Shown: positions 1 to 64,000 of the stretch, piece by piece
Layout of the letters: each line of letters opens with the position of its first letter
Position numbering within the stretch: the first letter of the stretch is position 1
DNA from: Hyalangium ruber
Lineage (GTDB): Bacteria; Myxococcota; Myxococcia; Myxococcales; Myxococcaceae
Direction of reading: 5' to 3'
DNA: 64,000 bases
NCBI RefSeq assembly: GCF_034259325.1
Contig: NZ_JAXIVS010000004.1
Span: forward strand, 186,001-250,000
The notes under the pieces: model-generated
What the model was told of the DNA's origin: nothing
Seen by the model: only the letters and a program-made list of their open reading frames with translations
Databases searched by the model: none
Position numbers and translations under genes: made by a program

Positions 1-56
1 ACGTTACAATGTCTCGTGGGCATCGAAACACGCCAGGCCCAGAGGCGGAGTTCACG

Positions 57-1031
57 TTGAGGACTACCCAGATACCTGAGCTCTATTGCCCGTTTCCCTC
101 GTTGATCAGCCCGCACGTCGAAGCCGTCCAGCACCAGGTCAATCAATGGATGCAGGCTCGGCGCTACTTCCAGACCAAGGCCTCGTTCGAACGCTTCAAC
201 GCGGCCAAGTTCGCCTGGTTGACGGGGCGCGTTCATCCGGACGCCAGCTTCGAATCCATCCTCATCGTCGCCACCTACATGAGCTGGCTGTTCATGGTGG
301 ATGACCTCTATGACGAAGCCGCGCTCGGCCGAGACCCGGAGCGCCTGAAGGCCCAGCACCACGAGCTGATCGATCGCATGAAGCACCCGCGTCCCCTGCG
401 CGGGGGAGAGAGCCCCGTAGTCGTAGGCCTGGCCGACATCTGGGAGCGGATGCTCCTGCGCGCCGCGCCCGGCTGGACCGAGCGCTTCATCCAGACCTTC
501 GAGGGCTACGCCTACGCCTGCGTGTGGGAGGCGGAGAACCGCGTCAACAACCGGGTCCCCCCCCTGGCGGAGTACATGGAGTTCCGGCGCCACACGTCCG
601 CGCTCTACGTCTTCTTCTCCCTCATCGAGTTCGTCGAACACATGACGCTGACCCCGGAGCTCATCCCCCACGTCCACGAGCTGGAGGTGCGCGCCGACGA
701 TGGCGTCTCCTGGGTCAACGACATGCTCTCGCTCGAGAAAGAAGCGCGGGCCGGAGACGTCCACAACCTCGTCATCGTCCTACAGCACGAGCGCGGGCTG
801 AGCGTCCAGGAGGCCATGGACCAGGCCGCGCGCCTCTTCAACACCCGGATGCGGGAATACGTCGAGATCGAGCAGCGCATGCCCTCCTTCGGCGTCGAAA
901 CCGATGTGCTGCTCCAGCGCTACCTCAGGGGCCTGCGCTGCTGGGTCCGCGGCAACCTCGACTGGTCCTATGAGTCGGGGCGCTATGAGCGCGCGCTGTC
1001 CCCGCCCGCGTTGATCCGGGCCGCTTCATGA
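57..1031 (+). CDS. Class I terpene synthase (terpene cyclase)
   Basis: Predicted to ionise and cyclise a prenyl diphosphate (probably farnesyl) to a volatile terpene in the cytoplasm. Counting from the upstream ATG at 9, the metal-binding motif DDLYDE is at residues 98-103 and the NSE motif NDMLSLEKE at 237-245; a C-terminal RY pair (GRY) is also present. These are the diagnostic bacterial class I terpene cyclase motifs, and the N-terminal PELYCPFP...PHV is typical of the family. I prefer the TTG at 57 over the ATG at 9 because GGCGGAG lies just upstream of the TTG and family members usually begin close to IPELYCPFP; the ATG has only 8 visible upstream bases. The product cannot be deduced. 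There is no cytochrome P450 or methyltransferase beside it in the window. It converges on and overlaps by a few bases the next gene. Confidence 0.9.
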   Translation: MRTTQIPELYCPFPSLISPHVEAVQHQVNQWMQARRYFQTKASFERFNAAKFAWLTGRVHPDASFESILIVATYMSWLFMVDDLYDEAALGRDPERLKAQHHELIDRMKHPRPLRGGESPVVVGLADIWERMLLRAAPGWTERFIQTFEGYAYACVWEAENRVNNRVPPLAEYMEFRRHTSALYVFFSLIEFVEHMTLTPELIPHVHELEVRADDGVSWVNDMLSLEKEARAGDVHNLVIVLQHERGLSVQEAMDQAARLFNTRMREYVEIEQRMPSFGVETDVLLQRYLRGLRCWVRGNLDWSYESGRYERALSPPALIRAAS

Positions 1032-2951
1032 CTCCATGGCCTGCACCGCGGCCTTCACCCCCACGGGGGGCAGCTCGAGGGTGAACGTGGCGCCCTGGCC
1101 CGGCCCCGGGCTGTGACAGGACAGACGCCCCCGCATCTCCAGCGCCGCCAGGGAGCTGGTGTGCAGGCCGAAGCCGTGGCCCTTCTTCTTGGTGGTGAAG
1201 CCCTGGGTGAACATGTGCTTCACGTTCTCCGGCGCGATGCCGATGCCGTTGTCCGCCACCTGCAACAGCAGGGCGTTCCCCTCGGGCGCGCGACGCACGC
1301 TGATGCGCAGGCTCTTGTCCTTGGCCTCGCTGGAGATCAACGCATCGCGCGCGTTGCTCAGCAGGTTGACGAGGATCTGCAGCAGCCGGTGCCTGTCGAC
1401 CAGCAGGGGCGGGAGCGTGGCGTAGTCCCGCTCGATGCGGATGCCCAGGCGCTCGAAGGAGACGGCGTGCAAGCGCAGCGCCTCATCGATGAGCTGGGGC
1501 ACCGACACCTCCTCCAAGGCCCCGGCGATGCGCGCGTGCTTCTGCTGCATGCTGACGATGGACTTGATGTGGTCCACGCTGTCGCTGAGCGACTTCATCT
1601 CCTTGAGCAGGACGTCGCGCTCGTGGTGGAGGTGCTCCGCCAGCGTCGAGATGTATTCGGGCAGCAGCTTTCCTTGAGGGTCCTGCGTGAGGAACGCGCT
1701 GAGGTCCGTGGAGCGCCCCCGGAGCATGGAGGAGATCTTCGCCAGGCCCGCGATACGGGACTGACGCAGCCGATCGATGACCAGGGTGGTGGAGACGTTG
1801 ACCGAGTTGAGGGTGTTGCCCACGTTGTGGAGCACGCCCGTGGCGATCTCCGCCATGCCGGCCTGGCGGGAGACATCCACCAGGGTGCGGTACACCTCTC
1901 CCAGCCGCAGCTCGGCCTGCTTCCGGGCCGTGATGTTGCGCGCGAACACCGTCACGCCGGTGATACGGCCCTCCGTGCCCCGCACGGGGTTGACGCTGAT
2001 GTCGAACGTCAGGCGGGCGCCGTCCAGTTCATACTCCTCCTCGTAGCGCTGGCGCTCCCCCGCGAGTGCCCGGGCCAGACGTGGCGTCCAGGTCTCGCGC
2101 AGCCCCGGCTCCGACTCGGGGAAGTAGGGCTGCCCCAACATGGGCAGCTGGCCATAGCGAACGAAGTACGCGTGCTTCGCCGCGGCGTTGGCGGTGATCA
2201 GCCCTCCCCGGGTATCCACCGCGAACACCAGGTCATCGGTGCTCTCGAAGACGCTGAGCAGCTGGCCTTCGCTGTCCCGCAGCTCCTTCATCGTCTGATC
2301 GAGCGTGCATTGGGCCTCGGTGAGCGCCGAGCTGTGCAACGAGCCCAGCCCCCAGGAGATCACGAAGGAGAAGGAGGCACAGACGTAGAGCGGCAACAGG
2401 AGCTCATCAGGCAGGGAGCGCGAGCCTGCGCCAAGCTGGGTGTAGTAGACGGGGAAGATCAGCGCCACGCAGGCCCAGGCCAGGGCGACGAAGAGCCCCC
2501 GGCGCGCGCCGAGCAGGTACACCGCCAGCGCGGGCTGCAGCATGAGCCCCGCATGGGTCCCGAAGTAGGGAGCGCTGTCCCTCAAGATGAAGAGGAGGGT
2601 CCCGCCGCCCACGATGGACGTCATGCACAGCACGATCGCGGGGAGCATGTGGGACTTGGCGCGCCGCAGCATCACCAGCGCGGACCCATAGCTCAGGAAG
2701 AGCGCTCCGACGACGAGGCGGAGCGTCAGGGAGGGGAACGCCACCACCCCCAACAGGGCAAGCAGGAGCAGCAGGCAGTTGCTGCCCGCCAGGACCTGGT
2801 AGCGCACCAGCTCCGAAGGCGAGCCCCGGCGCAGGTCCTCCGAGAGCAGCCCGTTCAGCCGCGCGAGGGCCCACGGGTGGAGTCTTCGGGAGGCGCCCCC
2901 TTGGGAGAGCACCGGAGCGGGGATGGTATTGTCGAAGGACGTACTTGCCAT
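1026..2951 (-). CDS. Membrane-bound PAS sensor histidine kinase
   Basis: Sensor kinase of a two-component system. Roughly six hydrophobic segments lie in the N-terminal third, followed by a PAS domain (ending ITARKQAEL), a dimerisation/phosphoacceptor segment and an HATPase domain. The likely phosphoacceptor is the His in GVLHNVGNTLN. The N box is NLLSNARDAL, the G1 box DNGIGI and the G2-like box GHGFGLH. No receiver domain and no response regulator lie nearby, so it is an orphan kinase. The reading frame is open up to 3053, but the ATG at 2951 (MASTSFDN) gives a more credible N terminus; the ribosome-binding site is weak, so the start is uncertain. A close paralogue lies at 36698-38527 with the same HNVGNTLNSVNVS core. 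Confidence 0.88.
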   Translation of the reverse strand: MASTSFDNTIPAPVLSQGGASRRLHPWALARLNGLLSEDLRRGSPSELVRYQVLAGSNCLLLLLALLGVVAFPSLTLRLVVGALFLSYGSALVMLRRAKSHMLPAIVLCMTSIVGGGTLLFILRDSAPYFGTHAGLMLQPALAVYLLGARRGLFVALAWACVALIFPVYYTQLGAGSRSLPDELLLPLYVCASFSFVISWGLGSLHSSALTEAQCTLDQTMKELRDSEGQLLSVFESTDDLVFAVDTRGGLITANAAAKHAYFVRYGQLPMLGQPYFPESEPGLRETWTPRLARALAGERQRYEEEYELDGARLTFDISVNPVRGTEGRITGVTVFARNITARKQAELRLGEVYRTLVDVSRQAGMAEIATGVLHNVGNTLNSVNVSTTLVIDRLRQSRIAGLAKISSMLRGRSTDLSAFLTQDPQGKLLPEYISTLAEHLHHERDVLLKEMKSLSDSVDHIKSIVSMQQKHARIAGALEEVSVPQLIDEALRLHAVSFERLGIRIERDYATLPPLLVDRHRLLQILVNLLSNARDALISSEAKDKSLRISVRRAPEGNALLLQVADNGIGIAPENVKHMFTQGFTTKKKGHGFGLHTSSLAALEMRGRLSCHSPGPGQGATFTLELPPVGVKAAVQAMES

Positions 2952-3112
2952 GATGAGCGGGCGATGATGGAGCCCCGAGCAGCCTACCCGAGGCGGATGA
3001 CGGATCATCGGCTCAAGCGGATCCGAGAATCGGCCCGTGAACATCACACCCAATTCGCTCCAGCCGCGCCAGCACCTGGAGCGTAGCCTTACAGCCTGGC
3101 AAGGAGAGCACC

Positions 3113-3394
3113 ATGAAGCGCACCTTCTCGACCCTAGCCGTTGCAGGACTCCTCGCCCTGGCCTCCACGGCCTGCGGCGTCGATGCGGATCCCGCGCTGG
3201 CCTGTACGGAGCTCTGTACCACCTCGGGATTCACGAGCGGGAACGCCGACGTCTACGAGCACGAAGTGAATTGTTTCTGTGATGGCGGCGATGCCTCCGC
3301 CCGGGTCTCGGCCGACGCATGTACGCAGACCTGCAGGGACATGGGCTGGAGCGAGGGTGAGGCCTTTGCCTCCAGCGCCTGCCAGTGCAGCTGA
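3113..3394 (+). CDS. Small cysteine-rich exported protein
   Basis: A 93-residue protein with a good signal peptide (MKRTFSTLAVAGLLALASTAC). The Cys after LASTA could be a lipidation site, although Ser at -3 is unusual for a lipobox. The mature part has about eight cysteines in paired spacing (CTELC, CFC, CTQTC, CQC), suggesting a disulfide-stabilised fold outside the cytoplasm. A clear GGAGAG precedes the ATG. I do not recognise the family; myxobacterial genomes carry many such small Cys-rich exported proteins. It is transcribed divergently from the histidine kinase and converges on the Imm11-like gene. Confidence 0.7.
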   Translation: MKRTFSTLAVAGLLALASTACGVDADPALACTELCTTSGFTSGNADVYEHEVNCFCDGGDASARVSADACTQTCRDMGWSEGEAFASSACQCS

Positions 3395-3412
3395 GGGGCC
3401 AGGCTCACGTAG

Positions 3413-3976
3413 CTAGACCTCCTCGAATCGCGTGCCGGTAGCGCCCATGCGCTCCAATGCGTCCTTGATCTCCCCGGAGACGACAAGGACGACCTCCCAT
3501 CCCTCGGGACGAAATACCTTGGCGGTCCCCACCTTCGATTTGTCGATGCGCATGTCATCGACGGCCCAGTATTGGCCCACTTTCTCTGGAAGGCCGTCCT
3601 CGGGTCGCCAGAACTGCACCTTGGACGCTTTCTCGTCGATACAGCGAATGAGGCGCGTCGCCACGAGGACGAGGTACTGATCCGGTTTGCCCTCGATGTC
3701 CACGGGGATGAGCTGCACATCGCTGGGGGCCAGCTCCGACAGCACAGACGCTACCTTGACGTGGACAACGGGGATGCTCAATCCCGCCTCGGAGAAGTCC
3801 AGCGGACTGCCGGCGATCTCGATGGGGACTTTCAACCGCCCCTCCACATGCACGGGCGTTCCTCTCTTGAAGTCCCAATCATGCACCTCGCGGCCCTGAG
3901 CGTCGACGGGAGTATCCAGATGCCAGCGGTTGGGGACGTAGACGTCGTCAGCGAGCTTGAAGAAGCGCTGGGCCAT
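3413..3976 (-). CDS. Imm11-type immunity protein (DUF1629-like)
   Basis: 187 residues, no signal peptide or membrane segment, so cytoplasmic. It starts MAQRFFKLADDVYVPNRW and contains the hydrophilic beta-rich pattern with VVHVKVASVLSEL...DVQLIPVDIEG that I associate with the Imm11 (DUF1629) immunity family common in Myxococcota. It lies 15 bp downstream of the AHH nuclease lipoprotein on the same strand, the standard toxin-then-immunity order. It is therefore inferred to neutralise that nuclease in sibling and producer cells. Family assignment rests on overall resemblance and position rather than on a catalytic motif. Confidence 0.72.
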   Translation of the reverse strand: MAQRFFKLADDVYVPNRWHLDTPVDAQGREVHDWDFKRGTPVHVEGRLKVPIEIAGSPLDFSEAGLSIPVVHVKVASVLSELAPSDVQLIPVDIEGKPDQYLVLVATRLIRCIDEKASKVQFWRPEDGLPEKVGQYWAVDDMRIDKSKVGTAKVFRPEGWEVVLVVSGEIKDALERMGATGTRFEEV

Positions 3977-3991
3977 GAGGAAGTTCTAGCG

Positions 3992-5347
3992 TCATTTCCC
4001 CAAGGTAACGAGTTGGTTCAGGTCTGTGCCGGGTGTGGCGATCTCCTCCGCCAGCCTGTCGAGCGCCCGCGTCAGCTTCGGTCCGCACTCCGCGATGCTG
4101 CGACAGTCTCCCAGCGCCCTCTGCAAGCGCTCGTAGACAAGCTCATGGTATCGCAGTGGGTGCGGCCCCTTGTGCCCCTGGATGGGCACGATGTTTTCAC
4201 GGTCCTTCAGCCGCATTCCGGCCCTGGCGAAGAGCCGCTCGAACCTGGGTGTCCACGGTCCACCTCTCAAGGTGGACTTCTTGTTGGCGATGGTCCCGAT
4301 GTGGTGATTCTCCGTGCCGTCGCCGCGCCCACCTCGCGCCGCCATCGCCACCGCTCCCGGTGGCAGCGCGACGAGAAAGCCTTCGCTCGTCACCGTCACG
4401 GACTCCACCGCGCCTACCTCCGACAACAGGAGGCCTTCGCGGCCCGCGGCCTGCATCGACACCTGCGCCGAACCCGGCAGGGTCCCCACCTGCTCGGCGA
4501 AGCCCTTCGTCGTGTGCGTCAGCAGCGCCATCGCCATCATGGCAAACGCTTGCGCCGCCTCACGCGAGAACACCTTGCCGAACCTCTCGCCCGCCTCGCG
4601 GATCTCCTCGAAGGTCGTGGCAACCTTCACCTCCTCCATCAACTGGAACCAACCCGTAATGAGGTTGTCGAGCGTCTTGGCACCCACCCAGAGAATGAGC
4701 CCCACGGTCGCCCATGCGGCGAGGAACTTCGTGACCGGCTCGGGCATCGCGAGCAGGACGAGCAGCGTCACGACAGTCGCCATCGCTGCCTGCATGACGG
4801 CTCGCATGCTCACCATCTCGCCCAGTGCCTTCTCGAACTCCTCCAGCACGGGACTCCTGCTCAGGGCCATGGCCAGCATGTAGCGGCCTTGCGGGTCCAG
4901 GTACTTCCCGCCAACGAGCGCGCCCCCCAGACAATCGCCCTCGAAGCCTTGGGCGCTCCGACACCAGCCCCTGTATTGGCTGACGAGTTGCTGCTCCGCC
5001 CTCGTCAACGCTCCTTCCAGGGGCGTGCCCGAATCCAGCGGAACGAGTTTTCGCTCTCGAAGCAGGTACAGGTAGTCGCCGTACAGCGCGTCGAGCTGAA
5101 ACAGCTTCTCCACCGTCTCACGAGGGGAGCCACTCAGCCGCACCTCCCGCGCCAGTCGCCGAATGGCTTGGGTGATTTCCTCCGGCGTCACCTGCACCGG
5201 CTCCACCGTAGCGGTGCGGGGGATGTGGACGATGGTTTCCACCCCCGTCCCGGTCTCCACCCGGACACCTCGCGGAGTCACGCTGCACCCGACCAGAACA
5301 GCAAGGAGCAATGCCTCGGTCTTCCACAGAATCCGCCACGGCCTCAT
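3992..5347 (-). CDS. SitA5-type polymorphic toxin lipoprotein with C-terminal AHH nuclease
   Basis: Lipoprotein toxin of the kind that myxobacteria pass between siblings by outer-membrane exchange. Residues 1-21 form a lipoprotein signal peptide (LAVLVGC, Cys21). Residues 30-340 are the shared SitA5-like delivery scaffold, including a hydrophobic pair of helices near 183-228 and the GFLVALPPGAVAMAARG segment that ends the scaffold. From about residue 345 a nuclease domain follows with ENHHIG (346-351), ENIVPIQGHKGPHPLRYHELV and a run of His residues, typical of the AHH/HNH-like nucleases. The scaffold start matches the decayed toxin at 7444-7979, but the C-terminal domain differs, as expected for a polymorphic toxin. 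The Imm11-like gene follows 15 bp downstream. AAGAAGGGG precedes the ATG. Confidence 0.82.
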   Translation of the reverse strand: MRPWRILWKTEALLLAVLVGCSVTPRGVRVETGTGVETIVHIPRTATVEPVQVTPEEITQAIRRLAREVRLSGSPRETVEKLFQLDALYGDYLYLLRERKLVPLDSGTPLEGALTRAEQQLVSQYRGWCRSAQGFEGDCLGGALVGGKYLDPQGRYMLAMALSRSPVLEEFEKALGEMVSMRAVMQAAMATVVTLLVLLAMPEPVTKFLAAWATVGLILWVGAKTLDNLITGWFQLMEEVKVATTFEEIREAGERFGKVFSREAAQAFAMMAMALLTHTTKGFAEQVGTLPGSAQVSMQAAGREGLLLSEVGAVESVTVTSEGFLVALPPGAVAMAARGGRGDGTENHHIGTIANKKSTLRGGPWTPRFERLFARAGMRLKDRENIVPIQGHKGPHPLRYHELVYERLQRALGDCRSIAECGPKLTRALDRLAEEIATPGTDLNQLVTLGK

Positions 5348-5603
5348 GGGTCACCCCTTCTTGTGGGCAGCCGCTCAGCCTAGAGGCCCGCCACATGCGA
5401 GAGGAGGATTTGCCGGGTGGTGCCTACCCCGGAGGCCCACGGCCTCTGATGGGGGCGGCCCCCGCCGACGCTGGCTCCCGATGTGTCTCGACGCTCGCGC
5501 CCAGAGGCCCCTGTGCTCACCACGAGGCAGTCCTGCGAGCGAGGTCATAACGTAACGAAGAGGACAACTTCCCGGCCGGGACATGAGCTCAGGGGCCACC
5601 GGC
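5348..5603. other. Upstream region of the AHH toxin gene, no coding sequence seen
   Basis: This 256 bp stretch separates the end of the kinase gene from the start of the toxin gene, both on the minus strand, and must contain the toxin promoter. On the minus strand a TAGGCT hexamer lies a few tens of bases upstream of the toxin start and could be a -10 element. I see no convincing small gene or terminator hairpin with a T tract. Confidence 0.4.
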
Positions 5604-6980
5604 TTACGGCTTCACCGAGTTGGGCTGGCGCTCTGGCGGATAGCTCGCCAGGTAGCAAGCGCCCTTCCACTCATAGGAGTCGTCCCCACAGGGGGGCTTC
5701 ATCTTTCCGAGAAGCACCCAGCACCCCCCGTGAATCTCCTCTTCGTACCGGGCCTTGCACGGCGCCCGGTGTTGGCCGGGAAATGGCCCTTTGGGCATCT
5801 CCAGCCCGATTCCCGGCCGCGCCAGTGCAGGCTTGGATGCCGGTACCTGCCCCAGTTCCTCTGCATCCCCGAGCCCCACGGCACCACCATCGTCCTCGCC
5901 ACTTCGCACCGCTTCCTCTCGCCCTGGCTCTCTCTCGCCTACCCGGTTTGCCACCACCCACACCATGCCAAGCACCAGGGGAATTCCCATGGCGGCCGCC
6001 ATTCTTCGGGAGTTCCTCCCGAACACGATGCGCAAGGCCACGGGCCACCGCCCAGGAGACGTGCGTGGGACGCGCGCAAGGATAGGTCGATCACAGCCTC
6101 GTCCCTCCTTCCTCGCTGCGTGCTCCAATGTCTCTGCGACCTCTCTGGCGCTTCCTCGAGCCATGGGCTCGACCGAGAGCAACTGGCGGATGAGCGCCGC
6201 CAGTTCCGGGCACACCGTCACCCTGTCCTGCGGCGGCACCCATCCCGAGTCATCTTCGCCTTCGCTTGCCTCACCTCCCACATGAGACGAGGGGTAGGTG
6301 CCGGTAACAAGGCGGTAGGCCATGACTCCCAGGGCGTACAGATCATCCGCCTGCCCAGCCTCGTAGGGAGCGCTGGAATGGGGACTCCATCGCCAGTAGA
6401 AGCGGTTGGCCTCCGGACTGCGGTATTCGGATGTCCCGGGTGGCAAGGCCTGCCACGTCAACGGGCGCGCTCCGCGAAATGTCCCCGCCCCGAAGTCGGT
6501 CAACACCGCGGTTGTGCCCTCCGCTTGCACCAGAACGTTGTCCCCCTTGATGTCACGGTGCAGGCCTCCCACCACGTGCGTGGCTTCCAGGGCGCGAGCC
6601 ACCTGTGCCAGCACCTTCATCACTTCGCGAGAGGTGACAGGGCGCTGCGCTCCCCACTCGTACAGAGGCACGCCCTCCACCCATTCCATGACGAAGTAAG
6701 GAAAGAGCAGCTCGCTGGGGTGCTTCCACCAGCCCGCGTCCTGAACCCGCGGCACCCCCGAGTGGTGGATGCGCCCCAGGAGTTCCACCTCCCGCTCGAA
6801 GCGTGGATCTTGAGGATGGTTGGCCAGCTTCAGCGCGAAGGGACTGGGATCCTTGGGCTCATGCCTCTCGACGCGGTACACCGTGCCATAGGCCCCCTGG
6901 CCAATCCTCGCCACCACGCGCCACGGACCTACCCTGGTCCCGGGCGGCAGCACTGGAGGGCCGAACCCAGGCGCGCTCAT
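5604..6980 (-). CDS. Transmembrane Ser/Thr protein kinase with C-terminal four-cysteine domain
   Basis: Hanks-type kinase. Glycine loop GQGAYGTV at 28-35, ATP-binding Lys51 (FALKLA), catalytic loop HRDIKGDN at 141-148, DFG at 162-164 and the SPE motif near 188-190. A single transmembrane helix lies near 329-345, then an acidic linker and a compact domain with four cysteines spaced C-x11-C-x10-C-x10-C (residues 408-442, containing GGCW and YEWKGACY). The same tail is found in the kinases at 23941 and 27135. The tail should lie outside the cytoplasm and may be a ligand or redox sensor; this is inference. It sits between an intact and a decayed SitA5-type toxin locus, which may be coincidence. 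Confidence 0.88.
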   Translation of the reverse strand: MSAPGFGPPVLPPGTRVGPWRVVARIGQGAYGTVYRVERHEPKDPSPFALKLANHPQDPRFEREVELLGRIHHSGVPRVQDAGWWKHPSELLFPYFVMEWVEGVPLYEWGAQRPVTSREVMKVLAQVARALEATHVVGGLHRDIKGDNVLVQAEGTTAVLTDFGAGTFRGARPLTWQALPPGTSEYRSPEANRFYWRWSPHSSAPYEAGQADDLYALGVMAYRLVTGTYPSSHVGGEASEGEDDSGWVPPQDRVTVCPELAALIRQLLSVEPMARGSAREVAETLEHAARKEGRGCDRPILARVPRTSPGRWPVALRIVFGRNSRRMAAAMGIPLVLGMVWVVANRVGEREPGREEAVRSGEDDGGAVGLGDAEELGQVPASKPALARPGIGLEMPKGPFPGQHRAPCKARYEEEIHGGCWVLLGKMKPPCGDDSYEWKGACYLASYPPERQPNSVKP

Positions 6981-7093
6981 GCGGCCACTGCCTCGGTTTC
7001 ACGCATCTGGGGTATCCACGTCATCGAGGGAGGCTCCCATTCGCGCTGGGCGCTTTCGCCCGCGACCTGTGCCCGGTGTCTGCTCGACGATGC

Positions 7094-7447
7094 TTACTCT
7101 GGATCCAAGGCCCAGGTCCCCTCCTCCCAGCGCTTCAATGCCTGCTGCGCCCCGAAGGGGATCATCCCTTCTCCCTTGGCTGCCTCCTCCAAGACCGCCT
7201 TGGCCTCCGCCGTTCGATGGCGGAGCAGGTGCGCGGCGGCCATGACGCGCACATCCATACGTTGGTGCAGCAGCAGCACGGCCAAGGCATCACGCCCCGC
7301 ATCACCCTGAGCCCGGAGCTTGTCGAATGCGGCTCCGTACTTCCTGGCGTGCTTGTTCCCGGTCTTGGCATCGCCTCGCCAGATGGCATCGGTCTGCGCG
7401 GCGACGTTCTCGGCGAACTGCTCGACAAGTTCCTCCAACCTCATCAC
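7094..7447 (-). CDS. DUF2019 protein, probable immunity protein of the decayed toxin
   Basis: 117 residues, cytoplasmic, mostly helical. It begins with LEELVEQFAENVAAQTDAI and has a HEAT-like second half (VRVMAAAHLL, ...AKAVLEEAA...), which matches the DUF2019 pattern. Its ATG overlaps the stop codon of the toxin remnant upstream (ATGA), so the two were one transcriptional unit. In related loci genes of this kind follow SitA5-type nucleases, so the job inferred is immunity. With its cognate toxin deleted it would now be an orphan immunity gene, still useful against incoming toxin from relatives. Confidence 0.72.
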   Translation of the reverse strand: MMRLEELVEQFAENVAAQTDAIWRGDAKTGNKHARKYGAAFDKLRAQGDAGRDALAVLLLHQRMDVRVMAAAHLLRHRTAEAKAVLEEAAKGEGMIPFGAQQALKRWEEGTWALDPE

Positions 7448-7979
7448 CTGAGCCCCTGGCTGATGTTCTGGATCGCCAACAACCCGAAGTCGCGCGGGGC
7501 CTCATAGGACTGCTTACTGAGCCATTGCCGCACTGTCATCGGCGAGCCTGTAACGTCGCGACGGATGGACGAGTAGAACGCGCTCACGCGGGTACGCAGC
7601 GCTTTCTCGAGCGGGATGATGTTTGTGGTGTTGTGAAGTGCCTGGGGCCCGAACCGCTCCACGTTGCCCGGTGGCTCTCCGCTCCCAAGAGAAGCAGCCG
7701 CTGGCTTCGTCCCTCGTAGCGATACCAGCCGCTGCGGTCAGGAACTCCAGACCACTGGCGGGCAGCATCCAATGGCCGGGCCACGGGCCGTACCTCCCTT
7801 GCCTTTTCCGCCAGCGCCAGGATGAACTCGTCCTCGCCCAGTTCCACCGGATCGGCTTCATCCTGGATGGGGACATGGGTGAACAACTCACCCTGGCTCG
7901 TATCGAGCCGCACCTCACGCGTGGTGCTACAGGCGGAGAGCAGCGTCAGCAGCGCAGCTACGGCCAGACGAGATGCCAT
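7444..7979 (-). pseudogene. Internally deleted SitA5-type toxin lipoprotein gene
   Basis: From the ATG at 7979 a lipoprotein signal peptide (LLTLLSAC) and about 95 residues of the SitA5-type scaffold are intact (VRLDTSQGE, VELGEDEFILALAEKAREVRP, GWYRYEGRSQRLLLLG). Immediately after this, in another frame, come the last 75 or so residues of a nuclease toxin (NVERFGPQALHNTTNIIPLE, FYSSIRRDVTGS, VRQWLS, SYEAPRDFGLLAIQN), ending at 7444. The central scaffold and the nuclease His cluster, some 300 residues in complete homologues, are missing, and the two pieces are out of frame. The junction lies near 7660-7700. This is a toxin inactivated by one deletion. Confidence 0.8.
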
Positions 7980-8050
7980 GAGACGCCCTCCGGCGAAGGT
8001 CGTCGGCAGAGGCGGCGGGACTCGAGCCCGCCGCCCCTGTGCGCCAGGTG

Positions 8051-9841
<1,791 letters not shown>

Positions 9842-9842
9842 G

Positions 9843-10127
9843 TTACCCCCATCTTCCGATGACGAGCATGAACAACAACGACAGTCCCACGGCGACCCAC
9901 TGGGTGGCCTCGGTCAGCCCCACCCACGCGAGGTTGATCCACGCGCTGCCCATCAGCCCGAGGAACAGCCGGTCCCCTCGGGTGGTGGGCATGGGCAAGA
10001 GCCCCTTTCGGAGCACCGACGGCGAGGCGAGGCCCCACACGGTATAGGCGGCGATCAGCGACGCGATGACGGCGAAGAACACGCCCGTCTCCACCGTCCA
10101 CGCCATCCACTGGAGGTCCATTTCCAT
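9843..10127 (-). CDS. glpU: Small membrane protein GlpU (DUF2160)
   Basis: 94 residues with two hydrophobic helices (about 10-32 and 64-90) separated by a short basic, proline-containing loop. DUF2160 proteins are found only beside this type of glycerol ABC transporter, and the gene sits exactly where glpU should be, between a permease and the binding protein. Its biochemical role in the family is unclear; it is probably an accessory subunit. It lies 6 bp after glpQ. Confidence 0.85.
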   Translation of the reverse strand: MEMDLQWMAWTVETGVFFAVIASLIAAYTVWGLASPSVLRKGLLPMPTTRGDRLFLGLMGSAWINLAWVGLTEATQWVAVGLSLLFMLVIGRWG

Positions 10128-10133
10128 GACGGC

Positions 10134-11800
<1,667 letters not shown>

Positions 11801-11813
11801 AGTCCTCTCCTCC

Positions 11814-12888
<1,075 letters not shown>

Positions 12889-12902
<14 letters not shown>

Positions 12903-14001
12903 GCGAGGCCTCCTGGGACGAGGCGGGAGCGGCGACCAGGCGCCCCTCCGGACCAAAGGCGAACACCCGTGACGGAGCGATGAACAGGTCCAGCTCCGTG
13001 CCATACGGGTGGCGGTGGATTCCCTCCACCTGCGCGGTGAGCGAGAGGCCCCCGTGCGTGGCGTGGATGAGCGTCTCCGAGCCGCTCACCTCCTCCACCT
13101 CCACGCGAGCGGGGATGCGCACGTCCGTGTCGGAGGCGGGCGAGAGCCGCACGTGGTGGGCGCGCAGCCCCAGGCGGTAGCGGCCTGGCGCCAGCGCCTT
13201 CAGGTGCCCGGCGAGCGGCAGGGCCACCGTGGGCGACAGCCGCGCCTCGGCGCCAGTCACCTCCACGTCCCACAGGCTCATCTGCGGATCGCTGAAGACC
13301 TGTCCCACCCGCTCAGTGGCGGGGGACTGATAGACGTCCAGCGTCGAGCCCACCTGCAACAGCCGCCCCTCGTGCAGCACCGCCGTGCGCCCGCCCAGCA
13401 GCAGCGCCTCGGAGGGCTCGGTGGTGGCGTAGACGATGACGGCGGGCCGGTCCTTGAAGATCTGCCGCATCTCCGTGCGCAGCTCCTCGCGCAGCTTGTA
13501 GTCCAGGTTGGCCAGCGGCTCGTCCAACAGCAGCAGCGAGGCGTCCTTCACCAGCGCCCGCGCCATCGCCGTTCGCTGCTGCTGCCCGCCGCTCAGCTCC
13601 GCCGGCAGCCGCTTCAGGAAGGGGTCCAACCGCAGCGCCGCGGCCGTGTCCCGCACGCGCCGGTCCAGCTCCGGAGCGCTCAGCTTGCCCGCCAGCCGCA
13701 GCGGCGAGGCGATGTTCTCGTAGACGGTGAGCGAGGGGTAGTTGACGAACTGCTGGTACACCATGGCGACGTTGCGCTGGCGCACGTCCCGGCGCGTCAC
13801 GTCCTCCCCGTCGAAGCGGATGCTGCCCGAGGTGGGCCGGTCCAACCCCGCCATCAGCCGCAGCAGCGAGGTCTTCCCCGCCCGCGTGCGGCCCAGCAGA
13901 ATGTTGAACGAGCCCGGCTCGAGCTTCAGATCGATGTCCGCGAGGTGCATCTCCCCGCCCACCACCCGTCCTACCTTGTCGAGCTCGATGCCTTGCTTCA
14001 C
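12889..14001 (-). CDS. glpS: Glycerol ABC transporter ATP-binding protein GlpS
   Basis: First gene of the importer operon. ABC ATPase with a Walker A of unusual form (GRTRAGKTS), an intact signature LSGGQQQR, Walker B SLLLLDEPLAN and a C-terminal OB-like domain. Where most MalK-type ATPases have HDQ.EA at the switch His, it has TTEPSEAL, a feature of this subfamily. The frame is open to 14022, but the GTG at 14001 follows GAGGGG and gives the standard N terminus (VKQGIELDKVGRV). The promoter must lie in the 14002-14241 region shared with the divergent ampG gene. No glycerol kinase or dehydrogenase is next to the operon. Confidence 0.87.
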
Positions 14002-14241
14002 CCCGCTCCCCTCGCTGCGCAACCCGCGCGGGCGGCGACTCTAGAGCAGCCCTGGGCCGTTTCCAGCTTTCATCAGGACGTCCCAGGTCACCCCGCGCCG
14101 CGGCATCCCGCCCCAGGGCCCCGCCTCCATCCGCTACCGGACGGGAGCCCCTCCCCAGGCCAGGCAAGCGAACAGTCGCCCCGAGGCATCAATCGTGCGT
14201 TGTAAATGGGAACGCGTAGAGTGAGCCCCTTGGCTCCGCCT

Positions 14242-15570
14242 ATGTCCTCCCGCTCCCCGTCTCTCCTGTCCGTGCTGAGCAGTCCCCGTGTGTGGCTGAT
14301 GCTGGCCCTGGGGTTCGCCTCCGGTCTGCCGCTGTACCTCACGGGCAGCACCCTGGCGGCGTGGATGACGAATGAAGGGGTGTCGCTGAAGACCATTGGC
14401 ATCTTCGGCCTGGTGGGCACCCCCTACGTCTTCAAGTTCGCCTGGGCGCCGCTGATGGACCGCTACGTGCCGCCCTTCCTCGGCCGGCGGCGCGGCTGGC
14501 TCGTGGTGACGCAGGTGCTGCTGGCGCTGACGCTCGTCGCCATGGGCCAGGTCAACCCGCGCACCGACGCGCTGGCCATGGCCTGCCTGGCCGTGCTCGT
14601 GGCCTTCCTGTCCGCCAGCCAGGACATCGCCGCGGATGCCTACCGCACCGACCTGCTGTCCGAGGAGGAGCGCGCTTTCGGCGTCTCCGTCTTCACCCTG
14701 GGCTACCGCGTGGGCATGGTCATCGCCATGTCGGTGGCGCTCATCCTCTCGGACGTCATCGGCTGGAAGTACACCTACCCCGTCATGGGCCTGTTCCTGG
14801 CGGTGGGCGTGGTGGCCGCCGTCCTGGGGCCCGAGCCGACGGCGAGCCGCCCCCCGAGGACCCTGCCCGAAGCGGTGGTGAAGCCCTTCGTGGAGTACCT
14901 CAAGCGCGGCTGGCCCGCGGTGCTGGCCCTGGTCTTCATCGTCGCCTTCCGCGTGGGAGACGCGGTGGCCTTCCGGATGACGACTCCGTTCGTCCTCAAG
15001 CTGGGCTTCACCAACACGGAGCTGGGCCTCATCAGCAAGCTGCCCGGCATGCTGGGCTCCATCGGCGGCGCGCTGGTGGGCGGCCTGCTCATCACCAAGC
15101 TGGGCATGCGCCGGGGCCTGTTCCTCTTCGGCTCGGCCCAGGCCCTCACCAACCTGCTCTACGTGGCGCTGGCGGCGCGCGGCAAGGACCCCTTCTTCCT
15201 CGCCTTCACCGTGGGCGCCGACAACTTCTGCGGCGGCATGGGCAGCGCGGCCATCACCGTCTTCATCACCGCGCTGTGCAACAAGAACTTCTCCGCCACC
15301 CAGTACGCCCTGCTCTCCAGCCTGTCGGCGGTGCCCATGCAGCTCTTGGGCGCCTTCTCGGGCTACCTGGCCGAGGCGTTGGGCTGGAGCAGCTTCTACG
15401 TGGCCACCACCCTGGCGATGACGCCCGCGCTGGTGCTGCTCGCGCTCATGCCGCGCGACATGGGACAGCCTCCTCAGCCCCAGGCCGCCACGGAGCAGGC
15501 CACGCCGCCCACCGTGGCACCCGAAGCCGCGGCGGAGCTGGCCTCAGCCGCCAAGAAGGGCGCGGGCTGA
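14242..15570 (+). CDS. ampG: AmpG-family muropeptide MFS transporter
   Basis: Inner-membrane permease of the major facilitator superfamily that takes up anhydromuropeptides for cell wall recycling. About 12 hydrophobic helices. Diagnostic stretches are GFASGLPLYLTGSTLAAWMTNEG, FGLVGTPYVFKFAWAPLMDRY, LGRRRGW and SASQDIAADAYRTDLL. An Ala/Pro-rich tail of about 40 residues follows the last helix. I chose the ATG at 14242 (MSSRSPSLLS) over 14206, since the first twelve residues from the earlier start are not family-like; neither has a good ribosome-binding site. It is divergent from the glycerol importer operon. Confidence 0.87.
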   Translation: MSSRSPSLLSVLSSPRVWLMLALGFASGLPLYLTGSTLAAWMTNEGVSLKTIGIFGLVGTPYVFKFAWAPLMDRYVPPFLGRRRGWLVVTQVLLALTLVAMGQVNPRTDALAMACLAVLVAFLSASQDIAADAYRTDLLSEEERAFGVSVFTLGYRVGMVIAMSVALILSDVIGWKYTYPVMGLFLAVGVVAAVLGPEPTASRPPRTLPEAVVKPFVEYLKRGWPAVLALVFIVAFRVGDAVAFRMTTPFVLKLGFTNTELGLISKLPGMLGSIGGALVGGLLITKLGMRRGLFLFGSAQALTNLLYVALAARGKDPFFLAFTVGADNFCGGMGSAAITVFITALCNKNFSATQYALLSSLSAVPMQLLGAFSGYLAEALGWSSFYVATTLAMTPALVLLALMPRDMGQPPQPQAATEQATPPTVAPEAAAELASAAKKGAG

Positions 15571-15613
15571 TTCACTGTTGCCTCCCCGAGGCGCGGCGGG
15601 AAGACTGCCCGCC

Positions 15614-16507
15614 ATGACGACTCCTTCCCAGCCCGTCATCGGCATCCTCGGCGGCAGCGGCCTGTACCAAATCGACGGCCTGACGGACGTCTCCTGGCGC
15701 AAGGTCTCCTCCCCCTTCGGCGAGCCCTCGGATGAGCTGTGCTTCGGCACCCTCGAGGGCCAGCGCGTGGTGTTCCTGCCCCGCCACGGCCGAGGCCACC
15801 GCATCTCCCCCTCGGAGCTCAACTCCCGCGCCAACATCGACGCGCTCAAGCGCAGCGGCGTCACCGACATCCTCTCGCTGTCCGCCGTGGGCAGCCTGCG
15901 CGAGGACCTGCCCCCCGGCACCTTCGTCGTGGTGGACCAGTTCATCGACCGGACCTTCGCCCGGCAGAAGAGCTTCTTCGGCACCGGCTGCGTGGCCCAC
16001 GTCTCCATGGCCCGCCCCGTCTGCACGCGCCTGGGCGACGCCGTCATGGCCGCGGCCGAGGGCACGGACATCCCCATCCACCGAGGTGGCACCTACCTGG
16101 TGATGGAGGGGCCTCAGTTCTCCACCCACGCGGAGAGTGAGTTGTACCGAAGCTGGAAGTGCGACGTCATTGGCATGACGAACATGCCCGAGGCCAAGCT
16201 CGCCCGAGAGGCGGAGATTTGTTACGCGACCGTGGCCATGGTCACCGACTTCGACTGCTGGCACCCGGGCCATGACGCCGTCACTGTGGAGCAGGTCATC
16301 TCCGTGCTCCTGGCCAACGCCGGCAAGGCGCGCGCCCTCGTCAAACGCGTGGTGCCGCTGCTGGCCAGACACCAGGGCCCTTGCACGCACGGCTGCCAGA
16401 CGTGCCTGGACACGGCCCTCATCACCGCACCCGAGGCGAGGGACCCCGCCGTGCTCCAGCGCCTGGACGCGGTGGCCGGGCGCGTGATGCAGCGCGGCAA
16501 GAGCTGA
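15614..16507 (+). CDS. mtnP: 5'-methylthioadenosine phosphorylase MtnP
   Basis: Cleaves methylthioadenosine with phosphate to adenine and methylthioribose-1-phosphate, the entry step of MTA salvage. 297 residues. Phosphate and nucleoside-binding signatures are GILGGSGLY, RHGRGHRISPSELNSRANI, VVVDQFIDRT, YLVMEGPQFSTHAES and IGMTNMPEAKLARE, with the late Asp pair in VTDFDCWH, which fits MTA rather than guanosine/inosine. The start at 15614 (MTTPSQPVIG) gives the normal length. It is followed by a KAS III and then mtnA, in one plus-strand run. Confidence 0.9.
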   Translation: MTTPSQPVIGILGGSGLYQIDGLTDVSWRKVSSPFGEPSDELCFGTLEGQRVVFLPRHGRGHRISPSELNSRANIDALKRSGVTDILSLSAVGSLREDLPPGTFVVVDQFIDRTFARQKSFFGTGCVAHVSMARPVCTRLGDAVMAAAEGTDIPIHRGGTYLVMEGPQFSTHAESELYRSWKCDVIGMTNMPEAKLAREAEICYATVAMVTDFDCWHPGHDAVTVEQVISVLLANAGKARALVKRVVPLLARHQGPCTHGCQTCLDTALITAPEARDPAVLQRLDAVAGRVMQRGKS

Positions 16508-16573
16508 CGGGGCCAAAGGCTAACTTGCATCCCCTCGTGCGAGCCGCATAAAGCAACGGCTCTAGAGGAGATC

Positions 16574-17644
16574 ATGACCCCTGCCTTCACCCGAGTTCTA
16601 GGAAGTGGCTTCGTCACCGGAGAGCACTGCATCAAGAACGATGCGCTCTCGAAGATCTGCGAGACGTCGGACGAGTGGATCCGTGAGCGCACCGGCATCG
16701 AGCAGCGCTACTTCGTGGAAGAGGGCACCACCACGAGCGACCTGGGCGTGCGCGCGGCGCGCAAGGCGCTCGAGGACGCGAAGGTGTCCGCCGACGAGAT
16801 TGACTACATCGTCTTCGCGACGATGACCCCGGACTACTACTTCCCGGGCTGCGGCAGCCTGCTGCAGACCAAGCTGGGCATCGCCAACGTGCCGGCGCTC
16901 GACATCCGCCAGCAGTGCAGCGGGTTCATCTACGGCCTGCAGGTGTGCGACGCGCTGATTCGCGCGGGCATCTCCAAGCGTCTGCTGTTCGTGGGCGCGG
17001 AGATTCACAGCGGCTTCATGCCCTGGTCCAAGAAGGCCTTCGACTTGATTACCGGCAAGAGCCAGGAGGCCATCACCCCGGAGGAGCACGCGCGCAACAC
17101 GCAGTTCCGTGACCGGACGTCCCTGTTCGGGGACGCGGGCGGCGCGCTGGTGCTGGGCCCCACCGACGACCCGGAGCGCGGCCTGCTGGGCTTCGTACTG
17201 CACTCGGATGGCAGCAAGGCCGAGAGCCTCTATGTGCCGGCGGCGGGCTTCGCCTATCGCCCGTACGTGAACCAGGGCCAGGTGGACGAGGCGCGCTACG
17301 TGCCGTCGATGGACGGGCGCACGGTGTTCAAGATGGCCGTGTCGAAGATGCCCGAGGCGGTCAACGAGGTGTGCCAGAAGGTCGGCGCCACCGTCGATGA
17401 CATCCGCATGCTGATTGCCCACCAGGCCAACCTGCGCATCAACGAGGCGGTGCAGAAGTCGCTCAAGCTGCCGGACGAGCGCGTCTACAACAACATCCAG
17501 CGCTACGGGAACACCACCGCCGCCACCATCCCCATCGCCTATGACGAGTGCCGCAAGAGCGGCAAGGTGAAGGCGGGCGACCTGGTGTGCTTCGTGGGCC
17601 TGGGCGCCGGCTTCCACTGGGGCGCGGCGCTGATGCGCGAGTAA
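16574..17644 (+). CDS. Beta-ketoacyl-ACP synthase III family protein
   Basis: Thiolase-fold condensing enzyme of 356 residues with the full catalytic triad Cys115 (QQCSGF), His283 (AHQANLRIN) and Asn313 (RYGNTT). It is about 30 residues longer than housekeeping FabH because of an insertion near 147-178 between GAEIHSGF and RTSLFGD, so it may use a substrate other than acetyl-CoA and malonyl-ACP. It lies between mtnP and mtnA, 4 bp upstream of mtnA, an odd place for a fatty acid enzyme. AGGAG precedes the ATG. A role in starter-unit choice for branched lipids or in a secondary product is possible but cannot be shown here. Confidence 0.87.
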
Positions 17645-17648
17645 CCCC

Positions 17649-18764
17649 ATGAAGGTTCACGGCCAACCCACGCGCACCGTCTGGCTCGAAGCGGACGGAG
17701 CCACCGTCGGCATCATCGACCAGACGCGCCTGCCACACGCCTTCGCCACGCTGCGCCTGCGCACGCTGGAGGAGGTGGCCCACGCCATCCGCTCCATGCA
17801 GGTGCGGGGCGCGCCGCTCATTGGCGCCACCGCGGCGTATGGCGTGTGCCAGGCCCTGCGCGTGGAGGCCTCGGATGAGGCGCTGGCGCGGGCCTGCGCG
17901 GTGCTGCTGGCCACCCGCCCCACGGCCGTGAACCTGCGCTGGGCGCTGGAGGAGATGCGCCGCGCGCTCCAGCCCCTGCCCCCGGGCGAGCGCGTGGCCG
18001 CGGCGTACGCGCGCGCGGCGGCCCTGTGCGACGAGGACGTGGCGATCAACCGGGGCATCGGCACCCAGGGCCTGCGGCTGCTCGAGGCCGCCTGGGAGCG
18101 CAAGGGGCGCAAGGGCCGCGTCAACGTGCTCACCCACTGCAACGCCGGGTGGCTGGCCACCGTGGACTGGGGCACCGCGCTCGCGCCCGTGTACCTGGCC
18201 CACGAGGCGGGCCTGCCCGTCCACGTGTGGGTGGATGAGACGCGGCCGCGCAACCAGGGCGCCAGCCTCACCGCCTGGGAGTTGGGCCAGCACGGCGTGC
18301 CGCACACCGTCATCGCCGACAACGTGGGCGGCCACCTCATGCAGCACGGCGAGGTGGACCTGTGCATCGTCGGCACGGACCGCACCACGGCCAGGGGCGA
18401 TGTGGCCAACAAGATTGGCACCTACCTCAAGGCGCTGGCGGCGAAGGACAATGGCGTGCCCTTCTACGTGGCGCTGCCCTCGCCCACCATCGACTGGACG
18501 CTGGAGGATGGCGTGCGCGACATCCCCATCGAGCAGCGCGACGGCACCGAGCTCACGGACATCTCCGGGCGGCTGCCCTCGGGCGAGGTGGTGACGGTGC
18601 GGGTGACACCGGAGGGCAGCCCAGTGGCCAACTACGGCTTCGACGTGACGCCGGCGCGGCTGGTGACGGCGCTCATCACCGAGCGCGGCGTGTGCCCGGC
18701 CTCCCCCGAGGGGTTGCTGTCGCTCTTCCCCGAGCGGCGGCCGGCGCGGAGCACGGGGACGTGA
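17649..18764 (+). CDS. mtnA: S-methyl-5-thioribose-1-phosphate isomerase MtnA
   Basis: Isomerises methylthioribose-1-phosphate to methylthioribulose-1-phosphate. 371 residues. The catalytic Cys164 lies in THCNAG and Asp244 in [32 protein letters not shown] near 54-66 binds phosphate. These residues separate MtnA from the related eIF2B regulatory subunits. It follows the KAS III by 4 bp and its stop codon overlaps the GTG start of the aldolase gene, so the four genes are probably one operon. Confidence 0.92.
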
Positions 18765-19411
18765 GCCCCCCGTCGGAGCTCGGGCTGCGCGAGGCGCTCA
18801 TCGCCACCGGGCGGAAGATGAACAGCTCGGGGCTCAACCAGGGCACCTCCGGCAACCTCAGCCACCGCGTGGAGGGCGGCTTCCTCATCACCCCCACCGG
18901 CATGGACTACGACGCGCTGCGGCCCGAGGACCTCGTGCGCATGCGCTTCGACGGCGGCCACGAGGGGCCCCGGCTGCCCTCCTCCGAGTGGCGCTTCCAC
19001 CGCGACATCCTCGCCTCGCGCCCCGAGGTGAATGCGGTGCTGCACGCCCATTCGATGTTCAGCACGACGCTGGCGTGCCTGCGCCGCCCCATCCCCCCCT
19101 TCCACTACATGGTGGCGAAGGCCGGGGGCTCCTCCATCCGCTGCGCGCCCTACGCCACCTTCGGCACCGAGGAGCTGTCGCGCCATGCGGTGGCCGCGCT
19201 GGAGGGGCGCAAGGCGTGCCTGCTCGCCAACCATGGCCTCATCACCGTGGGCGAGGACCTGTCCGGCGCCTTCAAGTTGGCGGTGGAGGTGGAGACCCTC
19301 GCCGCCATGTACCTGCGGGCGCTCCAGGTGGGCGAGCCCGTGCTGCTCGATGAAGCGGAGATGGCGGTGGTGCTGGAGAAGTTCCGCACCTACGGGCAGC
19401 AGCCGGAGTGA
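18761..19411 (+). CDS. Class II aldolase, probable methylthioribulose-1-phosphate aldolase of the DHAP shunt
   Basis: 216 residues from the GTG at 18761, overlapping the mtnA stop. Class II aldolase/adducin fold with zinc ligands His95 and His97 (VLHAHS) and His158 (LLANHGLI), and a candidate catalytic acid Glu76 (PSSEWRFH). The [12 protein letters not shown] stretch is like fuculose-phosphate-type aldolases rather than the MtnB dehydratase. Directly after mtnP and mtnA the best reading is an Ald2-type enzyme, splitting methylthioribulose-1-phosphate to DHAP and methylthioacetaldehyde, instead of returning it to methionine. No mtnC, mtnD or mtnE is seen nearby. Function is inferred from context. 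Confidence 0.82.
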
Positions 19412-19420
19412 GCCACGGCC

Positions 19421-20383
19421 TCAGGCCGGGCGCGGCGGGGTGAACCGCTCCACGGGCACCAGCAGCACCTCGTGGAGGCGCCAGTCCAGCCGACGCAAGT
19501 CCTGCGCGGTGCGCGTGAGCCGCTTCACCAGGTCCGGCGTGTCCCGGCGAGGCACCAACTCCACGTCCGCGAAGAACAGGTGCCCGTCCTCACGCACCCG
19601 CACCCGCGCGCCCTCCACCCAATCCAGGGACTCGAGCGTCTGGCGGATGCGCTCCGGTAGCTCCACGTGGTGCTTGTAATCGAGCGTGCGGGGGGCTCGG
19701 TCCATCAAGTCCCCCAGCGCCGCGCACAGGTGTTTCTTGCCATCATGGGCGATGTCGATCGCGATGACACCCGCGGCCACCGCGTCCGCCCACCACCACC
19801 CCAGGCCAATGCCCACCACGCCCAGCAAGGCCGCCCCCGCCGTCATCCAATCGGCCTTGTTCATCACCGCCTCGGCGTACAGCACCTTGTCGTGCAGCTC
19901 ATGGGCCACCGGCAGCTTCCAGCGGCCGAACAGCACCGTGGGCGTGCCCGACCACAGCAGCGCGAGCATCATCAGCCAGCCCAGCCACACCGAGTGCCCG
20001 AAGAGCTCCACCGAGCCGATGGTGGGGTGCTCGGCCTTCACCAGCTTCAGCGCCGAGTCGAAGAACAGGAAGGTGCCCAGCACCAGCAGCGCCACCGAGC
20101 CCACCAGGTACGCCACGGTGGTGGCGCGCAGGTAGCCATAGGGGTACTCGGGGTTGGGCCGCCGCTGACTCACGCGCGCCCCCACCAGGAAGGCGATGGC
20201 GGGAATGAGGCTGAGCAGATCCTCCATCCACGCCACCTTCATCGCCTGCGAGTTGCCCAGCGTGAAGTAGAGCAGGGTAATGGCGGAGGCATGGTGCGCC
20301 AGCGTCCACCACGTCAGCCGCTTGCCCCGGGCCAGCGCCCGCTTCTTCTCCGGCGGCAGGTCGAATGGCGCGGCGGTCCTCAT
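19421..20383 (-). CDS. Cation diffusion facilitator family transporter
   Basis: Metal efflux (Zn, Fe, Co or similar) by proton antiport. 320 residues with six hydrophobic helices in the first 230 and a cytoplasmic ferredoxin-like tail of about 90. Acidic residues of the transport site can be seen in WMEDLLSLIP and NKADWMTAG. The helix-II site has Glu-Asp rather than the His-x3-Asp of classical zinc exporters, so the metal is uncertain. Its start overlaps the stop of the binding-protein gene upstream (ATGA). Confidence 0.85.
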   Translation of the reverse strand: MRTAAPFDLPPEKKRALARGKRLTWWTLAHHASAITLLYFTLGNSQAMKVAWMEDLLSLIPAIAFLVGARVSQRRPNPEYPYGYLRATTVAYLVGSVALLVLGTFLFFDSALKLVKAEHPTIGSVELFGHSVWLGWLMMLALLWSGTPTVLFGRWKLPVAHELHDKVLYAEAVMNKADWMTAGAALLGVVGIGLGWWWADAVAAGVIAIDIAHDGKKHLCAALGDLMDRAPRTLDYKHHVELPERIRQTLESLDWVEGARVRVREDGHLFFADVELVPRRDTPDLVKRLTRTAQDLRRLDWRLHEVLLVPVERFTPPRPA

Positions 20384-21120
20384 CTCGTCGCCCCTTGCTT
20401 CGCGGCCTCCACGAGGCGGGCCCGCGCCTGGTCGCGGTGCTCATGGAGGAACAGGTCCACCTGTCGCAGCCACCCGTTCTCTCCGGGAGGAACCACCAGC
20501 AGCACCTCCTCCTTCTTCAATGTGGGCCCGGTGGGGGTGTAGCCCCAGGCCTCGAGCTGCCAGTCGAAGCCGGCACGCAGCCCGGGCGCCGAGGCCAGGG
20601 TGCTCGTCGGCTCGGGCACGGCGCCTTTCTCCTCGAGCAGCGCGATGGCGACGTGGCCCTTCTCCACCGCCACGCGCTGGCCCTTCAGCTCGCTCGGCGG
20701 CGTCTGCTCGGGAGGCGCTCCGACCCGGAGCTGGGAGCGCAGGTAGGGCTGGCTGAGCCCTCCTTTCGAGCCGTACGGGGTGTCGGCGGGGATGCCGCCA
20801 ATGACGAGCTCCAGTTGCTGGTGCGCCAGGGCCTCCATCAGCCGGGGCTCGGCGCCCACGGTCCACTCCACCGTGGCTCCCAGCGTGCGGGCGAACTCCT
20901 GGACGAGCTCCACCTCCGGCCCCGTGGGGGTGCCCTCCTCCACGCGCGTGAAGGGCTCGCGCTCCACCACCCCCACGCGCATCATCCCGCCGCGCACCCG
21001 CTCCAACGTGCCCTCGGGGTCTCTCGGAAAGCCGCACCCGGCGGCTAGCACCAGCACCGCCAGCAGCAGGCCCACCGCTCGCGAGGGGGTATGATGCTTG
21101 CCTGCTCCCTCAGGGACCAA
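20380..21120 (-). CDS. Family 3 (amino-acid type) substrate-binding lipoprotein
   Basis: About 246 residues. A lipoprotein signal (LLLAVLVLAAGC) is followed by a periplasmic binding fold with MRVGVVEREPFTR, GPEVELVQEFARTLGATVEW, LELVIGGIPADTPY and a short second lobe. The permease and ATPase that would make an importer are missing; instead the gene overlaps a CDF metal transporter, so it may act as a sensor or accessory subunit. The frame is open to 21177. I chose the TTG at 21120 because it gives a normal signal peptide; the true start is not certain. Confidence 0.75.
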   Translation of the reverse strand: MVPEGAGKHHTPSRAVGLLLAVLVLAAGCGFPRDPEGTLERVRGGMMRVGVVEREPFTRVEEGTPTGPEVELVQEFARTLGATVEWTVGAEPRLMEALAHQQLELVIGGIPADTPYGSKGGLSQPYLRSQLRVGAPPEQTPPSELKGQRVAVEKGHVAIALLEEKGAVPEPTSTLASAPGLRAGFDWQLEAWGYTPTGPTLKKEEVLLVVPPGENGWLRQVDLFLHEHRDQARARLVEAAKQGATR

Positions 21121-21292
21121 GAGTGGGGGCCGCTCCCCCTCTCCACTGCCCAGGCTCTTCAGGAAATGGCCCCGCACCTTGTGCTCACCTCCGGCGACTT
21201 CTCCTCACAAGTTCGTCATGGGGAGGCCGGGCGACCAGCGCGGCACTTGGAAAGTCCGCCTCCGCACAGCGGGTAGGGCAACATGGCGGTCC

Positions 21293-22228
21293 ATGCCCCC
21301 TCGCAAGCTCCCGCGACACCTCGTCTGGCTGGAGGCCTTCGCCGCCGCCGTCGAAGCAGGCAGCCTGGAGGGGGCCGCCGTGTACCTGGGCGTAGCCCGC
21401 TCCGTGGTGAGCGAGCACCTGCGCGCCCTGGAGCAGTCCCTGGGTGAAGGCGAGCCGCTCCTGGAGCGTGGGCCGGGCCGAAGGCTCCACCTCACCCCGC
21501 GCGGACAGCGGCTCTACGAGGGCACGCAGACGCCGCTGCACCAGTTGGACCTCAAGCGCCTGAGGGACCTGGCGAGCACCGAGGCCAGCCTGCGGCTGGG
21601 GCTCAACCACACGCTCTCCATCATGCTGCTGGGGGACATCGCCCGGGACGCGGCCCAGGCCAACATCAAGCTGGAGGTCGGCTTCGGCGGGCCCTTCGAA
21701 TTGGTGCGCGAGGTGCAGACGCGCCAGAGGGACCTGGTGGTGGGCTTCAGCCCGCTGCCGCCCCACCGGGACGTGGAGGCCGAGTCCCTGCAGGCCCTGC
21801 CCTTCGTGGTGCTGGCGGGCCCCGAGAGCACCCTGCGCTCGCGCGTCGGCGCCTCGCGGGCCCTGCACGTGAAGGACCTGGTTGAGCAACCCTTCGTGGA
21901 CTGGCTCCGGAACGACCCCTACGGCGGCGCCAACACCGCGCGCTTCACGGCCCACCAGGTGCGGGTGCGCGAGGTGGCGCGCGTGGAGAGCTTCCTGCAC
22001 CTGTTCGACTTGCTGCACGCCTTCCCCCAGGCATGCGCCATCACCCCTGACCTGCGGCCCCTGCGCCCCTTCCCTCCCGAGTTCCACGTCTGGCCCCTGC
22101 GCGAGGAGCAGCCCCAGTTCGTGGAGGTGGTGGCCCTCTGGCCCATGGGCGCGATGAGCACCGAGGCCCGCCTCGTGCTCCAGGGACTGCGTCGCCGCCT
22201 CGGGCAGAAACGTCGGAAATCCGAATAG
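21293..22228 (+). CDS. LysR-type transcriptional regulator
   Basis: 311 residues starting MPPRKLPRHLVWLEAF. The winged helix-turn-helix is in the first 65 residues (SLEGAAVYLGVARSVVSEHLRALEQSLG), followed by the LTPRGQRLYEG linker helix and a two-lobed effector-binding domain. It lies 74 bp upstream of the aromatic amino acid hydroxylase gene on the same strand and may be co-transcribed with or regulate it. The helix-turn-helix has the usual length, but SVVSEHLRALE replaces the more usual S.VS..I..LE. Confidence 0.85.
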   Translation: MPPRKLPRHLVWLEAFAAAVEAGSLEGAAVYLGVARSVVSEHLRALEQSLGEGEPLLERGPGRRLHLTPRGQRLYEGTQTPLHQLDLKRLRDLASTEASLRLGLNHTLSIMLLGDIARDAAQANIKLEVGFGGPFELVREVQTRQRDLVVGFSPLPPHRDVEAESLQALPFVVLAGPESTLRSRVGASRALHVKDLVEQPFVDWLRNDPYGGANTARFTAHQVRVREVARVESFLHLFDLLHAFPQACAITPDLRPLRPFPPEFHVWPLREEQPQFVEVVALWPMGAMSTEARLVLQGLRRRLGQKRRKSE

Positions 22229-22301
22229 AACTTCGAAATTTTACGGATTTCCGCCACAGCGCCCCGGCCTTACCTTGAAGGGCAGGAAAGAGGGTGCGCG
22301 A

Positions 22302-23930
22302 ATGACTCCGACCGAGAGAACTCTTGCCCGGCTGCCTTCCCACCTGCGTCGCTACGTGGTGGGCCAGGAGTATGAGGCCTATACGCCGAGAGATCAGGCG
22401 GTGTGGCGCCACATCCTCCGTCGGCTGCGCGCGCACCTGTCGGACAAGGCGCACGCGGTGTACCTGGAGGGCCTCGAGGCGACGGGCATCGGCGTGGAGC
22501 GCCTGCCCAGCATGGATGAGATGAACGAGCGGCTGGCCAGGCTGGGCTGGGGCGCGGTGAGCGTGCGGGGCTTCATCCCCACGGCGGTGTTCACCGAGCT
22601 GCAGTCGCTGGGCGTGCTGGCGATCGCCGCGGACATCCGCACCCACGAGCACATCCAGTACACGCCGGCGCCGGACATCGTCCACGAGAGCGCGGGGCAC
22701 GCGCCCATCATCGCCAACGCGCGTTATGCCGAGTTCCTCAAGCGCTGCGGGTTGGCGGCGTTCAAGGCGATTGCCTCGCTGGAGGACCAGGTCGTCTTCG
22801 AGGCGATCCGCAACCTGAGCGTGGTGAAGGAGGACCCCTCGGCCACGCCCGAAGAGGTGGAGCACGCGCAGGCGCGGCTGGATGCGGCGCAGAAGGGCTG
22901 CCGCTACGTGAGCGAGAGCACCCGGGCCTCGCGCCTGTACTGGTGGACGGCGGAGTACGGGATGGTGGGCAGCCTGGAGCAGCCGCGCCTGTACGGGGCG
23001 GGGCTGCTGTCGAGCATTGGCGAGGCGGAGCACTGCCTCACGCCGGCGGTGCAGAAGGTGCCGCTGACGGCGGACTGCGCGGACATCGGCTACGACATCA
23101 CCCAGATGCAGCCGCAGCTCTTCGTGGCGCGCGACTTCGAGCACCTGTTCGAGGTGCTGGAGCAGTTCGAGGCGACGCTGGCGTGGAAGCGCGGCGGGGA
23201 CTACGGCCTGCAGGAGGCGCAGCGGGCGCGCTCGGTGAACCACCTGGTGCTCTCGGACGGGCGCGAGGTGACGGGCCGGGTGGAGCGGCTGGAGCCGGGC
23301 GTGAGCGCCGTCGCCGAGGGCTTGAGCACGGCGCTGGTGCAGCTTGGAGGGCCGGTGATGCTCTCGCGCGGCGGCAAGGCCGTGGAGAAGCCGTGGACGG
23401 GCGTGGCGCTGGTGGCATTTGGCAAGGGCACGCTGCCGGAGCGCGGCGAGTTTGAGTTCGAGTTGGCGAGCGGCCTGCGCCTGAGCGGCTTCGCGGTGGG
23501 CGGCGGCGAGGTGCTCAACCTGCGCGGCACGCTGGGCGGACGGGAGCTGGATCTGCCCTCGGTGGCGCGGCTCTACCTGAGCGAGGGGCTGCCCTCGGTG
23601 GCGGGAGGCCCCGCGGACGCGGCGGCGTGGGACCGCTGGTTCGGAGAGCTCAACGCGTTCGCCGAGGGAGATGGCGAGGCGCGGGCGCGGGCGCGCAAGG
23701 CGGAGGCACTGCCTCCGGCGCTGGCGGCGCTCTACCGCGAGGTGCGCGCCATGCGCGAGTCGGGAGACATCCGGCCTGATCGGCTGGAGCAGATCGCCCA
23801 GGCCGCGGCCGGGTTCCCGGACGATTGGCTGCTGCGGGAAGAGGTGCGGGAGCTGCGCGAGGCCCCACAGACAGCACCGCTGCGCTCGGCCATGTCCGCG
23901 CACAAGTCCCGGACACACGCCTCGGCGTAA
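22302..23930 (+). CDS. Aromatic amino acid hydroxylase with extended C-terminal region
   Basis: Iron- and pterin-dependent monooxygenase acting on Phe, Tyr or Trp. The iron ligands are His128 and His133 in PDIVHESAGHAP and Glu218 in WWTAEYGMVG. The catalytic core ends near residue 300. A further 240 residues follow: a beta-rich segment with VNHLVLSDGREVTGRVERLEPG and repeated Gly-rich strands, then a helical tail. Typical bacterial phenylalanine hydroxylases are about 260-300 residues, so this is a long form; long forms are known in Bacteroidetes, Bacillus and Myxococcota. The ATG at 22302 is preceded by AGGAAAGAGGG. No pterin recycling enzyme is adjacent. Confidence 0.87.
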   Translation: MTPTERTLARLPSHLRRYVVGQEYEAYTPRDQAVWRHILRRLRAHLSDKAHAVYLEGLEATGIGVERLPSMDEMNERLARLGWGAVSVRGFIPTAVFTELQSLGVLAIAADIRTHEHIQYTPAPDIVHESAGHAPIIANARYAEFLKRCGLAAFKAIASLEDQVVFEAIRNLSVVKEDPSATPEEVEHAQARLDAAQKGCRYVSESTRASRLYWWTAEYGMVGSLEQPRLYGAGLLSSIGEAEHCLTPAVQKVPLTADCADIGYDITQMQPQLFVARDFEHLFEVLEQFEATLAWKRGGDYGLQEAQRARSVNHLVLSDGREVTGRVERLEPGVSAVAEGLSTALVQLGGPVMLSRGGKAVEKPWTGVALVAFGKGTLPERGEFEFELASGLRLSGFAVGGGEVLNLRGTLGGRELDLPSVARLYLSEGLPSVAGGPADAAAWDRWFGELNAFAEGDGEARARARKAEALPPALAALYREVRAMRESGDIRPDRLEQIAQAAAGFPDDWLLREEVRELREAPQTAPLRSAMSAHKSRTHASA

Positions 23931-23940
23931 CAATCAGCGC

Positions 23941-25428
23941 TCAAGGCGGGTGCGCCGTCGGCTGGCGCCGGGGAGGAGCGGAGGGCAGGTAACAGGCCCC
24001 CTTCCACTCGTACGCGTCCTCCCGGCAGGGCAACGTGGCATCGCGTAGCGCGTACCAGCACCCGCCCCGAAGCTCCACCTCGCCATTCTTGTTACACGGC
24101 GGCCGGCGCTGGCCGGGAAAGGGATTCGCGGGCAGCGGCAGCCCCACCGCTGGCACCTTCTCTTCGGTGAGCATGGTGGCAAGCATCGCGGCGGAAGGGG
24201 CGCTGTCACCTACCGCCACGCTGCCACCCTCGTGCGAATCCCTATCGGCATGCGCTAGTTCTTGCCCTCGGCGCAACCACGCCACGGCGAGCCCCGCGAG
24301 CAGCAATGCCAGGAGCGCCACAGCCAGTTCCGCTCCCCACATGGGGCCCAAGAACCGAGGCCGAACCTGCTCACGGGGGGCCGCTACCCGAGTTCGCGCC
24401 GTTGCCTCGCGCAGTGCCAGTACCTCCTTCGCGGCGACATCCTGATCCACGACCCGCCGCACTCGCTCCAGGGGGCGCCAGCGGGGATTCGACTCGTCCC
24501 CCCAGCAGAACAACGGACGGTCCCCCTCCGGCCCTGCGCTGCGCGCCGCCTGCTCCAGCGCTTCGGCCGCCACCCAAGCCTTACCCTCGAAACGCTCCAC
24601 TGGCGCAATGTCCAGCAATCGCAGGATGAGCGCCTCCAGTTCCGGGCTCACCCGAGGGTTGAGTTCTCGCGGTAGACGCGGCCCACCTCTTTCCTCGCGC
24701 CACGCCTCGGTGCCTTCCTCATCCCTGGACGGATACTCGTCCGTCACCAACCGCCACGCCGTCACGCCCAACGCAAAGAGGTCATCACATGCGCTGGCCG
24801 GGTAGTGCGCCGTGGGGTGACGGAGGAATGCGCGGAGAAACGCCTGCGCCTCGGGACTTCGATAGGAAGGAGTTCCTGGAGGCAACAACCGCCAAGTGAG
24901 CGTGGCCGCGCCCCGGTAATGCCCCGCCCCGAAGTCCGTGAGGAAGGCCCGGCCATCTCCCGCTCGAACCAGGACGTTGGCCCCCTTCACGTCCCGATGC
25001 ACACCACCGACTGCGTGCGTGGCCTCCAAAGCTCTCGCCACCTGCGCCAGCAGTCGCAATGCCTGCCGCGAGGAGGGGTTTCGCCGCGAGGCCCACTCGT
25101 ACAACGGCTCGCCTTCCACCCACTCCATCACCAGGTAGGGAAAGGCTCCAGAGGGGTGCTCCCACACACCCTGGTCATGCAATCGAGGAACGTGAGAACT
25201 CGGGATGTGCGAGAGCAACCACGCCTCGCGCTCGAAGCGCTCATCTCGTGGGTGGATGGCCAGCTTGAGCGCGAACGGACCGGAGGTATCGGGGCCTTCA
25301 CGCTCCACGCGGTAGAGGGTGCCGTAGGCGCCCCGGCCTCCCCAACCCGTCACTCGCCATGCTCCCACCTTCGTCCCCACCGGGAGGCTGAGAGGATCCA
25401 CTTCCTGAAGGGATCGCTTCGTCCCCAT
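23941..25428 (-). CDS. Transmembrane Ser/Thr protein kinase with C-terminal four-cysteine domain
   Basis: 495 residues from the ATG at 25428, which has GGAG at good spacing; an upstream in-frame start at 25455 lacks one. Kinase core: GGRGAYGTLY loop, ALKLA lysine, catalytic HRDVKGAN at 144-151, DFG, SPE. A transmembrane helix lies near 366-385, then a linker and a C-terminal domain with cysteines spaced C-x11-C-x10-C-x10-C (GGCW, YEWKGACY). It is the closest relative of the kinase at 27135. About 90-160 bp upstream of the start are two long palindromes (25520-25585) that may control it. Confidence 0.88.
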   Translation of the reverse strand: MGTKRSLQEVDPLSLPVGTKVGAWRVTGWGGRGAYGTLYRVEREGPDTSGPFALKLAIHPRDERFEREAWLLSHIPSSHVPRLHDQGVWEHPSGAFPYLVMEWVEGEPLYEWASRRNPSSRQALRLLAQVARALEATHAVGGVHRDVKGANVLVRAGDGRAFLTDFGAGHYRGAATLTWRLLPPGTPSYRSPEAQAFLRAFLRHPTAHYPASACDDLFALGVTAWRLVTDEYPSRDEEGTEAWREERGGPRLPRELNPRVSPELEALILRLLDIAPVERFEGKAWVAAEALEQAARSAGPEGDRPLFCWGDESNPRWRPLERVRRVVDQDVAAKEVLALREATARTRVAAPREQVRPRFLGPMWGAELAVALLALLLAGLAVAWLRRGQELAHADRDSHEGGSVAVGDSAPSAAMLATMLTEEKVPAVGLPLPANPFPGQRRPPCNKNGEVELRGGCWYALRDATLPCREDAYEWKGACYLPSAPPRRQPTAHPP

Positions 25429-25519
25429 GAGCATTCTCCAACTTGGGGTAGGCAACTCCGCCCAGTCGCCCTACCCTACCTCATGGGTTATCAAGCTGCT
25501 TCCTGCCTTCCAGCTGGCG

Positions 25520-25541
25520 GACTACTAACTGGTTAGTAGTC
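25520..25541. promoter_or_regulatory. Palindrome 1, probable operator
   Basis: Ten-base arms GACTACTAAC and GTTAGTAGTC are perfect inverted repeats around a central TG. Size and symmetry suit a dimeric regulator such as a TetR-type protein. As RNA it would be an AT-rich 9 bp hairpin with a CTGG loop and no T tract, so a terminator is less likely. Confidence 0.55.
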
Positions 25542-25563
25542 CCGGCCCCCGTCCTGGCACGCA

Positions 25564-25585
25564 GACTCCTAACTGGTTAGGAGTC
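25564..25585. promoter_or_regulatory. Palindrome 2, probable operator
   Basis: Arms GACTCCTAAC and GTTAGGAGTC around TG. It differs from palindrome 1 by one base in each arm, and the two changes preserve the symmetry. The centres are 44 bp apart, close to four helical turns, which favours cooperative binding on one DNA face. Confidence 0.55.
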
Positions 25586-25694
25586 ACAGCTCGATTTAAC
25601 TGCCCAATGCCCCCAAAGGCCCTGCTGGTTAGAGTTGGGCTGGCACTTTCTGCCTGGGCTGCACGATAACCTGTGAGCACGTGTCCGACACCGC

Positions 25695-27029
25695 TCACGG
25701 CTTGTAGGTCTGGATTCGCGAACCGGGCACGCGCTTGGCCAGGTGTTCCATGTGGGTGGCCACCTCGGTGAGCACGCGCGTCTTGTCGATCGTGAGCAGG
25801 CGTCGGTCTCGCATGACGACGCGCCCATCCACCATCACGGTCTGCACATCGCTGGCACGGGCGCTGTACACCAGCCCAGCCGCGAGGTTGTGCGGCGGCT
25901 GCCAATGCGCCCCGCTCGTGTCCACGAGGATGATGTCGGCCAGGTAGCCCGGAGCGAGCTTTCCGAGCCGGTCCCCCATCCCCAGCACCGCCGCGCTGCC
26001 CCGCGTGGCGATATCGAGCGCCTCTGAAATAGGCAGCACCTCGGGGTTGGACGCCTCGTGCTTCTGCATCATCGCCATGAGGCGCAGGCTCTCGAAGATA
26101 TCGAGCGTGTTGTTGCTCACCGCTCCATCCGTCGCCAGCCCCACGGGAATCCCCGCCTTGCGCAGCGCCCGGATGGGCGTAATCCCCATGGCCAGCTTCA
26201 GGTACGTCTTGGGCGCGTGCGCGATGCCCACGTGGTCTCGGTAGCGCGACAGGCGCTCCGTGTCCTCGGGCAGCAGGCCACACCCGTGGGCGATGATGAC
26301 CGGGACGCTGAGCACTCCCGTGTCATCCAGCACCTGGATGGGCGTCATCTCCCGCTTGTCCAGGCTCGCCTGCGTCTGCCCCATCTCCTCGGAGGCGTGG
26401 ATGTGGATGCCCACCCCCAGCCGCTTCGCGTGCGCGACGGAGGCCCGCAGGAAGCCATCGTCACAGGTGTACGGCGCGTGCGGAGCCATGCAGGTGGTGA
26501 TGCGGCCACCCGCCCCTCCCTTCCACCGCTCGGCGAAGGCGGCGGTCTCCTCGAGCGCGCCCAGTCCTCGGCTGCCGAACACGGCCCAGCCCAGGTGCGC
26601 CCGGGTGCCAGCCTCCTCCACGGCGCGGGCCACCCGGTCCATGAAGAAGTAGTGGTCGGCCACGGTGGTGACGCCACCTTCGATCATCTCGATGAGCCCC
26701 AGGAGCATTCCCCAGTAGACGAGCTCCTCGGTGAGGTTGCTCTCCAGCGGCCAGATGAACTCGTTGAACCAGCGCTCGATGGACACATCCTCGGCCAGCC
26801 CTCGGAAGAGCACCATGGGCACGTGGGAGTGCGTGTTGATCAGCCCCGGCATGGCGAGCATTCCATGGGCTTCAATGACGTCGAGCTCGGCCTCGGGAGG
26901 CTGGCCCGTGGGCCGTACCTCCGCGATGCGATTGCCACGAACGACGATGTCCTGGTTGCGCACGAGGGTGGGCACACCGCGCTCATCGGGGACGAGCGCG
27001 TGGCAGTTGCGAAGGAGGGTGTTCGTCAT
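25695..27029 (-). CDS. mtaD: Methylthioadenosine / S-adenosylhomocysteine deaminase
   Basis: Amidohydrolase that deaminates MTA or SAH (or a related adenosine derivative) to the inosine form. 444 residues. Metal ligands His67 and His69 (NTHSHV), His211 (HIHASE) and Asp301 (ATDGAVSNN), plus His184 in APHAPY. PGLINTHSHVPMVLFRGLAEDV and GLATDGAVSNN are the hallmarks of the MtaD/SAH deaminase group as opposed to guanine deaminase. The window also holds mtnP, mtnA and an aldolase, so the cell may have two routes for MTA. It is flanked by two kinase genes on the same strand. Confidence 0.85.
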   Translation of the reverse strand: MTNTLLRNCHALVPDERGVPTLVRNQDIVVRGNRIAEVRPTGQPPEAELDVIEAHGMLAMPGLINTHSHVPMVLFRGLAEDVSIERWFNEFIWPLESNLTEELVYWGMLLGLIEMIEGGVTTVADHYFFMDRVARAVEEAGTRAHLGWAVFGSRGLGALEETAAFAERWKGGAGGRITTCMAPHAPYTCDDGFLRASVAHAKRLGVGIHIHASEEMGQTQASLDKREMTPIQVLDDTGVLSVPVIIAHGCGLLPEDTERLSRYRDHVGIAHAPKTYLKLAMGITPIRALRKAGIPVGLATDGAVSNNTLDIFESLRLMAMMQKHEASNPEVLPISEALDIATRGSAAVLGMGDRLGKLAPGYLADIILVDTSGAHWQPPHNLAAGLVYSARASDVQTVMVDGRVVMRDRRLLTIDKTRVLTEVATHMEHLAKRVPGSRIQTYKP

Positions 27030-27134
27030 CGTGGGCTCGCGGTCGGCTGGCGGTAGAGCGCAGAGAGGAGCACGTCGCCCCCACCCTTGTACACGACGAC
27101 ACTGCCCCGTTTGCCGCCTGCCGAAACCTTCTGA

Positions 27135-28676
27135 CTACGGCCGCTCCGAGGTGGGCGCGCGGGGGGGCTGATAGCTGGGCAGGTAGCAACTGCCCTTCCA
27201 CTCGTAGCCCATGTCCCGGCACGGAGGCTTCACATCCGCCAGCCGAATCCAGCACCCGTCATTGATGGCGGCCTCCAGCGGAGGCCGGCAATGCGGCGCT
27301 CGCCGCTGGGCGCGGAACGGGGACTCGGGCATGGGCAAGCCGATGGGGTCTCCATGGGAGGGCTCCTTCAGCTCGGCCATGGTCGCGGCCGGCACGGTAT
27401 CGGCCAGCCCCACCACACCTCCATCCCGCTCCCCCGCATCCGGCTCCTCCTGTGCCACCGGGTGCTGCTCCGCCTCGAGGCGACGCAGGCCCGAAGCGCA
27501 CAGCTCTCCGGTGAGCAGCAACCCGAGCGCCGCGGCCAGGCCCGCGCCGAACCAGGGCCAGACGGGCTCACGCGCGGCGACTTGCTCGGTGGTCGCTCGG
27601 GCCCGCTCCGCCTCGCGCCGCTCGGCGCTCACGCGAGCCTCCGCCCCACCGCGCCCGGGCACACGTTTCGCTTTCGGCTCCCCCGGAGGAGGAAGCGGGG
27701 CCACCGCCTTCTCGGTGGGGGCCTTGGAGCGCCCCAGCGCCTCCAGGTCGAAGAGCGGCACATCCGCCTCGGGCCCCGCCTGGGCCGCCGTGAGCTCCAG
27801 CGCCTCGGCCAGCTCGCGCGCGGTGCCTCGGGCCTGGGGCCGTACCGAGAGCATGCGAAGGATGAGGGCCTCGAGCCGCGCCTCCACCCGCGGGTTGAGC
27901 GCGCGCGGTGACTGCGAGAGGCCCCCCTCCTGGTACCAGCAGCGACTGGCCCCCTCCTCGCCGGGGTCCGTGGGCGGTGGGTACCGGTCCGTCACCAGCC
28001 TCCAGGCGGTGACTCCCAGGGCGAACACGTCGTCCGCGGGCTGGACCGCGTAGTGGGCGTTGGGCAGCCGGAAGTAGCGCTGGGCGAACCGCCAGGCCTC
28101 GGGGCTGCGATAGGCGGGAGTGCCCGGGGGCAGCACCTCGTGGGTGAGCGTGGCCGAGCCCGCGCAGTGCCCCGCCCCGAAGTCCAGGAGGAAGGCCTGG
28201 TCATCCGCCCGCCGCACCAGCACGTTCTCGCCCTTCACGTCCCGGTGTACGCCGCCCACCGCGTGGGTCGCCTCCAGCGCCCGCGCCACCTGCGCCAGCA
28301 GCGCCAGGGCCTGCCGCGAGGAGGGGTTGCTCGCCACCGCCCACTCGTAGAGCGGAATCCCCTCTACCCACTCCATGACGAGGTAGGGGTAGGTGACGCC
28401 CGAGGGGTGGCGCCAGCGCCCATGGCCCAGCAGGCGCGGCACGTGGGGGTGGTGGATGCGGCCCAGCAGCTCCACCTCCCGCTCGAAGCGCGCGTCGTGC
28501 CAGTGAATGGCCAGCTTCAGGGCCGCGAGCCCCCCGGCTTCACCCTCGGCCTTCACGGCGCGGTACACGGTGCCGTAGGTGCCCCGGCCGCCCCACCCCT
28601 TCACCTGCCACGAGCCCACCCGCGTGCCGGGCGGCAGCGCGGTCGGGTTCAGCTCAGGTGGGGCGGAGCTCTCCAT
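27135..28676 (-). CDS. Transmembrane Ser/Thr protein kinase with C-terminal four-cysteine domain
   Basis: 513 residues. GGRGTYGTVY glycine loop, ALKLA lysine, catalytic loop HRDVKGEN at 144-151 and DFG at 165-167. An Ala/Glu/Arg-rich juxtamembrane stretch (340-372) with coiled-coil character leads to a transmembrane helix near 374-393, an acidic linker and the C-x11-C-x10-C-x10-C tail (DGCW, YEWKGSCY). On the minus strand a TAGGGT hexamer ends nine or so bases before the ATG, which could be a -10 box for a leaderless or nearly leaderless message. Confidence 0.88.
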   Translation of the reverse strand: MESSAPPELNPTALPPGTRVGSWQVKGWGGRGTYGTVYRAVKAEGEAGGLAALKLAIHWHDARFEREVELLGRIHHPHVPRLLGHGRWRHPSGVTYPYLVMEWVEGIPLYEWAVASNPSSRQALALLAQVARALEATHAVGGVHRDVKGENVLVRRADDQAFLLDFGAGHCAGSATLTHEVLPPGTPAYRSPEAWRFAQRYFRLPNAHYAVQPADDVFALGVTAWRLVTDRYPPPTDPGEEGASRCWYQEGGLSQSPRALNPRVEARLEALILRMLSVRPQARGTARELAEALELTAAQAGPEADVPLFDLEALGRSKAPTEKAVAPLPPPGEPKAKRVPGRGGAEARVSAERREAERARATTEQVAAREPVWPWFGAGLAAALGLLLTGELCASGLRRLEAEQHPVAQEEPDAGERDGGVVGLADTVPAATMAELKEPSHGDPIGLPMPESPFRAQRRAPHCRPPLEAAINDGCWIRLADVKPPCRDMGYEWKGSCYLPSYQPPRAPTSERP

Positions 28677-28854
28677 GAGGGCCCTACCCTACTCCATGGG
28701 TGAAGTGAGAAGCACCCCTCCCATTACGTCCACCCCGCGCCCACCGCCAGGACATGTCCAGGAACCCACCACTCCTTGCCCTGGCGGCTTGCCCCGCCCC
28801 TGGCGCGGGGCGAGGCTACGGGCCCTCTCGCCCCGTCCCCGCGAGGAGCGCCCC

Positions 28855-29208
28855 ATGAGCGATACCGACACCTTCCTGCGCCTGGCCTTCGCCCAGTCCC
28901 CCGCCGCCGAGGCCAACGCCGCCATGGCGCGCATCCGCGAGGAGCAGGGGGATGCCAAGAGCTACGAGTTCGTGCTGCCCGACAAGGAGGTGCGCGCCTT
29001 CCTGCTGGAGCGCACGTTGCCCCGACTGGTGGACTACCTGGAGTCGGTGGGCGCCAGGCTGCCGGGCTGCGGCGGCGTGTTCCTCTCGGTGTTCGCCGGG
29101 GACACCCTGCACTTCCTCCACGCCCGGGACGCGGTGAGCCTGTTGTCCGAGTGGAGCGGCCTGTCCCTGGACGAGCTGAAGCGCCGCTACGGCCCCAACC
29201 GCACCTGA
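28855..29208 (+). CDS. Small hypothetical protein
   Basis: 117 residues from the ATG at 28855, preceded by GAGGAG. No signal peptide or membrane segment. Helical, with an acidic N-terminal half and a hydrophobic core FLSVFAGDTLHFLHARDAVSLL. I do not recognise the family. It ends 8 bp before the M28 peptidase gene, so the two are probably co-transcribed. Confidence 0.72.
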   Translation: MSDTDTFLRLAFAQSPAAEANAAMARIREEQGDAKSYEFVLPDKEVRAFLLERTLPRLVDYLESVGARLPGCGGVFLSVFAGDTLHFLHARDAVSLLSEWSGLSLDELKRRYGPNRT

Positions 29209-29216
29209 GAACCCCC

Positions 29217-30710
29217 ATGCCTGTAGGAACCTCCCCCCTGCGCCTATCCTCCCTGCTCTGCATCGCGCTCCTGGCCGCTCCGGCCCTGGCTCAGTCCGAG
29301 GCCGCTGCCCCCACCGAGGCCTCCCGGCTGGTGGCCACCTTCCTTGGAGAGACACCCTTGCTGAGCGATCTCCAGTCGCTCACGGATGAGGTGGGCGGCA
29401 GGGCCACCGGCTCGCCCGCCAACCTGCGCTCGGTGGAGTGGGCGCTGGCGCGCCTGCGCGAGGCCGGGGTGGAGGCGCGCAAGGAGTCCTTCCAGATGCC
29501 CGCCCTGTGGCTGGAGCGCTCCGCCCGCGCCACGGTGCAGGGAGAGCGCGTCAGCTACACGCCCCGGGTGGCGGCCATGCCCTTCTCCACCGCCACACCG
29601 CGCGGAGGCAAGACGGCGCCACTGCTCGCCGTGGGCCGAGGCACGGAGAAGGACTTCCAGGCGCTCGGGGACAAGGCACGCGGCGCGTTCTTGCTCGTGG
29701 AGACCGAGGAATTGAAGGACGTGGACGGACTCTTCCGCGAGTACAGCGAGAGCGCCGCCATCGAGCAGCGCGCGTTCGCGGTTGGCGTGGCAGGGGTGGT
29801 CTACATGGGCTCGCGGCCCAACAACCTGCTCTACCGGCACAACGTCTCGGTGGGACCGCGCAACACCCGGCCCATGCTGGTCATGGAGCGCGATGGGGCG
29901 CTGCGGGCGGTGCGGTTGCTGCGCGTGGGCAAGGCGCTGAGCCTCACGGCCGAGCTCGACATCCAGTCCGGCCCCGCCTACGAGAGCCACAACGTCATCG
30001 GGGAGATTCGCGGCGCCACCAGGCCAGAGGAAGTCGTGGTGGTAGGCGCGCACCTGGACTCGTGGGACCTGGGCACGGGAGCGCTGGACAACGGCGCCAA
30101 CGTGGTGCTGCTCATCGACGTGGCGCGGCAGATGCGGCGGTTGGGGCTCCAGCCGGCGCGCACGGTGCGCTTCGCCCTGTGGAACGGGGAGGAGCAGGGC
30201 ATGCAGGGCTCGTGGGGCTACACGAAGCGGCACGAGGCGGCGCTGGAGCACCACGTCATGGCGACCTCGCTGGACATCGGCTGCGGGCGAATCACGGGCT
30301 TCTTCACCGGAGGCCGGCCCGAGCTGCCCGCGCTGGTGGACCGGGCGCTGGCGCCGGTGAAGGGGCTGGGACCCTTCACGCACGTGGACGCGCCCGTGGT
30401 GGGTACGGACAACTTCGACTTCATGATGCACGGAGTGCCCAACCTGATCGCCAACCAGGAGCCGGCGCTCTACGGCCCCAACTACCACGCGCGCTCGGAC
30501 GAGCTGGACAAGTGCGACGCACAGCAGCTGCGGCTCAACGCCGCCATCGTCGCCGCGCTGGCGTATGGCTTTGCCCAGATGGAGCCGAAGCTGCCCCGCC
30601 AGTCGCGCGCCCAGGTGGAGGCGCTGATGCGCGCCACGGACCTGGCGCAGCAGATGAAGTCCTTCAACGTCTATGAGGACTGGGCCTCGGGCAAGCGCGG
30701 GAGGAAGTAG
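29217..30710 (+). CDS. Secreted M28 family zinc peptidase
   Basis: 497 residues with a signal peptide cleaved after ALA near residue 25. A PA-like insert domain lies near 110-250. The di-zinc catalytic core has GAHLDSWDLGTGALDNG (His, Asp and bridging Asp), the catalytic Glu pair in WNGEEQGMQGS, a late Asp in VGTDNFDF and the final His in NYHARSD. All ligands are present, so it should be active as an aminopeptidase or carboxypeptidase (Q/plasma glutamate carboxypeptidase-like) in the periplasm or outside, in keeping with predatory nutrition. Confidence 0.9.
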   Translation: MPVGTSPLRLSSLLCIALLAAPALAQSEAAAPTEASRLVATFLGETPLLSDLQSLTDEVGGRATGSPANLRSVEWALARLREAGVEARKESFQMPALWLERSARATVQGERVSYTPRVAAMPFSTATPRGGKTAPLLAVGRGTEKDFQALGDKARGAFLLVETEELKDVDGLFREYSESAAIEQRAFAVGVAGVVYMGSRPNNLLYRHNVSVGPRNTRPMLVMERDGALRAVRLLRVGKALSLTAELDIQSGPAYESHNVIGEIRGATRPEEVVVVGAHLDSWDLGTGALDNGANVVLLIDVARQMRRLGLQPARTVRFALWNGEEQGMQGSWGYTKRHEAALEHHVMATSLDIGCGRITGFFTGGRPELPALVDRALAPVKGLGPFTHVDAPVVGTDNFDFMMHGVPNLIANQEPALYGPNYHARSDELDKCDAQQLRLNAAIVAALAYGFAQMEPKLPRQSRAQVEALMRATDLAQQMKSFNVYEDWASGKRGRK

Positions 30711-30716
30711 GGCGGG

Positions 30717-31346
30717 CTACTCGTCCTTCTTCCCGCCCCCGAAGAGCTTGGCCAGGAGCGCTCCCAGCACGGCGAGCGCTCCACCAATCTTGGCCAGGCC
30801 GCCTCCCGCCAACCGGGCCGCGTCATCCGCGATGCCCACGCCCGAGCCGACGCCGCGCACCACGTTGTCCGCGTACGCTCCGGCGTGTACGCCCCGGGCG
30901 GCATCATCCCCGAAGGAGCTCAGCGGGACGGCGTGCAGCGTGTCATCTCCCAGGGTCGCCGTGCTCCCCGCTCCCTGGAGCCCGCCCCCCATCGCTCCCG
31001 GCCTGGGGGCCGGGCCCCGAGGCGGCGCACTGGGGAGGAGCATCGCCTTCGCCGCGTCATCCTCCACGGGGGAGAGGGCCTCGAGGCCCTGCACCGACTC
31101 CTCCGCGACGCTGGTGGCTCCCGAAGCCGTCGGGTGGGGGGTACCACGAACCTGGGACGCGGGCCGCCGCTCCGCCTTCCTCGGGTCCAGGGCGTCCTCC
31201 GCGAGGTCCTGCGCGACGTCCACTCCGTCCTGGAGGCTCGGGCCGGAGTCCTCCTCTTCCTCGGCCGCCTGCTGGCCCATCGCCGGAGCGGCGAACAGGG
31301 TCACGGCGAGCAGTGCTCCGAAGCCACCACGCAATCCGAACTTCAT
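30717..31346 (-). CDS. Hypothetical exported protein
   Basis: 209 residues with a signal peptide (LLAVTLFAAPAMGQ) and a good ribosome-binding site (AGGAGGGG). The mature protein is low-complexity, Ala/Gly/Asp/Pro-rich. It shows a loose repeat of (G)DDxAxxVHAG type (GDDTLHAV, GDDAARGVHAG, ADNVVRGV, ADDAARLAGG) and a hydrophobic Gly-rich stretch near the C terminus that ends in a Lys/Asp/Glu tail. No family recognised. It converges on the M28 gene. Confidence 0.68.
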   Translation of the reverse strand: MKFGLRGGFGALLAVTLFAAPAMGQQAAEEEEDSGPSLQDGVDVAQDLAEDALDPRKAERRPASQVRGTPHPTASGATSVAEESVQGLEALSPVEDDAAKAMLLPSAPPRGPAPRPGAMGGGLQGAGSTATLGDDTLHAVPLSSFGDDAARGVHAGAYADNVVRGVGSGVGIADDAARLAGGGLAKIGGALAVLGALLAKLFGGGKKDE

Positions 31347-31409
31347 TGCCCCCTCCTGGGCTCAGTCGTACCGCCAAAGCCGCCCCGCGCGCAAACCCGC
31401 GGGCAGTTC

Positions 31410-32576
31410 CTAGAGCGAGCGCAGGGCGATCTCCGTGAGTTCCTCGTCCGTGAGCACCAGGGGGTTGGCCTTCATGCTGCTGGCCACGCGCGCCTTCTCC
31501 ACCAGCCGTGGCACCTCGGCCTCCGTCAGCCCATAGCGGCGCAAGCCGGGCACGCTCAGCGCCTGGCACAGCTCCTGGACCCAGGTGATGGCCTCCTCGG
31601 CCCGCGCCTCGGGCCGACCGGTGAGCAGCGCCGCCACCTCCTGGAAGCGCGGGAGCGCCGGGTGCGCGGCGGCACGGGCTTGGAGTGCGCGCAGGTTCAC
31701 CTCCAGCGTGGCCGCCAGAAGCGCGGCACACACGGCACCATGAGGCGCTTGGAACATGCCGCCCACCGGCGCCGCGAAGCCATGCACCGCGCCCAGCCCG
31801 GAGTTGGCCAGGCACAGCCCGCCGAAGAGGCTGGCCAGCGCCAGGTCCTCCCGCGCGGGCGCATCGAACGTCTCCAGCACCGCCCGGCGCAGCGAGCGCG
31901 CCGAGCGGCGTATCCCCTCTCGGGCCAGCGAGTCGGTGAGCGGATTGGCCCGAGCGGACAGGAACGGCTCGATGAGCTGCGAGAGCGCGTCCAGTCCGCT
32001 GGAGGCAATCACCGGCCCGGGAGCGCCAGCGAGCAGGTCCGGATCCACCAGCGCCACGCGCGGCAGCATGAGCGGGCTGCGCAGGCTGGCCTTCACCTTC
32101 TCCTCGTTGGAGCCCAGCACCGCGTTGCGCGTCACCTCCGAGCCGGTGCCGGCCGTGGTGGGAATGGCCACCAGCGGCACCGAGGGGTGCGTGAGCGGGC
32201 GTCCCCGGCCAATCACCTCCAGGTAGTCGAGCGGGTCGCCTCCGTTGGCGGCCAGCGCGGCGATGGCCTTGCCCGTGTCGATGACGCTGCCGCCGCCCAG
32301 GGCCACCACGACATCACACCCCACGGCGATGGCGGTGGCGGTGCCCTCGCGCGCCACCTCCAGCGTGGGCTCGCCCTCCACGCGGAAGACGACGGTGGCC
32401 AGCCCGAGGCGATCCAGCATCTCGCGCAGCGGCTGCGCGCGTGCGGGACTCTTCCCGGTGACGATGAGCACCCGGCGGCCGCCCAGGGACCGCACCACCT
32501 CGGGCGCCTCGGCGAGGCGGCCGGCGCCGAAGAGGATACGGGTGGCGGTGGCGAACTCGAAGCCCAGCGCGCTCAT
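31410..32576 (-). CDS. Iron-containing (group III) alcohol dehydrogenase / maleylacetate reductase-like
   Basis: 388 residues. NAD-binding [13 protein letters not shown] and the [13 protein letters not shown] motif ([17 protein letters not shown]). Metal-site candidates are Asp in [13 protein letters not shown], His in [12 protein letters not shown] and His in APHGAVC. The second ligand, His in classical DALTHAIE, is Gln here, which is common in one branch of the family but may alter metal choice. Substrate unknown. Its start lies one base after the stop of the ABM gene, so the two are translationally linked. Confidence 0.86.
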
Positions 32577-32577
32577 G

Positions 32578-32895
32578 TCACCACCCCGCGTCTTCAGGAA
32601 AGGCGTTGACGTACTTCTTGCTCGTCCGGGGCTCGGCCATCATCGGCGCCACGGTGTCGCGCCACTTCAGGTAGTGGGCCGTCTCCTTGTGGGCGGCGGG
32701 GGCCTCGGGCGTGCGGTAGGCCTCGACGAGCACGAAGCGCGTCTTGTCCTCGGTGTCCTGGACGACGTCGAAGCGGGCGATGCCGGGCTCCTTCACGCTG
32801 GCGCGGGCGTTGGCCAGGGTGGCCTCGCGGAAGGCATCGACATGCTCCGGCTTGACGTGGACGTGGACGTGGACGACCAGCAGGCTGTTGGGCAT
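32578..32895 (-). CDS. Antibiotic biosynthesis monooxygenase (ABM) domain protein
   Basis: 105-residue single-domain ferredoxin-like protein, [40 protein letters not shown], followed by [27 protein letters not shown], the ABM/LsrG-type pattern. Such proteins act as small quinol monooxygenases or isomerases, often on reactive carbonyls. Pairing with the alcohol dehydrogenase suggests detoxification or modification of one small aldehyde or phenolic, but the substrate cannot be read from sequence. Confidence 0.82.
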
Positions 32896-32942
32896 GGGCG
32901 CAGGGTAGCGCGAGCCCTGGTCCCGGTGGGAGGGGCGGTGCT

Positions 32943-33617
32943 TCAGAAGCGTCCGCTGAGTCCGCCGAGGACTCCTCCCGAGGGGGTCATGCCCAGCACC
33001 GGCACCACCTGAATGCTTGAGCGGTCATGGAGGGTTTGCGGCAACGCGGGCTCGAAGGAGGCATGAGAGAACTCGAACCCGACGATGGCCCCAATCGCGG
33101 GTCCCGCCAGCGCGAGCAGCCACAGCGGCGTGGGCCCGTTGTCCGTGACCAGGAAGATGGCCCCCATCCCGGTCCCCACGGCACCCCCCAGAAAGGTGGG
33201 CAGCAGCCCGCCCTCGCCATTCAACACACTGCCGATGCCGTACACGGTGAGCGAGGACAGGCCCCACGCGCCCAGGAGCATCGGCACAACCATCGCGGGC
33301 TCATTGCAATCCCCCTCGAACGCGGCGCACTGGGAGAGCCCCAGTCCCACCAGTCCCCCTCCGAGGACTCCGCCCGCGCTCGCCACGCTGCCCAGCACCG
33401 TGCTCAGCAAGACGCGGGGAATCATGAGATCGGCCTTCTCCGGCCCGCTCACCTGCCGCCGGGGGATGATCTCTCCCCGAGGAGCAGGCGCCTGGGGCTG
33501 GGGCTCCAGCGGAGCGGTGACGAGCGGCGGAGGGGTCGGAGCGTCCGCCGGCTGGGCGTACCCCGCCATCGGAAGCCACACCAGGAGACACAGGACGAGG
33601 CATGCCCGAGAATGCAT
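32943..33617 (-). CDS. Hypothetical exported membrane-associated protein
   Basis: 224 residues. Signal peptide ([16 protein letters not shown]), a Pro-rich linker, then a Gly/Ala-rich region with four or so hydrophobic stretches ([19 protein letters not shown] and others). It ends in GRF with a C-terminal Phe, as outer-membrane proteins often do. Two cysteines (CAAFEGDC) may be bridged. No family recognised. Its ATG is only 29 bp from that of the divergent DUF4846 gene. Confidence 0.68.
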
Positions 33618-33646
33618 GTCCCCAGCATAGCCGCATCCCCTCCGCC
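33618..33646. promoter_or_regulatory. Very short divergent intergenic region
   Basis: Only 29 bp separate the two start codons, so the promoters of the divergent genes must overlap each other's coding region. No consensus boxes stand out. Confidence 0.35.
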
Positions 33647-34492
33647 ATGACCTTGAGCTCTCTCGCCTTAGGCCTGCTCCTCCCCGCCCTCCTCGGCACG
33701 GCCCCTCATACGCCCACGCGCGAGGAGCTGACCCGCTACCCCTGGCTCTCCAAGAGCGCGCAGGTGCGGCCGCTGGAGACCACCTTCGCGCCTCCCGCCG
33801 GCTACACCCGGGTGAGCGTGGAAGAGGGCTCGTTCGGAGCCTGGCTGCGAACCCTGCCGCTGCGCCCCGAGGGCACCCCGGTGCGCGACTTCCGGGGCGG
33901 AGAAATCCTGGCCGAGGGCGACGCGCGGCTGGCGGCGGTGGCGGAGCTGGACGTGGGCAAGGCCAACCTCCAGCAGTGCGCCGACTCCATCATCCGCCTC
34001 CACGCCGAGTGGCGCTGGGTGCAGGGCCAGAAGGAGCGCATCGCCTACCGCTTCACCAGCGGACACCTGGCCTCCTGGCCTCAGTACGCAGCCGGAGACC
34101 GGGCGCGCATCTCCGGCTCCAAGGTGACGTGGGTGCGCAGCGCCGGAGCGGACAGCTCCCGCGCCTCGTTCCGAGGCTACCTGGACCTGGTCTTCACCTA
34201 CGCGGGGACGCTGTCACTCCAGGTGGAGAAGAACCGGCCCGCGCGTGAGCAGCTCCGGCCCGGAGACTTCTTCGTGCTCGGGGGCAGCCCGGGACACGCC
34301 GTGCTCGTGCTGGACGTGGCGGTGAACGCGGAGGGCGAGCGGGTGGCGCTGCTGGGCCAGGGCTTCATCCCCGCCCAGGACTTCCACATCCTCTCGCCGG
34401 GGAAGGACGGGCCGTGGTTCTCACTGGAGGGCGAGGAGGTGGCCACCCCCTTCTGGAAGCCCTTCCCCTGGTCCTCATTGCGTCGACTCTGA
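33647..34492 (+). CDS. DUF4846 exported protein
   Basis: 281 residues with a signal peptide (LALGLLLPALLGTA). The DUF4846 pattern is evident: FAPPAGYTRVSVEEGSFGAWLRTLPL near the N terminus, AVAELDVGKANLQQCADSIIRLHAEW, and GDFFVLGGSPGHAVLVLDVA. The conserved His in GHAVLVLD and Cys in LQQCADS hint at a peptidase-like NlpC/P60 or transglutaminase-type fold; this is a guess. The function of the family is unknown. Confidence 0.8.
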   Translation: MTLSSLALGLLLPALLGTAPHTPTREELTRYPWLSKSAQVRPLETTFAPPAGYTRVSVEEGSFGAWLRTLPLRPEGTPVRDFRGGEILAEGDARLAAVAELDVGKANLQQCADSIIRLHAEWRWVQGQKERIAYRFTSGHLASWPQYAAGDRARISGSKVTWVRSAGADSSRASFRGYLDLVFTYAGTLSLQVEKNRPAREQLRPGDFFVLGGSPGHAVLVLDVAVNAEGERVALLGQGFIPAQDFHILSPGKDGPWFSLEGEEVATPFWKPFPWSSLRRL

Positions 34493-34594
34493 GACGGAAT
34501 ATTCGGGGGAAATGGGTGTTCGGCCGCCCGCCCCGGTGGACGAGCGTCCTCCGGGTTGGGTAACACCGCCACCTTCTCTCTCCCCCGGAGATTC

Positions 34595-36664
34595 ATGCGC
34601 TTCAAAACCTTTGCCCGCGTGTTCTGGGCCCCCGGCGCGCTCAGCGCCCTGCTGCTCACCAGCTGCGCCACCAGCTCCCAGTCCCAGGACTCGGGCACCC
34701 AGGCCGCGGCCAACAAGCTCGGCGTCGAGGTGAAGAATTTCGACACCAGCGTCCGGCCGCAGGATGACTTCTACAAGTATGTGAATGGCAACTGGGTGAA
34801 GACGACGCAGATGCCCTCTGACCGGGCGCGTTACGGCACCTTCATCGAGCTGGCGGACAAGAGCGAGGCGGCTCTCAAGCTCATCATCGAGGAGGCCGCG
34901 GCCGTCAAGGACCGCCAGAAGGGCTCGGACACCCAGAAGGTGGGCGACTTGTACGAGAGCTTCATGGACACCCAGCGAATCGAAACGCTGGGCGTGGAGC
35001 CGGTACGCCCCGAGTTGCAGCGCGTGGCGGCGCTGAAGAGCGCGGATGAGCTGCCCGAGCTGCTGGCGCACTTCTACCGCTCCGGCGTGCAGTCGCCGCT
35101 GATGGTGTTCGTGGGCCAGGACGCCAAGCAGTCCACGCGCTACATCGTCTACGCCAACCAGAGCGGGCTGGGCCTGCCGGACCGCGACTACTACTTCAAG
35201 CAGGAGCCGCGCTTCACCGAGGTGCGCGCCGCCTACCAGGCCTACGTGGAGAAGCTGCTCACGCTGGCCGGAGAGAAGGACGCGGCGGCGGCGGCCAAGG
35301 CCATCGTCGCGCTGGAGACGACGCTGGCCGAGAAGAGCTGGGACCGGGTGAAGAACCGCGACCGCGAGGCCACCTACAACCTGAAGACGGTGGACGAGCT
35401 GGAGCAGCTCACCCCGGGCTTCTCGTTCAAGCGCTACCTCAAGGCCGTGGGCGCCGAGGCCACTCCCGGCGTCATCGTCCGCCAGCCGGACTACTTCCAG
35501 GCGCTGGCGCAGGTGCTCAAGAGCACCCCGCTGCCGGTGCTCAAGCAGTACCTCACCTACAAGGTGCTCGACTCGTACGCGCCGCTGCTCAGCAAGGGCT
35601 TCGAGGAGGCGCACTTCGCCTTCCGCGGCCGCACCCTGCAGGGCCAGGAGGAGATTCGCCCGCGGTGGAAGCGCGCCGTGGCCACGGTGGAGGAGGGCCT
35701 GGGCGAGGTGGTGGGCAAGCTCTACGTGGAGCGCAACTTCAGCCCCGAGTCCAAGAAGCGCATGAAGGAGCTGGTGGACAACCTGCGCGTGGCCTTCAAG
35801 CAGGGAATCGATCAGCTCGAGTGGATGAGCCCCGCCACCAAGGCGCAGGCGCAGGACAAGCTCTCGAAGTTCAACGTGAAGATCGGCTACCCGGACAAGT
35901 GGCGTGACTACTCGAAGCTCGAGGTGGTCGCCGGCGACCTGGTGGGCAACGTCAAGCGGGCCACGGCGTTCGAGGTGCAGCACGACCTGGACAAGCTGGG
36001 CAAGCCCATCGACCGGACCGAGTGGGGCATGACGCCGCAGACGGTGAACGCCTACTACAGCTCGACGATGAACGAGATTGTCTTCCCGGCCGCCATCCTC
36101 CAGCCGCCGTTCTTCAACCCCGAGGCGGATGACGCGGTGAACTACGGCGCCATCGGCGGCGTGATTGGCCATGAGATCAGCCACGGCTTCGATGACCAGG
36201 GCAGCCGCTCGGATGGCGACGGCAACCTGCGCGACTGGTGGACGGCCGAGGACAAGAAGGCCTTCGAGCAGCGCACCGGCATGCTGGTGGAGCAGTACAA
36301 CGGCTTCAAGCCCATCGACGCGATGACGGTGAACGGCAAGCTGACGCTGGGCGAGAACATCGGCGACCTGAGCGGGCTGACGGTGGCGTACAAGGCCTAC
36401 CAGCTCTCGCTCGACGGCAAGCCGGCCCCGGTGATCGAGGGCTTCACCGGCGACCAGCGCTTCTTCTTCGGCTGGGGGCAGATCTGGCGCTCGCTGTTCC
36501 GCGACGACTACATGCGGCAGATGCTGCTGACGGACTCGCACTCGCCGGGCCCGTACCGCGTCAACGGCGTGGTGCGGAACATGCCCGAGTTCTACAAGGC
36601 CTTCGACGTGAAGCAGGGCGACCCCAGCTGGCTGCCGCCCGAGCAGCGCGTGAAGATCTGGTAG
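34595..36664 (+). CDS. M13 family metallopeptidase (neprilysin-like) lipoprotein
   Basis: 689 residues. Lipoprotein signal with LLTSC (Cys24), then the all-helical M13 N-terminal domain (RPQDDFYKYVNGNW) and the zinc domain. Zinc ligands: HEISH at 526-530, and Glu587 in GENIGDLSG with the paired Asp591; the substrate-binding NAYY motif occurs in TVNAYYSSTMNEIVFPA. The C terminus ends in the typical MxPxxxCxVW region without the Cys (LPPEQRVKIW). It is expected to trim oligopeptides at the cell surface. CGGAG precedes the ATG at 34595; the upstream frame is not family-like. Confidence 0.92.
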   Translation: MRFKTFARVFWAPGALSALLLTSCATSSQSQDSGTQAAANKLGVEVKNFDTSVRPQDDFYKYVNGNWVKTTQMPSDRARYGTFIELADKSEAALKLIIEEAAAVKDRQKGSDTQKVGDLYESFMDTQRIETLGVEPVRPELQRVAALKSADELPELLAHFYRSGVQSPLMVFVGQDAKQSTRYIVYANQSGLGLPDRDYYFKQEPRFTEVRAAYQAYVEKLLTLAGEKDAAAAAKAIVALETTLAEKSWDRVKNRDREATYNLKTVDELEQLTPGFSFKRYLKAVGAEATPGVIVRQPDYFQALAQVLKSTPLPVLKQYLTYKVLDSYAPLLSKGFEEAHFAFRGRTLQGQEEIRPRWKRAVATVEEGLGEVVGKLYVERNFSPESKKRMKELVDNLRVAFKQGIDQLEWMSPATKAQAQDKLSKFNVKIGYPDKWRDYSKLEVVAGDLVGNVKRATAFEVQHDLDKLGKPIDRTEWGMTPQTVNAYYSSTMNEIVFPAAILQPPFFNPEADDAVNYGAIGGVIGHEISHGFDDQGSRSDGDGNLRDWWTAEDKKAFEQRTGMLVEQYNGFKPIDAMTVNGKLTLGENIGDLSGLTVAYKAYQLSLDGKPAPVIEGFTGDQRFFFGWGQIWRSLFRDDYMRQMLLTDSHSPGPYRVNGVVRNMPEFYKAFDVKQGDPSWLPPEQRVKIW

Positions 36665-36697
36665 CACCCGCTCCAGGCGAAGGAGCGCGGGCGCCGC

Positions 36698-38527
36698 TCA
36701 GGCCCGCGCTCTCGGAGCCACCAGCGGAAACTCGATGGTGAAGGTGGCTCCCTGGTTCCTGCCAGCGCTCGTGCAGGACAGGGAGCCGTTGAGGTCCTGC
36801 GCGGTGAGCGCGCTCATGTGCAGGCCGAAGCCGTGCCCTCCCTTGCGGGTGGTGAAGCCCTGGGTGAAGAGGTGCGGCAGGTGCTCGGCGGGGATGCCCA
36901 CGCCATTGTCGGCTACCGCGATGCGCAGCCGCTGCTCGGGGGTGAGCTCCACGCGGAGGGTGAGCTGCTTGGGCTCCCGGCCGCTCTCCACCAGCGCGTA
37001 GCGGGCGTTGCTCAAGAGGTTGAGGAGGATCTGCAGCAGCTTGTGGCGATCCACCAGCACCGTGGGCACCACGGCGTACTCCGTGCGCACCTGGATGCCC
37101 AGCCGCTCGAAGGACACGCCGTGCAGGCGCAGGGCATCGTCGATGAGCTGGGGCACCGGTACTTGCTCCAGCATCTGCGCCGAGCGCGCGTGCTGCTGCT
37201 GCATGTTCACCACGGCCCGGATGTGGTCCACGCGCTCGCGCAGCGCCTCGGTCTCCACCATGAGCGCCGCCTGATCCTGGAAGAGCTGCTCGTTGAGCGC
37301 CCGGAGGTAGGCGGGGAAGTGCTGGCCGCGCGGGTCGGTCGTGAGGAAGGTGGCCAGGTGCGAGGCGTTCTCGCGCAGCATCGCCGAGGCCCGCGCCAGG
37401 CCGGCCAGCCGCAGGTTGCGCACCCGCTCGGCCACCAGATCCACGGACACGTTCACGCTGTTGAGCGTGTTGCCCACGTTGTGGAGGATACCCGTGGCCA
37501 CCTCCGCCTTGCCCGCCTGGCGCGAGGCGTCCATGAGGCTGCGGTGCATCTCCCCCAGCCGGAGCTCGGCCTCCTTGCGCTCGGTGATGTCGCGCCCGAA
37601 GAGGGTGACGCCCACGGGCCGCGCCCCCGCCCCGAGCACGGGGTTGAGGGAGATGTCCCAAATCTGCCTCCTGCCCTCCGCCGCGACGCTCACCTCGAAG
37701 CCCACCCGCTGTCCGCCCAGCGCCTGGGCCAGCTTCTGCCTGCCCACGTCGGAGGACTCGGGCAGGAGCAGCCGGAAGAGGGCCTCGCCCCGGACGGGCT
37801 CGGGGCCGGGAGGCTCGCGGAACAGCCTCCGCACCGCCTGGTTGGCGGTGAGGATGCGCCCCTGGGCGTCCAACGAGCACACCAGGTCATCCGTGTTCTC
37901 GATGAGGCTGATCAGCTTGCCCTCGCTCTCGCGCAGCGCCGCGTGGGCCTCCAGCCGCGCGGTGCTGTACAGCCAGCTCAGCACCCAGCCGCCCAGCAGG
38001 GAGATGACCGCGAAGAGGCTCAGCATCCGGTCATGGTCATTGTCGAAGAAGAGCGCGCCTCCCGTGCGCACCAGGGGATGGAGGACCAGCACGTTGAGCA
38101 CCATCACCCCGGTGAAGAGCAGGCCCAGGCGGGTGCCGAGCAGGTAGACCACCAGCGCGGGGATCAACATGCTCGCCGCGCTGGCTGCCGCGGCGGCGGT
38201 GCCAATCAAGTGGGTGGAGAAGATCAGCCCCAGCGTGAGCGTCACGCACACCAAGAGGGCCGGGCGTCGCACCGGCGCTCCCCGCCGCACGAGGACCAGC
38301 GCGCCCAGGTAGCAGGCGGAGAAGAGCACTCCCGCGGCCCGGAAGAGGGTGCCATGGGTAGGCGCCTCCGGGCCGACCATGTTGGAGAAGGCCATCAGGA
38401 AGTTGAGGGCCGCGGCGCCCACCACCACGCGCAGGCGGCTGAGCTCCTCGGGCGGCAGCCGGCGCTGCTCCTCGGTGAGGAGCGCGTCCAGCCGCCGCAG
38501 CAGCCACGCCTTCAGGACTCCGCGCAC
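36698..38527 (-). CDS. Membrane-bound PAS sensor histidine kinase
   Basis: Paralogue of the kinase at 1026. Hydrophobic N-terminal region of about six helices, a PAS domain ending in GRDITERKEAEL, phosphoacceptor His in GILHNVGNTLN, then an HATPase domain with NLLSNARYAL, DNGVGIPAEH and GHGFGLHMSALTAQ. Both kinases share the order of domains and no receiver. The frame is open to 38587; GTG at 38527 (VRGVLKAWLLRRLD) seems the best start, though GTG at 38536 is also possible. No partner response regulator is nearby. It converges on the M13 peptidase gene. Confidence 0.87.
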   Translation of the reverse strand: MRGVLKAWLLRRLDALLTEEQRRLPPEELSRLRVVVGAAALNFLMAFSNMVGPEAPTHGTLFRAAGVLFSACYLGALVLVRRGAPVRRPALLVCVTLTLGLIFSTHLIGTAAAAASAASMLIPALVVYLLGTRLGLLFTGVMVLNVLVLHPLVRTGGALFFDNDHDRMLSLFAVISLLGGWVLSWLYSTARLEAHAALRESEGKLISLIENTDDLVCSLDAQGRILTANQAVRRLFREPPGPEPVRGEALFRLLLPESSDVGRQKLAQALGGQRVGFEVSVAAEGRRQIWDISLNPVLGAGARPVGVTLFGRDITERKEAELRLGEMHRSLMDASRQAGKAEVATGILHNVGNTLNSVNVSVDLVAERVRNLRLAGLARASAMLRENASHLATFLTTDPRGQHFPAYLRALNEQLFQDQAALMVETEALRERVDHIRAVVNMQQQHARSAQMLEQVPVPQLIDDALRLHGVSFERLGIQVRTEYAVVPTVLVDRHKLLQILLNLLSNARYALVESGREPKQLTLRVELTPEQRLRIAVADNGVGIPAEHLPHLFTQGFTTRKGGHGFGLHMSALTAQDLNGSLSCTSAGRNQGATFTIEFPLVAPRARA

Positions 38528-38611
38528 GCGACCCACCCCCGGTGTGCCGTGGATCCTACGGTCAGAACCGGCACGCCCGTATCCCACCCCGCCCGCTCCC
38601 GGACGGGAGGC

Positions 38612-39394
38612 TCAGCCCACCTTGTGGGAGGAACTCTCGGACGAGCGCCCCAGCTTGCCCGCCGTGGCCACCACCGAGTCGAGCGCTCCCCGGACGGCGG
38701 CCCGCGCCTTGTCGCCCAGAGCCAGGTCGAGCTGCTTCACCACCGGTACGTCGTGCCGGCATTGGACGCAGCGCGAGGCCTCCACGCGGATGGGGGTGCC
38801 GCAGGCAGGACAGGGCCGGCGGAAGAGCTTCGCCTCCATGCGGTGCGCCATCACGGTGGCCACCACGCCCGCCACCGTCAGCACCACCACCACCCCGAGG
38901 GCCACCGCGGGCGCGAAGAAGACGGCCACGCACAGCCCCAGCGCGCCGCCCTCCTGCAGCCGGGTGAGCCAGCGCAGCGGGTGGAAGAGCTCGCTCTCCA
39001 GGCCGGAGAACTCCACGTGCATCCGCCGCCGCAGCGCCAGCGTGCCAATCGCCAGCCCCGCGCCGCCCGCGCCCACCGCCCACTCGGGGATGCCCTGCGT
39101 CGCCACGTTCATCGAGGCCATCACCGACAGCGCGCCGCCGCCCGCGCTCAGGCCGTACTGCGCCAGCCCGAGCAGCATGTGCATGTCCTCGTCCCGGTCG
39201 GTGATCATCTCGAAGACGAGCACCACCGCGAAGGCGGCCATGGCGCCCGGGTGCGCCATCCACCCCAGCGAGTCGGGCAGCGACACGTAGCCCTGGTGCG
39301 AGGCCAGGGCCACCGCCAGCAGGCTCAAGCCCGCCCGCGTGCCCGAGGCGCTGCTCAAGCCCATGGCCTGGGAGACCACCGTAAAGGGAATCAC
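38612..39394 (-). CDS. DUF4126 membrane protein with C-terminal zinc ribbon
   Basis: 260 residues. The N-terminal 160 residues match DUF4126: SQAMGLSSASGTRAGLSLLAVALASHQGYVSLP, HPGAMAAFAVVLVFEMITDRDEDMHMLLGLAQYGLSAGGGAL, with several membrane helices. Two more helices lead to a C-terminal zinc ribbon CPAC...CVQC and a short tail. The GTG start overlaps the stop of the upstream gene (GTGA), so the two genes form an operon and both carry zinc ribbons next to membrane helices. Confidence 0.78.
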   Translation of the reverse strand: MIPFTVVSQAMGLSSASGTRAGLSLLAVALASHQGYVSLPDSLGWMAHPGAMAAFAVVLVFEMITDRDEDMHMLLGLAQYGLSAGGGALSVMASMNVATQGIPEWAVGAGGAGLAIGTLALRRRMHVEFSGLESELFHPLRWLTRLQEGGALGLCVAVFFAPAVALGVVVVLTVAGVVATVMAHRMEAKLFRRPCPACGTPIRVEASRCVQCRHDVPVVKQLDLALGDKARAAVRGALDSVVATAGKLGRSSESSSHKVG

Positions 39395-40101
39395 GGCTTC
39401 ACCCCCGGCATCGCCCCGAGCACCCGGGACTCCAGCAGCCCGAGCTTGCTCAGGAGCCACAGCACCACCACCACCAGGAGCGCCACCGTCAGCGCCAGCA
39501 CCAGCGCCCACGCCGCCAGCAGCGCCAGCTCCCAGAGCGCCACCGGCGCGCCCTGCCCCTCGCGGCGGATCTGCCAGGTGAGGTAGCGGCGCGTCATCAG
39601 TCCGGCTCCCGCCACCTCGAGCGCGCTCACGGCCGTCTTCACCAGCGCCCCGGCCCCGGGGATGAAGGTGAGCAACTCCAGGACGATGAAGGACAGGGCC
39701 AGGAAGCAGCCGGCCGCCAGCCGCAGCGTCCACCGCGTCACGATGCGCCGGCGCGGGGTGAGCAGCGACAGCCCGGGCTTCACGATGGTGAATCGGAGCC
39801 ACACCAGCGCGCCGATGATGAGCAGCGAGTTGATCAGCGGAAACCAGCTCGCCACCATGGCGCCCACGGCCACGGCGGCCACCGCCAGCCACAGCCGCAC
39901 CGCGGACTGCGCGCCGTGCAGCTCGTGCAGCACCGCCCGGTCCGTGGCGCTGGGCAGCGTCTCCTCGCCGCACCGGGGACAGGGGCGGCCACGCAGCGCG
40001 GTGCCTCCCGGGAGGCGCTCGGCACAGCGGCGGCACCTGCCGGACAGCAGCAGCGCCAGCTCATGCTCCTCGCTGGCCGCCAGGGTGGGCAGACTCGTCA
40101 T
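39391..40101 (-). CDS. Zinc-ribbon membrane protein
   Basis: 236 residues. An N-terminal zinc ribbon (CRRC near 23-26 and CPRC near 41-44) precedes four or five hydrophobic helices, so a cytoplasmic ribbon is followed by a membrane domain. An Arg-rich loop (LTPRRRIVTRW) suggests the inside-positive face. No family recognised. It is the first gene of a two-gene unit with the DUF4126 protein. Confidence 0.72.
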   Translation of the reverse strand: MTSLPTLAASEEHELALLLSGRCRRCAERLPGGTALRGRPCPRCGEETLPSATDRAVLHELHGAQSAVRLWLAVAAVAVGAMVASWFPLINSLLIIGALVWLRFTIVKPGLSLLTPRRRIVTRWTLRLAAGCFLALSFIVLELLTFIPGAGALVKTAVSALEVAGAGLMTRRYLTWQIRREGQGAPVALWELALLAAWALVLALTVALLVVVVLWLLSKLGLLESRVLGAMPGVKP

Positions 40102-40161
40102 CCGTGCTCTCGAAGTGGGAGATGCGCGCGCCCCGTTGCCAGTGTGCTCCCCGGGCGGCCC

Positions 40162-40748
40162 GTGAAGAATTACACGAACCCTGTCCCCGACGCATCTTCC
40201 CCCGGGCCTCCGCTGGGTTCCCGACGCGCGGAGGTAGACTCCGGGCCATGAGCGGAGGGACGCGATGAAACGGAGAGCGCTCGTCCTGGGGGCAGTCCTG
40301 GTGGCGCTGGCGGCAGGCCTCTGGTTCCTCCTGGGGGACAGCCCCGCGGCCGAGTCCTCCCAGAAGGAAAGCGCCACGTCGAACGCGGCGCCCTCCCCTC
40401 CCCGCGTCAAGCGCGGCCCTCCGCCGCGACGCGAAGAGCCCCCGCGGGCGCCCACACCCGAGCCCTCCGCCGAAGCGCTTCCCGCGGCTGCCCTCGAAGC
40501 GGAAGAGGAGCTGCTCGGCTACGTCGTCTCGAAGCGAACGGGAGAGCCCGTGGCGCTCGCGGAGGTCATCCTCACGCCTCTGGCCGAGCAGTCCGAGTCC
40601 GAGGAGCCGCTGGAAGTCCCCGAGGAGGAAAAGCTCTTCACCACGAGCAGCGAGACGGGCGAGTTCTTCTTCACGGGGCTGACGCCGGGCCGCTACCACA
40701 TCGAGGTGCGCGCCTCGGGCTTCGTCACCAAGGTGCTGCCCTCGCTGC
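40162..40748 (+). repeat. Segmental direct duplication, copy A (promoter and 5' end of large gene)
   Basis: Starting at GTGAAGAATTACAC and running about 590 bp through the promoter and the first 160 codons of the gene at 40265, this stretch is matched by 44238-44800. The signal-anchor codons (LVALAAGLWFLLGDSPAPE-like) and the ELLGYVVSKRTGEP region are nearly identical. Confidence 0.8.
40235..40250 (+). promoter_or_regulatory. Candidate -10 box (TAGACT) with adjacent short leader ORF
   Basis: TAGACT at 40235-40240 is followed after seven bases by ATG (40248). That ATG opens a six-codon frame (MSGGTR) whose TGA overlaps the ATG of the large gene; the ribosome-binding site GGAGGG lies inside it. 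The same arrangement with GTG occurs in the duplicate at 44299-44314. Either the ATG marks the transcription start or a minimal coupled leader peptide is made. Confidence 0.45.
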
Positions 40749-42607
40749 CGGTCCCCTTTGGCGGCCGTGTCACCCTGGATCTCGGGATGGGCGGCCACCT
40801 CGAGGGACAGGTGCTCGGCGTGGATGGGCAGCCCTCGGTCGGAGCGGAGGTCCTCGCGTTCTCCGGGAGGCAGGAAGCGCGGGCCCGCACGGACGCACAA
40901 GGCGGCTTCACCCTCGAGGTGCCCACGGGCACGTACGCCATCTCCGCGCACCAGGGCGCTCACGCGGGCGAGCTGGAGCGCGAGGTGACGGTCGCCGAGC
41001 AGCAACGTGTCCAGGGCCTGCGAATCTACCTGGGCGAGGGGGCGCGGGTCTCTGGCACGGTCCTGCATGAAGATGGCACGCCCCTCCTCGGTGCCCGGGT
41101 TCAGGCCCATTCTCGCCAGGCCCTCGCCACCAGCGGGGTGGCGGGAACGGACGAGCGCGGCGCGTTCTCCATCGCGCCCCTGGCCGCGAGCACCTATGAC
41201 CTTCGGGTCCTCGTGCCCACGGGAGACAGGCTCGAGCACAAGGGCCTCTCCCTGTCCCCGGGCGAGCACGCCACGGTGACGTTCACCTACCAGCCCCGGG
41301 GCACCCTCACGGTCTGGGTGTCGGGCAAAAAGCGGGACGCGGCCGAGCCCTTGGTGAAGGTAAGTGCCCTGCCCGCCCCTGGGCGCCTCACCGGCGGCGA
41401 CGTCCAGGGCGTCTGGCACCGCTGGGATGGCTGGAAATTCGAGGGGCTGCTGCCAGGCCGATACCGGGTGGAGGCGCGGCGCGCTCCGGACCAGCCCGCC
41501 GTCGAGCAGTCCGTGCACGTCTCGGAACGTCCCCAGAGGGTCCTCCTCTTGCTGCCCGCCGAAGAGGCCGAGGACGAACCTTCCACCTTCACGGTCGAAG
41601 GCCGGGTCGTGACGCGCTCGGGAGGCCTACCGGATGCGCCCGTGCGGGTGACGGTGCATAGGATTGTGGGCGTCGGCAGGTCGAGGGAGTTCGACGCGGA
41701 CGAGCAAGGGCACTTCCGGATCGAGCTGCATCGCGGGCTGGTCCGTCCCTTGGTGCATGAGCTGACCACGAGGATGCCGCGAAGGCTCGGCTGCGAAACC
41801 AATGGAAAGCTCCGGATCACCACCGAGCAGAACCAGGAGGTGACGATCGTCCTGGAGACGAGAGCGCCTGAGCTGCGGCTCCAGGTGCAAGACGCCGAGG
41901 GGAGGCCCTTTCCGAACGCGCCCGTGATGGTGAACTTCGAGCACTCCCGTGTCGTCGGAGAGACGGATGCGCTGGGCCGCCTCGAAGTGTGCTTCCCCCC
42001 CACGACCCCCCCCCGCTTTCCCCTGATGATCCAGGCGCTGCACGCGCGGCTGGCGGCGGTGGTGGAGTACGCGAGAGGAGAATGGACTCCGGTCCGACTT
42101 CAGCCCTCGCTCACGGTGCGCGGACGGGTGGTCTCCGGGAGCGGAGCGCCCGTGCGTCGCTTTGGCGTGGCGTTCTTCTCGGAGGGACTGCCCAGGTCCG
42201 GGGTCGAGCAGGACTTCACGGGAGACCGCTTCGAGCTGCGCGAAGTGCCCTTGGGCCGGAGCAAGCTCCAGGTCGTGGATCAGGAGGGACGCGGGGCCAC
42301 GGTGTCGCTGGACCTGCGACCGGGAGCGGACGTGAACCTGGAGATCCTCGTGAGCGCGGGCGTGCCGCTCGAGGGGCGGGTGGTGGATGCCACCACCCGG
42401 CAGCCCCTGGAGGAAGTGGCCGTGAGCCTCAGCGCCACCCACCACACCGTCACGCGGAAGGATGGGCGCTTCCGCTTCCGGAACGTTTTGCCGGGAGAGT
42501 ACCTGCTCCAGCTCTCGCGAAGGGTTCGCGGGGGCGTGACGCACCCCGTGCAGCTGATGCCAGGCGAAGCCCTCGATTTGGGAGACCTTCCCTTCGCCGC
42601 GCAGTGA
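40265..42607 (+). CDS. Large exported protein with repeated carboxypeptidase regulatory-like domains
   Basis: 780 residues. An N-terminal signal anchor (VLGAVLVALAAGLWFLLG) is followed by a Pro/Ala/Glu-rich linker and then about seven beta-sandwich modules of the carboxypeptidase regulatory (CarboxypepD_reg/Cna-B) type. The module hallmark recurs: GYVVSKRTGEPVALAEV, GQVLGVDGQPSVGAEV, GTVLHEDGTPLLGARV, GRVVTRSGGLPDAPV, GRVVSGSGAPV, GRVVDATTRQPLEEVAV, each with a later ...F.f..l.PG.Y.l. strand. No enzymatic domain is present. Such proteins are surface scaffolds or adhesins in the periplasm or cell envelope. A truncated copy lies at 44329. Confidence 0.85.
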   Translation: MKRRALVLGAVLVALAAGLWFLLGDSPAAESSQKESATSNAAPSPPRVKRGPPPRREEPPRAPTPEPSAEALPAAALEAEEELLGYVVSKRTGEPVALAEVILTPLAEQSESEEPLEVPEEEKLFTTSSETGEFFFTGLTPGRYHIEVRASGFVTKVLPSLPVPFGGRVTLDLGMGGHLEGQVLGVDGQPSVGAEVLAFSGRQEARARTDAQGGFTLEVPTGTYAISAHQGAHAGELEREVTVAEQQRVQGLRIYLGEGARVSGTVLHEDGTPLLGARVQAHSRQALATSGVAGTDERGAFSIAPLAASTYDLRVLVPTGDRLEHKGLSLSPGEHATVTFTYQPRGTLTVWVSGKKRDAAEPLVKVSALPAPGRLTGGDVQGVWHRWDGWKFEGLLPGRYRVEARRAPDQPAVEQSVHVSERPQRVLLLLPAEEAEDEPSTFTVEGRVVTRSGGLPDAPVRVTVHRIVGVGRSREFDADEQGHFRIELHRGLVRPLVHELTTRMPRRLGCETNGKLRITTEQNQEVTIVLETRAPELRLQVQDAEGRPFPNAPVMVNFEHSRVVGETDALGRLEVCFPPTTPPRFPLMIQALHARLAAVVEYARGEWTPVRLQPSLTVRGRVVSGSGAPVRRFGVAFFSEGLPRSGVEQDFTGDRFELREVPLGRSKLQVVDQEGRGATVSLDLRPGADVNLEILVSAGVPLEGRVVDATTRQPLEEVAVSLSATHHTVTRKDGRFRFRNVLPGEYLLQLSRRVRGGVTHPVQLMPGEALDLGDLPFAAQ

Positions 42608-42621
42608 AGCGCCTCGCGGGA

Positions 42622-43833
42622 TTAGAAGTCCTGGATGCGGTCCACCAGGTTCGAGTGCTCCACGAACTGGTTGACGTTGCCCTGGTAGGTGGCGATGCGC
42701 CGGGTGCGCTCCAGCTCCGCCGAGTCCACCTCGTCCAGCTTGTTCCACTCGCGCAGCACCGCCTCCTCCTCGGGAGCGATGCGCTTGTTGTACTCGGCCG
42801 AGAAGTAGAACAACGCGCGGGCCACGTTGCCCTTGTGCTCATCGGGCGGCTCGAACACCTTGCGCCCCTGCGCATCCAGGCCGAACTTGGCGCCGTTCTG
42901 GCTCCACTGCACCTTCTCCACCGTGCCGAACGGGAAGCTGCCGCGCGTGGAGTTGGCCTTCGAGTCCGTGGGGAACAGGTGGTGCAGGTCGCTCTTGGCG
43001 TCGCCCGTGGCGCCCTTGGACTGCGGCCACGTGTGCTCCACGTTCATGTCCGAGCTGTTGGGGATCTTGCCGCCGGCGATCTCCCGGCCCGTGTACACGT
43101 CCCGCACCTTGCCGTTCTTCACGTCCAGCTCGGAGAAGATGATCTTCCGCGCCTCGTTGTAGCTGACCACGTCCTTGCCCGTAGACGCCTTCTTGATGGC
43201 CGCCAGCAGCGCCGCGTCGCGCAGGCCCTGGAAGGGGTCATCCGTCGGCGGAGTGGGCGGCTCCTCGCCCGTGGTGCTCGTGCCGGTCAGCTCCAGGTCC
43301 CACGCCTTCAGCGTGCCCACGTCCTGGCCTGCCTTGTCGGCCACGGTGAGCTTCCAGTCGCCCTGGGAGGACTCACCCGCGAAGGCCGACAGGTCGAACT
43401 TCGCCTTGAGGTTGTCGGTCGAGCCGCCCGCCCGGTCATGCAGGGTGAGGCTCTTGCCGGAGGGGCTGGTGAGCGTCACCACCAGGTCGCCCTGGTAGGT
43501 GTGAGGGATGTCCACGGAGACCGAGCCGCCCTTGAGCTTCAGCGCCTCGTTCACCTTCAGGGAGGACTCCACCTGGCCGTTGTCGGCGATGGCGAGGTTC
43601 GGGGTGGCGCCGGCGCGAACCGTCTGCTCCGTCGCCCGGAAGGGAGCGGGGGCGAAGCTCGAACCCAGCCGCGTCAGCATCGCCGCGTCCATGCGGGGCA
43701 GCTCGCGCTGCGCACCCGAGCGCTCGGTGGCGCGAGGGGTGGCGGAAGCGGTGGAACGGGCGGCCTCCCCCGAGAAGCTGCTCGAGAGGGGGCGGGGCTG
43801 GGTTCGCTGGAGGCTGAGGGCGTTCACATTCAA
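42622..43833 (-). CDS. Endonuclease I family nuclease with N-terminal P-domain
   Basis: 403 residues. No Sec signal peptide; residues 1-70 are Ser/Ala/Pro/Arg-rich and disordered. Residues 75-185 form a proprotein-convertase P-domain (VNEALKLKGGSVSVDIPHTYQGDLVVTLTSP, WKLTVADKAGQDVGTLKAWDLEL). Residues 200-390 are endonuclease I (EndA/NucM/Vvn type): catalytic His in MNVEHTWPQS (266-271) and the metal-binding SDLHHLFPTD, then NSTRGS. This is a non-specific DNase normally found outside the cytoplasm, so the missing signal peptide is odd; two peptidases at 51438 and 55591 have N termini of similar style. The start is TTG or the GTG six bases on. Confidence 0.86.
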   Translation of the reverse strand: MNVNALSLQRTQPRPLSSSFSGEAARSTASATPRATERSGAQRELPRMDAAMLTRLGSSFAPAPFRATEQTVRAGATPNLAIADNGQVESSLKVNEALKLKGGSVSVDIPHTYQGDLVVTLTSPSGKSLTLHDRAGGSTDNLKAKFDLSAFAGESSQGDWKLTVADKAGQDVGTLKAWDLELTGTSTTGEEPPTPPTDDPFQGLRDAALLAAIKKASTGKDVVSYNEARKIIFSELDVKNGKVRDVYTGREIAGGKIPNSSDMNVEHTWPQSKGATGDAKSDLHHLFPTDSKANSTRGSFPFGTVEKVQWSQNGAKFGLDAQGRKVFEPPDEHKGNVARALFYFSAEYNKRIAPEEEAVLREWNKLDEVDSAELERTRRIATYQGNVNQFVEHSNLVDRIQDF

Positions 43834-43908
43834 GTTATCGGCGGAAAATACCTACAGTTGCTTTCATCCCCTGACTTTTCAGTCAACCCGTCCAACCCCT
43901 TGAAATTC

Positions 43909-44235
43909 CTAGAAGATGACGCCGACACCCGCGTGGGGCAGCCAGAGCCAGCGGCGAGCTGAGCCCCCTGTTCCCCCTTGGCCCCCGACAGCGCCAGCAG
44001 GTTGGCGCCCAGCTCCACGCGGGGCCCGAAGCCCCAGAGCATGCTCGTCTTCAGGCCGAAGGCGGGTGCCACCTCCTCGGAGGAGAAGGTGCCGCCGCCC
44101 ACCCGCCCCACCCGGATCTTCTGGCAGGGAACCTCGCCCGGACTGCAGAGCGGATCCGAGTCGTCATCCACAAACCAGCAGCGCCAGCGCGAGCCAGCAC
44201 CCTACCTTGGGAATCACGGCGCGAGCGTTCACCAT
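43909..44235 (-). pseudogene. Decayed outer-membrane protein gene
   Basis: The ATG at 44235 opens a signal peptide (MVNARAVIPKVGCWLALALLVCG) that runs into TGA. One base off, the frame continues (DDDSDPLCSPGEVPCQKIRVGRVGGG...FGLKTSMLWGFGPRVELGANLLALSGAKG). After a second shift it ends in WLWLPHAGVGVIF and a stop at 43909, a C-terminal Phe beta strand typical of outer-membrane barrels. At about 100 residues in total the barrel is too short, so deletion as well as two frameshifts is likely. The start overlaps the edge of duplicated copy B. Confidence 0.62.
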
Positions 44236-44237
44236 GG

Positions 44238-44800
44238 GTGAAGAATTACACAAATTCCACCCCCGGCGCACCTCCCCGGGTCTCCCACGCGTGGGAGGTA
44301 GACTCCCCTCGGTGAGCGGAGGAACGCCATGAGTCGCAGAAGGCTCTTCACGGGCGTGGTTCTGGTGGCGCTGGCGGCAGGCCTCTGGTTCCTCCTGGGG
44401 GACAGCCCCGCGCCCGAGGCTTCCTCGCGGCGCAGCCCTCCAGCGAGCGCGACACCCGCTCCTCCCCGTCCCAAGCGACGCCCTCCGGAGCAACGCGAGG
44501 CCCCTCCGCCCGAGCTCCCCGCCGAGCCCGAGCCCGAGAGCGCACCAGAGGCGCGAGAGGAGCTGCTCGGCTACGTCGTCTCGAAGCGGACGGGAGAGCC
44601 CGTGACGCTCGCGGAGGTCATCCTGACGCCCCTGCCCGCGGCGTACGATCCCGACACCCCCCTGGAGGTCCCCGAGGAAGAGAAGCTCTTCACCACGAGC
44701 AGCGGCACGGGCGAGTTCTTCTTCACGGGGCTGGTGCCGGGCCGCTACCACATCGAGGTGCGCGCCTCGGGCTTCGTCACCAAGGTGCTGCCCTCGTTGC
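44238..44800 (+). repeat. Segmental direct duplication, copy B
   Basis: Partner of 40162-40748, in the same orientation about 4.05 kb downstream. Similarity begins at GTGAAGAATTACAC and stops abruptly after the codons for FVTKVLPSL at about 44800. The unit between the copies holds the nuclease and the broken outer-membrane protein gene, and could be lost by recombination between the copies. Confidence 0.78.
44299..44314 (+). promoter_or_regulatory. Duplicated candidate -10 box (TAGACT) with leader ORF
   Basis: TAGACT at 44299-44304 is followed after seven bases by GTG (44312), which opens a six-codon frame (VSGGTP) overlapping the ATG at 44329 through ATGA. It mirrors 40235-40250. Confidence 0.42.
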
Positions 44801-44829
44801 TTGAAGCGCCTTACTGGGCTGGAGGCTGA
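44329..44829 (+). pseudogene. Truncated copy of the carboxypeptidase-regulatory-domain gene
   Basis: 166 codons. Residues 1-155 parallel the 780-residue protein at 40265 (signal anchor, Pro/Glu linker, first module ELLGYVVSKRTGEP...ASGFVTKVLPS). The frame then runs about ten codons into unrelated sequence (LEAPYWAGG) and stops, overlapping the 3' end of the convergent repeat-protein gene. It could still be expressed, since promoter and ribosome-binding site are duplicated, giving one membrane-anchored module. Confidence 0.75.
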
Positions 44830-45191
44830 TCGCTGGAGCCTCTGACAGTAGGCGGCTGGAGGATGTAGCTGTTCACGGTGGGCAGTTGGAAGGTGTAGCT
44901 GCTCAGCGGGGGCAGTTGGAGGAGGGAGTCACCCACGAGGGGCTGCTGAAGGGCATAGCTACCGATGAGCGGCTGCTCGAGGGCGTAGCTGCCCACCATG
45001 GGCTGTTCCAAGGCGTAGCTGCCCACCATGGGCTGCCGCAGGGCATAGCTACCGATGAGCGGCTGCTCGAGGGCATAGCTACCCACCATGGGCTGCTGGA
45101 GGCTGTTGTCGGCCGGTTGCTGTGCGCTCGCCGTATTGGCTGCTCCCCAAGTCAGCACGACGGCGGTCGCTGCCAGGATTTCCTTCCGCAT
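44811..45191 (-). CDS. Exported decapeptide-repeat protein
   Basis: 126 residues. Signal peptide ending near TASA-Q, then about nine tandem repeats of ten residues with consensus QPMVGSYALE (variants QPLIGSYALR, QPLVGDSLLQ, LPTVNSYILQ). The repeats degrade toward the C terminus, and the DNA repeats with a 30 bp period. Each unit has a short hydrophobic strand (VGSYAL) bounded by a QP turn, which could stack as a beta solenoid or amyloid-like fibre; this is inference. The ATG at 45191 has AAGGAG six bases upstream; the ATG two codons earlier would touch that site. Confidence 0.75.
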   Translation of the reverse strand: MRKEILAATAVVLTWGAANTASAQQPADNSLQQPMVGSYALEQPLIGSYALRQPMVGSYALEQPMVGSYALEQPLIGSYALQQPLVGDSLLQLPPLSSYTFQLPTVNSYILQPPTVRGSSDQPPAQ

Positions 45192-45289
45192 GACCATCTC
45201 CTTCCCTTCTGAAGATGGGAGTGCGGAGCACCGGCAGCAACCGGATGGAAGCGGATGAGGCGCACCTCTGCAGCAGCCTGAGCCTCACG

Positions 45290-46405
45290 TCACAGATAGC
45301 CGTCGAGCCAGGTCAGCTGGGCATCGAGCGTCTCCGAAATCACTCGCGGTTGATCAGACGCGGAAGGCTCCGTGTAGGGGTTGCCGATCTCCTTGTGCTT
45401 CCAGCGCACCCAGCTCTGATTGTACCAGCCCCAGTTGAGGTCCGAGCCAGTCGAGGGCGGCGTGCCGGAGTACGCCGAGAAGGCTCGGATCCCTGTGAGC
45501 GGCGCCACCTCCTCGCCTCCGGCGATGTGGAAGATGTGGAGCCGCCCCTGGCGGGGGAACTGGGCTGACAGGTTCGTGGCCCAGCCGCCGTAGGCGGTAC
45601 CCCACGGCCGAACCGGGTTGTTGATCTTGTCTCCGGAGGTGCCCAGCTCTCCCTGGCTGTACTTGCACACCCCATCCAACGAGGACACGTAGAGATCGAT
45701 CCCATCGAGGCTCGGGTTGTTGCGCAGGGCCTGCGCCATGCGCATCACCAGGCAGCCTCCTCGCGAGCTGCCCGCCAGGTAGATGACGCGCGTCTCAGGC
45801 CGGACCTGGCTCTGGAGCCAATGGACGAAGCCATCGACGAGCTGCTGCTTCTTGCCGCTCTCGAAGAGGTGATCGAAGTTGTTGTCGTTCACCACCGCCA
45901 TCCACGTGGTGGCCGGGGGCAGCCAGCCCAGTGCGCGCAACTTCATCGCCAGCGAGCGCCCATCGAGCGTGACGTTGGGGCAGGAGACGGTGCCGCAGGA
46001 CGTATCCCAGTCGGAGGGCTGTCCTGTCAGCCCGCTGGTGTGGCCGCTGCTCGAGATCTTCTGTCCAGCCGACATGACCACCAGCGCGTTGCGAACAGCC
46101 GGGGCATCCACCTCGGCGATGCGGATGGGGTAGAGATCTCCGTCCGCTGCGCCCGCGGCCCTGAAGGCCTCGAGGCCCGGGGCCGCCTGATAGTTGCCGG
46201 AGGCGTCCTTGTAGACGACGCGCCGGGAGGTGACCGTCCGGGTGCTCCCGTTCGGATACGTGAGGGCGAAGGACTGCACGCCGCTGGGGTCGGTAGAGTT
46301 TTCCGGGAGCTCCGGCCCGCCACAGCCCAGCGCGATCCCCATGAGCAGGCTGAGCAGAGTGACTCGCGGGTGCGGCGTCATAGGAAAGTTCGTCCTGTCA
46401 GGCAT
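45290..46405 (-). CDS. Lipoprotein alpha/beta hydrolase-like protein
   Basis: 371 residues from the ATG at 46405, which has a strong AAGGAGGG upstream. The lipoprotein signal ends LLMGIALGC. The chain has a serine-hydrolase look: the nucleophile elbow is GSSRGG (YLAGSSRGGCLVMRMAQAL), with a later HIAGGEEVAPLTG and a C-terminal His-poor tail, so I cannot fix the full triad. Two Cys pairs (CGTVSC; C near GVCKYSQGE) may be bridged. It may act on extracellular esters or polysaccharides. I do not assign a family with confidence. Confidence 0.68.
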   Translation of the reverse strand: MPDRTNFPMTPHPRVTLLSLLMGIALGCGGPELPENSTDPSGVQSFALTYPNGSTRTVTSRRVVYKDASGNYQAAPGLEAFRAAGAADGDLYPIRIAEVDAPAVRNALVVMSAGQKISSSGHTSGLTGQPSDWDTSCGTVSCPNVTLDGRSLAMKLRALGWLPPATTWMAVVNDNNFDHLFESGKKQQLVDGFVHWLQSQVRPETRVIYLAGSSRGGCLVMRMAQALRNNPSLDGIDLYVSSLDGVCKYSQGELGTSGDKINNPVRPWGTAYGGWATNLSAQFPRQGRLHIFHIAGGEEVAPLTGIRAFSAYSGTPPSTGSDLNWGWYNQSWVRWKHKEIGNPYTEPSASDQPRVISETLDAQLTWLDGYL

Positions 46406-46506
46406 GCAGTCCCTCCTTATGCCCATCCACCGGGCTTGTGGCGCTACCTCTTCACACTAACCCAGCGCGAGGTGGTGAGCGTGCCGCCGCCGTCACCTCT
46501 GACCCC

Positions 46507-46530
46507 TGGAAGCGGCGGCAATCCAACCCG
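46507..46530 (-). other. tmRNA 3'-end-like sequence (possible attachment-site remnant)
   Basis: On the minus strand this reads CGGGTTGGATTGCCGCCGCT plus TCCA and matches 58034-58057 on the plus strand at 23 of 24 positions. It resembles the conserved 3' end of bacterial tmRNA (GGGTTCGATTCCCGCCGCC then TCCA) but is degenerate and lacks the rest of the gene. Confidence 0.4.
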
Positions 46531-46584
46531 CCGCCGTCGCATGGCGCGCCTCAGTCGCCTCGTCGCTTCGCGCGAGACCTCTAC

Positions 46585-47313
46585 TCAGCGCAGCGGCAGC
46601 TCTTGGAAGAGGATTCCGTCCAGCCCGAGGCGCTGAACGGCTTCTTTGAAGCGCTCATTGCCAACCAAGACACTTTCGAAATCGGCCAAGCGAAAAACAT
46701 CCATGTGTGTCGGCAGCGAGGCTGCATCGAGAAGGAGCTGCTCCGGGAGCTCGGATCCGTCACGCCCGCACCGAGAACAAGGCGCAAGAGGTTGGCGCAG
46801 GCATTGAGCGTGCAGCATGCCGTACGGCATGAGCTGAAGTTCCATCAACTCCGGCGGTCCATTCTTCTGCCGGAAACTCAGCTCGGGCTTACGCCCCGCC
46901 AATCCCCGAATGCCAGCCTGTTGCAGTGCCTCCATGGCCTCGCGTCGCACGAGCAGCGTCCAGGGATTCTGGAAGAAGAAAGAGCCGAAGCGCCCCCATG
47001 CCTTCCCGACCAGGGGACCGAATCGAGTTCCGGGAGGCAGAGGTGCTCCCTCGGGAGCCAGGGGGCGGATCAGCTCACGCAGCCGTTCGAACTCTTGAAG
47101 CGGTGCGGGCCTGGGCACCACGAACTCTGCCTGCTGGGGGTGTTGTGACAGGTCGACGCAGGGGTATGCCATCGCCGCGTTGGCCCATGTGGCTCCACAG
47201 CCGGGACACTTCACCCCAGGTAGGAACCACTTGGAGGCAGCACTGATCGCCCCCGTGTCGCCTGGCGCTCGGTTCTCACTCAGCTCGTAGAAGTGCATCC
47301 GATTTACGCTCAT
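46585..47313 (-). CDS. SitI6-family double-CXXCG immunity protein
   Basis: 242 residues, cytoplasmic. Two CxxCG motifs, KCPGCGATW near 36-40 and PCSRCGRDG near 180, probably bind one zinc. Sequence style (FYELSE at the start, DVFRLADFESVLVGNERF near the end) is that of the Myxococcus double-CXXCG paralogous family, in which SitI6 was shown to protect against SitA6. It lies 9 bp downstream of the frameshifted SitA6-type toxin on the same strand, in toxin-then-immunity order, and appears intact. Confidence 0.85.
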   Translation of the reverse strand: MSVNRMHFYELSENRAPGDTGAISAASKWFLPGVKCPGCGATWANAAMAYPCVDLSQHPQQAEFVVPRPAPLQEFERLRELIRPLAPEGAPLPPGTRFGPLVGKAWGRFGSFFFQNPWTLLVRREAMEALQQAGIRGLAGRKPELSFRQKNGPPELMELQLMPYGMLHAQCLRQPLAPCSRCGRDGSELPEQLLLDAASLPTHMDVFRLADFESVLVGNERFKEAVQRLGLDGILFQELPLR

Positions 47314-47322
47314 GCGACCTCA

Positions 47323-47968
47323 TCAGTAGGGCCGCATCGAGGCTCCTGTCAGATCGTACTTCACGATCAACTTGATGGCGTGCTGCCAGACCTCCTCAGG
47401 TGTCGCTTTCAGGCGGGCCTTCGTGAAGTGACGCCACTCCTCATTCCACCGCCCTCCACGTTGGCCCCCGCTGTGGATCCGAACATGGACTCCGCGAGGA
47501 ATCAGCAGCGTGTACTGGTGGATGTTGATGCCCTGCAGATGGAACCATGCGGCGAGGTCCGGGGCCTGCGGGAAGATGTGGTGCTTCACGAGACGGTCTC
47601 GCGAGAGCACGCGCTGGCTGGGTAGGGTAGGAGCGGGGTGGTTGTGCCAGCGGATGAGGAAGACAGGCTCGGCGCTTGGCCGCGGTAACCGTCCCCCTCT
47701 GCGCCACCCGCCAGGAGGCCTGAGTCCCGGCCAGTGAGCCAGCTCGATCTTGCCAGGGACAGTCTCCCCGGCCTCCATCAAGTCCCTGCAGCGGAAGAAG
47801 ACGCAGGTGTCTTCAGGAACAGAACAGCTCGAGGGTGGTGTCGTCGTGGCAGCCTTCTTCCCAGGAGACTTCCGGGGGCTCCTCCTCGCGTAGCGAGACA
47901 TGCGTGGAGGTGCAGGCCGCCAGGAGCACACCAACGAGGGCCAATGGGCGAGCGGGCCTTGTTCGCAT
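47323..47968 (-). pseudogene. Frameshifted SitA6-family toxin lipoprotein gene
   Basis: From the ATG at 47968 a good lipoprotein signal peptide (MRTRPARPLALVGVLLAAC) and about 30 acidic residues run to CHDDTTLELFCS and then TGA at 47813. The toxin body is in another frame: PEDTCVFFRCRDL..., then KHHIFPQAPDLAAWFHLQGI, IHQYTLLIP, HVRIHSGGQRGGRWNEEW and a C-terminal WQHAIKLIVKYDLTG, as in the paralogous lipoprotein family that contains SitA6. Removing one base near 47818 restores one frame of about 214 codons (LELFC-PEDTC). The toxin is thus inactive, or the base is a sequencing error, or the shift is translational. TAGACT lies 8 bases before the ATG. Confidence 0.82.
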
Positions 47969-47982
47969 GGTGGTGGAGTCTA
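47968..47982 (-). promoter_or_regulatory. Candidate -10 box (TAGACT) of the SitA6-type gene
   Basis: On the minus strand TAGACT (47982-47977) is followed by eight bases and the ATG, the spacing expected of a leaderless message; no good ribosome-binding site precedes the ATG. The hexamer is the same as at 40235 and 44299. Confidence 0.4.
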
Positions 47983-48176
47983 CTGGCTCCTAAGTGATGG
48001 TGAGCACCGTGCTACCCACTGCCCTACCGTCCCACCCTACACGTCCTGCCACATTGCAGAGGACCGCATCGGCACGGCGCTTCCAGAGCAGGCCTAATTA
48101 GAGGGTACAGGCCTGCACAAGCCGCCCTCCCATGAGGAGGCGGCAGGCGACAGGCCACTGCTGCTGCAGACTCAAC

Positions 48177-48456
48177 ACCACGAGTTCTGGGGTGGGCCCC
48201 GCGCCGGGCCAACCTCCCAGGCTGTGTAGGCAGTCTCAGCTGCTCCAGGATGGCACGCACCCCACCGGGAGCTGTCAGCTACGCCAGCACCCGGCGCCTG
48301 CCTCCACACCTTCCGCACCCGAACACATCTAGCGCGAAGCTCCTGCGCAGTAGCCCGGCCCAATCCAGCTGCGGCGTGCGCTCTTGGGTCGGCTCCTGCC
48401 TCGCCGCTGCCTCAGGCGGTTCACTTGCCTCTTCCGGCTTCGGCTCTGCACCCACT
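48177..48456 (-). mobile_element. IS91-family transposase remnant (C-terminal part)
   Basis: Read on the minus strand from 48456, a linker (EPPEAAARQEPTQERTP) leads to LDWAGLLRRSFALDVFGCGRCGGRRRVLA, then an in-frame TAG at 48279-48281, then LTAPGGVRAILEQLRLPTQP and RLARRGAHP. The WAxLLRRxFxLDVxxCxRCGGRxRVLA...VRAILxxLxLP pattern is the C-terminal end of IS91/IS801-type transposases. N-terminal catalytic parts are absent and the stop confirms decay. Confidence 0.75.
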
Positions 48457-48478
48457 CAAGGGAACTGTCTCTTGGCGG

Positions 48479-48970
48479 TCATTCGGATTCGGACTCGGAC
48501 TCCGCGCGCTTCTGATCGCGGCGCGCCGCCATCAATGCCTGCCGGATCGTCGCTGCATGCCCCAGTCGGCGGACCATGAGTCCGAGAAAGTACGCCGCAA
48601 GGACGTTGGTGACGCCGCGCACAAGCCCCATCTCGAGCGACAAGGCGTGGATGCGGTCAGGTATGGCAACCCGCGGCACGACAACGACACTGACCGCTAG
48701 GCCAAATGCGAACACGGCGCGCACGAGGTGGCGTAGGCCGGCAATGGCCGCCATCACCTGCTCGTGCTCGCTCGCGCGGAAGCGCTGAATAAGCGCGTCC
48801 TGAATCTGCTGTTGGAACCGTGACCGGCTGCGCCAGTATGAGAGCAAGCCGCTGGAGCTCCGCGCGAGAGCCTTCTGCAGAAGCGGGCTCACCAGATTGA
48901 TGACGATGCCAACCGCGACCACGCCAACCCAGAAGCGCGCCGAAGTAAGGTCCTTGATGAACTCGTCCAT
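48479..48970 (-). CDS. Small membrane protein of unknown function
   Basis: 163 residues from the ATG at 48970 (MDEFIKDLTSARF). One helix near the N terminus (VGVVAVGIVINLVSPLL), a charged middle with SYWRSRSRFQQQIQDALIQRF, then two helices (HLVRAVFAFGLAVSVVVVPRV; VTNVLAAYFLGLMV) and a Glu/Ser/Arg-rich tail. No family recognised. It lies between transposase and integrase remnants, so it is probably mobile-element cargo. Confidence 0.6.
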   Translation of the reverse strand: MDEFIKDLTSARFWVGVVAVGIVINLVSPLLQKALARSSSGLLSYWRSRSRFQQQIQDALIQRFRASEHEQVMAAIAGLRHLVRAVFAFGLAVSVVVVPRVAIPDRIHALSLEMGLVRGVTNVLAAYFLGLMVRRLGHAATIRQALMAARRDQKRAESESESE

Positions 48971-49042
48971 GCCGCCCCTCCTCGTCCCGTTCCAAGGGGG
49001 GGGCACACTCCCATGCGGGGCTCGCTGCCGCTACACGATCCT

Positions 49043-49321
49043 TCACCCTTGCTGCGGCGGGGCCACAGGGAGCGCCTCCAGTCGCGCGCGCACTCGCTCC
49101 TGGCCGGGCGGCGCGAGGTAGTGCCCCTCGTAGGGGCTCCACGCCAACACTCGCGCGGCGAGCAACTGCTCGGCGCGCCATGAGGGCACGGGAACCGTCC
49201 TCGCTCGTCCACCCTTGGTGGTGTCCCGATTCCAACTCCGGGAGATCGTCACCACGGAGCGGGTAAAGTCGAAGTCGGCCCACTGGAGTGCCCGGCCTGG
49301 ACGCTCAACGCCTTTCCCCAC
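49043..49321 (-). pseudogene. Tyrosine recombinase (phage integrase) fragment
   Basis: The 92-codon frame contains ALQWADFDFTRSVVTISRSWNRDTTKGGRARTVPVP, the conserved stretch of tyrosine integrases that normally follows the first catalytic Arg box (G.R..EL..L.W.D). Neither that Arg box upstream nor the HxxR and Tyr boxes downstream can be found; after WSPYEGHYLAPP the sequence is no longer integrase-like. This is a broken mobile-element gene. Confidence 0.68.
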
Positions 49322-49379
49322 CGGGTGCGGTGGGTGTTGCGGTAAAGTCTCCCCAACATCCAGAGCCTACGAGGGGCCT

Positions 49380-49733
49380 GTGCCCAAGAAGTCTACGACG
49401 CCGCTGACGAAGGAGCAGTTGGACATCATCCTCGGTCACCTGAATCACGCCATGTTCTTCGCCCACGCGGCGGACAATTGCGGGGACGACTACGAGATAC
49501 AGTTGACCGCCGACCCCGAAGAGAGCCTCCGGGCTCGGGCAGCGATTGCCCACGTTGGATACATCCTTATGCGCTGTGCCGAAGACCTGGGCGTCCCCGC
49601 GGCGCAACGGGATGCCTGCTCGAAAGAAGCTCTGGAACGCGCCAAGGCTCGGGCTCCGGCTCCGAAGCACCAGCGGACGACGACCCAGCCCGTCATCGAC
49701 CCCGCGCTACTTGATCCCAAAGCCAAGGCGTAG
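49380..49733 (+). CDS. Small hypothetical protein
   Basis: 117 residues from GTG at 49380, with GAGGGG just upstream. Helical and acidic, with LDIILGHLNHAMFFAHAADNCGDDYEIQ and AAIAHVGYILMRCAEDLGV, and a Lys/Ala/Pro-rich tail. No signal peptide. No family recognised. It lies between remnants of mobile elements. Confidence 0.6.
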   Translation: MPKKSTTPLTKEQLDIILGHLNHAMFFAHAADNCGDDYEIQLTADPEESLRARAAIAHVGYILMRCAEDLGVPAAQRDACSKEALERAKARAPAPKHQRTTTQPVIDPALLDPKAKA

Positions 49734-49847
49734 GGCTTGCCGGGTACCTCCCTCTCGACCGTGCGCCCCTAAGCAGGTGCGGAGGAGGCGAGCGCGGGGA
49801 TGGAGGCAGCGGCCAGAGCGGAGCGGATGAAGTAGGGGAGGCCACGA

Positions 49848-50046
49848 GTGGACTGGGCCGAGTTGCTCAGCAGGACGTTCGACTTCGACGTGTTCGCCTG
49901 CGTGAGGTGTAGAGGCAGGCTTAAGGGTGTTGGCGTACGTGAAGGGAGCACGAGGGGTGCGCGCGATTCTGAAGCACCTGGGCCTGCCCACGGCAGGTGC
50001 GAGGCTGGCCCCGGCGCGAGGGCCGCCCCAGAGCGCGGGGTGTTGA
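49848..50046 (+). mobile_element. IS91-family transposase remnant, frameshifted
   Basis: VDWAELLSRTFDFDVFACVRCRGRLK is followed, after one surplus G at about 49925-49927, by VLAYVKGARGVRAILKHLGLPTAGARLAPARGPPQSAGC and a stop at 50046. This is the same C-terminal module as at 48177-48456 but on the opposite strand. The two pieces therefore flank 49.0-49.7 kb as inverted remnants. They are not identical, so they came from different relatives of the element. Confidence 0.75.
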
Positions 50047-50324
50047 AGCTCAAGCCGCCACAGCCAGCCAAGAGAGCCAGGCCCCCGCCGCGCCCCGCCT
50101 GGGAAAGCGGCTGGGCTGGGCTGGCGTGTGTCTGCTGGAGATGAAAGGCTTCTGCGCCGGCCCGGCGTGCGGCTCATGGGCTCCCCGTCAGCCTCCCTCT
50201 CCTCCCGCTCTGCTCACGCCCGCTACGCCCATGAGGGCTCCTGTCCCTCCTATGCTCATCGACGCATGCGGAGCGGAGGAGATCCAGGAGGACCCTCCCC
50301 ATCTCACGGCGCGACGCGAGCGTC
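50047..50324. other. Non-coding stretch between element remnants
   Basis: About 280 bp with no convincing gene, consistent with decayed element sequence between the transposase remnant and the truncated sigma factor gene. Confidence 0.35.
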
Positions 50325-50642
50325 GTGGCCGCGCTCTTCACGGACCCGCGAGGCTTCGTCGCGAAGGTCGCCGCGAGAGTCTTGAAGGGGAGCGCAGACC
50401 TCGAGGACGTGGTGCAAGACGTCTTCGTGGCGGTCGTCGCCTGTGCCGGGAAGCTGGACAGGATCGATGCGCTGGGGGCATGGCTCCACGCCGTCACCGT
50501 GAAACAAGCAAGGACCACGATCCGAAGGCGGCGGAGGCGGCGATCGATGGAAGCTGGGGACGAGCACCTGGAAGCCGCCTCCCGTACCCTGCGCCGGGCC
50601 GCCGAGCCGAAGTGCCAGCTTGCACGACAGGTCTACCGATAG
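50325..50642 (+). pseudogene. Truncated ECF sigma factor gene
   Basis: FVAKVAARVLKGSADLEDVVQDVFVAVVACAGKLDRIDALGAWLHAVTVKQARTTIRRRRRRR matches region 2 of extracytoplasmic-function sigma factors (core-binding helix DLEDVVQDVFVAV, -10 recognition helix LGAWLHAVTVKQARTTIRRRRRRR). The frame then passes through about 30 unrelated residues and stops at 50642; region 4, needed for -35 recognition, is missing. The start is uncertain because the frame is open a little upstream of the GTG at 50325. No anti-sigma gene is visible. Confidence 0.7.
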
Positions 50643-50688
50643 TATGTCGCAACTGGTTGCGTTTTGCAATCACGACTGGAGGAATCCC

Positions 50689-51246
50689 ATGGGTGTCTTG
50701 ACCTTCGCGCTCAACGTGACCTTGGACGGGTGCTACGACCATCGGGAGGGGATCGCGGACGACGAGCTGCACGACCACTTCACGCAGCTCATGGACGCGG
50801 CCGGGGCGATGCTGTGGGGGCGCATTACCTACGAGATGATGGAGAGCTACTGGCCGGCGGTGGCGCGCGACGAGAAGGCCCCCCGAGCGATGCGGGAGTG
50901 GGCGCAGAAGCTGGATGCCAAGCCGAAGTATGTCGTCTCGGCCTCGCGACACGACTTTCCGTGGAACAACACCTTCCGCATCGCGGGGGATTTGCACGAG
51001 GCCGTGACGCAGCTCAAGGAGAAGACCCCGCGCGGCGTCCTCGTGGGCAGCCCCATGCTCGCGGCCGGGCTCGAGCGGCTGGGGCTCATCGATGAGTATC
51101 GCTTTGTCGTCCACCCGGTTCTCGCCGGCCATGGCCCGACCTTGTTTCAGGGCCTCGAGCGCTCGCGGCGCCTCGAGCTCCTCTCGACGAAGCGCTTCGC
51201 ATCCGGCGCGATGGCGCTGCATCACCGCCGGGTCGACGCAAAGTAG
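50689..51246 (+). CDS. Dihydrofolate reductase / RibD C-terminal domain family protein
   Basis: 185 residues from ATG 50689, which has GGAGGA at proper distance. LTFALNVTLDGCYDHREG at the start, MLWGRITYEMMESYWPAV, PKYVVSASRH, VLVGSPMLAAGLERLGLIDEYRFVVHPVLAGHG: this is the standard small YyaP/YwjB-type reductase pattern with NADPH fold. Substrate unknown; these are usually not true folate enzymes. It stands alone between the truncated sigma factor gene and the sigma-54 promoter region. Confidence 0.85.
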   Translation: MGVLTFALNVTLDGCYDHREGIADDELHDHFTQLMDAAGAMLWGRITYEMMESYWPAVARDEKAPRAMREWAQKLDAKPKYVVSASRHDFPWNNTFRIAGDLHEAVTQLKEKTPRGVLVGSPMLAAGLERLGLIDEYRFVVHPVLAGHGPTLFQGLERSRRLELLSTKRFASGAMALHHRRVDAK

Positions 51247-51290
51247 CGCAGTACGTTCAGACCCACGGAACCCAACAGACGACCCCTGGT

Positions 51291-51338
51291 GATGACAGTC
51301 GTCATCCCTCTCACCGGCCTTCGATGACTCCTGTCACC
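51291..51338. promoter_or_regulatory. Tandem GATGAC-N4-GTCATC sites, probable activator-binding sequence
   Basis: Site 1, GATGACAGTCGTCATC at 51291-51306, is a perfect inverted repeat with four central bases. Site 2, GATGACTCCTGTCACC at 51323-51338, has one mismatch. The centres are 32 bp apart, three helical turns. They lie about 70-117 bp upstream of the expected start of transcription from the sigma-54 promoter at 51381, the usual place for enhancer-binding protein sites. A perfect longer copy is at 57908. Confidence 0.65.
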
Positions 51339-51380
51339 ACCCAGGGACAGGGTTCCGCTCGAAGCCGAGGTGGATAGAGG

Positions 51381-51397
51381 TTGGCCCAACGCTTGCT
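51381..51397 (+). promoter_or_regulatory. Sigma-54 promoter (-24/-12)
   Basis: TTGGCCCAACGCTTGCT has the GG (51383-51384) and GC (51395-51396) doublets exactly 10 bp apart and the TTGGC...TTGC consensus. Transcription would begin near 51408, 30 bp before the ATG of the cysteine peptidase gene. Confidence 0.72.
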
Positions 51398-51437
51398 CAA
51401 TGGCTCTGCATCCACTCGCAGCACTCAGGAGCCTTCC

Positions 51438-52754
51438 ATGACCACGCTGACCTCTGTCCGTTTCTCCTCCGTCATCCCCCAGACCGGTCGTTCCTCCAGC
51501 AGCGGCGCATCCAGCGCCAACCCGAAGCCGGCGCCAGTGGCCCCCGGCTTCTCCGGCGAGTCCCGCTTCGAGGCCGCGCCCACCCGCAACGGTGCGACGG
51601 CCGCGCCCAGCAGCCCCGCGGAGAAGGGGGCGCTCCAGGAGATGGAGAAGCTGTTCAAGCCCGCGGCGAGCACGTTCAGGGACAATGGCTCGACGGTGAC
51701 CACGGACGCCGCGGACGTGGAGTCCCCGAGCAACTCGAAGACCGGCGCGCGCGGATGGCAGGCCACCGAACAGCTCAAGGCCAACGAGAGGCTCGAGCAG
51801 CAGCGCCTGGCCAGCCTGTTCCCCCAGCAGAGGGCCCAGTACACGGCGGTGAAGGAGGCCACCCTCAACCGAGCCTCCAACCCCGTCGCGGCGCTGGCGC
51901 TCCAGAAGCTGCTCTTCGAGGGCAAGCTGGCCGGCGGCAAGGATCTGGCCGGCAAGGGCACCGTGCTCGACCACCTGGTCTCGGCCGCCTGGGGTGACAC
52001 GCTCGATGGCCGCGTGGACAGGAACACCTTCGTCACGGATCTGGTCCAGGAGCTGGCGACGCCCAGCGCCATCAACCAGGGCTCGCGGGGCACCTGCGCC
52101 CCGACCGCGATGTCCATCAACCTGGCGCTGAACCACCCGGCCGAGTACGCCCGCATCATGAGAGACCTGGCCAGCCCCAGCGGCACGGTGACGCTGGCGG
52201 ACGGCAAGACGACGCTCACGCGCGAGGCGGAGACGTCCTTCCTGCCGGACGGCTCCGGGCGCGCGCTCACCCAGCGGCTGATGGCCCCCGTCTTCATGGA
52301 GGCCTCGAACGGCGAGCGGGCCTACAACGACTGGAACGACAGTGGGGCAGGGGCGAGCGCCACGGGCCTGGATGCGCTCCACGACGCCGTCTACGGGCGG
52401 AACATGGCCCACAAGGAGCTCCACGGCAGCGAGGCTCGCGACGAGGCGATGAAGCAGATCGACAGCGAGCTGGCGAGCGGCCAGAACGTGTTGGCCGGCA
52501 TCTGGTGGAATGCCGACGGCGGCCACGAGGTGCTCATCACCGGCACCGAGAAGCTCAACGGCCAGGACTACCTCAAGTTCATCAACCCCTGGGGCACCGA
52601 GGAGCGGATGCTTCGCTCCGTGTTCCACTCGCGGCTCATCGGCATCAACTATGATCCGGCGGAGGCCGCCAAGCCCGGCCCGGCCGCTCCGTTCTGGCCG
52701 GTCCCCGGCCCGTTCGTGACGCCTCGCCCGTGGAACAGGTCCATCGCGGCGTAG
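51438..52754 (+). CDS. Papain-like cysteine peptidase domain protein without Sec signal
   Basis: 438 residues. Residues 1-110 are Ser/Ala/Pro/Thr-rich and disordered, with no hydrophobic signal. A helical segment follows, then a peptidase-like domain: Gln214 and Cys220 in INQGSRGTCAPTA, His363 in GGHEVLITG and Asn383 in INPWGT, in the order Gln-Cys-His-Asn of papain-fold enzymes. So it is probably an active thiol peptidase or related transferase. The ATG at 51438 follows GGAG. It is preceded by a sigma-54 promoter with tandem palindromes, so expression should need an enhancer-binding protein and sigma-54. It converges on the kinase gene. Confidence 0.8.
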   Translation: MTTLTSVRFSSVIPQTGRSSSSGASSANPKPAPVAPGFSGESRFEAAPTRNGATAAPSSPAEKGALQEMEKLFKPAASTFRDNGSTVTTDAADVESPSNSKTGARGWQATEQLKANERLEQQRLASLFPQQRAQYTAVKEATLNRASNPVAALALQKLLFEGKLAGGKDLAGKGTVLDHLVSAAWGDTLDGRVDRNTFVTDLVQELATPSAINQGSRGTCAPTAMSINLALNHPAEYARIMRDLASPSGTVTLADGKTTLTREAETSFLPDGSGRALTQRLMAPVFMEASNGERAYNDWNDSGAGASATGLDALHDAVYGRNMAHKELHGSEARDEAMKQIDSELASGQNVLAGIWWNADGGHEVLITGTEKLNGQDYLKFINPWGTEERMLRSVFHSRLIGINYDPAEAAKPGPAAPFWPVPGPFVTPRPWNRSIAA

Positions 52755-52769
52755 CTGTCTGCCCGGACA

Positions 52770-55466
52770 TCAGGGGCGGCGGGAATGTCCGCCGCCGGGC
52801 TTCGCCTGGGCCTCCAGCCAGGCGAGGATCTCGGCGGCGCGCTGCTCCTTGCCCGCGCGGGTGAAGCGCTCCCGGGCCTTCTCCGCCTCGGCGCGCGCGG
52901 CCTCATGCTGCCCCTCCTCGGAGAGCGCCTTCGCCAGGGCGAACCCGGAGATGGCCAGCACGTCCGGCGGCATGGACTCAAAGGAGACCGCCTTGCGCAG
53001 TGGCGCGATGGCGTCGAGGGCCCGGCCCAGCCCCAGCAGCGCCTGCCCCACCCCGTCGTAGGTGTATTGCAGGTACGTGTCCTCGGGCTTCAGCACCCGA
53101 AGCTGTAGGGCCAGCGTCTCCTCATACACCCTGAGCGCCTCCGGGTAGCGCTCGAGGTCCAGCAGGCACTGGCCTACCTCGGCCATCGCGCCCGTCGTCT
53201 GCCGGTGGTCCGGCCCGAGCAGCGGCTTGCGGATGTCGACGACCGCTCGCGCGTGCTCCAGCGCGGCCGCGGGGTTGCCCTCCTCCCGCAGCACCCAGGC
53301 CAGCGCCTCGTGGCGCCGCGCGGTGTCTGGATGCAGCTTGCCCACCGCTGCCTGCGTCTGCTCCAGGGCCTGCCGCAGCAGCTCCACCGCCCGGGTGCGC
53401 TCGCCCATGCGCGCCAGCAAGCTGCCCAGCAGATAGGTGACGCGGGCCCGCTTCGGGTGCCCAGGCGGCAGCACCCTCTCCTGGAGGCGCTGCGCCTTCT
53501 CGAAGAGCGCCCGAGCCTCGGCAAAGCGCTTCTGAGACACGGCCATGTTGCCCCGATGCACCAGGAGGACTCCCTCCAGAAGCGGGTCCCCGCCAATGCG
53601 CTGCAGCGTGGCCTCCGCCAGTGAGGCCCAGCGCTCCGCCGCATCGAAGTGCTTCTGCTCGTCCTCGACGAAGAGCAGGCGGGTGGAGATGTCCACCTTC
53701 TGCCGATCTGCTCGCCCGGCCTCCGCCTCGTAGAGGGCTCTGGCGAGATCCCGAGACGCCTCGTCCAACTTCCCCAGGTGCTGGTTCAACCAGCCGCGGT
53801 GGGTGTGCAGTCCTGCCATCAAGGGCAGATAGCCCGAGCGCTCCACCGCCTCGCTCAGCGGGCCCACCTTCTGCTGCGCGACGGTGTAGCGGCCGGTGTC
53901 CACCAGCGCCTTCAGCTCCGCCACGCGGTCCTCCAGCGCCTGAATCTCCGAGCGCTTGCGCGGATCCGCCGGTAGCCGCTGCCGCTCGGTGAGCGACTCC
54001 AGCTCCGCGCACTCATGCAGCGCGGGCAGGGCGTGGGCCGCATCCAGCGCTCTCTCCACCAGCGGGCCGTCCGCCGTGTAGAGCTGATCCACCAGCGCGC
54101 GCATGTCCCGGCGTCGCCGCTCCAGGCACACCTCGCGCTGCGTGAGCAGCTCCTCCGTCTGCACCCCCCGCACCCGCGTGGCCTCGCAGGCCTCCGTGCG
54201 CTGCTGAGTCCACGCTTGCGCATAGCCGTCCAGCACCCCGAGAACGCCCGAGGCCATGTGCCCCGCGAAGGGCTTGCCAGTCCCCAGGAAGCTCGCCTCC
54301 ACCTTCTGACGTGCCGCGGGGCTCCACACCTCCGTCATCAGCTCGCCAACGCCCGCGCACACCTGCGAGCGCTGGTACACCCTGCCACCCACCAGCGAGA
54401 GCCCCACCGCGCTCGCGGTCGCCACCGCCGCCCACCGCCTCCGCTGCGTCCTTCGCGTGTCCTGGGAGAGCGCCTCGAGCAATTCCTTCATCGAGGCGAA
54501 GCGCTCGTCAGGGTTCACCGACAGCCCGCGCATCACCGCCTGGCGGATCCACGCTGGCACCTTCGCATCGCGTGGGGGCTCGTGAATGACGGGGGCCCGT
54601 GGGGGCGTCTTGCGCGCCATGCCCTCCACCTTGGTCGGCTGGCTTCCTGCCCCAACGTCCCTCTCCGTGGACAGGACAGCGGCCCTCATGGAGGCAGGAT
54701 CAAACGGGCGCTGGCCGTAGAGGCCCAGGTACAGCGAGACGCAGAAGCTGAACTGGTCCGAGCGCGCGTCCACGTCCTGGCCACGCACCTGCTCCGGGGA
54801 CATGTAATGGGGGGTCCCCATCACCAGGCCCGTCTCGGTGAGGGTCACCTCCAACATCCGGTGCTCCGCATCCACGGGCCGTGGTTCCTCGGCGGTGGCT
54901 GGCTCGGGGTGGGGCATGCCCACCTGACGGGCCAGCCCGAAGTCCGTGACGTAGACTCGGCCGCCCTGGCTCACCAGCACGTTGCCCGGCTTGAAGTCGC
55001 GGTGCACCAGCCCCTTCTCGTGCGCGGCCTGCAGCCCCCGCCCGGCATCGATGAGGCGCTCCAGCACCTCGCGCCAGTGCCGCGGGGCGGCCTTCAGCCA
55101 ATCGCTCAGCGTGCCCCCCTCGATGATCTCCATGGCCAGGAAGACCTGGGCGCCCCAGATGCCCACGTCAAAGATGGGGATGACGTTGGGGTGGGAGACT
55201 CGCGCCATGGCCTGGGCCTCGCGCAGCAGCCGCGCCCGGGCCTGCTCCGAGTCCGTCTGCTTGTCCGGCCGCAGCAGCTTGAGCGCCACCTTGCGGTCCA
55301 GGTCCGGATCGTACGCCGCGAACACGACCCCCATGCCCCCCTGCCCCAGCCGCTTGAGCAGCACGTAACGCCCCACCTGGGTGATGGGGGGAATGTCGCG
55401 CTCCTGGGTGTCGGATTCCGTGTGGAGCAGGGGCACGGTGTCCATGTCTCCTGGGGTGCGGGTCAT
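52770..55466 (-). CDS. Transmembrane Ser/Thr protein kinase with C-terminal TPR region
   Basis: 898 residues from the ATG at 55466. Kinase domain 33-330: GQGGMGVVF loop, ALKLL lysine, catalytic HRDFKPGN at 155-162, DFGLA, GTPHYMSPEQ. A transmembrane helix lies near 345-363. The 530-residue extracytoplasmic part is helical, with tetratricopeptide-like units in the last 350 residues (for example EARALFEKAQRLQERVLPPGHPKRARVTYLLGSLLARMGERTRAVELLRQALEQ), of the common myxobacterial PknB-TPR design. The frame is open to 55592, but the ATG at 55466 leaves a 124 bp promoter region shared with the divergent C39-like gene. Confidence 0.9.
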   Translation of the reverse strand: MTRTPGDMDTVPLLHTESDTQERDIPPITQVGRYVLLKRLGQGGMGVVFAAYDPDLDRKVALKLLRPDKQTDSEQARARLLREAQAMARVSHPNVIPIFDVGIWGAQVFLAMEIIEGGTLSDWLKAAPRHWREVLERLIDAGRGLQAAHEKGLVHRDFKPGNVLVSQGGRVYVTDFGLARQVGMPHPEPATAEEPRPVDAEHRMLEVTLTETGLVMGTPHYMSPEQVRGQDVDARSDQFSFCVSLYLGLYGQRPFDPASMRAAVLSTERDVGAGSQPTKVEGMARKTPPRAPVIHEPPRDAKVPAWIRQAVMRGLSVNPDERFASMKELLEALSQDTRRTQRRRWAAVATASAVGLSLVGGRVYQRSQVCAGVGELMTEVWSPAARQKVEASFLGTGKPFAGHMASGVLGVLDGYAQAWTQQRTEACEATRVRGVQTEELLTQREVCLERRRRDMRALVDQLYTADGPLVERALDAAHALPALHECAELESLTERQRLPADPRKRSEIQALEDRVAELKALVDTGRYTVAQQKVGPLSEAVERSGYLPLMAGLHTHRGWLNQHLGKLDEASRDLARALYEAEAGRADRQKVDISTRLLFVEDEQKHFDAAERWASLAEATLQRIGGDPLLEGVLLVHRGNMAVSQKRFAEARALFEKAQRLQERVLPPGHPKRARVTYLLGSLLARMGERTRAVELLRQALEQTQAAVGKLHPDTARRHEALAWVLREEGNPAAALEHARAVVDIRKPLLGPDHRQTTGAMAEVGQCLLDLERYPEALRVYEETLALQLRVLKPEDTYLQYTYDGVGQALLGLGRALDAIAPLRKAVSFESMPPDVLAISGFALAKALSEEGQHEAARAEAEKARERFTRAGKEQRAAEILAWLEAQAKPGGGHSRRP

Positions 55467-55590
55467 GGCCCGATATTTGAACTCATCCCCCTCACGAAGG
55501 GCAGCCCGGGAGCGCTGGACACCGCTTCCCCTGCCATCTCGTCGTAAGCTGGATGCCCCCCCTGTGTCTCGAACCCGCTGGAGAACTCCC

Positions 55591-56490
55591 ATGACCTTCG
55601 TGAACTCGTCGCGGAAGGCAGGCCCGGTGTCGAGCAGCTCCCCGGCACAGTCTCAGCAGACTTCGGCCCCGAAGCAGGAGGCCCAGCGCTCCTCCACCTC
55701 GCGGACACCCCCGTTCCAGCGGGACACGTTCGAGTCGAAGCAGGAGACGATCCTCTATCAAACCAAGTACATCACCCTCTCCAAGGTGGGCGAGTCCCCC
55801 AAGGTCCCGGACGGGACCCTGGACCTGAAGAACCGCGCGGGGCCCAAGCAGCTGGCCGAGGGTGGCTGGGAGCAAACCACTCCCCTCCTCAAGCAGGCCC
55901 AGGCTGACACCTGCGGCGCGGCGGTGGCGGCCATGCTCGGGGGCTCCAAGAACCACAAGAAGCTGCAGAGGCCCGAGCAGTACATGCTGCGCCTGGCCAA
56001 CCGCACTTCGGACGGCAACCAGGGCACCACCCCCCAGGAGCTGGCCAAGATGCTGGCCTCCCAGGGTGTGGAGGTGACGGGGAGCACCCAGGGGTTCAAT
56101 CCGGCGCTGGCCAGGTCCACCCTCCTGGAGAAGGGCGGCAAGGTGGTGGCCCTGGTGGACTCCAAGACGCTGGCCCCCAAGGGGAGCGAGGGCGTGAAGG
56201 GCGCGGCCCACTGGGTCGTCATCGACGGCATCGACCAGGATGGCAACTTCCTGGTGAAGGATCCGGCCTCCGGACAGAGCGAGTACCTGCCCCCGGGCCG
56301 GCTGGTGCAGGCCGCGAAGGCCTGCTGGGCCGAGCACGGCGGGGGCGGGATGATGACCCTGAAGAACTCCCCCCAGGCCTCTCAGGGCGCGCTGGAGCAG
56401 ACCAATGCGCAGTACGCCGAGACGTTGGGGAAGAGCCCAGGTGGCGGCTCACCGGGGGAGGAGCGGGCCGGGCGGGAGGCTAACAACTAG
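55591..56490 (+). CDS. C39-like cysteine peptidase domain protein without Sec signal
   Basis: 299 residues. The first 50 are Ser/Gln/Pro/Thr-rich (SSSPAQSQQTSAPKQE) ending RDTFESKQ, with no signal peptide. The catalytic domain has Cys108 in QADTCGAAVAAMLGG, His207 in AAHWVVIDGID and Asp224 in VKDPASG, the C39-type triad. The usual fusion to an ABC transporter is absent, so it is a free peptidase or a bacteriocin-processing-like fold of unknown target. GGAG precedes the ATG. It is followed after 30 bp by the FHA activator gene, probably in one operon. Confidence 0.8.
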   Translation: MTFVNSSRKAGPVSSSSPAQSQQTSAPKQEAQRSSTSRTPPFQRDTFESKQETILYQTKYITLSKVGESPKVPDGTLDLKNRAGPKQLAEGGWEQTTPLLKQAQADTCGAAVAAMLGGSKNHKKLQRPEQYMLRLANRTSDGNQGTTPQELAKMLASQGVEVTGSTQGFNPALARSTLLEKGGKVVALVDSKTLAPKGSEGVKGAAHWVVIDGIDQDGNFLVKDPASGQSEYLPPGRLVQAAKACWAEHGGGGMMTLKNSPQASQGALEQTNAQYAETLGKSPGGGSPGEERAGREANN

Positions 56491-56520
56491 GCCTGGAGCT
56501 GACGTGCTAAGGTCCGCCGC

Positions 56521-57891
56521 GTGTCCGAACAGGATGAAGAGGGCCAGTCCCCCCCGTCCGAGAACCCGACGGCGACAGCCACCCTGCAGCACCCGGCGAA
56601 GCGCGGTCCTGTCCGGCTGAAGCTGGTGGTGCTGTCGGGCCCCGAGGCTGGCAAGAGCTACCCGCTGGAGCCGGGGCAGTACCGGATCGGCAAGGATGCC
56701 TCCTGCGAGATTGTGCTCACGGAGAAGACCGTCTCCCGGCTGCACCTGGTCCTGGAAGTGCAAGAGGACCGCGTCATTGCCAGGGACCAGAGCTCGCGCA
56801 ACGGCTCGTTCTTCGAAGGCCGGCGCTTCTCCGAGCTGGAGCTGGGGCCCGGTACCGTGGTGGTCGTGGGAGCCGTCTCCGTCAAGGTGGTGGCGCAGGA
56901 CTCGCGCGAGCGTCCGCGCCTGCTCTCCTCGCGGGAGCGCTTTGGCGGGCTGGTAGGGCGCAGCCGGAAGATGCGCGAGGTTTTCACCCTGCTCGAGCGC
57001 CTGGCGCCGGGGACCTCGGATGTCCTCATCCAGGGCGAGACGGGGACAGGCAAGGAAGTGTGCGCCGAGGCCATTCATCAGGAGAGCTCGCGCCAGAAGG
57101 GCCCCTTGGTGGTGGTGGACATGGCGGGCATTGCCCCGTCGCTCATCGAGTCGGAGCTGTTCGGGCACGTGAAGGGAGCCTTCACGGGAGCCAACAGTGA
57201 CCGGGCAGGAGCCTTCGAGCGGGCCCACGGAGGCACCGTCTTCATGGACGAGGTGGGCGAGCTGCCGCTGGACATCCAGCCGCGGTTGCTGAGGGTGTTG
57301 GAGCGCCGCCAGGTGAAGCGGGTGGGCGCCAATGATTACCGCACGGTGGACGTGCGGGTGGTGGCGGCGACGCACGTGGACCTGGAGGCGGCGGTGAAGG
57401 CGGGGAAGTTCCGCGCGGATCTGTTCCACCGGCTGGCGGTGCTGCGCGTCATGCTGCCGCCCCTGCGCGAGCGGCCCGAGGACATTCCGCTGCTGGTAGA
57501 CACGGTATTGCAACGGATGGGCCGGCCGCCCAGCGCGCTGTCGGAGCAGACACGGGCGATGCTGAGCCAGTACCCGTGGCCGGGCAATGTGCGCGAGCTG
57601 CGCAACGTGGTGGACCAGGTGGTGAACCTGGGCGAGGAGGCGCTGCCCGAGATGGCGGAGGCGCCCAGCAAGCAGCGCCCGGCAGGGCCAGAGAGGGAAC
57701 TGCCGTTCAAGGAGGCCAAGGAGCGGCTCATCGACGGCTTCGAGCGCGACTACCTCAAGGGTCTGCTGGAGCGCTGCGAGGGCAACCTGTCCCGGGCCGC
57801 GCGCGAGGCCGGCATCGATCGCGTGTACCTGCGCAAGCTGGCGCGAAAGCACGGGCTGGTGGACGACAGCCGGGGCGCTCAGGAGGACTGA
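56521..57891 (+). CDS. FHA-domain sigma-54-dependent transcriptional activator
   Basis: 456 residues. An FHA domain at about 33-110 (YRIGKDASCEIVL, SRLHLVLE, SSRNGSFFEG) binds phosphothreonine. The AAA+ domain at 145-375 has Walker A GETGTGKE, the sigma-54 contact GAFTGA, Walker B GGTVFMDEV and the Arg finger region. A Fis-type helix-turn-helix is at the C terminus (GNLSRAAREAGIDRVYLRKLARK). Such FHA activators in myxobacteria respond to Ser/Thr kinases; the kinase at 52770 is the natural candidate. The GTG start is preceded only by a weak ribosome-binding site. A perfect palindrome lies 16 bp after the stop codon. Confidence 0.92.
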   Translation: MSEQDEEGQSPPSENPTATATLQHPAKRGPVRLKLVVLSGPEAGKSYPLEPGQYRIGKDASCEIVLTEKTVSRLHLVLEVQEDRVIARDQSSRNGSFFEGRRFSELELGPGTVVVVGAVSVKVVAQDSRERPRLLSSRERFGGLVGRSRKMREVFTLLERLAPGTSDVLIQGETGTGKEVCAEAIHQESSRQKGPLVVVDMAGIAPSLIESELFGHVKGAFTGANSDRAGAFERAHGGTVFMDEVGELPLDIQPRLLRVLERRQVKRVGANDYRTVDVRVVAATHVDLEAAVKAGKFRADLFHRLAVLRVMLPPLRERPEDIPLLVDTVLQRMGRPPSALSEQTRAMLSQYPWPGNVRELRNVVDQVVNLGEEALPEMAEAPSKQRPAGPERELPFKEAKERLIDGFERDYLKGLLERCEGNLSRAAREAGIDRVYLRKLARKHGLVDDSRGAQED

Positions 57892-57907
57892 GAACAGCAG
57901 TCATCAC

Positions 57908-57927
57908 CTGATGACTCCCGTCATCAG
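57908..57927. promoter_or_regulatory. Perfect GATGAC-N4-GTCATC palindrome
   Basis: CTGATGAC-TCCC-GTCATCAG, eight-base arms. An additional GTCATC-N4-GATGAC overlap begins at 57900, so three half-sites alternate. Same motif as 51291 and 51323. No good sigma-54 promoter is seen downstream (a GG at 57952 is followed by GT, not GC). Confidence 0.55.
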
Positions 57928-58033
57928 GGCCCACTCTCCTCTCAAGTGCCTGGAACTCCTTGGGTTTCTGCCGTAGCAGGGTTCTCTGTGCCCGGCGAAG
58001 GGTGGGGCCGGAGTCCTCAGGCCCATGGAGCAA

Positions 58034-58057
58034 CGGGTTCGATTGCCGCCGCTTCCA
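58034..58057 (+). other. tmRNA 3'-end-like sequence (possible attachment-site remnant)
   Basis: CGGGTTCGATTGCCGCCGCT plus TCCA resembles the last 24 bases of tmRNA, but the T-stem is mispaired and there is no 5' part with GGAAGCG-type acceptor strand. It is followed by a terminator hairpin. It is the inverted partner of 46507-46530. Confidence 0.42.
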
Positions 58058-58070
58058 AGCAGCACCCAGC

Positions 58071-58107
58071 CCCGTGGCGCCACTCGGGTGCCACGGGTTG
58101 TTTTGCG
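58071..58107 (+). terminator. Rho-independent terminator
   Basis: An 11 bp stem (58071-58081 with 58087-58097, one G-T pair) closes a five-base loop ACTCG and is followed by TTGTTTTG. It could end transcripts of the FHA activator gene or of the lost RNA gene suggested by the tmRNA-like sequence just upstream. Confidence 0.72.
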
Positions 58108-58133
58108 CTTGATTAACCGGAGAGGGGTACGGC

Positions 58134-59639
58134 ATGAGGGCCCAGATGTGGAACGGTAAATGGGTGACGAAGCTGGGGGCCTTCGCAAGCGCCTCAGTCC
58201 TCTTGTGCTCGCAGAGCGCGGTGGCGGAAGACCTGCTGCTCCAGAACGTCGCGATCGTCTCGCCAGAGCTGCGTGAGCCCGCGCGCAATCGCCACGTCCT
58301 CATTCGCGGCGAACGCATCGTCCAGATCAGTGCGAAGGCGCTCGCCGCGCCGAATGCAAAGCGTATCGACGCGCGCGGGCTCTATCTCACGCCCGGAGTG
58401 ATGGACTCGCATGTGCATGTCAGTACGCCGCCGGGGCTGCCGCTGGGCGCCGATGATCCGACGCTGGTGGCGCTGAATGCAGCCTATGTACGCCAGCAGC
58501 CACGGAGCTATCTGTACTTCGGCGTGACGCAAGTGATCGATCTGGCCGGTGTCGCCGAAGGCGTTGCCGCGTTCGAAGCGCAGCCGCTGCGGCCAGACCT
58601 GTTCCGCTGCGGCGCCGCTGTCGTGCTCAACGGCTATCCGATGGCGTTGTTCGATACGAGCGTCCGCCTTCGGGTGTTTCCAGATTACGTGTTCGAGCCG
58701 GCGAATGCCGCGGCACACCCGCTGCCTGCAGGCGAGGACCCCGCGAAACACACGCCGGAGGCCGTCGTCGAGGCCATCGCCGCGAGGGGTGCGCGGTGCG
58801 TGAAGGTGTTTATCGAGGACGGCTTCGGCGAGCGCTCCGACTGGCCCCTGATGAGCACGGCGACGTTGAAGCGCGTGCAAGCTGCGGCGCGCAAGCACCA
58901 CCTGCTGCTCGTCGCACACGCGAACGCCATCGACATGCAGCGCATGGCGGTCGCGCTACCCGTTGACGTGCTGGCGCATGGGCTGTGGAACTGGAACGAG
59001 TACCGCGCGAAGGAGGGCGTGCCCGAGGCCATCGCCCAGCACCTGCGCCTCATCCACACCCGCAAGATCGGGCTTCAGCCGACGCTGCGCGTCCTGCCCG
59101 GAATCGCCGATCTGTTCCGCGCCGACACGCTGCAAGACCCGGTGTACGCGAAGGTTGTCCCGCCCGCGCTCCTCGCCTGGTATGGGAGCGAGGCAGGTCA
59201 GTGGTTCAAGCGCGAGATGCAACGGGACTTCGGCGGCGCACCCGACGCGAAGATCGCGCAGGTGAACCTGAGCACGAATGATCAGAACATGCGCAGCGTG
59301 CGGTTCCTGAACAAGCTGGGCCATCCTCTGCTGCTCGGCAGCGATACGCCTTCCGCCCCGACGTATGGCAATCAGCCGGGGTATGACACCTATCGCGAGA
59401 TGCGCTCGATGGCGCAGGCTGGCGTTCCTCTGCGAGCCATCCTGGAGGCCGCGACGCTCAACAATGCGCGCCAGTTCGGACTCGAGAAGGATTACGGAAC
59501 CGTCGAAGCGGGAAAGATCGCGAACCTGCTGCTGCTGAAGACAAACCCGCTCGAAAGCGTGCAAGCGTGGGCCGATATCGAGCGGGTGATCCTCCATGGC
59601 CGGGTGATCGAGCGGGAAACGCTCGCCGCGGACCATTGA
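58134..59639 (+). CDS. Secreted imidazolonepropionase-like amidohydrolase
   Basis: 501 residues with a signal peptide ending AVA-E. Amidohydrolase core: metal-binding HVHV in GVMDSHVHVSTPPG, candidate carbamylated Lys in RCVKVFIEDGF, His in LLVAHANAID and HGLWNW, Asp in LLGSDTPSAP. The C-terminal AATLNNARQFGLEKDYGTVEAGKIANLLLLKTNPLE is standard. Substrate unknown; relatives act on dipeptides or organophosphate-like compounds. GGAGAGGGG precedes the ATG. Codon use is more mixed than in upstream genes (more GCG/GAT/CGC, fewer GAG/CTG runs), consistent with acquisition from another proteobacterial lineage. Confidence 0.85.
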   Translation: MRAQMWNGKWVTKLGAFASASVLLCSQSAVAEDLLLQNVAIVSPELREPARNRHVLIRGERIVQISAKALAAPNAKRIDARGLYLTPGVMDSHVHVSTPPGLPLGADDPTLVALNAAYVRQQPRSYLYFGVTQVIDLAGVAEGVAAFEAQPLRPDLFRCGAAVVLNGYPMALFDTSVRLRVFPDYVFEPANAAAHPLPAGEDPAKHTPEAVVEAIAARGARCVKVFIEDGFGERSDWPLMSTATLKRVQAAARKHHLLLVAHANAIDMQRMAVALPVDVLAHGLWNWNEYRAKEGVPEAIAQHLRLIHTRKIGLQPTLRVLPGIADLFRADTLQDPVYAKVVPPALLAWYGSEAGQWFKREMQRDFGGAPDAKIAQVNLSTNDQNMRSVRFLNKLGHPLLLGSDTPSAPTYGNQPGYDTYREMRSMAQAGVPLRAILEAATLNNARQFGLEKDYGTVEAGKIANLLLLKTNPLESVQAWADIERVILHGRVIERETLAADH

Positions 59640-59863
59640 GGCGCATAGGACGAATAGGAGGCTGGTGTTGGACCCAGCGCTTCAGAGCCACTGAGCCGGC
59701 AAAGCGGATTTCGTGACGCCCGAACGGATGTTGGCTTTCAAGCGATTGCGGATATCCGGGCTAAGCCACGAACGGCTTCGAACGCCCGGTTCTTGCTGTC
59801 GTGGTCGTTCGGGCGCATGCTGACAAGGCGGAAACGCGAGCGCCAGAAAGCGAGGGAAAGCCG

Positions 59864-60388
59864 ATGGCGACATCACTCTACGACCTCAGCGTGCCCACCT
59901 TCCTGCAGACCGTGAGGGCCGTCGCGGGCTTTCTCGACCGTGCGGCCAAGCACTGCGCTGAGACGGGTGTTGATCCCGACGACTTCGTGAACGCGCGCCT
60001 TTTCGACGACATGGCGCCCTTCCACTTTCAGATCGAAGCCACATGGCACCATTCCGTGTGGGGGGTGGAAGCCCTTAAGACCGGTGTGTTCGCCCCGCCG
60101 GCCTTGGTCGGACCGGTCCCTTTCGCCGACCTGCAGGCGATGATCGGCAAAGCGGAAGTGGCGCTGGAGGCGTTCACGCCCGACGAGGTCGACCCATGCG
60201 CGGGCAAGGACCTGGACCTTCAGATCGGGCCGCGGAGGCTCGCCTTCACGTCGGAGACGTTCATTCTCTCGTTCTCCCTGCCGAACTTCCATTTCCACGC
60301 CGTCACTGCCTACGACATCCTCCGCTCGCGCGGTGTACCGCTCGGCAAGCGTGATTACGAAGGCCGGCTGCGCACGAGATCAACCTAA
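59864..60388 (+). CDS. DUF1993 domain protein
   Basis: 174 residues starting [31 protein letters not shown], the DUF1993 signature, with [22 protein letters not shown] and [28 protein letters not shown]1993 proteins are small helical bundles related to DinB-type folds and probably bind a metal through conserved His residues. GAGGGAA precedes the ATG. It stands alone, with about 220 bp of sequence without a gene before it. Confidence 0.87.
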
Positions 60389-60546
60389 GCCGGAAATTCG
60401 AAAGGCCAGTTCCCTTCCGCGCAACCCCATGGGAGGGCGGCCTGGGCAGTCGTGTCCCTCAAGGGGCTACGCGGCCTGTCCACCCGAAGCCCCCAGTGCT
60501 GGAAGCTCCGTTGCAAGCGCGCCTGCGCTGTGTGTACCGTTCAACA

Positions 60547-62526
60547 ATGTCTCCTGCTCGCTCAGTTTCCCGCGTCCTCAGCTTGACCCTCGTCTTCGCC
60601 GCGATGCTCGGTTCCACCGGGTGCAACAGGGACCGCAGCCCGATCGATAACGAGAAAGCGGTCTGCGGCGACGGATCTACCGTTTCCCCGGAGTCTTGTG
60701 ACGATAGGAACACGGCAAGCGGAGATGGCTGTTCGAGTGACTGCCTGATCGAGAGTGGCTGGAAGTGCTCTCAAGAGCCAAGCGTCTGCACGAACGTCGA
60801 CGACTGTGCCGCCAATCCTTGCCTTAATGGCGGAACCTGTGCGGACGGCGTCAATGGCTACACCTGCCAATGTGCATCGGGTTATTCGGGAACGAATTGC
60901 GAATCCAACGTCGATGACTGCGCCGCCAATCCTTGTCTCAACGGCGGAACCTGCACGGATGGCATGAATAGCTACACTTGCCAATGCGCCCCAGGTTATT
61001 CAGGCGCTACCTGCGCAACAAACATCAACGAATGCCTGCCCGAGCCTTGCCTCAATGGCGGAACCTGCACGGACGACATCAATAGCTACACTTGCCAATG
61101 CGCCCCAGGTTATTCAGACGCTACCTGCGCAACAAACATCAACGAGTGCCTGCCCAACCCTTGCCTCAATGACGGAACCTGCACCGACGGGCTCAATAGC
61201 TACACTTGCCGATGCGCCCCCACCTTCGAAGGAAACAATTGTCAGAACTGCAGCGGGACGCTCGCAAACTGTAACGGACTTGTTGCCGACGGCTGCGAAG
61301 TAAACTTGCAGAGCAACAGCTCGCATTGCAATGCCTGCAACAACCCTTGTGACATGGGGCAGATCTGCTCGAATGGAGCTTGTCAGGCTCCGCCCTCAGG
61401 CCAAATGCCCGGAACGCCGATCAACTTTCCCGAACCGCATAATCCACTCGCTCCAGCAGTCGCGGACGTGAATGGCGACGGCAAGCTCGATATCTTGGTC
61501 GCCAATGCCGAATCCGGCTCGGCAACGGCCCCCTCCGGATCGCTCTCCGTGTTTTTTGGCAATGGCGACGCAACCGTCCAGTCCGAGCATTACTACACAG
61601 GCGCTCCGCTTTCGAGCAATGCCGTCGTGGCTGTCGATGTGGACAACGACGGGTGGCTCGATGCAGTCACGGTCGACGGCCAAACCAACCTGGCATCGAC
61701 GAACGGGAGCATCAGCGTTTACCGCAATCTCGGCGCGAGTGCCCCTGGAAGGTTCGGGATGCTCACGAGCTTCACCACCGGCGCTCCGGGATCCATTCAC
61801 CTTTGCGCGGGAGATTTCAACCGGGATGGGTCTGTCGACATCGCGACGACCAGCGTAGTGACAAACAACGTGAGCATCCTGTTGAATGACGGCGCGGGCA
61901 ATTTCAGTGCGTCCTCGCCGCTCATTCCCATCGCAGCCACGGGCGGCGTGCAATCGAGCATCGCTTGCCGAGACTTGGATGGTGACAATGATGCCGATAT
62001 CGTCGTGACGAGTCCCTCCTCGGCGCGTCTAAGCATCCTCATCAATCAAGGCAATGCTTCGTTCGCCCCCCCTGTGGCCTACACCAATAGCCAAAATGGC
62101 CAAACGGCTGGCATTGCATTTGGCGACGCTGACGGAGACGGGAAACTCGACATCTTTTCGAATGGTGCGGCTGGAGCGTACCTGTACGTCTTCAAAGGCG
62201 TTGGCAACGGGACCGTGGCATCCGGTGTGGGCTCGCCTACAGGAGCCTCGGCCGTCGCCAACTCCGCCTTGGGGATCGTCGCCAGTGACTTCAATGGCGA
62301 TGGGAAATTCGATGCGTACATCCTGGTCACCACGACGACGGGTGGTGTTCGTCCCATGACGGGCAGCGGCACGGGAACGTTCACCGCCGGGACGCTCGTC
62401 ACGACGGGAAGCTCACCGGGCCTCAACGCGATTGCCATTGCCGACTTGAATGTCGACGGATACGACGATCTCATCTTGACCAACAAGGGTTCCTCGACCC
62501 TGACCATCATCCCCAACGGCCTCTGA
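60547..62526 (+). CDS. EGF-repeat and FG-GAP surface lipoprotein
   Basis: 659 residues. Lipoprotein signal (LGSTGC). Then a myxobacterial disulfide repeat/DUF4215 unit ([27 protein letters not shown]), four tandem 38-residue calcium-binding EGF-like modules ([16 protein letters not shown]...), a Cys-rich connector ([20 protein letters not shown]) and a C-terminal beta-propeller of FG-GAP/VCBS units with Ca-binding loops ([70 protein letters not shown]). An adhesin-like surface protein. The coding sequence is clearly less GC-rich than its surroundings. Confidence 0.88.
60793..61248 (+). repeat. Four tandem 114 bp EGF-encoding repeats
   Basis: Units begin at 60793, 60907, 61021 and 61135 with an exact 114 bp period and very high DNA similarity, especially units 3 and 4 (AATAGCTACACTTGCCAATG in several units). 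Such similarity implies recent expansion and potential copy-number change. Confidence 0.85.
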
Positions 62527-62618
62527 CGCTCCCTTCCGACAAAATCTATACGGGAGAGCAGTGTCGGAGCCCGGTGCGAGGTGACCTCCCGCCAGCAAGG
62601 GCGAGGAGGAGGGCAGAG

Positions 62619-62882
62619 ATGGGACGGGCGGGGGTGGACAGGCAGGGGTATGGCAACGAAGCGGAGACCGCGGCGGTCCGCTTCCTGGAGGCGCGGGGAT
62701 ACCGCATCCGGGCGCGCAACTTCCGGTGCCGCTATGGCGAGTTGGACTCTATCCCGCCTATGCGCCCGCAGGGCGGCCCATACCGCCCTTCCGAGCAAGT
62801 GAGCCATAAGGGGCTCCCCTTCCCGATCGCGAGATGGACTAGCGTGCCCCCTGCTCCAGGCACGCACAGGGCCTACTTGTAA
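62619..62882 (+). pseudogene. yraN (UPF0102) gene truncated after its first motif
   Basis: From the ATG at 62619, with GAGGAGG upstream, the product begins GYGNEAETAAVRFLEARGYRIRARNFRCRYGELD, the unmistakable N-terminal part of YraN-type putative nucleases. After GELD at about 62753 the family sequence (DLIA..., VFVEVK) is replaced by unrelated residues and a stop. The nuclease active site is therefore lost. The break probably marks the end of inserted DNA. Confidence 0.78.
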
Positions 62883-62916
62883 TCCCAGGCATGCCAGAGC
62901 GTCAGGGAGGCTGGAA
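62753..62916. other. Junction region between broken yraN and the next gene
   Basis: Sequence changes character at about 62753. A short inverted repeat (AGGGCGG - CCCATA - CCGCCCT, 62769-62788 approximately) lies near the junction but has no T tract. No other feature seen. Confidence 0.4.
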
Positions 62917-64000
62917 GTGCATCTGTCGGATGCCAGAGGCAAGGTCGATTTCGGCATCATCACGATCCGTGAGGATGAGTTCGAAGCGGTGCTTGCCCGC
63001 CTCCCCCACCACGTTGGCCGTGTGAAGGGGCGGCGGCAGTACAACTTGCGGCGTGTACCGCTCCCCGGAGGGGACTCCTACCTGGTCGCGGTGCTGCGTT
63101 GCATCGAGCAGGGCACCGGTGAGGCCCAATCCGCAGCGCACGATCTCCTGGAAGACCTGGACCCTCCCTGGTTGTTCGTCGTCGGCATCGCGGGAGGTGT
63201 CCCCTCGGACGAGTTCAGCCTCGGCGACGTCATCGTCTCGAACCGGATCCATGACTTCAGCGTCGAGGCCGTGCTCCAGGACAGCAGCCTCGAATACGCT
63301 CTGGCTGGCGGTCCCATGGACAAGAACGCGGCCGCGCTCGCCGCGAACCTGCCCGCGCTCCGAGCGGAGCTTGGCGAGTGGAGTTCCGCCGAGTCGATCG
63401 CCGCTCCACGGCCGCTCATCCGCATCGAGGACTCCTCCCTCTACGGAGATGGGTCCTGGCAAACCAAGGTTCGTAAATCCCTTACGCGCCATGCGGGGCG
63501 AATGCAGCCGGTGGCCTTGTCTGGCGCGATCGCCTCCAGCGATCGCCTCATCAAGAACACGGACATCCTGGCAGTCTGGCTGAAGGTGGCGCGGCAGGTG
63601 CTCGCCATGGAGATGGAGTCGGCAGGGATCTATCGGGCCACGTACGGCCGGCCGATCTCCACCCTGTCCATCCGGGGAATCAGTGATGTGGTCGGCTTCA
63701 AGCGCGACCCGGAGTGGACGCGGTATGCCTGCCATACGGCCGCGGCGTTCATGCTCGCCCTCATGAACACCCGCCCCATCGAACCAGGGGCGCATTCCTC
63801 CTCCGGAGCGCAGGAGCGCAAGCTCCAGTCCTGGGTTGCCCAGTGGCCTCTGCCTCGCGTCGCGAACGTGGACCCCTACCACGTGCTGGGTGTCACCGAG
63901 TCCGAGCTCGCAAGGCGGTATGCCCGGCAGGCGGAACGGCCGCCCTACATCCTTCGCGACGTGGACTCGGAGCTCGACAAAGCCTTGACGATGAGTGACC
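62917..64000 (+). CDS. N-terminal part of a large protein with a nucleoside phosphorylase-like domain (runs off window)
   Basis: From GTG 62917, with GGGAGG upstream, the frame is open for 361 codons to the window end. Residues 8-290 form a purine nucleosidase/phosphorylase domain: FGIITIREDEFEAVL at the start, FVVGIAGGVPSDEFSLGDVIVS, MEMESAGIY (the substrate-contacting Met-Glu pair) and SIRGISDVVGFKRD. After a linker come PYHVLGVTESELARRYARQAERPPYILRDVDSELDKAL, which in relatives I recall leads into a P-loop NTPase and repeats. I infer a STAND-type or TPR protein, possibly anti-phage, but the deciding part is outside the window. Confidence 0.78.
   Translation, partial: MHLSDARGKVDFGIITIREDEFEAVLARLPHHVGRVKGRRQYNLRRVPLPGGDSYLVAVLRCIEQGTGEAQSAAHDLLEDLDPPWLFVVGIAGGVPSDEFSLGDVIVSNRIHDFSVEAVLQDSSLEYALAGGPMDKNAAALAANLPALRAELGEWSSAESIAAPRPLIRIEDSSLYGDGSWQTKVRKSLTRHAGRMQPVALSGAIASSDRLIKNTDILAVWLKVARQVLAMEMESAGIYRATYGRPISTLSIRGISDVVGFKRDPEWTRYACHTAAAFMLALMNTRPIEPGAHSSSGAQERKLQSWVAQWPLPRVANVDPYHVLGVTESELARRYARQAERPPYILRDVDSELDKALTMSD

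What the first reader, a model, noticed from the sequence alone, without database searches (positions are those of the whole stretch)
62917..64000. Phosphorylase-domain protein at the edge of an insertion: candidate defence gene
The frame joins a complete nucleoside phosphorylase-like domain to the start of another domain beginning PYHVLGVTESELARRYARQ. Enzymatic domains of this family occur as effectors in STAND and related immune proteins in bacteria and fungi. The gene starts right after yraN was broken, so it sits in inserted DNA. A nucleotide-depleting effector in a sensor ATPase would fit anti-phage defence.
Basis: partly seen in the sequence, partly recalled or inferred. Interest (0 to 1): 0.6.

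Follow-up and report, generated by a model that had tools for sequence, protein, structure and literature searches.

The report
Nucleotide-destroying enzyme on immune-receptor core
The gene at the edge of the window encodes a 1,166-residue protein that joins an enzyme of the type bacteria use to destroy ATP during phage infection to an ATP-driven switch and a long repeat sensor, so it is very probably a suicide-type immune receptor, and it shows two immune modules stitched together by gene shuffling.

Summary
The frame at 62917 runs to window-equivalent 66417 (1,166 aa): a PNP/MTA-nucleosidase-like domain (aa ~1-290), a P-loop NTPase (~305-640) and TPR repeats (~680-1157). The gene is a chimera. 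Nucleotides 1-869 are ~74% identical to PNP modules that relatives carry on a Pycsar-type TIR or a protein kinase; nucleotides 904-1977 are 73% identical to the NTPase-TPR core of another relative, which has transmembrane helices instead of PNP. Other PNP relatives are fused to a DRT8 reverse transcriptase, NB-ARC-TPR, NACHT-HEAT, or SAVED beside a CBASS cyclase. Other carriers of the core bear caspase, trypsin-like or transmembrane N-termini. Catalytic residues are retained; the nearest solved enzymes are nucleosidases. A model of a 66%-identical core matches SAMD9, a STAND-TPR protein and the AVAST5 filament. Best reading: a single-gene NLR/Avs-like abortive-infection receptor cleaving (d)ATP-like nucleotides. 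Neither substrate nor phage protection was tested. Correction: yraN is intact elsewhere in the genome; the piece here is a truncated second copy, and no obvious defence genes adjoin. PNP effectors in NLR-like systems are already published: a new variant of a known kind.

The parts
62917..64000 (+). Whole gene as far as the window goes; GTG start, 1,166 aa, stop at window-equivalent 66417 (L003:1918-5418)
62904..62909 (+). AGGGAG ribosome-binding-like sequence 7 nt before the GTG
   Evidence: sequence read directly
62917..63786 (+). PNP/MTA-nucleosidase-like effector domain, aa 1-290
   Evidence: PF01048 2.7e-13; PADLOC CBASS effector 'PN-superfamily' 8.7e-16; profile versus PDB MTA/SAH nucleosidase 5e-23
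62977..62979 (+). Glu21, invariant; position of the MTA nucleosidase water-activating Glu (assignment by alignment and family knowledge)
63613..63618 (+). Met233-Glu234, invariant ribose-binding motif
63673..63687 (+). Arg253...Asp257 (RGISD), both ends invariant; Asp257 is at the position of the catalytic acid
63787..63820 (+). Junction: DNA similarity to PNP relatives ends at gene nt 869-876, similarity to the NTPase-TPR relative begins at nt 904
63829..64000 (+). Start of the NTPase-TPR core (QSWVAQWPLPRVANVDPYHVLGVTESELARRYARQ...PPYILRDVDSEL); Walker A, WLDDL and TPRs lie beyond the window at L003:3016-5390
62607..62747 (+). Truncated second copy of yraN (start codon 62619), broken after 62747; intact yraN is on contig C15

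Best explanation
A single-gene immune receptor of NLR/Avs type. The C-terminal TPR array senses an invader cue, or disturbance of a host process (inferred). The central STAND-like NTPase then exchanges or hydrolyses nucleotide and assembles (inferred from family). Assembly activates the N-terminal PNP-fold nucleosidase, which splits the base from ATP/dATP or a close nucleotide, stopping the cell and the phage (inferred from the published (d)ATP-degrading PNP effectors). Shown here: the three-part architecture, retention of catalytic and P-loop residues, and origin of the gene by joining a portable PNP effector to an NTPase-TPR core that elsewhere carries other effectors.
For: Architecture PNP - P-loop NTPase - TPR in one 1,166-aa frame. 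The PNP module is shared with defence-type proteins: TIR 72%, kinase 72%, DRT8 RT 49%, NB-ARC-TPR 47% and 39%, NACHT/HEAT 41%, SAVED 31% beside an annotated CBASS cyclase. E21, S207, M233-E234, R253 and D257 are invariant in 13 fusions. The profile hits MTA/SAH nucleosidases at 5e-23, far above DeoD phosphorylases at 5e-7. The NTPase core is reused with TM helices (helices read by eye), a trypsin-like domain and a caspase. The AlphaFold model of the core of L015 (66% identical in the NTPase, pLDDT 86) matches SAMD9 at 4e-10, STAND-TPR 6mfv at 4e-8 and the AVAST5 filament at 3e-5. The DNA-level chimera junction lies within about 34 nt. PMC10952713 lists PNP as a (d)ATP-degrading/cell-death effector in CBASS, Detocs, pAgo, DRT8 and NLR-like systems.
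Against: There is no activity, substrate or phage data. The locus has no obvious defence-gene neighbours. The PNP could instead make a signal (proposed in PMC7159879) or hydrolyse another nucleoside. The NTPase of this very protein scores no Pfam or PADLOC family and its profile finds nothing convincing in PDB sequences; STAND identity rests on homologues' weak nSTAND3 and AAA_16 hits and on the fold match. The PNP model itself failed (pLDDT 34).
Confidence: 0.75

Rival explanations
1. A housekeeping nucleosidase or phosphorylase with a regulatory tail, working in purine or SAM salvage.
For: The domain's nearest solved relatives are MTA/SAH nucleosidases, and catalytic residues are kept.
Against: The close PNP relatives are all in large fusions with TIR, kinase, RT, NB-ARC or SAVED domains. 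The NTPase core occurs in 3 of 195 genomes of the phylum, this one included. No NCBIfam equivalog cut-off is reached (45 versus 169 bits for MTA/SAH nucleosidase).
Confidence: 0.04
2. Immune receptor, but the PNP domain makes a signalling molecule (releases a base or modified nucleotide as second messenger) that acts on a separate effector.
For: Proposed for PNP domains in vWA/VMAP systems and GTPase-centred conflict systems (PMC7159879).
Against: No partner effector gene is adjacent. PNP effectors in DRT8, CBASS and NLR-like systems are listed as degrading (d)ATP (PMC10952713).
Confidence: 0.09
3. Regulatory or allorecognition/developmental cell-death switch of a multicellular bacterium, not mainly anti-phage, using the same enzyme and switch.
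For: The core homologues found are from Actinomycetota and Myxococcaceae, groups with many complex life cycles; PNP_UDP domains are paired with NLRs in fungi (PMC9815663).
Against: The PNP modules are shared with CBASS-, DRT8- and Pycsar-type proteins, which are anti-phage. Presence is sporadic rather than conserved with development.
Confidence: 0.12

Closest known systems
PNP (Cap17-type) (d)ATP-degrading effectors of CBASS, Detocs, pAgo, DRT8 and NLR-like systems (Rousset et al. 2023, as listed in PMC10952713)
   Same: Same PNP_UDP_1 fold family; PNP module 49% identical to one fused to a DRT8 RT and 31% to a CBASS PNP-SAVED; catalytic residues kept
   Different: Here on an NTPase-TPR core that PADLOC and Pfam do not recognise; ATP cleavage not shown for this protein
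Avs5 / AVAST type 5 (SIR2-nSTAND3-TPR/Sel1; PMC12931631)
   Same: Effector - nSTAND3-like NTPase - helical repeat layout in one protein; the core model matches the AVAST5 filament (3e-5)
   Different: PNP nucleosidase in place of SIR2; nSTAND3 not detected in this protein itself
SAMD9 family (PMC5445408), animal antiviral proteins also present in actinomycetes
   Same: STAND-like P-loop NTPase followed by TPRs; best fold match of the core model (4e-10)
   Different: No AlbA, SIR2-like or OB domain seen; effector is PNP
PNP-NB-ARC/NACHT-repeat proteins of bacteria and fungi (for example L074, L078; L113 in this same genome; fungal NLRs, PMC9815663)
   Same: PNP effector, STAND NTPase, repeats
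   Different: NB-ARC or NACHT NTPases rather than this one; PNP of L113 is only distantly similar (E 8.5e-4)

Membership tests
PNP_UDP_1 superfamily | Significant Pfam match over the catalytic domain | tested here: met
   50.3 bits versus cut-off 25.1, aa 39-268
MTA/SAH-nucleosidase-like (hydrolytic) branch rather than phosphorolytic PNP | N-terminal Glu, ME motif and catalytic Asp conserved; profile closer to nucleosidases than to DeoD | tested here: met
   Invariant E21, M233-E234, R253, D257; 5e-23 versus 5e-7
(d)ATP-degrading PNP immune effectors (Cap17-type) | Sequence kinship with PNP modules of CBASS and DRT8 | tested here: met
   31% over the domain to PNP-SAVED beside an annotated CBASS cyclase; 49% to PNP fused to Drt8 RT
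(d)ATP-degrading PNP immune effectors (Cap17-type) | Cleaves ATP/dATP to adenine and (deoxy)ribose triphosphate | not testable with these tools
   Needs an enzyme assay
STAND NTPases | P-loop (Walker A) and acidic Walker B | tested here: met
   GHSKAGKS and IVWLDDL, conserved in most of 21 homologues
STAND NTPases | Recognised STAND family or fold | tested here: inconclusive
   nSTAND3 in 3 of 20 homologues, AAA_16 in 10 of 20, scores below curated cut-off where shown; Foldseek SAMD9 4e-10, STAND-TPR 4e-8; VIA rows covered mainly the TPR part
STAND NTPases | Variable N-terminal effector and C-terminal superstructure-forming repeats | tested here: met
   TM, trypsin-like, caspase and PNP N-termini; TPRs C-terminal
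STAND NTPases | Winged helix and GxP/HETHS-type motifs after the NTPase | not tested
   No structure-based motif assignment was made
Avs5 | SIR2 N-terminal effector | tested here: not met
   PNP at that place
SAMD9 family | AlbA, SIR2-like and OB domains flanking NTPase-TPR | tested here: not met
   Only PNP, NTPase and TPR found by sequence in 1,166 aa
Any anti-phage defence system | Protection against phage | not testable with these tools
   Needs a plating assay

The most novel reading that the evidence does not exclude
The NTPase-TPR core belongs to an uncharacterised receptor family, spread over actinomycetes and myxobacteria and related in fold to human SAMD9 and to Avs5, that swaps effectors freely (PNP nucleosidase, caspase, trypsin-like protease, membrane helices). 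This gene would be its ATP-destroying version, made by a gene fusion whose two parental halves still exist in sister genomes.
Probability: 0.45. Interest if true: 0.6.

Novelty: new variant of a known kind. Interest (0 to 1): 0.45.

Why it matters
It gives a clean, DNA-level case of an immune receptor made by joining an effector from one defence family to the switch-sensor core of another, with close relatives of both halves in the same bacterial family. It also points to a receptor core not recognised by the Pfam and PADLOC libraries used here, whose fold resembles SAMD9 and Avs5 and whose effector can be exchanged, so effector function could be tested by domain swap with natural relatives.

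Tried and rejected
Housekeeping enzyme with short tail: rejected by the extended frame. 'yraN broken by insertion': rejected, intact copy on C15. No contiguous empty site was found in 12 relatives: the upstream gene (94% in G128 and G132) and the downstream GST gene (up to 96%) match at separate places. No relative in the phage collection; no relative of the PNP-NTPase part in viral contigs, two weak PNP relatives there. No PHROG match. The PNP fold model from three rows failed, pLDDT 34. VIA-align listed mainly TPR proteins, so it did not test the NTPase. The NTPase profile found nothing convincing in PDB sequences (best 0.015). The full protein was not sent for folding because the tool admits only window sequence and loci from certain searches; the 66%-identical core of L015 was used instead. 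The primary ATP-nucleosidase paper is not held; its claims are taken from PMC10952713 and PMC11249213.

Full report
Observation. The frame starting GTG at 62917 is real and runs out of the window. The window is G000:C4:186001-250000 of a 10.77 Mb genome; the nearest relatives of the gene lie in the same family, one of them a Myxococcaceae MAG. Extending the contig gives a 1,166-aa protein ending at window-equivalent 66417. Pfam finds PNP_UDP_1 at aa 39-268 and TPR families from about aa 680 to 1157. The middle has a Walker A (GHSKAGKS, aa 367-374) and IVWLDDL, with no Pfam family in this protein.

Effector. PADLOC's closest model is a CBASS effector of the 'PN-superfamily'. A profile of 13 PNP modules hits MTA/SAH nucleosidases in PDB at 5e-23 and DeoD phosphorylases only at 5e-7, so hydrolysis is likelier than phosphorolysis. 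E21, S207, M233-E234, R253 and D257 are invariant in all 13; their roles are assigned from knowledge of MTA nucleosidase.

Modularity. In the phylum search (195 genomes) the PNP module occurs in other large fusions: with a CAP12/Pycsar TIR (L071, 72%), a protein kinase (L072, 72%), a DRT8 reverse transcriptase (L073, 49%), NB-ARC-TPR (L074, 47%; L078, 39%), C-terminal to a NACHT/nSTAND-HEAT protein (L076, L077, about 41%) and in an unassigned 973-aa protein (L075). More distant versions are PNP-SAVED next to an annotated CBASS cyclase (L083) and an HNH-endonuclease fusion (L084). The NTPase-TPR core has two relatives in the phylum, 66% and 49% identical in the NTPase, both with transmembrane N-termini (helices read by eye), and a broader set in actinomycetes with transmembrane, trypsin-like (L018) and caspase (L111) N-termini. 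None of the 26 genome-contig loci matched the PNP part.

Chimera. At DNA level gene nt 1-869 align to L071 and (to 876) L072 at 73-74%, and nt 904-1977 to L007 at 73%, with no overlap. The join therefore lies within about 34 nt, window 63787-63820.

Core. Foldseek of the AlphaFold model of the L015 core (pLDDT 86) puts SAMD9 first (4e-10), then a STAND-TPR protein (4e-8) and, lower, the AVAST5 filament (3e-5). These alignments span NTPase and TPR together with large rmsd, so they support layout and fold class, not close kinship. Homologues' nSTAND3 hits are below the Pfam cut-off.

Context. The 141 bp at 62607-62747 are a truncated second yraN; the intact one is on C15. Neighbouring genes are not defence genes by Pfam. 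The surrounding DNA is a mosaic: parts match different places in relatives at up to 94-99%. Insertion is plausible but its ends were not defined.

Mechanism and prior art. Shown: architecture, residue conservation, modular exchange. Inferred: sensing by TPRs, switch by the NTPase, activation of the nucleosidase, (d)ATP loss and abortive infection. PNP effectors that degrade (d)ATP are already reported for CBASS, Detocs, pAgo, DRT8 and NLR-like systems (PMC10952713; Detocs/PNP also PMC11249213), SIR2-nSTAND3-TPR for Avs5 with Walker A needed for immunity (PMC12931631), and SAMD9-family proteins in actinomycetes (PMC5445408). The gene is therefore a new variant of a known kind.

Noticed in passing
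L113:2109-7190 (G000:C1, about 735.6-740.7 kb): The same genome encodes a second, 1,694-aa protein that reads as PNP - NB-ARC-like NTPase - TPR; frames of similar length (1,700-1,900 aa) with weak PNP matches recur in several Myxococcaceae. Domain reading by eye.
   Followed up: partly
window 60401-60487: An ~85-bp dispersed repeat: 9 places in this genome and many copies at 77-95% identity in relatives, just upstream of the EGF/FG-GAP gene.
   Followed up: partly
L071:6884-7663: A frame resembling a tyrosine recombinase lies directly upstream of the PNP-TIR gene, hinting that the PNP modules travel on mobile DNA (read by eye).
   Followed up: no
L073:7157-9760: PNP fused to a DRT8-type reverse transcriptase in a relative, matching the published PNP-DRT8 association.
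   Followed up: yes
L075:229-3147: A 973-aa PNP fusion whose C-terminal two thirds have no Pfam match; the sequence looks HD-phosphohydrolase-like by eye.
   Followed up: no
window 62607-62747: A 5' fragment of yraN, 85-86% identical to yraN of several relatives and to the genome's own intact copy, ending abruptly after codon 43.
   Followed up: yes
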